Shown here: piece after piece, positions 1 through 42,723 of the stretch
Layout of the letters: every line of letters begins with the position of its first letter
Position numbering within the stretch: position 1 is the first letter of the stretch
Virus record (IMG/VR): IMGVR_UViG_3300049459_000143
Coordinates: 1-42,723 of that record
From: a virus
Strand: one strand, 5' to 3'
Length of the DNA stretch: 42,723 nt
The notes under the pieces: model-generated
What the model was told of the DNA's origin: nothing
Database searches by the model: none
What the model saw: only the letters and a program-made list of their open reading frames with translations
Made by a program: the position numbers and the translations under genes

Positions 1-61
1 CCGGTAGCGCACTAGCATGGGGTGCTAGGGGTCGAGTGTTCGAATCACTCCGTCCCGACCA
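1..61 (+). tRNA. tRNA-Pro (GGG anticodon), 3' part; left attachment site
   Basis: Only the 3' portion is in the window. The anticodon stem CTAGC/GCTAG (12-16, 24-28) closes the seven-base loop ATGGGGT with anticodon GGG at 19-21. The T arm is GAGTG-TTCGAAT-CACTC (34-50), and an encoded CCA ends at 61. Integrase follows at once and is transcribed toward the tRNA, the usual arrangement when a phage integrates into a tRNA 3' end. I infer that the attL core lies inside this 3' half; the matching attR is not in the window. Confidence 0.92.
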
Positions 62-69
62 TATTTTGT

Positions 70-107
70 AAAGGGAATCAGCCACTTACAGGTTTGATTC
101 CCTTTTT
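70..107 (+). terminator. Intrinsic terminator after the tRNA
   Basis: The arms AAAGGGAATCA (70-80) and TGATTCCCTTT (95-105) are perfectly complementary and are followed by T residues. It would end the tRNA transcript and, because both sides carry A/T runs, could also end the leftward integrase transcript. Confidence 0.8.
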
Positions 108-119
108 CATTTCTGGACG

Positions 120-149
120 GCGCAAAAACCGCGCAAAACTGGCGCAAAA
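120..149. repeat. Three GCGCAAAA direct repeats, probable integrase arm sites
   Basis: GCGCAAAA starts at 120, 131 and 142, an exact 11-base period of about one helical turn, between the tRNA end and the integrase stop codon. Tyrosine recombinases of temperate phages bind short direct repeats (arm-type sites) beside the core site, so I infer these are the arm sites on this side. This is position and pattern only. Confidence 0.6.
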
Positions 150-1265
150 CTATCCGGCGATTTCGCTGATATCGAGGTCGGGTACAGCCTCTGACCAGAC
201 CACTTCCGCGTGATCCTTCTGATAGTTTTTGGTCATCTCCTCGCTTGCGTGGCCAGCGATCTTCTGCCCATCCTTTCCGGCTTTCTTGTACAGATGCAGC
301 GACAGCGCTCTGACTTCATGGAAGCCCGGCATTTCCTCTTCCTTCCATCCCTTGTAACAATCCGCTGCCTCCCGCGCTTCCTTGAATGCCCTGGTCAGAT
401 ACCGTTCCTCAATCTTGGTCCAGTGCTCTTTCGTTTCAGCCTGCTTCTGTTTCTTTCGCTCCGGCCGCCGGTGGATCAGAAACGGCGAGACGGTATTGTC
501 ACGGCAGTGGCTGATGACCCGCTGAAGCTCTGGTGTGACCCTGAACCGGATCCATGCCATATCCGACGCTTTGGCAGTCTTCTGCTGGACCACGTAGAGG
601 TATCCGTCCTTCACGTCTTCGAACTTCATGGACAGAATGTCGGTGCGCCGCTGTGCGGTGATCAGCGCCAGATCGATTGCGTTCTGCAGCCAAGCGGGCG
701 ATTTCTCCCGGATGGCTTTCAGGCCTTCGACGGTGTGGCGCTTGCGGGCCTTCTTTTCGATCCGGCTGATCGTGCTCATTGCTGGGTTGTCGGGGCATAG
801 TCCCTTCGCAGCAGCGTGGTTGAAAATATCGATCAGCAGCGCGCGACACTGGTTCGCGGTGCGCGGCGTAACGGAATCCAGCATCTCGGCGATCATACGA
901 ATCGTGATCTGGTCTATCGCTTTTCCCTCAAACGCCTTGCGGAAGCGACGGAAGTGGACGGCGTATAGGCCTAGCGTTCCCGCTGAAAGCTCACGGGGAG
1001 GCAGCACCTTTTCTTCGTACTGTGTCAGGAAAGCGGTAAACAGTTCAGCAGATTCGCCCATCACTGAGCCGACCAGGTCGGCCCCCTGCATGAAGGCGAG
1101 GTTCAATTGCTTGGCCGCGTCTACCGCCTTGACCCGATCGGCTCCGAACGGAAACCATTTGCCGTCAGTCGGCCTGCGGTACCGGTAAGTCCCGCGCCGA
1201 TCATCCAGGTAGAGGTTCGGCGGCAAGCCTCTGTTCGACTTATTGCGCGGCCTTGGGACCATCAT
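150..1265 (-). CDS. int: Phage integrase, tyrosine recombinase
   Basis: This 371-residue tyrosine recombinase should catalyse integration and, with the excisionase, excision of the prophage at the tRNA-Pro gene. An N-terminal arm-binding region (about 10-60) is followed by a SAM-like core-binding part (about 75-160) and the catalytic domain. The expected catalytic residues are visible: Arg206 (AQRRTD), Lys229 (QQKTAK), His316/Arg319 (HEVR), His339 (AGH) and nucleophile Tyr348 (KNYQ). Length is normal for a lambda-type integrase. The start is either of two adjacent ATG codons; the first overlaps the excisionase stop (ATGA), so the two are translationally coupled. Function is secure; the exact start is not. 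Confidence 0.96.
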   Translation of the reverse strand: MMVPRPRNKSNRGLPPNLYLDDRRGTYRYRRPTDGKWFPFGADRVKAVDAAKQLNLAFMQGADLVGSVMGESAELFTAFLTQYEEKVLPPRELSAGTLGLYAVHFRRFRKAFEGKAIDQITIRMIAEMLDSVTPRTANQCRALLIDIFNHAAAKGLCPDNPAMSTISRIEKKARKRHTVEGLKAIREKSPAWLQNAIDLALITAQRRTDILSMKFEDVKDGYLYVVQQKTAKASDMAWIRFRVTPELQRVISHCRDNTVSPFLIHRRPERKKQKQAETKEHWTKIEERYLTRAFKEAREAADCYKGWKEEEMPGFHEVRALSLHLYKKAGKDGQKIAGHASEEMTKNYQKDHAEVVWSEAVPDLDISEIAG

Positions 1266-1474
1266 GCAGCTCCTTTCAATACCATCGCTACGAGCTCGTT
1301 GCCGGCGGACTTGTTAAAGGCCGCCCAATCGATATACCAGAGTTTCCCGATCTGCTCGCCCGGAAGCTTGCCGTCACGGATGTAGTTGCGGATCGCCTGG
1401 GAGCAGGGCGGTGTACCGTTTTCTCCCCAGCGCCGGCGGCGGAATTCGCTGATCTTGATCAGTTCGCGCTTCAT
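1262..1474 (-). CDS. xis: Excisionase-like small DNA-binding protein
   Basis: A 70-residue basic protein directly upstream of, and overlapping by four bases, the integrase gene. It has the pattern of phage excisionases with a winged-helix fold: a residue run near 23-45 (QAIRNYIRDGKLPGEQIGK) that resembles a recognition helix and wing, then an aromatic segment (LWYIDW). Such proteins bend DNA at att sites and direct integrase toward excision. The family assignment comes from size, position and this motif; no catalytic residue is expected. It belongs to the int operon. Confidence 0.8.
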   Translation of the reverse strand: MKRELIKISEFRRRRWGENGTPPCSQAIRNYIRDGKLPGEQIGKLWYIDWAAFNKSAGNELVAMVLKGAA

Positions 1475-1660
1475 GTGGGCTACCTCGGTGCGGGGTCAGT
1501 TTGTGGTGTTTTTTTGAGAGAGATAAATCGCTGAGACATAGGCGTTTCCTGCCCGCAGTCGAATACGGGGTATAGTTGTAGATTATGTAACCGCTCGTCG
1601 GAACCCGAGCACTATCAAGAGGTTGGCTACTCAATGGGATAGCCAAAGGAAATGGAATTT

Positions 1661-1879
1661 ATGCGACCGAAAGTTTGTGATGCACCCAACGCGCTCGACC
1701 TCGTCAAAGAACTAGACGACGCAACCGAGCAAATGATGGCCCTGGGCGTGGACCAGGTCGGCAGTCTGGAGTGGCAGGAAGCCTTTGATCGACAGCAGCG
1801 CGCCTTCCGAAGTTGGCGCGACTACCTGTATCTCAAAGCAGATGAAAAACCCCCCGCAAAACTGCTCAGCATCGCTTGA
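1661..1879 (+). CDS. Hypothetical protein, 72 aa
   Basis: A rightward gene that runs against the surrounding leftward operon. I chose the ATG at 1661 because AAAGGAA (1645-1651) sits nine bases upstream; the in-frame ATG at 1652 is only one base from it. The product is acidic and helical, with a Trp/Arg-rich C-terminal half (RQQRAFRSWRDYLYLK). I recognise no domain or signal peptide. The conserved look and good ribosome site support a real gene; the function is unknown. Confidence 0.55.
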   Translation: MRPKVCDAPNALDLVKELDDATEQMMALGVDQVGSLEWQEAFDRQQRAFRSWRDYLYLKADEKPPAKLLSIA

Positions 1880-1924
1880 CCGCTCGCCGTACACCGGCAG
1901 GCATGTGGATAGATGGGGAAGGTT

Positions 1925-1954
1925 TTCGAACTGGCGAATGGCTGGTGCTATGCT
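1925..1954 (+). promoter_or_regulatory. Candidate rightward promoter with extended -10
   Basis: TTCGAA (1925-1930), 18 bases, then TATGCT (1949-1954) preceded by TGC, an extended -10 feature. It would start a transcript near 1961 that covers the small membrane-protein gene at 1983. The -35 match is moderate, so this is a suggestion. Confidence 0.4.
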
Positions 1955-1982
1955 GCGTGATCACCGCTCGGGAGCAGCGTAA

Positions 1983-2120
1983 TTGAGAGCCTTTAGTTTT
2001 CTTCGCGACCCGCTATTTCTTATCGGGTTGCCGGTGTTGACGGTGGGATTGATCTACAACTACCCCGTACTCACCGGGCTTGGAATGTCCTTCGTTGCCT
2101 GCACGCTTATTGGCGAATGA
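1983..2120 (+). CDS. Small membrane protein, 45 aa (TTG start)
   Basis: The frame starting at TTG 1983 encodes a 45-residue protein with two hydrophobic stretches (about 10-25 and 29-43) split by a short polar YNYP turn, and ends CTLIGE. A GGAG motif sits at 1970-1973 upstream of the start, and a plausible promoter lies at 1925-1954. Its 3' two thirds overlap, antisense, the end of the leftward 98-residue gene at 2013-2309. The composition looks like a genuine inner-membrane miniprotein, but the size and non-ATG start keep confidence moderate. Function unknown. Confidence 0.45.
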   Translation: MRAFSFLRDPLFLIGLPVLTVGLIYNYPVLTGLGMSFVACTLIGE

Positions 2121-2309
2121 ACGACTGTAATCTGTTTGGCCTGGCATCCCGTACTCCGGGCGACTCGATCGGATGGACTTGATAAGGTTCTCTTGAAACT
2201 CACGCATGGACTGTCTCACTGACCCCGGCGCGTTCATCATCCTCTCATCGATCACCTTTGAATTGATGATCAGTAAATCATCCGATCCATATTTGGTTTC
2301 ATTACTCAT
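2013..2309 (-). CDS. Hypothetical phage protein, 98 aa
   Basis: Last member of a tightly coupled leftward set: its ATG overlaps the stop of the 47-residue gene upstream (ATGA at 2306-2309). The first 60 residues look like a folded helical protein (VRQSMREFQENLIKSIRSS); the last 35 are polar and low in hydrophobic residues. No known domain is visible. The 3' end overlaps an antisense membrane-protein frame, so either the C-terminal tail tolerates variation or one of the two is not translated. Confidence 0.6.
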   Translation of the reverse strand: MSNETKYGSDDLLIINSKVIDERMMNAPGSVRQSMREFQENLIKSIRSSRPEYGMPGQTDYSRSFANKRAGNEGHSKPGEYGVVVDQSHRQHRQPDKK

Positions 2310-2449
2310 ACCGCCTCCTTGATCAGATCACTCGCTGGCGCAGGCATATACATCCCATTGCAGCGCCACACGCCGAAGTCATCGACAGTGCATTCAGCCC
2401 AGCGCTCCGGGTTGCCGTACTGGGGCGGGAAGTAGACGAGGTAGGTCAT
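2306..2449 (-). CDS. Small hypothetical protein, 47 aa
   Basis: This short frame overlaps its neighbours by four bases on both sides (ATGA at 2446-2449 and at 2306-2309), the signature of a translationally coupled early-phage operon. The product begins MTYLVYFPPQYG and has a compact aromatic core with two Cys (AECTVDD, VWRCNG). I do not recognise a family. The coupling and the protein-like composition make it very likely a real gene. Confidence 0.7.
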   Translation of the reverse strand: MTYLVYFPPQYGNPERWAECTVDDFGVWRCNGMYMPAPASDLIKEAV

Positions 2450-2838
2450 GGTCGCGCCCTCCACTTGAACGCCACCGGCTCAGGCGGAAAAAACAGGTGC
2501 CGCATGTTGGCCACGTTCACAATGTCGGCGTCTGCTGGGAAAACCTCCAGCGCATCACGATCCCCGCGCCCAAGCTCGCGCTTCAGCTGCATCAGTTCTT
2601 CCCAAGTGATCTGGTCGACCCAGCTGTCACCGTTGTGGAGTGCACGGCAAACGCTCATGCGCTGATAGTCGCCAGCTTCGCTGTAGACCTGGACGAGGAA
2701 GCCGCTCGAACGCCAGACCTCCGCGAGGTTGGATGCTCTGATTTCCGGCCACTGATCCTTCGGCACCTGGCGGAGGGTGCGCGGCTGCTTGCTGCTCGCT
2801 TTGGCGAGCAGCCGGCGTTGGTTGCGATCAAGGCTCAT
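2446..2838 (-). CDS. DUF7694-like phage protein, 130 aa
   Basis: I start this at the ATG at 2838, giving MSLDRNQRRLLAKAS, the usual beginning of this family; a longer in-frame extension back to 2916 runs into the ASCH gene and is not needed. The pattern PKDQWP, EVWRSSGFLVQVYSE, RMSVCRA, DQITWEELMQLKRELG and NVANMRHLFF matches a protein common in Pseudomonas phage early regions. It is soluble, with a mixed alpha/beta pattern. No enzymatic motif is seen and no function is established. It overlaps the ASCH gene by four bases. Confidence 0.7.
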   Translation of the reverse strand: MSLDRNQRRLLAKASSKQPRTLRQVPKDQWPEIRASNLAEVWRSSGFLVQVYSEAGDYQRMSVCRALHNGDSWVDQITWEELMQLKRELGRGDRDALEVFPADADIVNVANMRHLFFPPEPVAFKWRARP

Positions 2839-3557
2839 GGCGTCACCCGCTTGAACTCGACGACCCAGACCCATGGGTTGGCGTTCCAAGACTCGGCGCC
2901 ATTGATCGATACCCACAGCTCCCGCCAGGCATCGAAAGGATCGCCCCAGTTGCCAGGGCCGGGCTCGTCTTTGAAGGGGTGGAAATAATAATCACCGTCA
3001 CCGTGGTGGATGCGGTGAATGCCTTCAGCGGCGTAGCGACTTTCGGACGCCGTCTCGCCTTCTCCTGCCTGCAGGTGCTCGACGCGGACTGCGGTGATCT
3101 CCAGCAGGATCCGGCACGCCGCGCGTGGCATATGGATGCTGGGCTTCCACTTGATGCCGTAATCTTTGCGCGCTTCGTCAGCATAAGACCCCGGACGGCA
3201 ATCGGCGGCATATGCGTATCGCTGCAAGGGCCCTTCGGGATCTGGCCGGTGCTCGATGCCAGTTCCGCGCAGGTCTGTGAACGTCTCTCGCACCCACAGC
3301 CGGTCGCCTGGTTGTCCGTAGGGGCACCTGGCAGACCACTCGCCGCCACTGCGCGTGGTGTAGGCATAGAAACCGTCGATCTCATCGCCATTCTCCAGCC
3401 GGCCGGCGGTGTACTCGAACCGGTGATCGTGCCGCGACCAGCTCAGGTCGAACGGTTGGACCTTGACCACACGGCGGGTGACTGTCTTCCGGCCTTCGAG
3501 AATGGCGCGCACCATCGGCGCCGAGAACAGGATCGGGCGTTCTTTTATTGCGGACAC
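2835..3557 (-). CDS. ASCH-domain phage protein, 240 aa (GTG start)
   Basis: The N-terminus RPILFSAPMVRAILEGRKTV followed by TRRVVK is the classic beginning of phage ASCH proteins, a PUA-like fold predicted to bind RNA or modified nucleotides. Later segments (PYGQPGDRLWVRETF, IHMPRAACRILLEITAVRVEHLQ) are typical of the same family. I chose GTG 3557, which has a GAGGAG ribosome site five bases upstream; the open frame extends to 3824 but that stretch reads as another gene's antisense. Role in the phage is unknown; it belongs to the coupled leftward early operon. Confidence 0.8.
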   Translation of the reverse strand: MSAIKERPILFSAPMVRAILEGRKTVTRRVVKVQPFDLSWSRHDHRFEYTAGRLENGDEIDGFYAYTTRSGGEWSARCPYGQPGDRLWVRETFTDLRGTGIEHRPDPEGPLQRYAYAADCRPGSYADEARKDYGIKWKPSIHMPRAACRILLEITAVRVEHLQAGEGETASESRYAAEGIHRIHHGDGDYYFHPFKDEPGPGNWGDPFDAWRELWVSINGAESWNANPWVWVVEFKRVTP

Positions 3558-3621
3558 ATGATCTCCTCGCCGCATACGCAGCAGGCAATAGGGATAGGGT
3601 GGGGCCGAACAGGCGGCGGGG

Positions 3622-4218
3622 TTACTGCGGGGTGGCTGGTGTCGGCGTTTCGATCCAGGCGTTGTACTCGCGCAGCAACTGATCAATCGGGTTGTCAGGT
3701 AACCCGCGGCAGGCCTGCAATTCTCGAATTTCGTGTGGAGCCCCGACCAAGGCGGTGAGAACCACACGAAGCGAATGAGGATTGACCTCCAGGCTCTGCG
3801 ACTGCTGGTGCTGCAGATCATCAACCCGCTGATCGGTGATGGTCAGGCGCAGCTGCAGTGCGGCGTTCTCGGCCTGCAGGCGGGTGATTTCATCGGCAGC
3901 CTTCGTCGCGGCCTCGCCGTCGAGATGGTCCCACGAGTGCCCGTTGCGGTAATTCAGCGCCATCGCGCGCAACACATATTGTTGGCTTTGCGAGTTTCTA
4001 CCCCTCATCCGGGCTTCAATCATCTGCCAGACGATTTCATATTCTGGCCAGTCGCTTTCGATAACCAGAAACTTGCGTTGTGGTATCAGTACGTCATGGC
4101 AATTTAGGCGATGGAGTGCTGTGTAAAATTGCTCTCTCACGTCGGATCTGAACACGGTGTCCAAGTCCTTGCGCTTGATGACGATGTAGCGATCTTCGCG
4201 CTGGAAATTCTGACTCAT
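3622..4218 (-). CDS. Hypothetical phage protein with central coiled coil, 198 aa
   Basis: A 198-residue soluble protein. Residues about 1-90 are basic and aromatic with the pattern of a small folded domain; residues about 100-140 (ADEITRLQAENAALQLRL) form a clear heptad coiled coil; the end is Pro/Thr-rich. Its ATG overlaps the stop of the DUF4406 gene (4215-4218). Similar coiled-coil proteins are common in phage early regions without a known role. I see no catalytic motif. Confidence 0.7.
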   Translation of the reverse strand: MSQNFQREDRYIVIKRKDLDTVFRSDVREQFYTALHRLNCHDVLIPQRKFLVIESDWPEYEIVWQMIEARMRGRNSQSQQYVLRAMALNYRNGHSWDHLDGEAATKAADEITRLQAENAALQLRLTITDQRVDDLQHQQSQSLEVNPHSLRVVLTALVGAPHEIRELQACRGLPDNPIDQLLREYNAWIETPTPATPQ

Positions 4219-4529
4219 AACCCCTCCCGCGGCGAAACAATGCCGCTCGCTTGAATGACTTCCATGCCGAGATGTCCAGCGAGTTCGATTTCGACGTTGG
4301 CGCCGCGCGACTGACGCCAGCCCGGCAGGAATGCCACAGCATCACATGTGAGCATCTGTCGGATGGCGTCGCGCATGCACAGGTGCCAGGGCGCGTCGGC
4401 GGACAGGGGATTCTCTGCCGGGTTCTCGACGACGTAGCCCAGCGCGCGTAGCCGGTCGGCTTCAGCGTTGAACGCGGGGTAGTTGTAATCGGGTAGGCCC
4501 GTCATTGGCCCGCTGAGATATATGCGCAT
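4215..4529 (-). CDS. DUF4406 protein, nucleoside deoxyribosyltransferase-like fold
   Basis: The 104-residue protein opens with MRIYLSGPMTGLPDYNYPAF, the diagnostic DUF4406 start, and continues with EADRLRALGYVVENPAE, a MRDAIRQMLTCDAVAFLPGW segment and SRGANVEIELAGHLGMEVI. The family is related to nucleoside 2-deoxyribosyltransferases; a role in nucleotide handling is plausible but unproven in phages. It follows a 70-base gap holding two palindromes after the methyltransferase gene. An AGGGA motif precedes the ATG. Confidence 0.85.
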   Translation of the reverse strand: MRIYLSGPMTGLPDYNYPAFNAEADRLRALGYVVENPAENPLSADAPWHLCMRDAIRQMLTCDAVAFLPGWRQSRGANVEIELAGHLGMEVIQASGIVSPREGL

Positions 4530-4542
4530 GGATTGATTCCCT

Positions 4543-4560
4543 GTAACCCATTTGGGTTAC
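4543..4560. repeat. Palindrome 1: GTAACCCA-TT-TGGGTTAC
   Basis: Perfect 8-base arms around a two-base centre, lying between the methyltransferase stop and the DUF4406 start. It resembles the palindrome at 4571-4588 and shares its GTAACC...GGTTAC outer half-sites. On the leftward transcript it would form a hairpin just before the ribosome site of DUF4406; as DNA it looks like an operator. Confidence 0.6.
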
Positions 4561-4570
4561 TTTTTGAGAT

Positions 4571-4588
4571 GTAACCTCTGGAGGTTAC
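4571..4588. repeat. Palindrome 2: GTAACCTC-TG-GAGGTTAC
   Basis: Perfect 8-base arms with a two-base centre, 28 bases from palindrome 1 start to start. The same outer half-sites suggest a pair of binding sites for one dimeric protein. No long T run follows on either strand, which argues against both simply being terminators. Confidence 0.6.
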
Positions 4589-4599
4589 TTTAGGGTTGG

Positions 4600-5517
4600 T
4601 CAGGCGGCGGCCATCAGCGCTTCGATTACGCGCTGGCCGGCGAGCGGAGGAACAGCGTTGCCGGCCATGTGCACAGTCAGACGGTGGCTGTCCGGGCGCT
4701 TGGTGTGGGCGGGGAAAGACATTGCCAGCAGGTTCTCGTTGGCCGTGAGCATCCGCATCTTGTCGCCGTTTACGATTGCCCAGCGATCCCGCGTCGTGAT
4801 GGTTCCGATCGGGCGGGTGAGGGCGCGGCCGCTGCGGGTGTTGCCGTAGTAGCTGAACAAGAACTGGTCTCCGTATGCCGCGCGACCTGCCTTCACCCGT
4901 TCCAGCGTTGCGGCGGCTCGCCCTGGACGTTCGATATCAGCCCAGCGGCCCGCTTCCAAATCGATGAAAGAATTCGCCGCGGTATGACGCTCCGGCCGGA
5001 GGTCCAGCATGAGGGGCGCCGCGCTTCGGGTGCAGACGAGGAACATGCGGACCCGGTTCTGAGGTACACCCAGGTCTGCGCAATCAACGATATGCGGCGC
5101 GACCTGATATCCCAGCGAGCGCATGGCCGACAGCCACGCGGGATACAGCGCCCAGTCCACGAACTCAGGAACGTTCTCGACAATGGCCGCTTCGGGCCGG
5201 TGAAACTCCAACGCCGAGACAACTGCCCAGGCCGTGGATCGGCTTGAGTCGTGCTGCGGATTGCCGGATGACTTGCCTCGCGCCTTGGAGTGGCCTTGGC
5301 AGCAGGGCGAAGCCAGCAAGATGTCGTGGCTCGGAACCTTGGTCCAGTCCGCCTGGTGTAGGTCTTGGCAGATGTGCTGGGTGTCAGGGTGATTGGCGCT
5401 ATGCCACTCGACCGCGACAGGCCAGTGGTTGGCCGCCCAGAGTACTTCGACACCCGCCGCGCGGGCACCGGTAGACCATCCGCCGAGTCCGGCGAACAAA
5501 TCGATAGCTGTAGTCAT
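4600..5517 (-). CDS. DNA cytosine-5 methyltransferase (orphan, phage)
   Basis: A 305-residue C5 methyltransferase that would transfer a methyl group from S-adenosylmethionine to cytosine in a specific DNA site. Motif I is DLFAGLGG (6-13); motif IV is SPCCQ (70-74) with the aligned catalytic Cys73; motif VI is ENVPE (114-118); motif VIII is QNRVRMF; motif IX is about TRPIGTITTRDR; motif X is GNAVPP near the C-terminus. The usual proline before the catalytic cysteine is replaced by cysteine. No restriction gene lies nearby, so it is an orphan enzyme, likely for protection of phage DNA or regulation. The target recognition region is short. Confidence 0.93.
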   Translation of the reverse strand: MTTAIDLFAGLGGWSTGARAAGVEVLWAANHWPVAVEWHSANHPDTQHICQDLHQADWTKVPSHDILLASPCCQGHSKARGKSSGNPQHDSSRSTAWAVVSALEFHRPEAAIVENVPEFVDWALYPAWLSAMRSLGYQVAPHIVDCADLGVPQNRVRMFLVCTRSAAPLMLDLRPERHTAANSFIDLEAGRWADIERPGRAAATLERVKAGRAAYGDQFLFSYYGNTRSGRALTRPIGTITTRDRWAIVNGDKMRMLTANENLLAMSFPAHTKRPDSHRLTVHMAGNAVPPLAGQRVIEALMAAA

Positions 5518-5592
5518 GCTGATCCTCGCCAGTGGCGTGATTCAAAGTCGGGAATGGCCTACGCTTACCTCTCCACAGGAAGGGAGAAGGTC

Positions 5593-5787
5593 ATGAGCGA
5601 AGACAGGGTTATGGCATTGACGTTGGCGCTGAAAGCGGTGCTCAACGTCGCGCGCAAGCAAGGATTGAGTCTGGAAGAACTGACAGAGGCAGCAGCTGAC
5701 GAGCTCCTGCAATACAGGGCTTACGACGCCGAGCATGTGCCGATGGCCATCAGTGAGATTGAGGTGGCGGCTGATGCGCTGGTGTGA
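5593..5787 (+). CDS. Hypothetical small helical protein, 64 aa
   Basis: A rightward gene on its own among leftward genes. The start at ATG 5593 follows AGGGAGAAGG by a few bases, a strong ribosome site. The product is an acidic helical protein (MALTLALKAVLNVARKQGLS, then LEELTEAAADELL) without Cys, membrane segment or recognisable domain. It may act as a small regulator, but nothing in the sequence proves it. Its stop abuts the end of the convergent gene at 5788. Confidence 0.6.
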   Translation: MSEDRVMALTLALKAVLNVARKQGLSLEELTEAAADELLQYRAYDAEHVPMAISEIEVAADALV

Positions 5788-6393
5788 TCAGGCCGCGGCG
5801 CTTTGTTCCGCCCGGCGCTTGGAGCGCGCTTCGATACGGTGCTGCTTGAGCGCTTCTTTGTAGCTGCCCTTGGCGGCTTTCTGAGTCGGCGCCCAGTCAC
5901 CAGCGACTTCGAGCGTTGCGTATGGCGACCAGTTTGTGAGGCTGTAATGCCGCCAGGTCACGTAGTAAACGCTGCCTCGCGGGTATCGGACCATCCGGAA
6001 CTCGCGCTCACCCCATTCCCCACGTTGCTGGAACATTGGCCGATTAATGCCGAGAAAGTGCGAGAAGCTGTCATAGCATTCGCTCTCATCAAGGTAGGCA
6101 TCAAAGTTCGTGCGCTTGGGTGGGGGTGGTGCCGGGGGCATTTGATCGATAGCGAACTTTTCTCCCACTTCGGTGGCGTAGTAGAGGAATTCGCTTTGGT
6201 CGCAGAACGCCGGAGGCTTGCGCCGCCCCATAAGCCCAAGGCTGACCAAAGAATCAAGATCGGGTACGTCGCTGTGCCCAGGGCCTGCGAGGAACCGGTT
6301 CCGATACACGTGACGGCTATCGCGGCAATCGGGCCGCAGACCGAGGGTGTGCCACAACAGTTCGATCTGCGCCTGGGTTGGATTGTTCTCCAT
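5788..6393 (-). CDS. Hypothetical phage protein, 201 aa
   Basis: Begins MENNPTQAQIELLWHTLGL with a GGAG ribosome site seven bases upstream. Residues 1-85 include a repeated RPDC/HVYRNRF pattern; a proline spacer (PPAPPPPKR) near residue 85 divides it from a second part rich in aromatic residues (VYYVTWRHYSLTNWSPYATLEVAG), and the tail is basic (EARSKRRAEQ). It resembles uncharacterised phage early proteins with two modules; I cannot name a function. Confidence 0.65.
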   Translation of the reverse strand: MENNPTQAQIELLWHTLGLRPDCRDSRHVYRNRFLAGPGHSDVPDLDSLVSLGLMGRRKPPAFCDQSEFLYYATEVGEKFAIDQMPPAPPPPKRTNFDAYLDESECYDSFSHFLGINRPMFQQRGEWGEREFRMVRYPRGSVYYVTWRHYSLTNWSPYATLEVAGDWAPTQKAAKGSYKEALKQHRIEARSKRRAEQSAAA

Positions 6394-6492
6394 GGCAATG
6401 CTCCATGCGAAAGCCTCCGAAAGTTCGGTGGCGAATAGGTTGGTGGTGGGCTATACGTGGTGACCGGCATGGCGCCGGGACAAGGAGGAAAT

Positions 6493-7386
6493 TTGGCAAT
6501 CTTGATGCTATTCGGTGCTGGTGCGAGTTACGGAAGCGAGCCCGACCGGACCCTTGAGACACCCCCATTGGGGATAGGACTATTTCCGAAACTTGCGGCT
6601 CAGGGAGGGTTTACCTCCACAATCCCAGAAGAAATAGCGATGGTATTCAAGCGGGATTTTGAAGAAGGCATGGCTTTGTTAAATGAAAGAATGTCTGTGG
6701 ATCTGCAGGAATTTCACAGAGAGCTATCCTTATATTTGGCATCCTTCACTCCCACGGCCGACAGTTTTTACATACGCTTTTTGCGAAAGTTTGGGCGCCG
6801 AAATGTTGTGGTGAGCAGTCTTAACTATGACATGATGCTAGAAGAGGCGGCGATGCAAGTTGGCCTAGGCGTGCAGTATGGGCTTGAGCGAAATTATGGA
6901 TACCTCCGGATAGTGAAGCCTCACGGGTCGTTGAACTTTTGGCCCGACATACCGTATAAGAACTTCAGGAATATAAGAATGTATGGGCCTAATGGCATAG
7001 CCCTATCAGCTCCTGTAAAACCGCTCGACAGACTCAGCTCTATTCAACGCTGCGTAGACGATGATTCATTTTCTCCGGCTATCTCGATGTATGCTAAAGG
7101 GAAGCGTGTCTCGGTTTGCCCTGAATTTGTAAAACAACAACAGCTGATGTTCAAGGGTGCATGCAGGCGTGCATCAAGAATAATTTTGGTTGGGGTTCGT
7201 GTAGTTCCCGAAGACCAACATATATGGTCTTCACTCGCGGAAAGCTCTGCTCAAATTATTTACTTTGGTAGCGATCAGGATGCTCTCGAGCTGAATGCCT
7301 GGTCAGAGGCAAGCAGAAGGAAAAACCTGATGTTTGTGAGGGGGTTTTTCGAAAGCTGTTTGTCATTTATGGAAGCAGAACTGTAG
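6493..7386 (+). CDS. SIR2-like domain protein, candidate phage-defence moron
   Basis: A 297-residue protein with features of SIR2-like (NAD-binding, Rossmann) effectors: an N-terminal GAGAS loop (residues 8-12), an SLNYD segment (109-113, equivalent to the TTNYD of the family), PHGS (143-146, His144 in the place of the catalytic His), and a late ILVGVRVVPEDQHIW segment. Bacterial SIR2-like proteins often deplete NAD to stop other phages. I chose TTG 6493, four bases after an AAGGAGG site; upstream in-frame starts lack one. The gene is rightward and visibly more AT-rich than its neighbours, as expected of an acquired cargo gene. Family call is by motif only. Confidence 0.6.
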   Translation: MAILMLFGAGASYGSEPDRTLETPPLGIGLFPKLAAQGGFTSTIPEEIAMVFKRDFEEGMALLNERMSVDLQEFHRELSLYLASFTPTADSFYIRFLRKFGRRNVVVSSLNYDMMLEEAAMQVGLGVQYGLERNYGYLRIVKPHGSLNFWPDIPYKNFRNIRMYGPNGIALSAPVKPLDRLSSIQRCVDDDSFSPAISMYAKGKRVSVCPEFVKQQQLMFKGACRRASRIILVGVRVVPEDQHIWSSLAESSAQIIYFGSDQDALELNAWSEASRRKNLMFVRGFFESCLSFMEAEL

Positions 7387-7403
7387 CCAGAGATTTGAGT
7401 GTG

Positions 7404-7430
7404 GGGCCGCTTCGGGCAATGAAGCGGCCC
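7404..7430. terminator. Hairpin between convergent genes
   Basis: GGGCCGCTTC (7404-7413) and GAAGCGGCCC (7421-7430) form a 10-base stem around GGGCAAT. It lies between the SIR2-like gene and the leftward DUF2303 gene. There is no strong T run, so termination efficiency is uncertain. Confidence 0.5.
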
Positions 7431-7436
7431 AATCAT

Positions 7437-8249
7437 TCACGATAAAAAACATCCTAGAGAAAGCTTGGCTGTGTCGCCAATCTGTCGCTCCAAGACCGCC
7501 TTAAATTCCTGAGCAATCACCTCGCGCTGCACCTCTTCGCCGACCCAGCGCAGTTTCAGCACTGGTACCGAACCGCTGGTGATCACCGAAATACGCAACG
7601 TGATCAGCTGCTCAGTCAGACCTTCGAACGGAACAATGTGGAATTGCAGAGCCGCCGGCAGCGTTTCTTTGCTGCGCGCTTCGATCTGATCCATCGCGCT
7701 ACGGCTGGCGCTGGTGTCGCCAACGGTGGTTTCCGACTCACTGGTCGCCTTGACGGTGATGGTCCGCACGGCGGCAATGGCCTTGGCCACTGGGATTGCT
7801 TTGCCGTCATCATCCACTGGCGTCAGGTACTGGTGCCAGTCTTCTATCCAGTCGCTGAGATCCTTCTGCGCAATGCCGCGGCCGGCTATGGCCTGGGCAG
7901 CGGTGTAGCCGGCGGTTGCCTTGAGCTTCAGCACAGCTCGGTCGTCGGCGTGGCCTGGCGAATCGGTGGTACCCAAGTTGAACAGCAGGGTGCAGCTCAT
8001 TTCGTCCTGGTTGATGAAGCCCCGGGCGCCATCGTCAGCACGTTCGGCGACATACGCGCCGAAGTCGGCCAAGGCATGGGTGGAGTAGGTGCCGCGGAAA
8101 CGGCTGCGGCCTTCCTGGAATTGCTCCAGATCTAGCACTTTTGTGCCTGCCGGCAGCACGGCGGTTGGCGTGAAGGTCGCCAGCGACTTGCCGGTGGCTT
8201 CCAGCGCGGTGTCGGTGATGAGTTGAATCGCTTCTTTGGTCAGTGACAT
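7437..8249 (-). CDS. DUF2303 (YfdQ-like) phage protein
   Basis: A 270-residue soluble protein. The layout (LPAGTKVLDLEQF near residue 35, a GTYSTHALADFGAYVAE segment, then a region on DDRAVLKL) is that of the DUF2303/YfdQ family found in the early regions of many lambdoid and Pseudomonas phages. Biochemical function is unknown. It lies in the leftward operon with the 115-residue gene just upstream, a frequent partnership in these phages. Confidence 0.82.
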   Translation of the reverse strand: MSLTKEAIQLITDTALEATGKSLATFTPTAVLPAGTKVLDLEQFQEGRSRFRGTYSTHALADFGAYVAERADDGARGFINQDEMSCTLLFNLGTTDSPGHADDRAVLKLKATAGYTAAQAIAGRGIAQKDLSDWIEDWHQYLTPVDDDGKAIPVAKAIAAVRTITVKATSESETTVGDTSASRSAMDQIEARSKETLPAALQFHIVPFEGLTEQLITLRISVITSGSVPVLKLRWVGEEVQREVIAQEFKAVLERQIGDTAKLSLGCFLS

Positions 8250-8290
8250 TCGTCAGTTCTCTTCGTGAGGGAGGGGATACAGCGGGGCGG

Positions 8291-8638
8291 TCAGTCGCGC
8301 GGTTTGATTGGCGCTTCGTCGCGGGTAAACAACTGGTCGTGCTTCTCCTGGAACAGCGTGATCTTCCCGCCAGAGCCGACGTGCATTGGCGTGTCGAGGC
8401 TGGTGTTCTCGCTGCGCGTGCCGCGCTTGGTCGGCACCTTGTAGTCCAGCTTGTGCTTGATCTTCACCTGGTGGGTTTCCCCGATCTGGGTGAAGTCCAG
8501 GGTGATCACCAGCTTGCCGGCCTTGCCGTTGTCTACGACGCCAGAGGCGACTTCGGAAAGGGCGTGACCGATCTGGCTGGCGAAAGCGCCGCCGTTGAGT
8601 TCGTTGAGGAACTCCGCGGTGTCTGTTGGGATGGGCAT
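8291..8638 (-). CDS. Hypothetical phage protein next to DUF2303, 115 aa
   Basis: Starts MPIPTDTAEFLNELNGGAFA. The central part (KLVITLDFTQIGETHQVKIK, then HKLDYKVPT) looks like paired beta strands, and the rest is polar. This type of protein is often encoded directly upstream of DUF2303 in Pseudomonas prophages, suggesting they act together, perhaps in recombination or replication; this is inferred from neighbourhood only. No catalytic motif or membrane segment. Confidence 0.68.
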   Translation of the reverse strand: MPIPTDTAEFLNELNGGAFASQIGHALSEVASGVVDNGKAGKLVITLDFTQIGETHQVKIKHKLDYKVPTKRGTRSENTSLDTPMHVGSGGKITLFQEKHDQLFTRDEAPIKPRD

Positions 8639-8716
8639 TGTGGGTGCTCCGGGGTGGGCTTCAGCCCGCTGGGTGGGGGGTGGTATTGAGGTTGGCGGCG
8701 CCGCTGGTGCACGCGG

Positions 8717-8899
8717 TTAATCGGTCGACGCATTGCTGGCGCTGGCCTTCTTTTTCTTGTTGCGGAACACCGGGCTTAGGCCGCTGGCGCCTTGTGCAAC
8801 GTCTTGGATGCGCTTGCCGGTGGCGAGGTAGTGGGTGATGCCTGCCTCGAGGTCGGCCATGATCTGTTTGCGCGGATCGGGCTGCGGGACGAAGTTCAT
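8717..8899 (-). CDS. Hypothetical small protein, 60 aa
   Basis: Begins MNFVPQPDPRKQIMADLEAG and ends with a lysine-rich tail (FRNKKKKASASN). The ATG overlaps the stop of the gene upstream (8896-8899), indicating translational coupling. A short helical segment is followed by a flexible basic tail, which could contact nucleic acid. No known family recognised. Confidence 0.6.
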   Translation of the reverse strand: MNFVPQPDPRKQIMADLEAGITHYLATGKRIQDVAQGASGLSPVFRNKKKKASASNASTD

Positions 8900-9183
8900 T
8901 TCCCGGCCTCGGTCGTCAGGGTGACGTCGACACCGGCCGCGCGGTCTTCCAGCACCTGGGCGTACGCGACGGCGCGCCCGTGGTCGAAACGGAAGCCATG
9001 GACCTTGTCGGTGGTGCGATCCACGATGTGGAAGGCGTGCTTGCCCTTGGCGACGACCTGAAAGCGCACGGGCTGCGGTGGCTGTTCCTTTCCGATCATG
9101 GCGTAGAACTCCGCGGTGGCAAGATGAGTGCGAGCGCGGATAGCGTTCAAGCCATCCAGGCGCTCCTGCAGTTGTGGGTGCAT
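8896..9183 (-). CDS. Hypothetical phage protein, 95 aa
   Basis: A 95-residue soluble protein: a helical N-terminus (LQERLDGLNAIRARTHLATA) and a beta-rich C-terminus (VRFQVVAKGKHAFHIVDRTT and VHGFRFDHGRAVAYAQVLED). Coupled by a four-base overlap to the 60-residue gene downstream. The RAVAYAQVLED segment is reminiscent of small phage proteins of unknown role. No function proposed. Confidence 0.62.
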   Translation of the reverse strand: MHPQLQERLDGLNAIRARTHLATAEFYAMIGKEQPPQPVRFQVVAKGKHAFHIVDRTTDKVHGFRFDHGRAVAYAQVLEDRAAGVDVTLTTEAGK

Positions 9184-9554
9184 GTCCTTTCCCTCAGATG
9201 GTTGCGTGTACTCGCCAGCACTCGATGCAAGTGCTCGCGGCTAAACGCAGGAAGAAAAAAGCCCGGTCGTGCCCGGGCTTTTGTCGTGTTACTGGCTCAA
9301 CTACGCCTCCGTACGTTGGCCGTTATCCCGGAGCCGCGTGGTTCGGTAGTCCGGGCTCACTGGTGTGCTACATCTCTGCAAATCCTCCGTGTGAGAGTGA
9401 ACCGTCAAGCAATCCTTGATGGTTGGGCGCAGGGGGCCAGCCAGGGCTGGTGTGTGCTCATCCGCGCGGTTCTGCGAGTTGTAAGGTTCTGCCTTACAGC
9501 TGGGCGCATTGGGGTGCGATCTGGCCGGAGCTGATCCCGGCATTGAAAAATTCA
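9184..9554. other. Gap without a confident gene
   Basis: Apart from the terminator at 9255-9282, I find only short or composition-poor frames. An 84-residue leftward frame (9301-9555) exists but does not look like a protein. The stretch may be leader or decayed sequence. Confidence 0.5.
9255..9282 (-). terminator. Intrinsic terminator inside the leftward operon
   Basis: GCCCGG (9261-9266) and CCGGGC (9273-9278) with flanking A and T runs on both strands form a bidirectional terminator; leftward, the stem is followed by six U. It sits within the region transcribed from PL, so full-length leftward transcription would need readthrough or antitermination. Confidence 0.8.
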
Positions 9555-9808
9555 CTACTGAGGCAAGGGCTTAGCCGCTTCGCTTATCCGCGCATCAGCC
9601 TGCGCATTCAGATCACACTCCAATGCGGCCTGGTCAGCGATCAAACGTTCCAGGTCATCGGGCCCGGGCTTGCACCGGACTCCCACGTCACCATTACTTT
9701 TATATGGGGTTCATACGTGTAGTTCGCCCATTTCCGTAGGTCTTCGCCATCCCGCTGCCCACTCGGTGAATGGGCAGAAGTGATGCCTACCGGCTGAACC
9801 GGAACCAC
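9555..9808 (-). pseudogene. Probable frame-broken small phage gene
   Basis: Two protein-like frames join here. Frame one (GTG 9808 to stop 9641) reads GEDLRKWANYTYEPHIKVMV and then VTWES before turning into SGASPGPMTWNV and stopping. Frame two, one base back (open to stop 9555), reads CKPGPDDLERLIADQAALE followed by an acidic helix. One extra C in GAGTCCGG near 9678 would fuse them into a continuous protein of about 84 residues. I infer a one-base deletion or a sequence error; two overlapping genes or programmed slippage are alternatives. The start overlaps the end of the small membrane-protein gene. Confidence 0.45.
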
Positions 9809-9936
9809 ATCATCATGCCCAGAAGAAGACCGGACAGAACGCCGATCAGGTAGGCGATTGAAATGATGTGGATTGCGCTTGCGGCGACCAGTAGGGCGAA
9901 CCCGACCAGCAGCACCGCGAGGAAGCGGCTTATCAC
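9787..9936 (-). CDS. Small membrane protein, 49 aa (GTG start)
   Basis: The GTG at 9936 overlaps the stop of the TAXI-like gene (GTGA), so it is coupled to it. The product is nearly all hydrophobic: two membrane segments (about 4-18 and 25-43, the latter YLIGVLSGLLLGMMMW) and a basic C-terminus (FRFSR). It probably sits in the inner membrane, and its coupling suggests that it works with the periplasmic protein encoded upstream. Too short for family recognition. Confidence 0.65.
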   Translation of the reverse strand: MISRFLAVLLVGFALLVAASAIHIISIAYLIGVLSGLLLGMMMWFRFSR

Positions 9937-10817
9937 CGCACCACCTTCACAACGCTGTTGATGCCCTTGTCCACCGCTCGCCGGACCTTCTTGGCCTCGT
10001 CTGGCTGCATGCTCTTCAGATAGTCGTTGTTGAAGACGATCTGAGCGCGCAGGCAGTAGGTGTCAGGCTTGCCCATGGTCGAGGTTTCAAGACCGCTTTG
10101 GCCTTCCTTGTCGACGGCGCAGTGCGTGTACAGCGGGTTGTTGTTGGCGTCCTTGGCGTCTTCGAACGAGTTGTCGTTCACCTCGCCGATCAGGATCTGC
10201 TTGCTGAAGTCGGCCGTGATGTCGCTGGGGATCTTGCCGGACCGACCGATGTACAGCATGCCCGCGACCTCTATTCGAACGCCGGCCTTCGTGACGTAGC
10301 CCTGGGCGACCGCCTCGGCAGCGCTGTACCAGTCGTCAAACTCGACGATGCGCGCACCTTCGTAGTCCTTGTCGGTCTTGATCCAGTTGCGAACCGTGAC
10401 TAAGGCGCCAGAACCGGACACCGCGGCGAATGCATACTTGGCCGCCACGCTGTCCTTTTCCATCTTGCCGAAGTCATCGACACCGGCCTTGCCGTGCAGC
10501 CAGTAGATCACCTCGGTGTGCGCGTCGCTGACCTTGAGGTCGGCGGGCATCGGCAGGCTGATCACCGCGTCGTTCTGGATGACTGCGATGTCGCACGCGC
10601 CATCCTTCAGCTTCTCGGCGTTCTCTACCGATCCGCCGGTGTTGATAACCTTCACCTCACCGCCGTCTTGCTTGGCGATCGTGTTGCCGATGCTGGTGCC
10701 GAGGCTTTCGTAGAAGCCGCCTTCGCCGCCGGTGCAGAAACGCAGGGTTGGCGGTGCCGCGCTGGCGACAGCTGAAACACTCAGCAGCACGGCCAGCAGT
10801 AACGCTTTCGATTTCAT
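9933..10817 (-). CDS. TAXI-type periplasmic solute-binding protein homologue
   Basis: A 294-residue exported protein. Residues 1-20 form a Sec signal peptide (LLLAVLLSVSAVASA, cleavage before APP). The mature start LRFCTGGEGGFYESLGTSIG matches the first segment of TAXI-family TRAP transporter binding proteins (TGGxGGxYYxLG), and the later CDIAVIQNDA segment fits the ligand-site region. No TRAP membrane subunits are encoded here; only a 49-residue membrane protein follows. In a prophage it could act as a cargo gene changing the lysogen's envelope. The ATG follows a GAGGAA ribosome site. Confidence 0.75.
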   Translation of the reverse strand: MKSKALLLAVLLSVSAVASAAPPTLRFCTGGEGGFYESLGTSIGNTIAKQDGGEVKVINTGGSVENAEKLKDGACDIAVIQNDAVISLPMPADLKVSDAHTEVIYWLHGKAGVDDFGKMEKDSVAAKYAFAAVSGSGALVTVRNWIKTDKDYEGARIVEFDDWYSAAEAVAQGYVTKAGVRIEVAGMLYIGRSGKIPSDITADFSKQILIGEVNDNSFEDAKDANNNPLYTHCAVDKEGQSGLETSTMGKPDTYCLRAQIVFNNDYLKSMQPDEAKKVRRAVDKGINSVVKVVR

Positions 10818-10903
10818 GGGTGTTCCTCAGGTTGGTTGATTTCCCGTCTGGCCCTGTCGCCAAGGCCAGCCAGTGAAATCAGGTGCCGGTCTCTTCCCGG
10901 CTG

Positions 10904-11089
10904 TCATCCAGTCCTCGGCACTGGCGCCGCCCTTTGACCGCTGCTGATTGCAGGCTCTGAGTCATCGTTGGTTTGGGCGTTGCGCTTCCTCCTCGTCATC
11001 TCAATCAGCATCTGTAGGTGGCGGATCACAGGTCCGTACAACATGCACGCTGCAGCGCGATGTGCCCGACTGAGTGGGGCAGGGTGCAT
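10904..11089 (-). CDS. Candidate small basic protein, 61 aa or shorter
   Basis: The frame contains a credible helical segment (MLYGPVIRHLQMLIEMTRRK) and a polar tail. The first ATG has no ribosome site; an internal ATG near 11044 is possible. It lies in the leader of the PL transcript, where lambda-like phages encode small regulators, but nothing identifies it as one. Weak call. Confidence 0.35.
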   Translation of the reverse strand: MHPAPLSRAHRAAACMLYGPVIRHLQMLIEMTRRKRNAQTNDDSEPAISSGQRAAPVPRTG

Positions 11090-11320
11090 GAGGTCCGGCG
11101 CACCCAGCCGAAGCTATCGGGCGCGCTAATTCTTCAAATCTTTTCCATTACCGCCGGAGTGGCGGGGCGCATCGCTTGCCGGGTCATTCACGCGGTTCGG
11201 GCATTTCGCCCTTGATCAGCCGTCCAGGGTTTTCCCTGTCGTTGGCAGGCTTTCCTCGTTCGCCTGTCTGATCACCGGTCGCCGGTAGAGGCACTGCGGT
11301 CTGTTGATTTGTTGCGCTGG
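11090..11320. other. PL leader region without a confident gene
   Basis: Downstream of boxA on the leftward strand I find only very short frames. ACCGG-CGA-CCGGT near 11272-11284 can form a small hairpin, comparable in position to a boxB element, but its identity is a guess. Confidence 0.4.
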
Positions 11321-11333
11321 TTTTTAAAGAGCG
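11321..11333 (-). promoter_or_regulatory. boxA-like antitermination site
   Basis: On the leftward strand the sequence is CGCTCTTTAAAAA. The GCTCTTTAA core matches boxA of ribosomal RNA leaders and resembles lambda boxA (CGCTCTTA). It begins about 40 bases after the predicted PL start, where a nut-like element belongs. Binding of NusB/NusE here would help RNA polymerase pass the terminator near 9270. Confidence 0.6.
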
Positions 11334-11376
11334 GCGCGGCTTTCGCTGCTGGCCGGTTATGTGCCGGCATGGGGAA

Positions 11377-11405
11377 AATATAGGTCTGCACATATTTGCT
11401 GTCAA
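11377..11405 (-). promoter_or_regulatory. Leftward early promoter PL
   Basis: On the minus strand TTGACA (11405-11400), exactly 17 bases, then TATATT (11382-11377): a near-consensus sigma-70 promoter. It would start near 11370 and drive the accessory operon leftward. It directly abuts the CCCATA/TATGGG palindromes, so it should be repressed by CI in the lysogen. Confidence 0.85.
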
Positions 11406-11430
11406 TGGGTAATCCCATAAAAAATATGGG
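11405..11430. promoter_or_regulatory. Left operator palindromes
   Basis: CCCATA-AAAAA-TATGGG (11414-11430) is a perfect inverted repeat, and ATGGG-TAAT-CCCAT (11405-11418) overlaps it and the PL -35. The CCCATA/TATGGG half-site is the same as the outer arms of the cI-cro operator (12571-12614), so the same repressor probably binds both. Confidence 0.65.
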
Positions 11431-11435
11431 AGGCG

Positions 11436-11465
11436 ATAAAAAGCCCGCTTAAAGCGGGCTTCTTT
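11436..11465 (-). terminator. Terminator of the DUF1654 gene
   Basis: Leftward strand: AAGCCCGC, loop TTTAA, GCGGGCTT then a run of T. It follows the DUF1654 stop codon directly and separates that transcription unit from PL. Confidence 0.88.
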
Positions 11466-11716
11466 CATGCATCGATATACCTTTTCCAGCCGATCCGCAC
11501 GCTCTGTTGATCGATCCGCTCAACCGTAATTCCGTCTGTCTCATCCAGCTCCTGCAGGACTCGCTCCCATGCCTCCGGCGATTCGTCCTCGCGTCTGGTA
11601 ATGCTCACCGCTTGATGCTTCTGAACCTTGGGATCTGAAACTATTCGCTGAATCCGGCGGCCTACTTGTTCGTATGAATTAGGTGCGAAGGTAATACTGT
11701 TTGCGTGCTGGGTCAT
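11465..11716 (-). CDS. DUF1654 protein, SOS-controlled
   Basis: I start at ATG 11716, preceded by an AAGGAGG site. The 83-residue product carries the DUF1654 pattern, a family largely confined to Pseudomonas and its phages: SYEQVGRRIQRIVSDPKVQK, then ESPEAWERVLQELDETDGI and VRIGWKRY. It is small, soluble and charged; its function is unknown. It forms its own transcription unit: a LexA box overlaps its promoter and a strong terminator follows. Its place beside cI suggests a role in induction or in the host SOS response to it. Confidence 0.8.
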   Translation of the reverse strand: MTQHANSITFAPNSYEQVGRRIQRIVSDPKVQKHQAVSITRREDESPEAWERVLQELDETDGITVERIDQQSVRIGWKRYIDA

Positions 11717-11735
11717 GTCATCCTCCTTGGTATTA

Positions 11736-11751
11736 CTGTATGAATATACAG
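11736..11751. promoter_or_regulatory. LexA (SOS) box
   Basis: CTGTATGAATATACAG matches the CTGT-N8-ACAG SOS box of gamma-proteobacteria with near-perfect symmetry. It overlaps the -10 of a leftward promoter (TTGCCG, 17 bases, TACTGT) reading into the DUF1654 gene, so LexA should block that promoter until DNA damage. Confidence 0.87.
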
Positions 11752-11840
11752 TATTTGATCCGTGGGAAAACGGCAACGGTCCGGCTCGTGACATCCGAAA
11801 ATATGTAAACTTTTCGTACATATCCCTTTCTTACAAGCAC

Positions 11841-11870
11841 AAAAAAACCCGCCAGCGAGCGGGTTTCTTT
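11841..11870 (-). terminator. Terminator of the cI gene
   Basis: CCCGC-CAGCGA-GCGGG with A7 on one side and TTTCTTT on the other. Leftward, it follows the repressor stop at 11896 and ends in seven U. It insulates the repressor transcript from the SOS unit. Confidence 0.87.
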
Positions 11871-11895
11871 GCATTGGAGATCGAGCGATCTGAGC

Positions 11896-12549
11896 TTAAA
11901 GCTTACCTGTCATCCGAACAGCCACGCCTATGATTCGGCAGTTCTCGTCGCACTCGACCATCTTGTAATCTGGATTCAGAGGCTTGAGATAGCGGATCCC
12001 GCCATCCTCGACCAATTTTTTAAAAGTCGCCTCATTGCTGGCCGGAAGCTTGGCTATAACCAGCTTCCCAGGCTTCACGTCGGCCTCGGTATCGACCAAG
12101 ATCATCATCCCTTCGGGAACGCTTGTGCCCGACGCAGCTGTCATGGAGTCACCTTTGACCTCAAGCCAAAACGCCGGACCTTTGGAATCGTAATCCGAAA
12201 GCTCATACCGGTCTGAGAAGCCGTCAGGGTAAGGTTGAACTGCCTCTTCCCACGAGCCGGCCGACACCCAACTGATTACGGGATACCGGTAAAGCATTTC
12301 TGGCTGGACGACTGACTTAACGTTTGATTGCTCAGGCGCTTCCTGAATCATTTGACCTGCACCGCTCTCGATCCAAATCGCAGAGACCCCACAGGCTTTT
12401 GCAATGGACGCGTTGTAAGAGGAGCGCTGTGATCGGCCTCTTTCCAGGTCGGAAATCGACGCCTGGTCAATCCCGACCAGTTTCGCTAATTGCGCCTGCG
12501 TCAGCCCCGCATGGCGTCGAGCTGCTTTGATGCGTTCTTTATATTCCAT
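11896..12549 (-). CDS. cI: CI-like prophage repressor, LexA/S24 type
   Basis: A 217-residue repressor keeping the lytic promoters off. Residues 1-65 are an HTH of the lambda/P22 type (LTQAQLAKLVGIDQASISDL). The C-terminal half is an S24 self-cleaving domain: cleavage site Ala97-Gly98, nucleophile Ser135 (GDSM) and Lys167 (VIAK). RecA-driven cleavage would give induction. The ATG at 12549 coincides with the predicted PRM start point and the nearby GAGGG abuts the ATG, so the mRNA may be leaderless as for lambda cI. Larger upstream extensions cross the operator and cro and are rejected. Confidence 0.95.
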   Translation of the reverse strand: MEYKERIKAARRHAGLTQAQLAKLVGIDQASISDLERGRSQRSSYNASIAKACGVSAIWIESGAGQMIQEAPEQSNVKSVVQPEMLYRYPVISWVSAGSWEEAVQPYPDGFSDRYELSDYDSKGPAFWLEVKGDSMTAASGTSVPEGMMILVDTEADVKPGKLVIAKLPASNEATFKKLVEDGGIRYLKPLNPDYKMVECDENCRIIGVAVRMTGKL

Positions 12550-12555
12550 CCCTCG

Positions 12556-12585
12556 ATTATTACTGGTGCTCCCATATCGTTGCAA
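12556..12585 (-). promoter_or_regulatory. Repressor maintenance promoter PRM
   Basis: Minus strand: TTGCAA (12585-12580), 18 bases, AATAAT (12561-12556), five of six consensus -10 bases. The predicted start, 12548-12550, falls on the cI ATG. Confidence 0.6.
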
Positions 12586-12614
12586 AGAGGTATACCTATG
12601 CTCTACGATATGGG
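12571..12614. promoter_or_regulatory. Concentric operator between cI and cro
   Basis: Outer arms CCCATATCGT (12571-12580) and ACGATATGGG (12605-12614) and the inner palindrome AGGTATACCT (12588-12597) share one centre, 12592.5. This is a highly symmetric operator for CI and/or Cro. It covers the -35 of both divergent promoters and the -10 of PR. Confidence 0.8.
12580..12609 (+). promoter_or_regulatory. Rightward early promoter PR
   Basis: TTGCAA (12580-12585), 18 bases, TACGAT (12604-12609). TTGCAA is its own reverse complement, so the same six bases can serve as the -35 for PR and for PRM. A start near 12616 leaves about 20 bases before cro. Confidence 0.6.
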
Positions 12615-12636
12615 TATTCACATACGGAGGGGCAGC

Positions 12637-12852
12637 ATGAACACCATCTTTAAGGACCTCGTTGCCCACTTCGGGACGCAGGAGGTCACCGCTGAAAAGC
12701 TGAAGGTCGATCAAAGCACGGTTTCTGGCTGGGTCCGGGGTAAGCACGGCATGTCTCCTGTCATTGCCAAGCGGGCTGAAGATTTGACTGGAGGGGTGTT
12801 CAAGAAAGAAGCCCTCTGTCCCGCTTTTCCATGGGCCGAAATGGTGGCCTAA
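12637..12852 (+). CDS. cro: Cro-like repressor, YdaS-type HTH
   Basis: A 71-residue helix-turn-helix protein encoded divergently from cI. Residues 4-45 (DLVAHFGTQEVTAEKLKVDQ then STVSGWVRGKHGMSP) are a YdaS/Cro-type HTH. I start at ATG 12637, which has GGAGGGG just upstream, rather than the in-frame start at 12597 that lies inside the operator. By position it is the first gene of the lytic operon and should counteract CI. Confidence 0.88.
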   Translation: MNTIFKDLVAHFGTQEVTAEKLKVDQSTVSGWVRGKHGMSPVIAKRAEDLTGGVFKKEALCPAFPWAEMVA

Positions 12853-12896
12853 GTCGACATCCGTGTCGTTCTGATCCTTGAGAAACATTTTGCAAT

Positions 12897-12918
12897 GCGT
12901 GGTGGCACACCGCCACGC
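12897..12918 (+). other. Hairpin between cro and the CII gene
   Basis: GCGTGGTGG, loop CACA, CCGCCACGC: nine pairs with one G-U. It occupies the place of lambda tR1, but no T run follows, so it may be a transcript stability or pause structure. Confidence 0.4.
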
Positions 12919-12940
12919 GAGAAACGATGAGGTTTTCGCA

Positions 12941-13372
12941 ATGGAACATTTCGAGAGAACGCTGCACCGGGAAGTGAAGGCCGACGGTGGTAGCGCACTG
13001 GCAAAACGTATGGGCGTAAACGAAACACGCTTGCTGGACTGCGCCAACCCAAACCGTGAAGCGCACCGCATGAATCTGGAAATGTTCGGCCAGGTTCTTA
13101 CCCACCTTTCAGAAGAGTCGCGCGCGATCGTGCTGGCATCCCTGCTGGACGAGTTCGGCTATTCGCTGGTGAAGCAGGAAGTGGCGGAAGTGAAGGCTCT
13201 GCCGGCGGCGCTGGCTTTCGTGGGAAAGGAATTCGCTGACCTGACGTTGGCTGTCCACAACGCGCTGGAAGACGGCCACGTTACCCAGATTGAGAAGGCG
13301 TCGATCAGCAAAGAGATCGCGCACATCCGGCGCGAGATCGATTCGATTGAGGCATCCGTCAGGGCTGCATAA
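12941..13372 (+). CDS. Phage regulatory CII-family protein
   Basis: A 143-residue protein of the phage CII-type regulatory family common in Pseudomonas prophages: an HTH region (HREVKADGGSALAKRMGVNE) with a conserved LLDCANPNREAHRMNLEMF segment, followed by a helical C-terminal part (FADLTLAVHNALEDGHVTQI) likely used for oligomerisation. In the lambda logic it would favour lysogeny by activating cI or int promoters; that is inference from family and position. Longer upstream starts exist in frame, but ATG 12941 fits the family. A terminator hairpin follows. Confidence 0.8.
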   Translation: MEHFERTLHREVKADGGSALAKRMGVNETRLLDCANPNREAHRMNLEMFGQVLTHLSEESRAIVLASLLDEFGYSLVKQEVAEVKALPAALAFVGKEFADLTLAVHNALEDGHVTQIEKASISKEIAHIRREIDSIEASVRAA

Positions 13373-13388
13373 ATCGCAGGCAATAAAA

Positions 13389-13410
13389 AAGCCGGTGGCT
13401 AGACCGGCTT
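13389..13410 (+). terminator. Attenuator after the CII gene
   Basis: AAGCCGGT, loop GGCTAG, ACCGGCTT then CTTC. It is a convincing stem with a weak T tract, suitable as a partial terminator separating regulatory from replication genes. Confidence 0.6.
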
Positions 13411-13437
13411 CTTCAACAACACTTGTGAGGTCCGATT

Positions 13438-14175
13438 ATGCACACCACGACCACCCAGAGCAAGAGCCCGCCTGATTCGTCAGTTTTGGCAGGGGTACGC
13501 AATATGTCGCGTCAGGTTATGTCTTCTCGCGAGATAGCCGACCTGGTCGGTTCGCGCCACGACAGCGTAAAACGAACAATCGAACGTCTTGCCGAGCGCC
13601 GCACCGTGAGTGTTCCACCAGCGGTGGAATACCTCGATGGATTGGGACGCTCAGCCACTGAGTACCAGATCTGCAAGCGCGACAGCTTCGTGATCGTCGC
13701 TCAGCTTTCCCCCGAGTTTACCGCCGCTCTTGTTGACCGGTGGGCCGAACTCGAATCGCAGAACATGCCATCGCTTCCAGACTTCTCGAATCCTGCAGCA
13801 GCCGCCCGGGCGTGGGCGGAGCAATTCGAACTCCAGCAGGCGGCAGCGCAAGAGTTGCGCATTGCGGCTCCAAAGGTGGCGTTCGTCGATCAGTACGTCG
13901 AGGCAGCGGGATCAATGAGCTTCCGCCAGGTCGCGAAGCTGTTGAACGCCAAAGAGCGCCAGTTCCGCCAGATGCTGCTGGACAAGGGCGTCATGTACTA
14001 CCTCGGTGGCGTCCTCACCCCATGCAGCCAGCACCAGGCCGCGAAACGTTTCGAACTCAAAACCGGCACCAGTGAAACCAACGGACACGCATTCGCTCAA
14101 GCGCGGTTCACCGCCAAAGGCGTGCAGTGGATCGCGAGTGTTTGGGCCGCGTATCAGCTGGAGCAAAGTAATTGA
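13438..14175 (+). CDS. Antirepressor with Rha and KilAC domains
   Basis: A 245-residue protein with two modules. Residues about 25-105 match the Rha (phage regulatory protein) domain (MSSREIADLVGSRHDSVKRT, YQICKRDSFVIVAQLSPEFT, ALVDRWAELE). Residues about 145-240 match the KilAC DNA-binding domain (SMSFRQVAKLLNAKERQFRQ, FTAKGVQWIASVW). Such proteins act as antirepressors or regulators of lytic functions. The ATG follows GAGG. Its stop overlaps the TTG start of the next gene. Confidence 0.9.
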   Translation: MHTTTTQSKSPPDSSVLAGVRNMSRQVMSSREIADLVGSRHDSVKRTIERLAERRTVSVPPAVEYLDGLGRSATEYQICKRDSFVIVAQLSPEFTAALVDRWAELESQNMPSLPDFSNPAAAARAWAEQFELQQAAAQELRIAAPKVAFVDQYVEAAGSMSFRQVAKLLNAKERQFRQMLLDKGVMYYLGGVLTPCSQHQAAKRFELKTGTSETNGHAFAQARFTAKGVQWIASVWAAYQLEQSN

Positions 14176-14876
14176 GCACCATCATCATGAGCGCCTGCTG
14201 GCCGTTGCAAGGCATGAGCGGGCCGCAAAAGGCTGTGCTGATCTCTCTGGCAGATAATGCCAACGATGAGGGCGTGTGCTGGCCATCCGTGGCTCGTATC
14301 GCGCAGCGAACCTGCCTTGGCGAGCGTACCGTACAGACCGCGATCAAATGGCTTACGCAGGTTGGTTTGCTGGAGATTCGTGAGCGCATGGGTCGTTCTA
14401 CGGTTTACACCTTAACCCCTGCATCTTATGCACCCCCGCAGGAGATGCACCCCGCACCAGACGCACCACCACCCCCGCAGCTGACGACAGAAACCCCCGC
14501 AGCAGCCGCACCCAGAACCGTAATAGAACCATCAAGTGAACCATCACCTCTTGGCGAAGGCTCGAAATCGGAAGCTCAGGCAAAACCGAAATGCTCTCCT
14601 CAAGCGATCGTCGACTTGTTCAACGAGAAGCTTCCTGAGTTCCCTCGTGTCGTGATGCTCACTCCAGACCGCATTGCCAAGATCACTGCTCGCTGGAACC
14701 AGAGCCCTGTTCACCAAGACATGGGCTTCTGGTCTGATTTCTTCGATCTGGTCCGGGCAAGTCCGTTCTTGATGGGCGCCGTCACTGGCAAGGACAAACC
14801 GTTTCGCTGCAACTTCGATTGGCTGGTACTGCCATCCAACTTCGTGAAAGTCGTCGAGGGCAACTACCGTGCGTGA
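14172..14876 (+). CDS. Replication initiation protein, O-like with winged HTH
   Basis: A 234-residue protein directly upstream of DnaB, the place of lambda O. Residues 15-80 are a winged HTH (GPQKAVLISLADNANDEGVC, RTVQTAIKWLTQVGLLEI). A Pro/Ala linker (about 85-135) leads to a C-terminal domain with PFRCNFDWLVLPSNFVKV, a segment typical of phage replication proteins that contact the helicase. The TTG at 14172 overlaps the antirepressor stop; ATG 14187 is the alternative start. It probably binds the phage origin, which was not located. Confidence 0.82.
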   Translation: MSTIIMSACWPLQGMSGPQKAVLISLADNANDEGVCWPSVARIAQRTCLGERTVQTAIKWLTQVGLLEIRERMGRSTVYTLTPASYAPPQEMHPAPDAPPPPQLTTETPAAAAPRTVIEPSSEPSPLGEGSKSEAQAKPKCSPQAIVDLFNEKLPEFPRVVMLTPDRIAKITARWNQSPVHQDMGFWSDFFDLVRASPFLMGAVTGKDKPFRCNFDWLVLPSNFVKVVEGNYRA

Positions 14877-16242
14877 TCCCTACAGCATCGAATCCGAGCA
14901 GAGCGTACTTGGCGCGATGATGCTCCGGCCTGAACTCATCGACGTGCTATCCGCCGATCTTTCAGCCGAAGATTTCTACCTTGCGGACCACTCTGAGATA
15001 TTCCGAGCCATCATGGCGCTGCACTCGGACAGCAAGCCTGTTGATGCGCTCACTGTAGGCGCCCGGGTAGGCGACTTCAGCGAAGGCGGAAGCGCGTTGG
15101 CCTACGCCGCGGAGATCGTTCGGAATACGCCCAGCGTGGCGAATGCTCGGGCATACGCTGAGACGGTTCGTGAGCGGAGCCTCGACCGCGCACTGATCAG
15201 CCTGGGCGCACGAATCAACGATATTGCATTCGGTGATCAGCCAACTGCGGACAAGATCGCGTATGCGCAGTCCGAAGCGCTTGCGCTCGAGAGCGAATCG
15301 GCGACCGCTGAGGTGATCAAGGCCGAGGACATCCTCGACGACTACATCGAAGTGCTTCAGGCCCGTGCGGATCGTGGCGAAGGCATTGATGGGGTGTCGA
15401 CCGGGATCGACGATCTGGACGCAAAGCTGCAGGGGCTCAAGCCTGAGCAGCTCCTGATCATTGCGGGGCGTCCGGCCATGGGTAAAACCACGCTGGCCAT
15501 GAACATCGTTTCAGATGCTGCCATCCGGCAAAACAAAAGCGTGATGGTGTTCAGCCTGGAGATGAGCCAAACCCAGCTGATGGACCGATTCATGGCCTCC
15601 GAAGGCCGCGTCCCGTTGCAGATGATCAAGAACGGTACGGCGCCGCATGACTACGGCGCAAACCTGATGTCTGCCGCCGGCAAGCTCAAGAGCGCGAACC
15701 TATTCATATCCGACCGACCTGGCATGACGATCAATCGCATCCGCTCAGCGGCCCGCCGGCACAAGCGCCGTTATGGCCTTGACCTGATCGCCATCGACTA
15801 TCTGCAACTTTTGGATTCTGACCTGACCGGCGCGATTCGGGAGCAGGAAATCAGCTACATGACCCGCAGCGCGAAGAATATGGCGCGTGAGCTTCAGGTG
15901 CCGGTTGTTCTGCTGAGCCAGCTCTCCCGTAAATGCGAAGAGCGCCCGAATAAGCGTCCGATCAACTCGGACCTGCGCGAATCTGGGGCTATCGAGCAAG
16001 ACGCAGACATCATCCTCTTCGTGTACCGGGATGAGGTTTACAACGAAAACACCGAAGCCAAGGGTATTGCGGAAATCATCATCGGCAAGGGCCGGGATAT
16101 TGAAACCGGCACAGTCCGCACCGCTTTCCTCGGGCAGTACAGCCGCTTTGAACAGCTGGCTGGTGGCTGGGTTGAGCAGCCGAAGGCGGAGAAGGTGACC
16201 AGCCTTGCTGACCGCTACGCGAGAAAGGGCCAGTTCTCATGA
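14869..16242 (+). CDS. dnaB: Replicative DNA helicase, DnaB family
   Basis: A 457-residue DnaB-type hexameric helicase. The N-terminal domain (about 1-140, starting SIESEQSVLGAMMLRPELID) is followed by the RecA-like ATPase: Walker A GRPAMGKTT near 201-209, Walker B LIAIDYLQLL, and an arginine-rich SQLSRKCEERPNKRP segment. Because the phage has its own helicase, it needs no P-like loader for the host one. The GTG start overlaps the O-like gene, so both are coupled. Confidence 0.96.
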   Translation: MRDPYSIESEQSVLGAMMLRPELIDVLSADLSAEDFYLADHSEIFRAIMALHSDSKPVDALTVGARVGDFSEGGSALAYAAEIVRNTPSVANARAYAETVRERSLDRALISLGARINDIAFGDQPTADKIAYAQSEALALESESATAEVIKAEDILDDYIEVLQARADRGEGIDGVSTGIDDLDAKLQGLKPEQLLIIAGRPAMGKTTLAMNIVSDAAIRQNKSVMVFSLEMSQTQLMDRFMASEGRVPLQMIKNGTAPHDYGANLMSAAGKLKSANLFISDRPGMTINRIRSAARRHKRRYGLDLIAIDYLQLLDSDLTGAIREQEISYMTRSAKNMARELQVPVVLLSQLSRKCEERPNKRPINSDLRESGAIEQDADIILFVYRDEVYNENTEAKGIAEIIIGKGRDIETGTVRTAFLGQYSRFEQLAGGWVEQPKAEKVTSLADRYARKGQFS

Positions 16243-16445
16243 GCACTCAAAACCCAATGCTGGCGCTGCCGGAGCCGCAGGCCCATCGCTTCGCCGTCTA
16301 CAGCGGCTCCTACGAACTGGACTTGACCAGCCAGCCCGAACAACCGCAAGCGCTGTTCGCAGATAAAGCCATCGCGACAGCGTACGCCATCGCCAAATGG
16401 CCCAACACCTTCAAAGTCGTCGACCTTTCGGAGTTCTATCCATGA
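16239..16445 (+). CDS. Hypothetical small protein, 68 aa
   Basis: Coupled by ATGA overlaps on both sides (dnaB before, a 37-residue gene after). The product is a soluble mixed alpha/beta protein (RFAVYSGSYELDLTSQPE, KAIATAYAIAKWPNTFKVVD). No known domain. It is part of the replication operon and presumably accessory. Confidence 0.68.
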   Translation: MSTQNPMLALPEPQAHRFAVYSGSYELDLTSQPEQPQALFADKAIATAYAIAKWPNTFKVVDLSEFYP

Positions 16446-16555
16446 AGACGTTGCTTGCGCTGATCGGCGTGGCCCGCTGCGCCTGCTCCCTGATGCAGTG
16501 CGCCTACTCGCACCAGGTGCCGCCGGCCGAGTTCCAGTTCGGGGGCGGCCTGTGA
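16442..16555 (+). CDS. Very small exported or membrane peptide, 37 aa
   Basis: The ATG overlaps the preceding stop and the stop overlaps the next GTG, so the frame is embedded in a chain of coupled genes. The first 20 residues (MKTLLALIGVARCACSLMQC) are hydrophobic with three Cys, suggesting membrane association. Function unknown. Confidence 0.5.
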   Translation: MKTLLALIGVARCACSLMQCAYSHQVPPAEFQFGGGL

Positions 16556-16980
16556 TTGCTGCGCTATCCAAAACTTTCAAGAAGCGCACCCGGGCCAAAC
16601 CGGTAGACCGCGAGGGCATGGAGCAAGCCGCGCTGATGAAAGAACTGACTCTGCGCCTGCCGAAGGTTGCTGCGCTGATCTATCACGTCCCCAACGGTGG
16701 CCAGCGGCACAAGCTCGTGGCCATCAAGCTGAAAGAGCAGGGCGTGAAAGCCGGTGTTCCCGATCTGGTGCTACCAATGGCCCGCGGCGGGTACTTCGGC
16801 CTGTACCTGGAATTCAAGGCCACGGCGCCGAATGACGCTGCCGTATCGGCCAGCCAGCACGCATGGATTCGCCAGCTCAACGAGCAGGGGTATCTCGCGA
16901 TCGTATGCCGCGGCCACTTCGACGCGATGGAGCAGATCCGCGCCTATCTCAAACTCCCTCAGACCGTGGTGGCAGCATGA
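16552..16980 (+). CDS. VRR-NUC domain nuclease
   Basis: A 142-residue single-domain VRR-NUC nuclease of the PD-(D/E)XK type. The active-site pattern is visible: GVKAGVPDLVLPMARGGYFG (Asp), then LYLEFKA (Glu-x-Lys), and SASQHAWIRQLNEQGYLAIV typical of the family end. These enzymes cut branched DNA and often replace RusA-like resolvases in phages. GTG 16552 overlaps the preceding stop; ATG 16618 is an alternative that keeps the whole domain. Confidence 0.88.
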   Translation: MIAALSKTFKKRTRAKPVDREGMEQAALMKELTLRLPKVAALIYHVPNGGQRHKLVAIKLKEQGVKAGVPDLVLPMARGGYFGLYLEFKATAPNDAAVSASQHAWIRQLNEQGYLAIVCRGHFDAMEQIRAYLKLPQTVVAA

Positions 16981-18269
16981 CCAGCACAGCAGCGGTGAAA
17001 ATCACCGATCCGGAGATCAAGCGGCAGGCAGCGGGACCCGTCCGGGATCTGCGCGACGTGGAAAACAAAGGCCTGTACCTGCGCTTCGGCCAGGACCGGT
17101 CGCGGCCGGTCTGGTATCTGGTCCGCAAGCGCCGGTGGAGCCGCATCGGCGCGTTCCCCGACCTGACCACTAAGCAGGTAGTCGCGGCATTGCCCGGCAT
17201 CAGGCTACGAGTGGAAGAGGGCGCCCGCACGGCGCTGTCGAAGTGGGAAACCACCGGCGAGCTGCTGGATTGGTACGCCGACCGGATGTCGAAGGACCGC
17301 AACCTGTCCGCCAAGCGCAAGAAAACCGGCGCCTCGGCCATTAAGTGCCACCTGCGCCCGCGCCTGGCTGACACCCGCCTGATCGACATCACCAAGGCCA
17401 CCCTGGACACCGAGCTGATGTGGCCGCTGCAAGAGACGCTTTCGATCGATTACGTGCGGCTGGTTTTCCAGTTGCTGGCGCTGGCGTTCCGTCAGGCGTA
17501 TCGGTTGGGCCTGATTACGGCCAACCCGATGAAAGACATCAAGTTCAGCGACTTTTCGAAGGCCCGGGTCGGCATCAAGCCGTCGAGGCTGCGCGGCGTG
17601 CAGCTTTCCGACCTATTGGCGCAGTTGGCGAATGTGTTCGACAGCAACCCCAAGGACGCCATGCTGGCGCTGCTGATGCTCTGCCACGGGACGCGCATCG
17701 GTGAAAGCCGGTTGGCGCAGTGGCCACACATGACGCTGGCCGAGCGCGAGTGGTTCATTCCCGGCGAGCACACGAAGACCGGCGTCGAGCATCACCTTCC
17801 ACTGACTGACCAGGTCTGCGCCATCCTGATCCGTTACCGCGAATGGCAACACTCCAACGGCTATGACGGGCAGTACCTGTTCCCGGCCCGCAACGGCAAG
17901 CCACTGAGTGAGGGCCAGGCCAGCGCCGTCTTCGCTCGGCTGGGCGCTGGTGAGTGGACAAGCCATGACCTGCGCAAGGTGGCGCGTACCGGCTGGGCAG
18001 ACATCGGTATTGACCATCTGATCGGCGAGCTGCTGATCAACCACGCCATGGGCCACAACGTGAAGGTGTACATCCAGTCGGACGTGATGAGCCGCAAGCG
18101 CGATGCCTTGGAACGCTGGCACGCACTGTTAGATAGCAAGGGGCTGACCCTCATCCATAAGTTGACAGAGGATAGATTCGGAGATTCTGGTAATCCTCTG
18201 GAAGCCACGGCTGGTAAGGGCTGCGAGCCGTCCCGCGAATCAACCATAGGCGAGGTTTCAAAAGCATGA
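16977..18269 (+). CDS. Second tyrosine recombinase in the replication module
   Basis: A 430-residue recombinase distinct from the integrase at the left end. Expected catalytic residues: Arg240 (HGTRIGE), Lys267 (HTKTG), His330/Arg333 (SHDLRK), His356 (NHAMG) and Tyr365 (KVYIQ). The N-terminal part (RDVENKGLYLRFGQDRSRPV, RWSRIGAFPDLT) resembles the DUF4102-like arm domain of island-type integrases. The start at ATG 16977 overlaps the nuclease stop; the frame is open farther upstream but only antisense to VRR-NUC. It may resolve multimers, invert or recombine phage DNA, or be a captured integrase. Confidence 0.9.
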   Translation: MTSTAAVKITDPEIKRQAAGPVRDLRDVENKGLYLRFGQDRSRPVWYLVRKRRWSRIGAFPDLTTKQVVAALPGIRLRVEEGARTALSKWETTGELLDWYADRMSKDRNLSAKRKKTGASAIKCHLRPRLADTRLIDITKATLDTELMWPLQETLSIDYVRLVFQLLALAFRQAYRLGLITANPMKDIKFSDFSKARVGIKPSRLRGVQLSDLLAQLANVFDSNPKDAMLALLMLCHGTRIGESRLAQWPHMTLAEREWFIPGEHTKTGVEHHLPLTDQVCAILIRYREWQHSNGYDGQYLFPARNGKPLSEGQASAVFARLGAGEWTSHDLRKVARTGWADIGIDHLIGELLINHAMGHNVKVYIQSDVMSRKRDALERWHALLDSKGLTLIHKLTEDRFGDSGNPLEATAGKGCEPSRESTIGEVSKA

Positions 18270-18580
18270 AAAAGAGCCATGGCCCTGCCTTTCGCAAGCA
18301 ACTCAAGCCGCTGATGGAGTGCGGTACCTGCCGTGGCACCGGCGTCATCAGGGGTGTGTTTCACCATCTCGACTGCACCAACTGCCACGGATCCGGCTGG
18401 GTCTGCCAGGCGACCGGCGATGCCTTGCCGCTCGAGGACCTGGTGCCGCAGCTGAATATGAAGCTGCGCAACATGGCCGCCGAATTGAACCGTGCTCGTC
18501 ATGCCCAAAGCGGCGCGCACGAGCAGTACGAACAGAACAACCGCCGGGGCGCCGGTGGATCGAATTTCACAGGAGACTGA
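18266..18580 (+). CDS. DnaJ-type zinc-finger phage protein, 104 aa
   Basis: Contains two CxxCxGxG motifs as in the DnaJ central zinc finger: CGTCRGTG (near 19-26) and CTNCHGSG (near 37-44), followed by a helical region (LNMKLRNMAAELNRARHAQS). A single zinc site is predicted. Comparable proteins sit just upstream of Q genes in lambdoid phages and may assist antitermination or nin-region functions; this is inferred from position. Confidence 0.8.
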   Translation: MKKSHGPAFRKQLKPLMECGTCRGTGVIRGVFHHLDCTNCHGSGWVCQATGDALPLEDLVPQLNMKLRNMAAELNRARHAQSGAHEQYEQNNRRGAGGSNFTGD

Positions 18581-18583
18581 GCC

Positions 18584-18925
18584 ATGAATATGATTGAACG
18601 TACCGTGGAAGATCTGCTCGAGCACTGGGGCCGCTGGGTCGTGCTGGGCTCAGGCGTTTCCTGCTGCGCATCACGCGAGAACGATATCGCCACGCCGATG
18701 ATTACCGACGACCAAGCGTTGCTCATTGATAAGCTTGTCGGCCGCTTGCGTAACCGTTACGAGGAGTCGGGCAACGTGATCATCAAGTACTACACATCGC
18801 GTGACACCTCATTAATGGTAGTAGGCAAGAAACTCGGATTTGGCGAAGAGAAGACCAGGCAGCTTTGGAAGGCCGGAATTGCTTGGATCGATGGTGCTTT
18901 GGAAACCCGTCGGCAGGCCGCTTGA
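18584..18925 (+). CDS. Late antiterminator Q family protein
   Basis: A 113-residue protein with the architecture of the Q antiterminator family (phage antitermination Q type): an N-terminal EDLLEHWGRWVV, a central DDQALLIDKLVGRLRNRY and a C-terminal HTH (SLMVVGKKLGFGEEKTRQLW then KAGIAWIDGAL). Q modifies RNA polymerase at the late promoter so that it reads through tR'. A matching PR'-tR' pair is found at 19851-19937, which supports the call. Confidence 0.85.
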   Translation: MNMIERTVEDLLEHWGRWVVLGSGVSCCASRENDIATPMITDDQALLIDKLVGRLRNRYEESGNVIIKYYTSRDTSLMVVGKKLGFGEEKTRQLWKAGIAWIDGALETRRQAA

Positions 18926-18993
18926 GTAATGGTGCTGCTTTATGAAGACCAGTATATTTGCGAGCTCCCCACTACGCGCGTCTGTACCTTGCC

Positions 18994-19839
18994 ATGACCC
19001 AGGTTTACAAATATTTGGACCCCGACCGTTTAGGTTTTCTTGAGGACGGTATGGTTAGATTCACTCCTCCGGGGGCGTTGAACGACCCTTACGAATGTCT
19101 TCCTGCAGTTTCCGAAGAGCTTGAGGCGGCAGGTATGGCAATGGTAAGGGCAAGGGTTTTTTACGAGTTTAGACCCCTGCCTACTGACAGCCGCGCCATA
19201 CGCCGAGTTAAGGAGAAGCAGGCTGTGAGCGCGTGGAAGGAGCAACGGAAAAGCCTGTTGGGAACATCTGACAGTTTGGGTGAAGTCTTTCTTGAACGCG
19301 CTCTTAAGCGAATGAACACTTCACTCGGGATACTATCTTTAAGTAAGCGATGGAATAGTGCGTTGATGTGGTCACATTACACCAGATCGTACTCTGGATT
19401 CTGTGTCGGTTTTCACCGCGAACACGACTTCTTTGGTGGCGATCCTGGCTTCCATAGTCCGGAGTTTCCGCTTTCAGACGTGATATATTCACCGGACCGG
19501 CTGCTTATGGATCAGGGGCGCTTAGGGCCAGAAGCATCGACCCGTTTGCTGTTAACCAAGTCACTCGATTGGGAGTATGAGCGCGAAATGAGAAAAGTCG
19601 CGTTCCTCAACAAAGCTGATGTGACTGTTGATGCCATTCCGTTCAAAATATCTCTTTTCAAAATTCCTTTTGATGCAGTGTCGGAGCTGATCGTTGGTCA
19701 TCGAGCACCACCAGTTCTGAGGAAGCAGGTTTTAAGCGCAGCCAGCCGGCTTGGCGTCGAATGCTTTGAGACGCGGGTATCAAGGCGATCTTTCGATGTT
19801 GAGCGTATTAGGGTATCGATGAGCAGGGTGGACGCCTGA
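18994..19839 (+). CDS. DUF2971 protein, candidate accessory (moron) gene
   Basis: A 281-residue soluble protein of the DUF2971 family: VYKYLDPDRLGFLEDGMVRF then TPPGALNDPYE, the GILSLSKRWNSALMWSHYTR motif, SGFCVGFHRE, and WEYEREMRKVAF. The family's biochemical role is unknown; members occur in mobile elements and defence neighbourhoods. It sits between Q and the late promoter, a classic cargo position, and is more AT-rich than its neighbours. ATG 18994 is preferred over TTG 18958; neither has a strong ribosome site. Confidence 0.82.
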   Translation: MTQVYKYLDPDRLGFLEDGMVRFTPPGALNDPYECLPAVSEELEAAGMAMVRARVFYEFRPLPTDSRAIRRVKEKQAVSAWKEQRKSLLGTSDSLGEVFLERALKRMNTSLGILSLSKRWNSALMWSHYTRSYSGFCVGFHREHDFFGGDPGFHSPEFPLSDVIYSPDRLLMDQGRLGPEASTRLLLTKSLDWEYEREMRKVAFLNKADVTVDAIPFKISLFKIPFDAVSELIVGHRAPPVLRKQVLSAASRLGVECFETRVSRRSFDVERIRVSMSRVDA

Positions 19840-19850
19840 CTTTCGGGCCC

Positions 19851-19879
19851 TTGACAGCCCCGGTCCCGATCTATAGATT
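19851..19879 (+). promoter_or_regulatory. Late promoter PR'
   Basis: TTGACA (19851-19856), 17 bases, TAGATT (19874-19879), giving a start near 19886. A short GCGG-TTTTT-CCGC hairpin follows at 19892-19904, possibly a pause element for Q loading. Confidence 0.75.
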
Positions 19880-19908
19880 TCACATTACTTTGCGGTTTTT
19901 CCGCGAGC

Positions 19909-19938
19909 AAAGCCCAACCTCAAGAGTTGGGTTTTTTG
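19909..19938 (+). terminator. Terminator tR' just after the late promoter
   Basis: CCCAAC (19913-19918), loop CTCAAGA, GTTGGG (19926-19931) then six T. In lambda-like phages this terminator stops the constitutive late transcript until Q allows readthrough. Confidence 0.88.
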
Positions 19939-20010
19939 CTTTCTGCTTCTATACATTTCCTGGCGCGTTTGTTTTGATGAGTTCTCATAATCACATCATA
20001 GGGATTTACG

Positions 20011-20187
20011 ATGATTGAGTTTTTTGACGAGCAAGGTAATCCAGCCGCCACTGTGGCGATCGCGGATCTGAAAGCCCTTTCGGCGCTGACTGCTGATCCA
20101 GACAAGACACTAGAAAAGCTCGGCATTCAGGATGAAACAGTAAAAGAAGTCCTTGCTAAGATTGCAAAGATCGCAAATTCTCACTGA
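20011..20187 (+). CDS. Small acidic protein, 58 aa, first gene of the late operon
   Basis: The ATG at 20011 follows a GGGA motif. The product MIEFFDEQGNPAATVAIADL continues as an acidic helical protein (VKEVLAKIAKIANSH). It lies between tR' and another terminator, so it is the only gene that could be expressed on the short late leader. I recognise no family. Confidence 0.6.
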   Translation: MIEFFDEQGNPAATVAIADLKALSALTADPDKTLEKLGIQDETVKEVLAKIAKIANSH

Positions 20188-20203
20188 TTGTAAAAATACT
20201 CAT

Positions 20204-20232
20204 AAAGCCCCGCCATCGTGCGGGGCTTTTTC
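20204..20232 (+). terminator. Intrinsic terminator after the first late gene
   Basis: AAAGCCCCGC, loop CATCGT, GCGGGGCTTTTT. A strong stem with a T run. A second barrier before the lysis genes, which Q-modified polymerase must pass. Confidence 0.88.
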
Positions 20233-20318
20233 GTTTTCAGCCCTGCCACACCCATCGCTCCGAGCTGGGAGTGCTGCGGGGCTGATTCATTTCCGATCCC
20301 GAAAGGGTGGACTGTCGG

Positions 20319-20648
20319 ATGTCGACGAACATGCCAGAAAAAACACCTGACTTCTGGGCGCACGTCTGGCTGATCCTCTCTACGCCACTTTGGCAGGGGG
20401 CAATCATGGCCGCAACCATCTCGATGCTTCGAGTCCTCTATGAGGGCAAGGAAGCAAACAAGTGGCGTGTCCTACTGGAAGCATTGATGTGCGGCGGACT
20501 CAGCCTGTCAGCAAGCAGTGTGATCGAGTGGATGGCCTGGCCTTCCAGTTTGTCGGTCGGTGCCGGCGGCGCGATCGGTTTCATCGGCGTTACCGCGATC
20601 CGTGAACTGATCATCAAGTTCCTCGGACGCAAAACGGAGATGCTATGA
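20319..20648 (+). CDS. Lambda-family holin
   Basis: A 109-residue membrane protein of the lambda holin family (holin_3 type): after MSTNMPEKTPDFWAHVWLIL come hydrophobic stretches near 14-36, 48-68 and 78-100 (SVGAGGAIGFIGVTAIRELI). It would form inner-membrane holes at a set time. ATG 20319 has no very strong Shine-Dalgarno, as is common in holins. No endolysin follows directly; spanin genes do. Confidence 0.87.
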   Translation: MSTNMPEKTPDFWAHVWLILSTPLWQGAIMAATISMLRVLYEGKEANKWRVLLEALMCGGLSLSASSVIEWMAWPSSLSVGAGGAIGFIGVTAIRELIIKFLGRKTEML

Positions 20649-21076
20649 GCCTTGACCCCGTTGTCGCTGTGTCGAAGACGGCGGCCACAATGCGAGCCAT
20701 CGCGGTCGCGGCGGTCATTTGCATCGTCATGGCGCTGCTGATCGCGATTCAGCAAATCCGAGTTGTGTCCTTGACCGCTGCTGTCGGAGTCGAGGCCAAG
20801 GCCAAGCAGGACGCCATCGCGGCCAATACAGAAAGCCAAGCCACGATCTCCACGCTGCGCGCGGAGGCTGCCAGGAACGCAGCCTATCAGGCCGACCTGA
20901 GCAACCGGCTCAAGGCCAGTGAACAGAAAGCCCTGAAGGCGAGGAAAGACTTTGAAGACCTCAAGCGTAAAAGCCCGGCTGTTCGCAAGTGGGCTGATCA
21001 GCCTTTGCCTGACGGCCTGCGGGGCAAACCAGCCAGCACCGGGAAAGACAACAACGTTAAGGCTCGAACCCCCTGA
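20645..21076 (+). CDS. Rz-like inner-membrane spanin, first set
   Basis: A 143-residue i-spanin: an N-terminal membrane anchor (residues 16-36, MRAIAVAAVICIVMALLIAI) followed by a periplasmic coiled coil (about 45-115). The ATG overlaps the holin stop. Its partner Rz1 starts inside this gene in another frame, the hallmark of Rz/Rz1 pairs. Spanins fuse inner and outer membranes in the last step of lysis. Confidence 0.85.
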   Translation: MSLDPVVAVSKTAATMRAIAVAAVICIVMALLIAIQQIRVVSLTAAVGVEAKAKQDAIAANTESQATISTLRAEAARNAAYQADLSNRLKASEQKALKARKDFEDLKRKSPAVRKWADQPLPDGLRGKPASTGKDNNVKARTP

Positions 21077-21224
21077 GCTGGTTCCGTGTGAGCGCATCAG
21101 CGAAAGTGATGAAGACGTCGCTCTCAATGGCGACCTTTGGGCATTGAAGGATCGGGCGGTGAACCTGCTCGACACCTGTGCTGATCAGGTCGACGCTCAG
21201 ATCCTTCGCAGCAAGAGCAAATAG
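20952..21224 (+). CDS. Rz1-like outer-membrane lipoprotein spanin, first set
   Basis: Starts at TTG 20952 with AGGAAAG upstream, inside the Rz gene. The signal peptide ends in the lipobox LTAC with Cys23; the mature part begins GANQPAPG and is 68 residues, longer than lambda Rz1. It overlaps Rz by 125 bases and then extends past it. It pairs with the i-spanin encoded at 20645. Confidence 0.85.
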   Translation: MKTSSVKARLFASGLISLCLTACGANQPAPGKTTTLRLEPPELVPCERISESDEDVALNGDLWALKDRAVNLLDTCADQVDAQILRSKSK

Positions 21225-21226
21225 CC

Positions 21227-21409
21227 ATGACATGTACCGGATGCGCTGCGCGGCGCGAACGAATGAAGAGGTGGATGAATGTTAGTTACGAGCGAGCACG
21301 CGACCTCTTTGTTGGAAAGGGTAGTGGCAGCACAGGAAGCCCAGGCCAAGGCGATGCAACTGATAGCCGAGCGCCTCGACCTTCTGATTCAGGCGATGGC
21401 AGAGGGTGA
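21227..21409 (+). CDS. Small CxxC protein, 60 aa
   Basis: Begins MTCTGCAARRERMKRWMNVS, a start shared by many short phage proteins placed after spanins. The first 25 residues may bind a metal through two Cys; the rest is low-complexity. It overlaps the next small gene in another frame, so its C-terminal part may be unconstrained. Confidence 0.5.
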   Translation: MTCTGCAARRERMKRWMNVSYERARDLFVGKGSGSTGSPGQGDATDSRAPRPSDSGDGRG

Positions 21410-21467
21410 GCCAGAAGACCCTGACGCGCAGCCTCTCACATATATGGACGGGTCACCGTGCCGCTGA
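21279..21467 (+). CDS. Small coiled-coil protein, 62 aa
   Basis: MLVTSEHATSLLERVVAAQE continues into a leucine-rich helix (MQLIAERLDLLIQAMAEG) and ends LTYMDGSPCR. It overlaps the CxxC gene at its start and the HNH gene (GTG 21458) at its end. Helical periodicity is clear; function is unknown. Confidence 0.55.
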   Translation: MLVTSEHATSLLERVVAAQEAQAKAMQLIAERLDLLIQAMAEGEPEDPDAQPLTYMDGSPCR

Positions 21468-21832
21468 GACCGCAGAAGCCGTGCAATGCTCAGGGTTGTA
21501 ACGTGCTCACCCGCAACCCTCGGTACTGCGATGCTCATGCGCATCTGCTCAAGAGTGCAGCGCGTGCCAAGCCTCGCGAGAGCAGCACCAAACGCCATTA
21601 CAACTACAAGTGGCAGCAGGCTCGGGCAGGCTGGCTGGTCAAGCATCCGCTGTGTGTTCACTGCGACCAGCGTGGTCGAGTTACCGAGGCCAGTGATGTC
21701 GACCACATCATTCCTCACAAAGGTGACATGACCCTGTTCTGGGACCGCACCAACTGGCAAAGCCTATGCGGCCCTTGCCACTCAGCCAAAACAGCTGCTG
21801 AGGATGGTGGATTCGGCAACGCACGGCGCTGA
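21458..21832 (+). CDS. HNH endonuclease
   Basis: A 124-residue HNH nuclease with a zinc ribbon. Active-site features: CVHCDQRGR, DVDHIIPHKG (the catalytic DH) and NWQSLCGPCHSAKT (His/Asn ring and the second Cys pair). HNH proteins adjacent to terminase are required for cos cleavage in several HK97-like phages. GTG 21458 is the start. A 160-base non-coding gap then precedes TerS. Confidence 0.92.
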   Translation: MPLRPQKPCNAQGCNVLTRNPRYCDAHAHLLKSAARAKPRESSTKRHYNYKWQQARAGWLVKHPLCVHCDQRGRVTEASDVDHIIPHKGDMTLFWDRTNWQSLCGPCHSAKTAAEDGGFGNARR

Positions 21833-21992
21833 AATGCAAAAAAAGGTCGAAAAAACAGAAAAAATGCTTGAAATGAGACGAATTCTCGTTTCAGGGGTGG
21901 GGGAGGGTCAAAAGTCCAGGGCCTTTGGCTTCTAGACCGCGCCCTCAGCCTTTCTTACACACCCGCGAAATTAAAAATCCAGGAGTTGCGCG
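21833..21992. other. Gap before terminase: candidate cos region
   Basis: No gene. Three A tracts (21838-21844, 21850-21855, 21859-21864) lie at roughly helical spacing, which bends DNA. A stem follows: TGAAATGAGA (21869-21878), loop CGAAT, TCTCGTTTCA (21884-21893), with one G-U pair. Location between HNH and TerS is where cos lies in related phages; the cut site is not identified. Confidence 0.45.
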
Positions 21993-22478
21993 ATGGGAGG
22001 CACCGCCACGGTCGCCGGCCGTGGTCGCAAACCCAAGCCGACGGCCAAGAAACAGCTGGCCGGTAACCCTGGCAAGCGGGCGCTGAACACCGCCGAGCCA
22101 CAGTTTTCGAAGATCACACAGATCGACCCGCCCGAGTGGTTCAGCGAACGGGCGGCCACCATGTGGAACATGATCGTTCCCGAGCTGCTGCGCGAGAACG
22201 TCGTTGCGATCACCGATCTGCATAACGTCGAAGCCTTCTGCAGCGCCTATGACAACTGGCGCATTGCGCAGGAATCGATACGGCAGCACGGAATTATCGT
22301 GACGGGAGCAACCGGCGGCCCAATGAAGAACCCCGCCCTGACCGCCGCCAACGAAACCATGCGGCAGATGGTGACCTTTGGGTCGATGCTGGGTCTTGAT
22401 CCAGCCAGCCGCACGCGCTTGATTGGTGGTAACAAGGAGAAAGAAACCAACGAATTTGCAAACCTGCTGAGATCCTGA
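21993..22478 (+). CDS. terS: Terminase small subunit, P27 family
   Basis: A 161-residue P27-type TerS: basic N-terminus ([20 protein letters not shown]), a helical centre ([20 protein letters not shown]) and the family end [15 protein letters not shown]. It recognises cos and recruits TerL. Coupled to terL by overlap of its stop with the next ATG. Confidence 0.92.
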
Positions 22479-24199
22479 TGACCAAAGCCCTGCATCCCAA
22501 CGTCGACAAGGCGATGGCGTGGGGTAGGTCTGTGCTCCGTGGGAAGGTACCGGCTTGCCGTTATATCCATCAGGCGATCCAGCGTCACTTCGACGACTTG
22601 GCCGCCAGCCGCAAGCGCGGGTACCGTTTCAAATTCGACCCGGCCAAGGCCGAGAAGAAGCTAAAGCTGATCCAGCTGCTCCCCCACACTAAGGGCGAAT
22701 GGGCGTTCAAGCGGCAACTGATCAGCCTTGAGCCATGGCAGTTGTTCGGCTTGGCGGTCACGTTTGGTTGGGTAAAGAAGAAGGGCGGCCACCGCCGGTT
22801 CCGGGAAAGCTACTGGGAAGTGCCCCGCAAGAACGGGAAATCAGTTGTCGCGGGTGGCGTAGGCATCAGCATGTTTGTTGCCGATGGCGAGTTCGGCGCC
22901 GAAGTGTACGCAGGTGCGACGACTGAGAAGCAGGCATGGGAGGTTTTCCGTCCTGCGAAGCTGATGGTCAGCAAGTCACCAATGCTGGTCCAGGCTGCAG
23001 GGATCGAGGTAAATGCCTCGAACATGAACATCCCGTCTGACTTCAGTCGCTTCGAGCCGCTGATTGGTAACCCTGGCGACGGTGCATCGCCCAGCTGCGC
23101 GATTGTGGACGAATATCACGAACATCCTACTTCGGCCCAATACGACACCATGCTTACCGGCATGGGCGCACGCCGGCAACCGCTGATGTTCATCATCACT
23201 ACCGCCGGCGCTGACATTGAGGGCCCGTGCTACGACAAGCGCCGCCAGGTAGTTGAGATGCTCGCCGGTACCGTCCCAGACGAAGAGTTGTTCGGCTGGA
23301 TCTGGACACTGGACGAGGGTGACGACTGGACAGACCCTAAGATGCTGGCCAAGGCCAACCCGAACCACGGAGTTTCGGTGTTCCAGGAGTACTTGGAAAG
23401 TCAGCAGGCCCGGGCAATACGCTCGGCGCGATTCGCAAACACCTTCAAAACGAAACACCTGAATCTTTGGGTCAGCGCAAAGTCCGGCTTCTTCAACATG
23501 GAAGACTGGAAAGCCTGTGAAGACACCACGCTTACGCTCGATCAATTCGAGGGCCAAGAGTGGATTGCGGGCTTCGACTTGGCCCGCAAGCTGGACATGA
23601 ACTCGCGGGCTCGCCTGTTCTGGCGAGTCATCGACGGCAAAACTCACTATTACAGCGTGGGCCCGAAGTTCTGGGTGCCATATGACACGGCCTACAACAC
23701 CGACAACAAGCGCATGTCGGAGCGCTATCAGGCATGGATCAACTCGGGACATCTGGAAGTAACCGACGGCGCCGAGATCGACTACCGGGAGATCCTTGAG
23801 GACACCAAGGAGGCGAACCACGTTGCACCTTTGCGTGAGTCCCCCATCGACCCGCACGGCGCAACGGGCCTGAGTCACGACCTCGACGACGAGGGTTTCA
23901 ACCCGATCACCATCACCCAGAACTACACGAACATGTCTGACGCCATGAAAGAGCTTGAGGCGGCTGTAACTGCCGGCCGGTTCCACCATGACGGTAATCC
24001 CATAATGACCTGGTGTATCGGCAACGTGATCGGCAAGTGTCTGCCGGGCAACGACGACGTCGTGCGCCCGATCAAGCAGGGCGACGACAACAAGATCGAC
24101 GGCGCGGTAGCGCTGATAATGACGATAGGCCGGATCCTAGCGAACGCAGATGTTCAGGGCTCTGTCGACGACTTCCTTTCCAGACCGATGAGCATGTGA
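22478..24199 (+). CDS. terL: Terminase large subunit
   Basis: A 573-residue packaging ATPase/nuclease of the Terminase_1 (HK97) type. Walker A-like VPRKNGKS lies near residue 119; Walker B is [10 protein letters not shown]; the C-terminal RNase H-like nuclease includes [12 protein letters not shown] with the metal-binding Asp. Length is typical. It drives genome packaging into proheads via the portal. Confidence 0.96.
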
Positions 24200-25470
24200 T
24201 GGCAGATACCGATTACAGCATTGACCTGCGCACCCGCAGTCCTTTTTGGGCGCGCATGGCGAGCTTCTTCGTTGGCGGCCGTCTGGTTACCCCGGAAAAA
24301 GGCTCTCAAACTGGACCGGTGTCGGCTTCTGGCGCGGTAGGGGACTCAGTCGTCAATGACGAGCGCTCGCTACAGATCTCGACTGTCTTCGCGTGCGTTC
24401 GGCTTATCTCAAGCGTGACCGCATGCATGCCGCTGGATGTCTTTGAAACCAAGGGCGATGAACGCACGAAAGTCGATCTCAACAACCCTTTAGCCCGGTT
24501 GCTACGCTACATGCCGAATCAGTACATGACTGCATTCGATTTTCGCGTAGCGATGACCATGCAGCTCTGCTTCTACGGGAACGCTTACGCGCTGATTCAG
24601 CGTAACTCCGCTGGCGACGTCGTCAGTCTCCTGCCTCTGATGTCCGTGAACATGGATGTGAGGATGGAGGAAAAGCGGGTTGTTTACCGTTACCGGCGGG
24701 ACACTGAGTACGCAGAGTTCAAGCAAAGCGAGATTTTTCACCTCAAGGGGTTCGGTTTTAACGGTTTGGTCGGGCTCTCTCCCATAGCCTTCGGTGCGAA
24801 GACCGCTGGCGTTGCAGTTGCAATGGAAGATCAGCAGCGTGACTTTTACGCGAACGGAGCGAAATCTCCCCAGCTTTTGATGACCGGCGACGGCAAGGTT
24901 CTGAACAAAGATCAGCGCGCTCAGCTGGAAGAGAACTTCAAGGAAATCTCCGGGGGGCCGGTAAAGAAACGTCTTTGGATTCTCGAAGGTGGATTCACCA
25001 CCCAAGCAATCGGCGTGAGCCCGCAAGATGCCGAAACAATGGCAGCCCGGAAATTCCAGGTGAGCGAGCTCGCTCGCTTCTTCGGTGTCCCGCCGCACCT
25101 GGTGGGGGATGTTGAGAAATCCACCAGTTGGGGCTCCGGTATTGAACAGCAGAACCTCGGGTTTTTGCAGTACACCATGGACCCCTATCTGGAGATCTGG
25201 GAGACGGCCATCGTGCGATGGCTGGTTAAGCAAGCAGATGTAGGTCGCTATCACGCTGAGCACAACCGAGATGGCCTCCTGAGTGGTGACTCCACGGCCA
25301 GGGCGAACTACATGAAGACGTTGGTGGACACTGGCCTGCTGACTATCAACGAAGGGCGCAGGGTCAACAACAGGCCGCCGCTGCCTGGAGGTGACGTGGC
25401 CACGAGACAATCGCAAAACGTGCCACTTGATCAACTTGGCAAAACGAACCCCGCCCCGAGCGGGGTTTAG
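24199..25470 (+). CDS. Portal protein, HK97 family
   Basis: A 423-residue portal: VFACVRLISSVTACMPLDVF, NPLARLLRYMPNQYMTAFDF and the FGVPPHLVGD motif are diagnostic. I start at ATG 24199 overlapping the terL stop; the longer frame upstream only reads through terL. It forms the dodecameric vertex for DNA entry and exit. A terminator hairpin overlaps its stop codon. Confidence 0.95.
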   Translation: MADTDYSIDLRTRSPFWARMASFFVGGRLVTPEKGSQTGPVSASGAVGDSVVNDERSLQISTVFACVRLISSVTACMPLDVFETKGDERTKVDLNNPLARLLRYMPNQYMTAFDFRVAMTMQLCFYGNAYALIQRNSAGDVVSLLPLMSVNMDVRMEEKRVVYRYRRDTEYAEFKQSEIFHLKGFGFNGLVGLSPIAFGAKTAGVAVAMEDQQRDFYANGAKSPQLLMTGDGKVLNKDQRAQLEENFKEISGGPVKKRLWILEGGFTTQAIGVSPQDAETMAARKFQVSELARFFGVPPHLVGDVEKSTSWGSGIEQQNLGFLQYTMDPYLEIWETAIVRWLVKQADVGRYHAEHNRDGLLSGDSTARANYMKTLVDTGLLTINEGRRVNNRPPLPGGDVATRQSQNVPLDQLGKTNPAPSGV

Positions 25471-25475
25471 TTTTT
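25447..25475 (+). terminator. Terminator overlapping the portal stop codon
   Basis: AACCCCGC (25447-25454), loop CCCGA, GCGGGGTT (25460-25467), then TAGTTTTT. It lies within the late operon, so it should only stop unmodified polymerase and may tune relative transcript levels. Confidence 0.75.
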
Positions 25476-25488
25476 CTGGAGCTATGAA

Positions 25489-26151
25489 ATGTCCACAGTT
25501 CAAAAGACGCTCGCCTTCGATCAGGCGGAAATCAAATTCTCATCGGGCGGCAAACAGGGCGTTTTTGAAGGTTACGCCAGTGTCTTTGGGGTAACTGATT
25601 CCGATGGCGACATCATCCTCCCCGGCGCATTCAAGAAAGCCCTGGAGGGTCAAAGCCGCCAAGTTGGCATGTTTTTTAACCACAAAACGTGGGAGATCCC
25701 GGTCGGCAAGTGGCAGACGCTTGAGGAAGACGCCAAGGGCCTGCTTGTGCGGGGCGAGCTGACGCCGGGTCACTCAGGAGCCACGGACCTCAAGGCCGCG
25801 ATGGAGCACGGAACAGTCGGTGGAATGTCCGTTGGTTTCTCCGTGACCAAGGATGACTACAACCTGATTGACACCGGCCGAGCGTTCAAGAATGTCGCCG
25901 CCCTCCGTGAGATCAGCATCTGCACGTTCCCTGCAAATGAGCAGGCAACCATCGAATCCATGAAAAGCCTGGAATCGATCACCTCTATCCGCGATGTAGA
26001 GCACTGGCTGAGGGATTCGGCTGGCCTCTCGAAATCGCAAGCGCTGGGCTTCATCGCCCGGTTTAAGTCCGCAGTTCGGAGCGATTCCGAAGGTGGCGAA
26101 TTTACCGCGATCCTCGATCGCCTCAAGTCCTTCCCATCTACAGGAAATTGA
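25489..26151 (+). CDS. HK97-family prohead protease (S78)
   Basis: A 220-residue serine protease that processes the capsid. Family features: VFEGYASVFGVTDSDGDIIL, the His in MFFNHKT, and Ser in LREISICTFPANEQA. Encoded directly before the major capsid gene. Its C-terminal extension (about 160-220) could act as scaffold. Confidence 0.95.
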   Translation: MSTVQKTLAFDQAEIKFSSGGKQGVFEGYASVFGVTDSDGDIILPGAFKKALEGQSRQVGMFFNHKTWEIPVGKWQTLEEDAKGLLVRGELTPGHSGATDLKAAMEHGTVGGMSVGFSVTKDDYNLIDTGRAFKNVAALREISICTFPANEQATIESMKSLESITSIRDVEHWLRDSAGLSKSQALGFIARFKSAVRSDSEGGEFTAILDRLKSFPSTGN

Positions 26152-26153
26152 TC

Positions 26154-27317
26154 ATGTCCGAATTGGCACAGATCCAGAAAGCCATCGAAGACGCTCAGAA
26201 GAACATGACTGAGCTGTTTGATGCGCAGAAAAAAGAAATCACCGCTACTGGTGAGGTCAGCAAGAAAATCCAGACCGATCTGCAGACCGTGCAGGACGAG
26301 TTGAAGACCGCAGGTACTCGCCTGTTTGACCTGGAATCGAAGCTGGCATCCGGCGAACTCGACAACCCGGAAAACAAGAAGTCCTTTGCCGAAAAGGCGG
26401 CGGAAGACCTGAAAAAAGGTTGGAACGGTTCGACCTCCGGCAAAGTTGACGTGAAGAGCTTCAGCAAAGCGCTTGGCAGTGGCGCTGGCTCCGCGGGCAC
26501 TCTGGTTCAGCCGCAACGCAATGCGGGCATCCTGATGCCTGGGCTGCGCCGCCTGACCATTCGCGATCTTTTGGCGCAGGGTCGAACCACGTCGAACGCC
26601 ATTGAATACGTGCGCGAGAATGTGTTCACCAACAGCGCTGCTCCCGTTGCCGAAGGCAACCTCAAGCCTGAATCACAGCTCACCTTCACCAAGGAAACGG
26701 CGAACGTTCGAACCATCGCTCACTGGATCCAGGCGTCTCGCCAGATCATGGACGATGCTCCGATGCTCGAGTCGTACGTGAACACCCGCCTGCTGTTCGG
26801 TCTGGATCTGGTCGAAGAGGGTCAACTGCTCAACGGTGACGGCACTGGCGACAACCTGCTTGGCCTCAACCAAGTGGCGAGCGCCTACGACACCGCCTTG
26901 AACGCTACCGGTGATACCCGTGCCGACCAGATCGCGCACGCGATCTTCCAGACCAGCGAGTCCGAATTCGAGGCCTCCGGCCTGATCCTTAACCCGCGCG
27001 ACTGGCACGCGATTGCCTTGCTGAAGGATGCTGATGGACGCTACATCTTCGGCGGCCCGGCTGCATTCGCCGCGAAGGTCATGTGGGGCCTGCCAGTGGT
27101 GGCAACCAAGGCTCAGGCACAAGGCACCTTCACCGTCGGCGGCTTCGATCTGGCATCCCAGATCTGGGACCGCATGGACGCAACCATCGAGGTCAGCAAC
27201 CAAGACCGCGATAACTTCGTGAAGAACATGCTGACCATCTTGTGTGAAGAGCGCCTGGCGGTGACCCACTACCGTCCAACCGCGATCATCAAAGGCACTT
27301 TCACCCCGGCGGCATAA
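26154..27317 (+). CDS. Major capsid protein, HK97 fold
   Basis: A 387-residue HK97-type capsid precursor. Residues 1-100 are a coiled-coil delta domain (scaffold) likely removed by the protease; the mature coat begins around the Gly/Ser-rich LGSGAGSAGTLVQPQ. Core segments SNAIEYVRENVF, LTFTKETANVRTIAHWIQAS and LLNGDGTGDNLLGL are diagnostic. I use ATG 26154 with AGGAA upstream instead of TTG 26148. Confidence 0.95.
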   Translation: MSELAQIQKAIEDAQKNMTELFDAQKKEITATGEVSKKIQTDLQTVQDELKTAGTRLFDLESKLASGELDNPENKKSFAEKAAEDLKKGWNGSTSGKVDVKSFSKALGSGAGSAGTLVQPQRNAGILMPGLRRLTIRDLLAQGRTTSNAIEYVRENVFTNSAAPVAEGNLKPESQLTFTKETANVRTIAHWIQASRQIMDDAPMLESYVNTRLLFGLDLVEEGQLLNGDGTGDNLLGLNQVASAYDTALNATGDTRADQIAHAIFQTSESEFEASGLILNPRDWHAIALLKDADGRYIFGGPAAFAAKVMWGLPVVATKAQAQGTFTVGGFDLASQIWDRMDATIEVSNQDRDNFVKNMLTILCEERLAVTHYRPTAIIKGTFTPAA

Positions 27318-27354
27318 CGAAAGGAGCGGGGCGGGCAACTGCCCCGGTTTCACC

Positions 27355-27534
27355 ATGAAAACTATTCGCGCATTGCGTCAGTTCTCTCATTACCACGCCG
27401 GTCACTTCGATCAGCACGAAAGCCGCCCGGTTTCCGATGAAATCGCTGAGGCGTTAGTCGAAATGGATTTGGCCGAATACGTCGATGCTGAAGCTCCCAA
27501 GGCCAAGGCTCCCGAGAAGGCCACCAAAAAATGA
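27355..27534 (+). CDS. Small hypothetical head-region protein, 59 aa
   Basis: A short gene between capsid and connector: MKTIRALRQFSHYHAGHFDQ, a helical middle (ISDEIAEALVEMD-like, as VSDEIAEALVEMDLAEY) and a Lys/Ala/Pro tail (APKAKAPEKATKK). Its stop overlaps the next ATG. Proteins of this type are standard at this position in HK97-like phages; function unknown. Confidence 0.72.
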   Translation: MKTIRALRQFSHYHAGHFDQHESRPVSDEIAEALVEMDLAEYVDAEAPKAKAPEKATKK

Positions 27535-27863
27535 CTGTAGCCGCTGCTGATCTGCTCCCGATTGAGCTGATTCGTCAGCACCTGCGCGTAGATTTTGACG
27601 ACGAGGACGATCTAATTGGACTTTACGCTGAGTCTGCGCTGGCGTGGGCTCTTTGGTACTGCGACAACCCAAAGCTTGTTGAGGTCTCAGACTTCCCGGC
27701 GAGCTTCAAGGCCGCGCTGTTGCTTCTGATCGGGCACTCGTATGCAAATCGTGAGGCGGTCACTGTCGGTACAACCGCGCAGCAAATGCCCATGGCTGTT
27801 GAATCGCTGCTCTGGTCGTCGCGTAACTGGTCAGGTCCTCCGGATCCAGTGGTGGCGCCGTGA
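27531..27863 (+). CDS. Head-tail connector, gp6-like
   Basis: A 110-residue adaptor of the HK97 gp6 family: LLPIELIRQHLRVDFDDEDD, YAESALAWALWYC and FKAALLLLIGHSYANRE. It would form a ring under the portal. Order (gp6-like, head closure, gp10-like, DUF3168) is the HK97 standard. Confidence 0.88.
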   Translation: MTVAAADLLPIELIRQHLRVDFDDEDDLIGLYAESALAWALWYCDNPKLVEVSDFPASFKAALLLLIGHSYANREAVTVGTTAQQMPMAVESLLWSSRNWSGPPDPVVAP

Positions 27864-28198
27864 GAGCCGGGCAGTTAAGGCATCGCGTTGATTTCCAAAC
27901 CTTAGGCCAGGTGCAGGACCCTTCCAGCGGCGAAATGGTGCCCGGTTGGACTGCGGTGTGGGCAAAGGTGCCGGCCTCTGTTACGCCGCTCAGTGCTCGC
28001 GATTTGATCGCGGCTCAGGCGGCGCAATCAGAAGCCTCGGCACGCATCGTGATTCGATATCGCGCAGGCGTTCTACCCACCATGCGCATCATTCACCGTG
28101 GTGAGGTTTACGACATCAAGGGGCCGCCGCTCCCTGATCCTGACTCTGGCCTGGAATACCTCACCATCCTGGTGGCGAAAGGAGTGAACGATGGCTGA
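27860..28198 (+). CDS. Head closure protein
   Basis: A 112-residue beta-rich protein: MRAGQLRHRVDFQTLG, EMVPGWTAVWAKVPASVTPL and IIHRGEVYDIKG are typical of the phage head-closure/SPP1 gp16-like family. The GTG start overlaps the connector's stop. It seals the connector after packaging. Confidence 0.88.
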   Translation: MRAGQLRHRVDFQTLGQVQDPSSGEMVPGWTAVWAKVPASVTPLSARDLIAAQAAQSEASARIVIRYRAGVLPTMRIIHRGEVYDIKGPPLPDPDSGLEYLTILVAKGVNDG

Positions 28199-28691
28199 CG
28201 GCATCGAGTTCAAGCTCGAGGGAATCGACTCGTTGGTTTCCAAGCTTGAGGCGATCAGCTACGACGCCAAGCGCAAGGGCGGCCGCTCCGCACTTCGCAA
28301 GGCAGCTAAAGTTGTCGCGGACGCCGCCAAGCAAAACGCCAATCGGATCGACGACCCGAAAACAGCCGCCGCTATCTACAAGAACATTGCGCTTCGATGG
28401 AACGGCAGACTGTTCAAGACCAGCGGCAACCTCGGGTTCCGAGTTGGCGTGCTTGGCGGTGCGAGGATTCCAAAGTCGAAGCCGAAAGGTGAAGACTCTG
28501 GATACCCAGGCGGCGACACGCGTTATTGGGCATTCGTCGAGTTCGGCACCTCGCACTCGGCAGCAAAGCCATTCATGCGTAATGCGCTGGCAGACAACAT
28601 CAGCCTCGCCACGAATACCTTCATCACTGAATACGAAAAAGCCATCGACCGTGCCATCCGCCGCGCGGACAAGAAAGGAACGACAGCGTGA
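28191..28691 (+). CDS. HK97 gp10-family head-tail protein
   Basis: A 166-residue basic protein with the gp10 signature: GIDSLVSKLEAISYDAKRKG, RSALRKAAKVVADAAKQNA and YWAFVEFGTSHSAAKPFMRN. It acts in head-tail joining or tail completion. It overlaps its neighbours by a few bases. Confidence 0.9.
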   Translation: MADGIEFKLEGIDSLVSKLEAISYDAKRKGGRSALRKAAKVVADAAKQNANRIDDPKTAAAIYKNIALRWNGRLFKTSGNLGFRVGVLGGARIPKSKPKGEDSGYPGGDTRYWAFVEFGTSHSAAKPFMRNALADNISLATNTFITEYEKAIDRAIRRADKKGTTA

Positions 28692-29056
28692 ACTCAGCCC
28701 CGATCTTCGCCGTGTGCGCCGCCGATGCTGGCGTGACTGCGCTGCTTGGCCTGTCTCCGACCAGGCTCTACCCATTCGGTGAAGCGCCTGAGGGCGTCGC
28801 CAAGCCCTATGCCGTCTGGCAATTGGTGACCGGCAGCCCAGAGAATTACTTGGCCGGTCGCCCAGACATGGACGGATACACGCTGCAGGTTGACGTTTAT
28901 GGCGCCACAGCCGCATCGGCCCGCGCAGTAACGGCAGTGATCAGCACCGCCATCGAGTTGAAAGCGTACGTAACTCGCTGGGGAGGCGAGAGCAAGGACA
29001 CCGAAACAAAACTCTTCCGGTCGAGCTTCGATATCGACTGGCTCGTTCCTCGATAA
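28688..29056 (+). CDS. Tail completion protein, DUF3168
   Basis: A 122-residue protein: [20 protein letters not shown] and [18 protein letters not shown] match DUF3168 (tail terminator family). GTG start overlapping the previous stop. It likely caps the tail tube at the head end. Confidence 0.88.
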
Positions 29057-29073
29057 CCAACCCCACACCCCGG

Positions 29074-29095
29074 CCCGCCCTGTGCGGGTTTTTTT
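29074..29095 (+). terminator. Terminator before the tail tube gene
   Basis: CCCGC (29074-29078), loop CCTGT, GCGGG (29084-29088), seven T. Another within-operon terminator in the Q-controlled late unit. Confidence 0.82.
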
Positions 29096-29118
29096 ATGCC
29101 CGACATTTGGAGATCACC

Positions 29119-29850
29119 ATGTCGATTCTGTCCCAAGGAACCCAGATTTACGCCCTGGTGCGATCCCTCGCCAACCCTTCGGCGTTCGAGATCATGGAAG
29201 TCGAGTGCGCGACGACTTTCAGTCCTGGCGGTAACCCTGCCGATCCGATTGAAACAACCTGCCTCAGTCAGAAGGTGCGTACGTACATGCGCGGTCTTCG
29301 GACACCGGGCCAGGCATCGATGACGATCAACGCCGACCCTCGCATTGACTCCCATATCCGCCTTCATCAGTTGTCCGAGGACGATACCGACGAGACTATC
29401 CACTGGGCGGTTGGTTGGTCTGACGGCACTGATATTGCTCCGACCGTTGGCCTGCCTGGTGCGCTGCAGGCAATCAACCTCACGAATGGCGGCACGGGCT
29501 ACACCTCTGCGCCAACTGTAGGTCTAACCGGTGGCGGCGGTACTGGAGCGACAGCTACAGCCCAGATCGCCGACGGCAAAGTTACTGGCTTTACCATCAC
29601 CAACCCTGGCACGGGTTACACCTCGGCTCCGACCGTAGCCCTGACGGGTGGCGCAGGCAGCGGTGCAACTGCTGCAGCTGTGGTTTCTGATGAGGTGGAC
29701 TTCGTGCTGCCAACCACACGCACTTGGTTCCTCTTCGACGGTTACGTCTCCGACTTCCCGTTCGACTTCACCGCCAATGCTGTCGTAAGCACCGCCGCAA
29801 CTATCCAGCGTTCCGGTGGCTCGGCCTGGATCCGTAAGGTGGCCGCGTAA
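29119..29850 (+). CDS. Major tail tube protein with two glycine-rich repeats
   Basis: A 243-residue tail tube protein started at ATG 29119 (GGAG six bases upstream). The N-terminal part ([20 protein letters not shown]) is typical of siphophage tubes. Residues about 124-195 contain two copies of an approximately 36-residue unit around [10 protein letters not shown] and GGxGSGATA, which looks like an added surface domain of the kind seen on tail and decoration proteins. The C-terminal part returns to the tube fold ([20 protein letters not shown]). Confidence 0.86.
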
Positions 29851-30197
29851 TGGACCTGAGTCTCGACAATCTCAAGAAATCCAAGGCATTCACGTCGCGC
29901 CCGGTGGAAAAGACCATCGAGTGGAAGAAAGACGGTGACGTACACAAGTTCACCACTTTTGTGCGTCCACTGTCTTACCAGACCGCGATCGGCGATATCG
30001 CCGCACATCGCGGCGCTGATCCGCTGGCGTCCCGTATTGCCGCAAGCATTTGCGACGCCGAAGGTCGTGCGGTGTTCACGGTCGCCGACATCACTGGCGA
30101 AGCCGATCCGGAGAAGGGCGCGCTTGATCCGGATCTGACAAACCTTTTGCTGATCGCTATTGGCGAAGTGCAAAACGTGGGAAAGAAGCCGAGCTAA
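29850..30197 (+). CDS. Tail assembly chaperone, G-like
   Basis: A 115-residue chaperone encoded between tail tube and tape measure, in the place of lambda G: KKSKAFTSRPVEKTIEWKKD, HKFTTFVRPLSYQTAIGD, PDLTNLLLIAIGEVQNV. Near its end lies the slippery heptamer G GGA AAG (30179-30185), correctly phased for a -1 frameshift into the next frame. It would coat the tape measure during assembly. Confidence 0.85.
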   Translation: MDLSLDNLKKSKAFTSRPVEKTIEWKKDGDVHKFTTFVRPLSYQTAIGDIAAHRGADPLASRIAASICDAEGRAVFTVADITGEADPEKGALDPDLTNLLLIAIGEVQNVGKKPS

Positions 30198-30493
30198 ATC
30201 CGGTCGATGAGTTTTGGTGCGAGCTGGTGATGAATGGAATCGGCGGCCGCACCATCGCCGAAGCTCAGGAGAACATGACTCACACCGAATTCATCGTGTG
30301 GTGCAAGTTCCGCAACAAGCGTGGATCCCTACATCAGGGCATGCGAGTTGAGATGGCTTTAGCTCAGTTGCAGGCCTTCTACGCCAACTGCAAAACCGGC
30401 AAAGACGCGGCGAAATTGTTCATTCAGGACTTTGCGCCGCACATGGATCCGCGCGAGTTGACGCTTGATGAAGCGATGAAAACCTGGAGTTAG
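29850..30493 (+). CDS. GT-like frameshift fusion of the tail chaperone
   Basis: After AAG 30183-30185 a -1 slip continues from GAA 30185 and stays open to the stop at 30491-30493, adding EAELNPVDEFWCELVMNGI and then GGRTIAEAQENMTHTEFIVW and so on, for about 214 residues in total. The second frame from 30227 is protein-like and has no good start of its own, so the fusion is the better explanation. Confidence 0.78.
30179..30185 (+). promoter_or_regulatory. Slippery site GGGAAAG for -1 frameshift
   Basis: Identical to the lambda G-T heptamer and in the same phase (G GGA AAG) relative to the chaperone frame that starts at 29850. The zero-frame stop follows twelve bases later. Confidence 0.82.
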
Positions 30494-30496
30494 GTA

Positions 30497-33070
30497 ATGG
30501 CGGGATCCCTCGGCACACTCACGCTCGACTTGATTGCCAAAATTGGCGGTTATACCGGACCGCTGGATAAGGCGAGCCAGGAAACCAAGAAGCGCAACGC
30601 TGAGATTGCGAAATCTTTCGACAGTCTGGCAAAGGGGATCGGCACCGCGATTGGCAGCATTCCTGCCGTCCTTACCGCTCTGGTGGTCTCCTCGTCGAAT
30701 TCAGCGAAAGAAATCGCCAATTTGTCAGCGCTGGCTGGACTTGGTACGACTGAATTCCAAAAGCTCGCCGCCGGCGCCCGCAGTGTCGGTGTAGACCAGG
30801 ACAAACTGGCCGACATCTTCAAGGACACCAACGACAAGCTCGGGGACTTCATCAACACCGGCGGCGGGGCGCTGAAGGATTTCTTCACCAATATCGCGCC
30901 CATGGTAGGCGTGACGGCTGATCAGTTCAAAAAGCTGAACAGCAAAGATGCACTGGCGCTGTACGTCACTAGTCTGGAAAAGGCCAACGTCAGCCAGGCG
31001 GAAATGACCTTCTATATGGAGGCTATTGCGAGCGACTCGACGGCGCTGGTCCCCCTTCTTCGTGATAACGCGAAAGGCTTTGACGAGCTCGGTGCGTCGG
31101 CGGAAGACGCCGGCATTGTCATGAGCGAGGGCACAATTGCCGCCGCCAAGCAATTCGGCTTAGAGCTTCAGGGTCTCGGCCAGTATGTGAAGTCAGCGCA
31201 GGTCGCCCTTGCGGCTGAGTTTCTGCCTGTATTGCTGCAATTCAGCAAGGATGTGAACCAGTCGGCCAAGGATTCTGGCGGCCTCTCGAAGGTCGTAAAA
31301 GGTCTCGGAGAGGATCTGGTATCGACCACGGCATTCATCGTAAACGCCGGTGATGGTGTTGCCCGCGTCTTCGATATCGTTGCTAACGTGATCGTAGGCA
31401 CGTTCGCTACCGCTTCTGCTCGCATCAGTAATCTTTCGTCTCAGGCTAACACGGCGCTTGGCGCTCTGACCTTCGGCGAGACATCAAAGGAGTTTAAGGC
31501 GAATGCCGCGAGCTTCGCGAGTGACGCGCAGATCCAGTTCGGAGTGGCTGCCCAGGCTGCCGCAAAAATCACAGAGGATCTGGAAAAGCCCTTGGCCGGT
31601 GACCGGTTCAAGGAGTATGTGGCCAACGCCAAAAAGGCCGCTTCTGAAATTGCCATTACCAACCAGGCAATTACAAAGGGCACTGGCAGCGGCGTGGACC
31701 CTGCGGCTATTGCTGCCAATGCGGCCGCGCAAAAAAAGGCTGCGAGCGATGCGGCGGCCGCTGCAAAGAAAATTCAGGACACGTTCAACACTACCGAGAC
31801 CGATTACAAGCGCCAGATCGACCTGATCAACACCAGCACCGATGCTCGTAAAAACGCCACGGAAGTTGCGAAGCTCCAATTCGAGATCGAGTCGGGCAAG
31901 TTGGTCGGTATCAACGCCGCGCAGCAAGAGCGTCTGAAGGGCTTGGCCGCCGAACTCGACGTGCAGCTCAAGCTTAAAAAAGCGAACGAGGATGCCGCCA
32001 AGCTCGCCGCGTTCAGCGATTCACTTCGCGACAGCAACCGAACTGCGAAGGAAGGTTTCCAGATCGAGCTGGCTGGCGGTGGCTCAGGCGACGAGCTCAA
32101 GGACCGGCTTAAGGCGGACCTCGCCATCAGGCAGGATTTCGACAAGCAGCAGGCCGATCTGCAAAAGCAGTACAACGGCGGCGACATCAGCCAGGAGATG
32201 TACGACAGCGAAACCGAGATGCTGCAGGAGGCGTTGGCAGAGCGGCTGGTGCTACAGCAGGACTATTACAACCAGATCGACGACGCCCAATCCAACTGGT
32301 TGGATGGCGTCAGCAGTGCTTGGGAAAACTACAAGGACACCGCCACCGACTACCAGCAGCAGGCGAAGGACGCGACCACCAGCATTCTGGGCGACACCAC
32401 TTCATCGATTGCCAGCAACCTTGAAGGCATCCGGCAAGGGACGGTAGATGCTGGCGAGGCTGCCAAGAACGTGATGTCTGACCTCGCTCTGTCGGTGATC
32501 ACCGCACTCGAGCGGATGGCTGCTCAATGGATCATTTACCAGGGGATCCAACTGCTGACTGGTAAGGCGACCCAGGCCAGTGCGTCGGTGGCGATGGTGG
32601 CGAACGCGCAGGCAACTGCGTTTCAGGCATCGCTCGCGGCGTTCGCGAGTACTGCGGCAATTCCAATCGTGGGCCCGATTGCCGCTCCGGCAGCAGCAGC
32701 GGCGGCCGCCAGCTTTGCAGCACCGTTGGTTGCCGGCGTGGCCACGGCCAGCCTTGCCGGTATGGCGCACGACGGTCTCGATGCCGTTCCGGAGACGGGT
32801 ACCTGGCTGCTCCAAAAAGGTGAGCGGGTAACCACTGCCGAAACCAGCGCGAAGCTGGACAAGACCCTGAACGACGTGCAGAGCGCGAATGGATCGCGCG
32901 GCGGGACCGTGGTCAATCTATTCGAGGATGCGTCGAAAGCAGGGCAGAGCAGAACACGTACGGAAAACGGACAAGACGTCGTTGAACTCTGGGTTGCAAA
33001 CATCATGAACGATGGTGCTGCGCACCAGGCCATGGAACAGAAATACGGACTCGGAACGGTGGGATCATGA
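30497..33070 (+). CDS. Tape measure protein
   Basis: At 857 residues, it sets tail length and is the largest helical protein here. It begins MAGSLGTLTLDLIAKIGGYT with a hydrophobic stretch near 48-62, contains long coiled coils (about 380-620) and hydrophobic stretches near 685-760, and ends with the common VPETGTWLLQKGERV motif. No lytic enzyme domain is visible inside it. Immediately follows the chaperone pair. Confidence 0.93.
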   Translation: MAGSLGTLTLDLIAKIGGYTGPLDKASQETKKRNAEIAKSFDSLAKGIGTAIGSIPAVLTALVVSSSNSAKEIANLSALAGLGTTEFQKLAAGARSVGVDQDKLADIFKDTNDKLGDFINTGGGALKDFFTNIAPMVGVTADQFKKLNSKDALALYVTSLEKANVSQAEMTFYMEAIASDSTALVPLLRDNAKGFDELGASAEDAGIVMSEGTIAAAKQFGLELQGLGQYVKSAQVALAAEFLPVLLQFSKDVNQSAKDSGGLSKVVKGLGEDLVSTTAFIVNAGDGVARVFDIVANVIVGTFATASARISNLSSQANTALGALTFGETSKEFKANAASFASDAQIQFGVAAQAAAKITEDLEKPLAGDRFKEYVANAKKAASEIAITNQAITKGTGSGVDPAAIAANAAAQKKAASDAAAAAKKIQDTFNTTETDYKRQIDLINTSTDARKNATEVAKLQFEIESGKLVGINAAQQERLKGLAAELDVQLKLKKANEDAAKLAAFSDSLRDSNRTAKEGFQIELAGGGSGDELKDRLKADLAIRQDFDKQQADLQKQYNGGDISQEMYDSETEMLQEALAERLVLQQDYYNQIDDAQSNWLDGVSSAWENYKDTATDYQQQAKDATTSILGDTTSSIASNLEGIRQGTVDAGEAAKNVMSDLALSVITALERMAAQWIIYQGIQLLTGKATQASASVAMVANAQATAFQASLAAFASTAAIPIVGPIAAPAAAAAAASFAAPLVAGVATASLAGMAHDGLDAVPETGTWLLQKGERVTTAETSAKLDKTLNDVQSANGSRGGTVVNLFEDASKAGQSRTRTENGQDVVELWVANIMNDGAAHQAMEQKYGLGTVGS

Positions 33071-33519
33071 TTGTTTACCCATCGCAGCTGCCCTTGCCGT
33101 TGCTGGACGGTTACAAGCTGAGCACGGTCAGTCCGCTGATGAGGACCCAGCTCAACAGCGGCAGATCGCGCCAGCGCAGGAAATTCACCAGCGTCCCAAC
33201 TCAACCCACTGTGAAATGGATTTTCAGCGATCAACAGGCGGCCTTCTTCGAAGCCTGGTTCGCCAGAACCTTGGTCGATGGCTCGCTGTGGTTTCAGGCC
33301 ACGCTGAAAACGCCCACGGGCCTGCGGGATTATGAGTGCAGGTTCACTGACATCTATGAAGGGCCTGAACTTATCGGCGTCGATCACTGGAGTTGCTCAG
33401 CGGTTCTGGAACTCAAGGAGCGTCCATTGATTGAGCCCGGCTGGGAAATGTTCCCTGATCTGTGGTTCGGCGCAAACCTGATTGATATCGCGCTGAACCG
33501 GGAGTGGCCAGTTCCATGA
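33067..33519 (+). CDS. Minor tail protein, 150 aa
   Basis: Coupled by four bases to the tape measure gene. Aromatic, beta-rich protein (VKWIFSDQQAAFFEAWFA, VDHWSCSAVLELKERPLIEP). By position it fits the distal-tail type protein between tape measure and the DUF1833 gene in Pseudomonas HK97-like phages. No enzymatic motif. Confidence 0.75.
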   Translation: MIVYPSQLPLPLLDGYKLSTVSPLMRTQLNSGRSRQRRKFTSVPTQPTVKWIFSDQQAAFFEAWFARTLVDGSLWFQATLKTPTGLRDYECRFTDIYEGPELIGVDHWSCSAVLELKERPLIEPGWEMFPDLWFGANLIDIALNREWPVP

Positions 33520-33998
33520 ATCCACTCGACGTTGCATATGCTTCTCCCGGGTCTGAGGTTCTTATTCCCACAATTGAAATCAGCTCAGCGGCGTCCGAAA
33601 CGCAGCTGATCTGTGCAGGGTTTGAGAATCAGACCTGCGGCACCGAAGACGGGCGTGTTGTCACATTCGAGGCCACTGGCCTCGATATCTCGCTTCCTAA
33701 CAAGGACAACACCGGCAGCCAGTCGGTGACGTTCGCCATTGATGGCGTCCTGGGCATTGCACAGAACCTCATCATTCAGGCCATGGAAGCCGAGGCGGTC
33801 ATCAGGTTGACGCTGAGGCTGTACCTCAGTACTGATCTGAGCCAGCCAGCGCAACGCCCGTACTACCTGGTTGTGCGTGGCGGGAGCATGGAAGGGGAAA
33901 CGGTGACCGTCCAAGGCGGTTACTTCAGCCTGATCGATATCAATTTCAACCGCGATACCTACAACGCCAATACGGCCCCCTGCATCAAGTACCTCTGA
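33516..33998 (+). CDS. DUF1833 tail protein
   Basis: A 160-residue protein started at ATG 33516. The arrangement SGSEVLIPTIEISS-like start (PGSEVLIPTIEIS), EATGLDISLPNKDNTGSQSV and RPYYLVVRGGSMEGETVTVQ matches DUF1833, a minor tail family. It presumably helps form the distal tail or the base of the tip. Confidence 0.85.
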   Translation: MNPLDVAYASPGSEVLIPTIEISSAASETQLICAGFENQTCGTEDGRVVTFEATGLDISLPNKDNTGSQSVTFAIDGVLGIAQNLIIQAMEAEAVIRLTLRLYLSTDLSQPAQRPYYLVVRGGSMEGETVTVQGGYFSLIDINFNRDTYNANTAPCIKYL

Positions 33999-34000
33999 CC

Positions 34001-34408
34001 ATGCTGAATCAATACCTGTCCGCTCGCTATGTCGATGGCGGCCGCGAACTGCCGTGCCTGGATTGTTGGGGCATGACCATTCTCGCCCGTCACGAGCTGT
34101 TCGGGCTGCCCATGCTTTCCAGTTTCGGCGAAGTTCATCGGCAGCACACCTTGGAGTTCCAGCGGGCGTATCGGGGCGAGGTCAGTAGGGCCCTAGAAGA
34201 ATGTGCGCCGTTTCCCGGCGCAATTGCCGCCGTGCTGCGCGGAGCGGTTTGCACGCATGTCGGCCTTGTGGTCATGAAGGATGGTCGGCTGCAGGTCCTC
34301 GAAATAAATCCAGCCAGCGGTGCCCGCGTAGTGCGCCTGCAGGAATTCAAAGACAGTTACATGAAGGTGGTCTTTTACCGTGATCGAGATCCTGACGAAC
34401 AAGCTTGA
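34001..34408 (+). CDS. NlpC/P60-type tail peptidase
   Basis: A 135-residue papain-like protein. The nucleophile region LPCLDCWGMTILARHELFG (Cys near 22) and the histidine in CTHVGLVVMKDGRLQVLEIN are as in NlpC/P60 tail proteins (lambda K-like) that cut peptidoglycan stem peptides during entry. It overlaps the next gene by 29 bases, a tight arrangement seen in other phages. Confidence 0.85.
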   Translation: MLNQYLSARYVDGGRELPCLDCWGMTILARHELFGLPMLSSFGEVHRQHTLEFQRAYRGEVSRALEECAPFPGAIAAVLRGAVCTHVGLVVMKDGRLQVLEINPASGARVVRLQEFKDSYMKVVFYRDRDPDEQA

Positions 34409-37109
34409 TCCTCAGGTTCTGCGTGAGCATCGCCTGAAAGCCCCGGTGACTATCGAAGCTTGGCTGATGGCTGCCACCAGAAACTATGAGCGCCGCGAAG
34501 TGCCTCCGATCAGCATCACTGCCAACGCGGTGCTGGTTCCTCCGAATATGTGGTCGGAATTCGTTATCAGTCCTGAGGATAATGTTCAGATCTGGATTGA
34601 GCCGAAAGGTACAGACCCTGTCTCGATCACTATCGCGGCGATCAAGGGCGTGCAGGCGGTGATGAAACTCATCACCCCGCGCATCAAGATGCCGAAGACC
34701 GGATCGCCAAATCAGGGCTCGACCCTGGCTGGCGCGAACGCCAAGGCGAACCAGGTGAAATTCGGTGATCCTGTTCGTGAAGTGGCAGGGGAGGACCAAG
34801 TTTTCCCGGACTATATCGTCGAGCCGCGGCGCTGGTTCAAATCGGCACGTGATGAGTGGCAGCAGATGTTGCTGTGCATCGGCGTCGGTGAACATGAGAT
34901 TAAGGTCAGCGACATCAAGATCGGCAACACGCCGATCATCTCACTTGGCGCAAACGCTACATATCAGGTCTATCAGCCTGGGGCGGACCTGAGCGCAGAG
35001 CCTGCCGCGCAGTGGTGGTACCAGGCGCCGGAAGTTGGGTCGACATCAACGGGAACCTCGGGTCTCGACTTGAAAACAACGACCACCGTTCCGCAAAATC
35101 CCGGAGCTCAGGCGTATCAGTTCAACGGTCCGTTGGTAAGCATTCCCTCTGGTGCTGGCGCTTTCCCAACCGGCTGGGCTGCTGGAATGATCGTGAGGAT
35201 TGAGGCTGCCTACCAGTACACCGTGACGTCTGGCGCTGGAGTAGGTGGGCGCGACGTAGTGTCCGGTCCGCTCGCGCAGCTGGCACCATTCCCCGGGATG
35301 TCCATTGAGGTAGTCGGCGCGAACCAAGGGTTTTACCTGGTGAACAGCTACACGCCGCCTGCGGGCAGCACGCCGGCCCAAATGACGCTCAATACCATCG
35401 GTGGTGCCCCCGTGTCGGGTTTGCAGTCCGGCGTCGGTTGGGCCGCTATCGGATACCGAAGTCTTCGGTTCCGCATCACAGCGGCAAGCACTTCGCAGCT
35501 CAGCGTCCAACGCCTTACCGCTGCCGGTGCTGTTGATACAACATGGCCGGGGTTCGATTTCCTGCAAAGCAACTCGGCGTTGATAACCCTCGACAGCTCA
35601 ACCCTGGAAGGTGATTGGGCCGGTCCTTATGCACTCTGCCCGCCGGGGATGAAAGCCAGCAAGTTTGCATTCACGGTGATGTTTCCGTCCGGCCTCGCTG
35701 GCGTGGACAAAAAGGGAGCCTTGTTTCAATGGTCGGTAGACTACGAGTTTCAGTACCGCGACCGGACTACAGCTGGAGACTGGGTCTCGTACAAGGAGAC
35801 CATCACGGAAGCAACGCTCGATCAGCTTGGATACACTCGGGAAATCACAGCTGCCGCGCCTATCGAGGCAGAAGGTCGTATGCGCCGGATTGGTGCTAAA
35901 TCTACCTCGACCAGCATTCAGGACAACATCCAGTGGTATGACATGCGCGCGCTGCTTCCAAGCCCGAAGTCCTATCCAAACTGGACGCTGCTGGCGATAT
36001 CAGCCGCCGGTGGCGGCAAGCTGGCGGCGCAATCCGAAAACCGTATCAGCGCCGTCGTGACCCGCAAACTGCCCGTCCTGGAAAACGGAGCGTGGACAAC
36101 GGATAAACGCCCGACCAGGGATATTTCCGCCTGGTTCAATTACGTGACGAAGAAGCCCGGTTACACCGATGCCGATATCGACATGGAAGAACTTTCTGCG
36201 CTGCATCAGATCTGGACGGCGCGGGGCGACACTTTCGACTACTCAACTGAAGACTTCACTACGGTGAAGGAAGCTTTGAACTCGGCACTCGCGGCCGGAT
36301 TTTCTGAGCTCACCATCAGCCGTGGGAGGCTTCGCCCGATTCGTGACCAGAAGCGGGAGGGCATCGACCACGAATACTTGCCCGAAGGTACCCAAGGGTA
36401 TTCCGCCCAAAACGTGATCGGCCCTCTCAAGATCGCTTTCAATCCACCAGATCCAGCGGACGACCATGACGGCGTCGACGTTGAATACAAGGACCGGATC
36501 ACCAGGCAAACCGAAACCGTCCGATGCAGGCTGCCGGGCGACCTCGGACTGAAGGTTGAGAAGGTGAAGGCAGTCGGCGTCAGCGACAGGAACAAAGCCT
36601 ACCAGCTCGGAATGCGCCGCCGTCGTGAGGCCAAGTATCGGCGGTGGACATACAGCTTCGATACCGAACTCGACGGTAACAACAGCGAATACGGGAGCTT
36701 GGCCGCCGTCTCAGACGATATCCCCGAACGTGGGCAGAGCGGTTTGCTGATGTCATTCGAGACGGTATCCGGGAGTTTCATCCTTGAGAGCTCGGAACCG
36801 TTCATTTGGTCGGACGGCGTTTCCCACGTCGTCGGGCTGCGTCGGCAGGACGGAACAATGAGCGGGCCATGGCCGGCAACACGGATCGATGACTTTCACC
36901 TCAGCATCGCGAGTATCGATTTCAACCCCGACACAAGCTGGGAGAGGGATCCGCCTCACCTGCTGTTCGGACCTTTGAAGCGCTGGTGCCACCAGGTGGT
37001 GATCAGCAAAGTGAACCCCAAAGGTCTCGAGAGCGTTTCGCTACAAGGCTTCAACTACGACGAGCGGGTGTATGCCGATGACGATAGTCCGCCGCCGGTC
37101 GATTTATAG
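34380..37109 (+). CDS. Tail tip attachment protein J-like
   Basis: A 909-residue central tip protein of the TipJ/host specificity type. Residues about 1-120 match the lambda I-like/ubiquitin-like start; PVREVAGEDQVFPDYIVEPR and EISALHQIWTARG-type segments (here ELSALHQIWTARGDTFDY) are typical. It forms the tail tip and carries or anchors receptor-binding parts. Begins with GTG 34380 inside the NlpC/P60 gene and ends before a terminator. Confidence 0.9.
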   Translation: MIEILTNKLDPQVLREHRLKAPVTIEAWLMAATRNYERREVPPISITANAVLVPPNMWSEFVISPEDNVQIWIEPKGTDPVSITIAAIKGVQAVMKLITPRIKMPKTGSPNQGSTLAGANAKANQVKFGDPVREVAGEDQVFPDYIVEPRRWFKSARDEWQQMLLCIGVGEHEIKVSDIKIGNTPIISLGANATYQVYQPGADLSAEPAAQWWYQAPEVGSTSTGTSGLDLKTTTTVPQNPGAQAYQFNGPLVSIPSGAGAFPTGWAAGMIVRIEAAYQYTVTSGAGVGGRDVVSGPLAQLAPFPGMSIEVVGANQGFYLVNSYTPPAGSTPAQMTLNTIGGAPVSGLQSGVGWAAIGYRSLRFRITAASTSQLSVQRLTAAGAVDTTWPGFDFLQSNSALITLDSSTLEGDWAGPYALCPPGMKASKFAFTVMFPSGLAGVDKKGALFQWSVDYEFQYRDRTTAGDWVSYKETITEATLDQLGYTREITAAAPIEAEGRMRRIGAKSTSTSIQDNIQWYDMRALLPSPKSYPNWTLLAISAAGGGKLAAQSENRISAVVTRKLPVLENGAWTTDKRPTRDISAWFNYVTKKPGYTDADIDMEELSALHQIWTARGDTFDYSTEDFTTVKEALNSALAAGFSELTISRGRLRPIRDQKREGIDHEYLPEGTQGYSAQNVIGPLKIAFNPPDPADDHDGVDVEYKDRITRQTETVRCRLPGDLGLKVEKVKAVGVSDRNKAYQLGMRRRREAKYRRWTYSFDTELDGNNSEYGSLAAVSDDIPERGQSGLLMSFETVSGSFILESSEPFIWSDGVSHVVGLRRQDGTMSGPWPATRIDDFHLSIASIDFNPDTSWERDPPHLLFGPLKRWCHQVVISKVNPKGLESVSLQGFNYDERVYADDDSPPPVDL

Positions 37110-37117
37110 ATTTCCCC

Positions 37118-37141
37118 AAGCCCATCTCTGATGGGCTTTTT
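37118..37141 (+). terminator. Terminator after the tail tip gene
   Basis: AAGCCCAT, loop CTCTG, ATGGGCTTTTT. It separates the conserved tail operon from the fibre gene and cargo genes. Confidence 0.85.
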
Positions 37142-37159
37142 ATCGTCTTGAGGAAACCC

Positions 37160-39118
37160 ATGACCAATACCTATGACACCACTGGCCTGCCGGTGGGCAC
37201 CTCTGACCCGCGCGCGCTCTACAACAACGCCTCGAACATGGACGAGGCGCTGCATAGTCTTACAGCGTGGTGGCTGGACCGGTTCGGTAAGTACCGCAAG
37301 ACCTGGTCCGGATTCGAAGCTGACGTGCTTGCGTTCTTTCAGAACAACGGTTACGAAACGCCGGTTAACTACGCAGCCGGTTTGTCTATCACCCGCTACG
37401 GACAGACCGTTGTTTACCTTGGTGAGCTGTACGCACCCTTGGTCGCAGCTATTCCTTTCACCACATCCAACTGGGCTACGGATTCGTCCAAGTTCAAAGC
37501 CATTGGTGACGCCTCCGTCCGCGCCGCACTGGCCGCTGCAGATGGCGGCAAAATCATTGGTTATAAAACTCGTAACGTGGATGCTCGGCTCTCTGACCGA
37601 AGCAGTCTTGATGACCAAGCGGGCGTATCTGGCAACGGCGTTACCAATGACTTGTCGCCGCTGAATGCCGCGATAGCCAGCGCTCGAGGCAAGAAGCTTC
37701 TGCTCAGTGATAAAACCTATCTGGTCAGCGCGCGTCCGACGAATCCATATGGGGTTGAGTACGAAGGGAAGGGTGTTATCGCTCAACAGGTTGTTGTTGA
37801 CGGGAGCACCTATCTTCGCCAAATCAACACCTACAGTGACAAGCTGAAACTCCATATCGGCCTTGAGTACTGCCAGCGCTTGTGGACGCGTATGCGGAGC
37901 GATGGCCAGGTGAAGTCTTTCTTTTATGGCGATAGCACAATCCAAGGGGGCAACGGCGAATCGTACGAGTATCAGTTGGCTCAGTTGATCCCAGCAATGA
38001 TGTCGGGGAAGGGATACCCGAACTTTGCCTTAATAAATCGCGGTATTGCTGGCACCAGGGTTAGCGGTTGGGATACCCGGTACCTGACCGATATGTCGGC
38101 CGCCACCGACCTGATGGTGTTCAAAGGGGCTATCAACGATGCAGGCCAACCGGTAGAGACGCGACTTCAAACATACCGAACTGATCTCGAAAGCGTTTTT
38201 TCACAGATCAGGGCCCCGGGGAATATCTACGGCACAGTTAAGAACCTCACTCTGGTATTGATGGGGCCCAATGCAACCAACGACCTTCCAAACGGCCGTG
38301 ACCCTAAATTCTACGAGCAGCTTCGGGGCATACACGTCGAGATTTGCCACAAATATCAGGTGGCCTTCTTCGACACCTACGGGATGATGCCAGACGCAGA
38401 TAACGGCGATGGCACCTGGTTGGATGCCCCTGTTCCTGCCGTCAAAGTTGGTGTTGGTATCCATCCGATGGATATCGGAATGTCTTGGATCTGGGGCGCT
38501 ATGCTCGACTTCATCTGCCCTGATACGGCGATGACGGTTTTCAAGAAGAACCACGACATCAATGCGGGCTCTTCCTCGGCGGTCATCCTTGCCACGACTC
38601 CGGCGACCAGTTTTCAGTTCGGTCGGTCACTGTTTCCTGCGGAACTGGGGAATGGATGGCCCTTGCCAGGCGTGGTGGAAACAGTCCGAAACGTTGACGG
38701 TTCGTGCATTCAGCGCAACTGGGGTTATCGCAACAACGAGTGCGTCGTCGCCAGCAGAATCTGGAGCGTTAATGGTGGATTCTGGAGCTATTTTACCGGC
38801 GTAGAGTACGACCTCGCGTATGTAAACGGCTGGAGCACGTTCGGCAGCCCACTTGCTAAAGGCACTGTTGTCGTGGATCAGTCGGGGATGGCCCACGTAG
38901 AGTTTGCGATGAAAGGTGGGACCGTTGCTGCCAATACGGTTTTTGCGAACCTCCCCACCGGCATCCTCCCCAAGTACACGGTTCCGGTACCCGTCAATAA
39001 GAACACAGCGATCGGGATGATCAGGTACAACACGGCAGGCGAGTTAAAGCTGGAGACCGCCGGCGACGCCACTCTCATGTCCGGTTCGTTCACGTTTCGG
39101 GTGGCGACGCCGATATAG
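37160..39118 (+). CDS. Tail fibre/spike with SGNH esterase domain
   Basis: A 652-residue receptor-binding protein. The first 100 residues are a particle-anchor region (ALYNNASNMDEALHSLTAWW). Residues about 250-450 form an SGNH/GDSL hydrolase: block I GDST near 257, block II Gly in NRGIAGTR, block III GAIND near 324, block V His in GIHPMD near 433. Such fibres remove acetyl groups from host polysaccharide during adsorption. The C-terminal 180 residues look like beta-sandwich modules. Start at ATG 37160 with GAGGAAA upstream. Substrate unknown; neighbouring O-acyltransferases make O-antigen the leading guess. Confidence 0.85.
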   Translation: MTNTYDTTGLPVGTSDPRALYNNASNMDEALHSLTAWWLDRFGKYRKTWSGFEADVLAFFQNNGYETPVNYAAGLSITRYGQTVVYLGELYAPLVAAIPFTTSNWATDSSKFKAIGDASVRAALAAADGGKIIGYKTRNVDARLSDRSSLDDQAGVSGNGVTNDLSPLNAAIASARGKKLLLSDKTYLVSARPTNPYGVEYEGKGVIAQQVVVDGSTYLRQINTYSDKLKLHIGLEYCQRLWTRMRSDGQVKSFFYGDSTIQGGNGESYEYQLAQLIPAMMSGKGYPNFALINRGIAGTRVSGWDTRYLTDMSAATDLMVFKGAINDAGQPVETRLQTYRTDLESVFSQIRAPGNIYGTVKNLTLVLMGPNATNDLPNGRDPKFYEQLRGIHVEICHKYQVAFFDTYGMMPDADNGDGTWLDAPVPAVKVGVGIHPMDIGMSWIWGAMLDFICPDTAMTVFKKNHDINAGSSSAVILATTPATSFQFGRSLFPAELGNGWPLPGVVETVRNVDGSCIQRNWGYRNNECVVASRIWSVNGGFWSYFTGVEYDLAYVNGWSTFGSPLAKGTVVVDQSGMAHVEFAMKGGTVAANTVFANLPTGILPKYTVPVPVNKNTAIGMIRYNTAGELKLETAGDATLMSGSFTFRVATPI

Positions 39119-39143
39119 GTGGCGTACTGGCCGATACGTATCC

Positions 39144-39163
39144 GGCGCCTATGGCAGGGCGCC
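39144..39163 (+). other. Short hairpin after the fibre gene
   Basis: GGCGCC (39144-39149) and GGCGCC (39158-39163) around TATGGCAG. It lacks a T run; termination would be weak. The rest of the 128-base gap holds a possible -10 box TATCAT at 39215-39220 for the next gene, without a convincing -35. Confidence 0.35.
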
Positions 39164-39246
39164 ATTACTTGTATTCGGCCTGAAAAATTTCACGCGCTTT
39201 TGTGTTCAACCCGATATCATTGCGCCTCATTGAACGGAGTCGTGTA

Positions 39247-39420
39247 ATGCGTGTCACAACCTATTCGTCCCTTATTCTTGCCCTCACCTTACTGTCTGGC
39301 TGCGCTCCTGCGGATCAGATAGATCAGGCGAGCGCTGAAAATCAGCCGAGTGCTCAGATGGAACTGGCAGGCAAACTGCTTCGCGGTGAATCTCCAAGAG
39401 AGCGAGCGGGCGGCGAATGA
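39247..39420 (+). CDS. Small lipoprotein, 57 aa
   Basis: The signal peptide MRVTTYSSLILALTLLSGC ends in a lipobox (LSGC, Cys19), followed by a short polar, acidic mature part of 38 residues. A GGAG ribosome site precedes ATG 39247. Its stop overlaps the ATG of the acyltransferase (39417-39420), so they are co-translated. In a lysogen it would be a surface or periplasmic lipoprotein; lipoproteins of this size in prophages can mediate superinfection exclusion. Confidence 0.72.
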   Translation: MRVTTYSSLILALTLLSGCAPADQIDQASAENQPSAQMELAGKLLRGESPRERAGGE

Positions 39421-40514
39421 AACTCAATGCTCTGACCTCGCTGCGGTTTTTTGCCGCACTTGCGGTGTTTCTGCACCACTTCCATTTCTTCCAACACACC
39501 ACCAGTCCTGAACTGCACGGCCTGTATGGCGCCTTCTTTGAAGGGTTTGCAGGGGTGACATTCTTCTACGTGCTGTCGGGCTTCATCATCAGCTACAGCT
39601 ATGACGCGCAAGCGAAGAAGCGTCCGTACTCGGCAGGGGAGTTCTTGTTTAACCGGTTCGCCAGGCTGTACCCGGTTCACCTGCTGACGCTGGGCATCGC
39701 GATTGCGGCCTATGTCGGATTCAACAATCTAAACCTGATTGACGGTAAGGTGCTGGCGGCAAACGCCCTGCTGATCCAGAGCTATATCCCGGACTCGTCC
39801 TACTTCTTCTCCTTTAATGGCGTTGCATGGAGCATTTCGGCAGAGCTGTTCTTTTATGTGGCGTTCATCACCCTGTTGGTGAGGCTTCGCACTCGGACGC
39901 TTTTCGTAATAGCTTTGGCAATGGCCGTGCTGATCGGCTTCTTGATCAACAGTCCGTTGCGCTACAACCCTGCCTACAGTTGGATTTTCTACATCAACCC
40001 AGCTTTCAGGGTGATCGACTTTATCGCCGGCATGCTGGTCTTCCGTCTGTACATGAGCGGGAAATTCCGCATCAGTGAAGGGCAGGGAACCTTTGTGGAG
40101 GTCGCTTCGCTCGCGCTGCTTGGTATGTTTGGCTATCTGGGCCTGAACGGCGTTTCGATGCTGTGGCGCTTTGATCTGTTCTACATCGTGCCAATGGCTA
40201 TTGTCGTGTGGGTATTCGCCCAAGGGCAGGGCCTACTCTCGAAGTTGATCAGCCGTCGCTTGTTCGTGACCCTGGGCGAAGCATCGTTCAGTCTGTACAT
40301 GATCCATCAGATCGTCATCACGGTCGCGCTGAGCAATATGCCAGTCGATATCAACCAACCTCGCCAGGTGTACTGGTTTATTGGCTCGACAGTGGTGTTG
40401 GGCATCGTGGGTTCAGTCGCGATGTATCTGTATTATGAGAAGCCGCTAAACGACTTCCTCCGAAACCGGTGGAAGGCCCGGGAGGCGAAATACAAGTTGG
40501 CTACGCAGAGCTGA
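39417..40514 (+). CDS. O-acyltransferase, acyltransferase-3 family (first)
   Basis: A 365-residue integral membrane protein with about ten membrane helices. The family start is clear: LTSLRFFAALAVFLHHFHFF with the conserved Arg and His, then FFYVLSGFIISYSYD and NRFARLYPVHLL. Such enzymes add acetyl groups to lipopolysaccharide O-antigen or other surface glycans; phage versions cause serotype conversion and block related phages. Coupled to the lipoprotein gene and ended by a bidirectional terminator. Confidence 0.92.
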   Translation: MKLNALTSLRFFAALAVFLHHFHFFQHTTSPELHGLYGAFFEGFAGVTFFYVLSGFIISYSYDAQAKKRPYSAGEFLFNRFARLYPVHLLTLGIAIAAYVGFNNLNLIDGKVLAANALLIQSYIPDSSYFFSFNGVAWSISAELFFYVAFITLLVRLRTRTLFVIALAMAVLIGFLINSPLRYNPAYSWIFYINPAFRVIDFIAGMLVFRLYMSGKFRISEGQGTFVEVASLALLGMFGYLGLNGVSMLWRFDLFYIVPMAIVVWVFAQGQGLLSKLISRRLFVTLGEASFSLYMIHQIVITVALSNMPVDINQPRQVYWFIGSTVVLGIVGSVAMYLYYEKPLNDFLRNRWKAREAKYKLATQS

Positions 40515-40526
40515 AATTGAATCAAT

Positions 40527-40552
40527 AAAAAACCCGCGAGAGCGGGTTTTTT
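40527..40552. terminator. Bidirectional terminator between acyltransferase genes
   Basis: CCCGC (40533-40537), loop GAGA, GCGGG (40542-40546) flanked by A6 and T6. It serves both convergent genes. Confidence 0.92.
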
Positions 40553-40566
40553 GTTGTCTGGCTTTC

Positions 40567-41745
40567 TTATGGCTGGGCGGGCGACTGGGGTGGAGCTGGA
40601 AGCACTGGCGTTGTTGAGCCTTTGCGTAGGAAGCGTTCGAAGCGCATGGCTGGCGCCTCGATGAGCATGTGCAGGGCGTACGATAAAAACGTGGTGCATG
40701 CCAACGCGATCGCCACACAGACGGTTGGTGCCAATCCCTTGTCCAGAAGGATGGTCATGATCACGTAGCCTGCCAGGCTGTGAACCACGTATAGCGGGTA
40801 GCTTATCTTTGCAAAGAAATCTAGGACTCTGTTGCCTCGAAAGAACCTTGGGAAGATGAAGGCTACGGAGAAAGTAATCAGTCCGTATCCATAGCTGTAG
40901 ATTATGTTTATCAAGCCGCTGTAGTAATCGTTAGTCCAGCTGAGAACAACGCCAGTGAAGGCCGCAACTCCGAAGATCGAACCTATCAATCCAGCCGCTT
41001 TGAGCTTGTTTATTCTGCCGGTGTGCAAATAGTGAAACACAACACCGATGAACATAAACGCAATGTATGGTGAGGCGTTGATGAAGTTAGTTGCTTGTTT
41101 GAATGCTTCAATGTTGCTTTTGAAAAAGCCCGGAAGCATGGGATATAGCACATAGCTGATGGCAGAAATTGCAAATGGCAGGATGAATATCATCAAGCTC
41201 TGTCTTTTGAAAAGCTGTATAGCAAGAAGGCAGATTAAGTAAAACTTAAGCTCTACTTCTAAAGTCCAGATGATGCCGTCGAGATTGCGCTGCCAAAGCA
41301 GGTCTCGTAGTCCTGGGAAAAGGTGAATCACCGACTCTGATGTGGTGAGTTTCCATTCGTTCCCGAAGTACGACCCCCCGATGTAGATTGAGAGCAGAGT
41401 CAGCGAGAAGCCGACGATGTACGTTGGGTATATACGGAGTATCCGGTTGATGAGGAAATCTTTTGCTGAATAGGATTTTAGAGAAAATGGTATGACAAAT
41501 CCGCTAATCAGGAAGAAGATCGATACTCCGTACGGCCCCCATGTGAAGCCGTGGCCTATGTTTACCAGATCCACAAACCAAGGCTTGGGGAATTTATCCT
41601 CGGACAGTTCCGGCATGTTTGTCATAATTGATACTGTGTTTCTAGCTAGCCAGAAAAAGTAAAAATAATGGGAAATCACAACGAATAGCGCCGCCAACCC
41701 TCGGAGAGTATTGGCGAAAGCGATCTTATTTTTTTGAGTGCTCAA
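40567..41745 (-). CDS. O-acyltransferase, acyltransferase-3 family (second)
   Basis: A 392-residue membrane enzyme, read opposite to the rest of the late region. Family features: TLRGLAALFVVISHYFYFFW, IFFLISGFVIPFSLKSY, NRILRIYPTYIVGFSL, and about ten membrane segments. I start at TTG 41745, eight bases after AGGAAG; earlier in-frame codons back to 41865 have no ribosome site. It is distinctly more AT-rich than the structural genes, suggesting recent acquisition, and should be expressed in the lysogen independently of Q. Sequence divergence from the first enzyme suggests a different acceptor position. Confidence 0.9.
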   Translation of the reverse strand: MSTQKNKIAFANTLRGLAALFVVISHYFYFFWLARNTVSIMTNMPELSEDKFPKPWFVDLVNIGHGFTWGPYGVSIFFLISGFVIPFSLKSYSAKDFLINRILRIYPTYIVGFSLTLLSIYIGGSYFGNEWKLTTSESVIHLFPGLRDLLWQRNLDGIIWTLEVELKFYLICLLAIQLFKRQSLMIFILPFAISAISYVLYPMLPGFFKSNIEAFKQATNFINASPYIAFMFIGVVFHYLHTGRINKLKAAGLIGSIFGVAAFTGVVLSWTNDYYSGLINIIYSYGYGLITFSVAFIFPRFFRGNRVLDFFAKISYPLYVVHSLAGYVIMTILLDKGLAPTVCVAIALACTTFLSYALHMLIEAPAMRFERFLRKGSTTPVLPAPPQSPAQP

Positions 41746-41912
41746 CGTAAGTCTTCCTGTGAGTGTGTTTCTTCCTCGTGTCGAATTGTATCGAAAAGCG
41801 TACTGTCGAAGCCACTCAAAAGTTCCATAGCATTTATCTATTGGCTGACGCCCCCCCCGATTCATTTATACGGCCCGTATATCACGGGCATCATTTTGAC
41901 TGGAGACGAGAT

Positions 41913-42338
41913 ATGGTCGTGACTGAAAAAGATCGCGATGTGCTTGCGCGCACGCTTTTCGGCGAAGCGAGGGGGGAAGGGTTGGCGGGGATGGTGGCCG
42001 TGGCCTGGTCGATCCGCAACCGGGTTGAGGACGGCAAGGAAAAATCATGGTGGGGCGAGGGCTATGCCGGTGTATGCCAGAAACCGTACCAATTCAGCTG
42101 CTGGAACAAAAACGACCCTAACTATCCGTACTTGAGTGGCGCGAAGCCGATCCCGGCGGGTGAGTTCGTGATGTGCCGTCTTGCGGCTGAGCAGGTCATT
42201 GGCGGGCTGAAGCCTGACCCCACCGGCGGCGCGACTCACTACTACGCGACCACCATGCCAAAGCCACCGGCCTGGGCAGCAAAGGCGAAGCAGACGCTGA
42301 AGCTCGGACACCACATCTTCTTCAGGGACGTGCCATGA
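41913..42338 (+). CDS. Cell-wall hydrolase, SleB type (endolysin)
   Basis: A 141-residue single-domain hydrolase of the SleB/Hydrolase_2 type: LARTLFGEARGEGLAGMVAV, a WSIRNRVEDG segment, PYQFSCWNKNDPNY, and TGGATHYYATTMPKPPAWA are diagnostic, with Glu of FGEARGE as the likely catalytic acid. It is the only endolysin candidate seen in the window and would degrade peptidoglycan glycan strands at lysis. Start at ATG 41913 with GGAG eight bases upstream. There is no signal peptide, so it needs a holin. Confidence 0.9.
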   Translation: MVVTEKDRDVLARTLFGEARGEGLAGMVAVAWSIRNRVEDGKEKSWWGEGYAGVCQKPYQFSCWNKNDPNYPYLSGAKPIPAGEFVMCRLAAEQVIGGLKPDPTGGATHYYATTMPKPPAWAAKAKQTLKLGHHIFFRDVP

Positions 42339-42723
42339 GCCCAGCTGCTGCGCTTTATCTGAAGGTCGGCGGCGCGCTGGCGGTCCTGTTCATCATCGCG
42401 GCGGTTCTCTACGGCGCTTATCACCACGGCGAATCGGTGGCCGATGCGCGCTGGCAGCTGAAGTGGGCTGATCAGCAGACGCTACAGGCGGAAGGTCTCG
42501 CCGCCGCCACGACCGAAAACCGAACCGAAGAACAGCGCCGCCAGACGGCGGTCAACCAGGTGGGAAATGATGCGAGACAACAACAGGCTGTTGCGACTGC
42601 TGACGCTGTCAGTGCTGATGCTGCTGGCGACCGGGTGCGCGACCAAGCAGGAAAACTGGCTGCCAGCGCAAGTTGCACCACCGGCGATCCCGGCGCTTCC
42701 CAGCGAAGCGAAACAGCCACTCG
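42335..42723 (+). CDS. Second Rz-like inner-membrane spanin (runs off the window)
   Basis: Starts at ATG 42335 overlapping the endolysin stop. A single N-terminal membrane helix (about 8-28, YLKVGGALAVLFIIAAVLYG) is followed by a periplasmic helical region with an RTEEQRRQTAVNQVGNDARQ segment typical of DUF2514/Rz proteins. At least 129 residues; the end is outside the window. It is unrelated in sequence to the first Rz at 20645. Confidence 0.85.
   Translation, partial: MSPAAALYLKVGGALAVLFIIAAVLYGAYHHGESVADARWQLKWADQQTLQAEGLAAATTENRTEEQRRQTAVNQVGNDARQQQAVATADAVSADAAGDRVRDQAGKLAASASCTTGDPGASQRSETAT
42567..42723 (+). CDS. Second Rz1-like lipoprotein spanin (partial)
   Basis: Embedded in the second Rz gene in another frame. 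Start at ATG 42567 or 42570. The signal sequence (RLLRLLTLSVLMLLATGC) ends at Cys24; the mature part begins ATKQENWLPAQ and is Pro-rich as in lambda Rz1. The 3' end is outside the window. A nested lipoprotein at this place strongly confirms the second spanin pair. Confidence 0.82.
   Translation, partial: MMRDNNRLLRLLTLSVLMLLATGCATKQENWLPAQVAPPAIPALPSEAKQPL

What the first reader, a model, noticed from the sequence alone, without database searches (positions are those of the whole stretch)
37160..41745. Possible acetyl write/erase system: esterase fibre plus two O-acyltransferases
The tail fibre carries an SGNH hydrolase core (GDST, NRGIAG, GAIND, GIHP). Directly after it the prophage encodes two different membrane O-acyltransferases, one rightward with a lipoprotein and one leftward and AT-rich. 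Known biology: phage acyltransferase-3 proteins acetylate O-antigen and exclude related phages, while SGNH fibres deacetylate polysaccharide. Inference: the fibre may remove one acetyl mark to adsorb, whereas the lysogen writes other marks that this or rival fibres cannot remove. Having two writers next to one eraser is unusual and could form a modular receptor-specificity cassette.
Basis: partly seen in the sequence, partly recalled or inferred. Interest (0 to 1): 0.78.

Follow-up and report, generated by a model that had tools for sequence, protein, structure and literature searches.

The report
Esterase tail fibre beside surface-modifying genes
A prophage, probably of Pseudomonas, carries a tail fibre with an acetyl-esterase domain next to one or two membrane O-acyltransferase genes, in a spot where related prophages swap genes that remodel the bacterial surface; the esterase-acyltransferase pairing recurs in unrelated prophages but is not a fixed unit.

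Summary
The fibre (37160-39118) carries an SGNH/GDSL esterase domain. It is followed by a 57-aa lipoprotein, an AT3 acyltransferase in the same direction (AT3A) and a second, AT-richer AT3 running the other way (AT3B).

Related phages show that the block is modular. AT3B is absent from two relatives with a 97% identical fibre. In another relative, AT3A (97%) and AT3B (96%) stay while the fibre's receptor part is only 38% identical. Two fibres 59% identical carry AT3A in one phage and a glucosyltransferase cassette in the other. So there is no fixed 'one eraser, two writers' system.

What does recur is a surface-modification slot just downstream of the fibre: AT3, AT3-SGNH, MBOAT, Gtr or other genes. 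All seven phage-borne AT3A genes at 48% identity or more lie next to SGNH fibres, in unrelated backbones and opposite relative orientations. Acyltransferases are enriched beside SGNH fibres (5/7 versus 9/51 fibre clusters, P=0.007), but preference for acyl over glucosyl writers is only suggestive.

Most likely this is lysogenic conversion by O-acetylation beside a deacetylating receptor-binding protein. Whether writer and eraser share one acetyl group is open.

The parts
34380..37109 (+). tail protein J (host specificity, tail tip), shared backbone gene used to find related prophages
   Evidence: PHROG 469 E 2.9e-245; 97% identical in L003-L005
37160..39118 (+). tail fibre with N-terminal adapter and central SGNH/GDSL hydrolase domain (about residues 250-440); Ser258, Gly297, Asn325, His434 conserved, no canonical Asp (numbering without the first Met)
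   Evidence: PF13472, PHROG tail fibres, block alignment, fold match
39247..39420 (+). 57-aa lipoprotein (lipobox LSGC), stop overlaps AT3A start; diverged homologue precedes AT3A in P. nicosulfuronedens
   Evidence: ORF; 85% in L004/L005, 57% in L003; L025 upstream ORF
39417..40514 (+). AT3A, membrane O-acyltransferase, same direction as the fibre
   Evidence: PF01757 83.7 bits; R10-X10-H21 and R80-XX-R83
40527..40552 (.). hairpin with A and T runs, likely bidirectional terminator shared by AT3A and AT3B
   Evidence: sequence CCCGC-GAGA-GCGGG flanked by A6 and T6; a similar hairpin follows AT3A in L004/L005
40567..41745 (-). AT3B, second membrane O-acyltransferase, AT-rich, opposite direction, TTG start preceded by AGGAAG; absent in L004/L005
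   Evidence: PF01757 96.1 bits, insertion boundary, composition and start context
41746..41912 (.). AT-rich leader upstream of AT3B, belongs to the inserted segment; probably holds the AT3B promoter
   Evidence: absent in L004/L005; consensus scan did not call a promoter here
41913..42338 (+). endolysin (cell wall hydrolase), start of the lysis module, right border of the slot
   Evidence: PF07486 E 3.7e-17
42335..42721 (+). Rz-like spanin, cut by the end of the record
   Evidence: PF10721 / PHROG 312

Best explanation
The 37-42 kb block is the fibre-lysis boundary of a temperate siphophage genome, used as a lysogenic-conversion slot for genes that modify surface polysaccharide. The fibre is a receptor-binding protein whose SGNH domain most likely removes O-acetyl (or other acyl) groups from a host glycan during adsorption. 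Lipoprotein-AT3A is a translationally coupled pair that most likely O-acetylates the lysogen's surface polysaccharide. AT3B is a later, separately transcribed moron of the same enzyme class, acting at another position or on another sugar.

In the lysogen the AT3 enzymes change the coat and so block adsorption by the same or rival phages. The fibre, used in the virion, works on the acetylation of the next host. The two functions are neighbours because both concern the same receptor glycan, but they are exchanged separately.

Shown here: gene identities, active-site motifs, modular exchange, and recurrence of the slot and of the SGNH-AT3A pairing. Inferred: substrates, acetyl as the group, expression in the lysogen, and exclusion.
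For: Identities. AT3B insertion between terminator and endolysin, absent in L004/L005. Fibre swapped while AT3A and AT3B stay in L003. In Pseudomonadaceae prophages with the same J, the same slot holds AT3-SGNH on the minus strand (L125, L127, L131, also IMG/VR L008/L010), a secreted GDSL esterase (L124) or an epimerase (L128). In enterobacterial phages sharing the fibre adapter, the slot holds AT3, AT3-SGNH, MBOAT or Gtr. AT3A relatives in phages lie next to SGNH fibres in two unrelated backbones, same-strand in one and convergent in the other. SGNH fibre versus acyltransferase over 58 fibre clusters, 5/7 versus 9/51, P=0.007. Literature: a deacetylating tailspike needs O-acetylated O-antigen (G7C; PMC10743462); phage AT3s block their own or rival tailspikes (Sf6, BTP1; PMC9558356).
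Against: No biochemical data. The canonical triad Asp is missing. AT3 proteins can acylate glycans other than O-antigen. No good promoter for AT3A was found and the AT3B promoter is only inferred. No relative has a named host except the AT3A gene in P. nicosulfuronedens, whose contig is 4.3 kb. Statistics rest on few independent lineages: two of the SGNH-positive clusters share one AT3A by descent, and many SGNH-negative records have no surface-modification gene in the slot at all.
Confidence: 0.68

Rival explanations
1. Matched pair: AT3A writes exactly the acetyl group that the SGNH fibre removes. The lysogen's coat then shuts out phages that cannot handle the acetyl group, while the prophage's own progeny can still bind, process and leave acetylated surfaces and debris.
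For: All seven phage-borne AT3A relatives at 48% identity or more are beside SGNH fibres, in two unrelated backbones with opposite gene orientation. Acyl-type writers follow 7 of 7 SGNH groups that carry any modifier in E. coli, against 5 of 10 non-SGNH groups.
Against: AT3A stays 97% identical while the fibre's receptor part falls to 38%. Fibres 59% identical carry AT3A (L012) or Gtr (L028). Known phage acetylases block, rather than suit, their own tailspike (Sf6, BTP1; PMC9558356).
Confidence: 0.15
2. The genes share only a permissive insertion site. AT3A and AT3B modify something unrelated to the fibre's receptor, and the SGNH-AT3 neighbourhood reflects how common both families are in prophages.
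For: The slot also holds Gtr, GT2, GNAT and epimerase genes, and AT3 follows fibres without SGNH in 8 of 51 fibre clusters. Among clusters that carry any modifier, the SGNH-acyl preference is not significant (P=0.21).
Against: Nearly all the slot genes that could be assigned act on surface glycans. The AT3A clade is found with SGNH fibres only, apart from a 37% relative beside a different tailspike (TL-2011b) and copies without a visible fibre.
Confidence: 0.15
3. The fibre's SGNH domain has lost catalysis and works as a glycan-binding module only.
For: [quoted passage not shown]
Against: Ser, Gly, Asn and His are invariant over homologues as low as 27% identical in the receptor part, which argues for retained catalysis. 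Ser-His dyads without the Asp occur in active CE2 acetylesterases (PMC9487903). Asp404 and Asp411 are invariant and could serve.
Confidence: 0.08

Closest known systems
SGNH tailspike deacetylases (phage G7C gp63.1; SGNH receptor-binding proteins of Klebsiella prophages, PMC13123978)
   Same: SGNH/GDSL domain in the receptor-binding fibre; expected acetyl-ester removal without cutting the glycan
   Different: No sequence match to a solved phage SGNH spike in the PDB search; different adapter; canonical Asp missing; activity not tested
Serotype-converting phage O-acetyltransferases (Sf6 Oac, BTP1 OafB, PMC9558356; D3 O-acetylation as cited in PMC13123978)
   Same: AT3 membrane acyltransferase carried by a temperate phage, expected to acetylate surface polysaccharide
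   Different: Two AT3 genes here; AT3A coupled to a small lipoprotein; fibre carries an esterase rather than a depolymerase; neither AT3 has a fused SGNH domain
Escherichia phage TL-2011b O-acetyltransferase (gp49)
   Same: AT3A relative (37%) directly after the putative tailspike gene and before the lysis genes
   Different: Its putative tailspike shows only a weak pectate-lyase-like match and no SGNH
IMG/VR prophages L012, L013, L024
   Same: AT3A relative (48-49%) next to a full-length SGNH fibre relative (about 32-35%)
   Different: Enterobacterial-type backbone, genes convergent, no AT3B, different small ORF before AT3A

Membership tests
SGNH/GDSL hydrolase (PF13472) | profile match above curated cut-off | tested here: met
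   51.2 bits against 32.9
SGNH/GDSL hydrolase (PF13472) | catalytic Ser, oxyanion Gly and Asn, catalytic His in blocks I, II, III, V | tested here: met
   S258, G297, N325, H434 invariant in nine homologues
SGNH/GDSL hydrolase (PF13472) | Asp three residues before the His (DxxH), usual but not universal | tested here: not met
   V, I or Q at that position in all nine rows; many CE2 members lack it too (PMC9487903), so this does not exclude membership
SGNH/GDSL hydrolase (PF13472) | SGNH fold | tested here: met
   Foldseek hits to SGNH esterases, probability 1.00, with a moderate-quality domain model whose C-terminal part is poor
Polysaccharide-deacetylating receptor-binding protein (G7C gp63.1 type) | removes O-acetyl from host polysaccharide, needed for adsorption | not testable with these tools
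   needs purified protein and host polysaccharide
Acyltransferase-3 (PF01757) | profile match above curated cut-off | tested here: met
   83.7 (AT3A) and 96.1 (AT3B) bits against 31
Acyltransferase-3 (PF01757) | R-X10-H in the first membrane helix and RXXR at the third (PMC9833829) | tested here: met
   AT3A R10-H21 and R80-R83; AT3B R55-H66 and R141-R144 in the 432-residue reading
OafA/OafB type AT3-SGNH fusion | SGNH domain fused behind the AT3 domain | tested here: not met
   Pfam finds only PF01757 in AT3A and AT3B; the fused form occupies the same slot in L008, L125, L127, L131
Serotype-converting temperate phage | temperate, with integrase and repressor | tested here: met
Serotype-converting temperate phage | conversion gene is an add-on, present or absent in close relatives | tested here: met
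   AT3B absent in L004/L005; AT3A absent in L006-L010 with the same backbone
Serotype-converting temperate phage | lysogen polysaccharide is modified and superinfection is changed | not testable with these tools
   needs lysogens
Known anti-phage defence systems (PADLOC) | profile match | tested here: not met
   no match for fibre, lipoprotein, AT3A, AT3B

The most novel reading that the evidence does not exclude
SGNH receptor-binding proteins and O-acyltransferases form a recurrent matched writer-eraser module in temperate phages: the prophage writes the same acyl mark that its own virions can process, so the lysogen excludes phages without the esterase yet stays open to its own progeny.
Probability: 0.15. 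Interest if true: 0.75.

Novelty: new variant of a known kind. Interest (0 to 1): 0.48.

Why it matters
Deacetylating receptor-binding proteins and prophage acetyltransferases have been noted separately, and their interplay has been proposed in general terms for Klebsiella prophages (PMC13123978). Here they are physical neighbours in several unrelated prophage lineages, which gives concrete gene pairs to test. If the pairing is functional, it would show how a temperate phage can close its host to rivals while staying compatible with its own receptor chemistry. The comparison also shows that the position behind the fibre is a shared slot for surface-modifying genes of many kinds, a convenient place to look for new glycan modifiers.

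Tried and rejected
No near DNA match of the block in 50,697 phage records.

The fibre profile found nothing in 399 Pseudomonadaceae genomes at E 1e-30, so the fibre type could not be tested in named hosts. The single genome-contig scan gave one short contig. L012 DNA has no near match in E. coli genomes.

An AlphaFold model of the whole fibre was too poor to use (pLDDT 50.7); a domain-only model was used instead.

The strict coupling of fibre type and acyltransferase type was tested and rejected. The claim that two writers behind one fibre is unusual enough to be a system of its own was weakened (L085 has two AT3 genes in the same + then - arrangement).

The idea that AT3A or AT3B carries its own SGNH domain was rejected. 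A defence-system match was looked for and not found. The promoter scan found fewer sites than shuffled sequence and was not used. The PDB profile search with AT3A gave nothing.
Full report
What is there. The window is a whole IMG/VR virus record of 42,723 bases. It holds a lambdoid temperate phage: integrase at the left, repressor and anti-repressor, O-like and DnaB-like replication genes, terminase, tail genes and a lysis module cut by the right end. Downstream of the tail-tip protein J lie the fibre (37160-39118), a 57-aa lipoprotein (39247-39420), AT3A (39417-40514, +), AT3B (40567-41745, -), the endolysin (41913-42338) and an Rz-like spanin.

The fibre. Its first 130-150 residues are a tail-fibre adapter shared with many phages and with the solved tail protein 9occ. 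The centre is an SGNH hydrolase (PF13472, E 2.8e-13). In nine homologues Ser258, Gly297, Asn325 and His434 never change. The Asp usually found three residues before the His is absent in all nine, while Asp404 and Asp411 are invariant. The enzyme may use a Ser-His dyad, as active CE2 acetylesterases do (PMC9487903), or a displaced acid. A domain model of moderate quality, with a poor C-terminal part, matches SGNH acetylesterases.

The two acyltransferases. Both pass the Pfam cut-off and keep the R-X10-H and RXXR motifs that are conserved in AT3 enzymes (PMC9833829). They are only 22-23% identical to each other, so one is not a recent copy of the other. AT3A is preceded by a lipoprotein gene whose stop overlaps its start. 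A diverged version of that lipoprotein precedes the AT3A gene of Pseudomonas nicosulfuronedens (65% identical AT3A), and a different small secreted or membrane peptide precedes the AT3A of L013 and L024. AT3B is AT-richer (GC 0.473), has a TTG start with an AGGAAG ribosome site, and faces AT3A across a hairpin with A and T runs that could terminate both.

L004 and L005 have J 97%, fibre 97% and AT3A 93% identical, but no AT3B: the endolysin follows AT3A's terminator directly. L003 has J 98%, AT3A 97% and AT3B 96%, but a fibre whose receptor part is only about 38% identical; it is still an SGNH fibre. L006-L010 share the backbone (J 56-69%) but have other fibres and no AT3A; L008 and L010 carry a fused AT3-SGNH enzyme on the minus strand at the same place. 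In ten Pseudomonadaceae prophages with the same J and enough downstream sequence, no fibre has a detectable SGNH domain, and the place between fibre and lysis genes holds an AT3-SGNH on the minus strand in three (L125, L127, L131), a secreted GDSL esterase in one (L124) and an epimerase in one (L128). So the block is a variable slot, not a fixed cassette.

Recurrence of the pairing. L012, L013 and L024 have a different backbone (J only 23% identical in L012). Each carries an AT3A relative (48-49%) next to a full-length SGNH fibre relative, but convergent rather than in the same direction. Thus all seven phage-borne AT3A genes at 48% identity or more (window, L003, L004, L005, L012, L013, L024) lie beside an SGNH fibre, and the differing orientation points to more than one joining event or to an inversion. 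A more distant relative (37%) in Escherichia phage TL-2011b lies beside a putative tailspike with only a weak pectate-lyase-like match. AT3A-like genes are rare in Pseudomonadaceae chromosomes (4 of 399 genomes at E 1e-40).

Statistics. Eighty records were collected only by homology to the fibre, mostly its adapter. SGNH was found in 11 fibres. AT3 was in the record of 8 of these 11, and in 8 of the 69 others (P=5e-5). After clustering fibres at 50% identity of the part behind the adapter, any acyltransferase (AT3 or MBOAT) accompanies 5 of 7 SGNH clusters and 9 of 51 others (P=0.007). Among clusters that carry any recognised modifier it is 5 of 6 against 9 of 17 (P=0.21). Two of the SGNH clusters share one AT3A by descent, and many of the other records have no modifier gene at all, so the first two P values flatter the association. 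In E. coli complete genomes, read from RefSeq annotation, an acyltransferase follows the SGNH tailspike in 7 of 7 groups that have any modifier, against 5 of 10 non-SGNH groups (P=0.04). At least four further SGNH groups have no modifier. The E. coli groups were delimited by hand and overlap in part with the IMG/VR lineages. I therefore take the slot as well supported and the SGNH-acyltransferase preference as suggestive.

Counter-examples to strict matching. The L028 and L012 fibres are 59% identical behind the adapter, closer than L012 is to L024 or L029 (45-46%), yet L028 has a GtrABC-type cassette where L012 has AT3A. 15G, 90% identical to L028, has no AT3 in its record. AT3 and Gtr also follow fibres with beta-helix, phosphodiesterase or unrecognised domains.

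How it probably works. Phage G7C shows the logic of a deacetylating spike: its spike needs O-acetylated O-antigen, removes the acetyl group without cutting the chain, and acetylation-deficient hosts are resistant (PMC10743462). Phage AT3 enzymes such as Sf6 Oac and BTP1 OafB acetylate O-antigen and block their own tailspike (PMC9558356). Putting the two together, the fibre most likely uses host acetylation for adsorption, and AT3A and AT3B change the acetylation of the lysogen so that the same or other phages adsorb less well. If AT3A writes the fibre's own substrate, the lysogen would stay open to its own phage; nothing in the sequences decides this. Substrates, acetyl as the acyl group, and expression in the lysogen are all inferred.

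Novelty. Deacetylating SGNH fibres, phage O-acetyltransferases and conversion genes near tail genes are each known. A 2026 study of Klebsiella prophages (PMC13123978) proposes that acetylation and deacetylation by temperate phages interact. In the passages I found it treats SGNH receptor-binding proteins and acetyltransferases separately, and my searches of the open literature found no description of them as recurrent physical neighbours. I file the finding as a new variant of a known kind.

Noticed in passing
window 39247-39420; L025 upstream of 1590; L013 and L024 upstream of AT3A: A small lipoprotein or secreted peptide gene directly precedes AT3A in the Pseudomonas-type copies and in L013/L024, with different sequences in the two branches; possible accessory subunit, no family.
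   Followed up: partly
L085 8035-9174 (+) and 9955-11118 (-): Another phage with two different AT3 genes, + then -, directly behind a fibre without a detectable SGNH domain; same arrangement as the window.
   Followed up: partly
L124 7476-8234 (-): A Pseudomonadaceae prophage with the same J carries a stand-alone secreted GDSL/SGNH esterase (252 aa) in the slot between fibre and lysis genes.
   Followed up: partly
L069 8329-9871; L073 7910-8944: AT3 genes behind the fibre are broken by stops in these two records, suggesting that the modifier is lost easily.
   Followed up: no
L142 4401-6829; L143 6320-9838: E. coli prophages with an SGNH tailspike followed by a separate SGNH hydrolase gene and a separate AT3 gene, possibly a split version of the AT3-SGNH enzyme.
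   Followed up: no
L159 4501-5736; L155 4233-5417: In E. coli prophages with the same adapter, the fibre is annotated as a glycerophosphodiester phosphodiesterase or an endonuclease/exonuclease/phosphatase family protein; possible fibres acting on phosphate-bearing surface glycans.
   Followed up: no
L154 581-1237: A quinolone resistance gene annotated QnrS1 lies upstream of the tail-tip genes of an E. coli prophage with an SGNH tailspike and AT3.
   Followed up: no
window 4600-5517 (-): DNA methyltransferase gene in the early region of the prophage.
   Followed up: no
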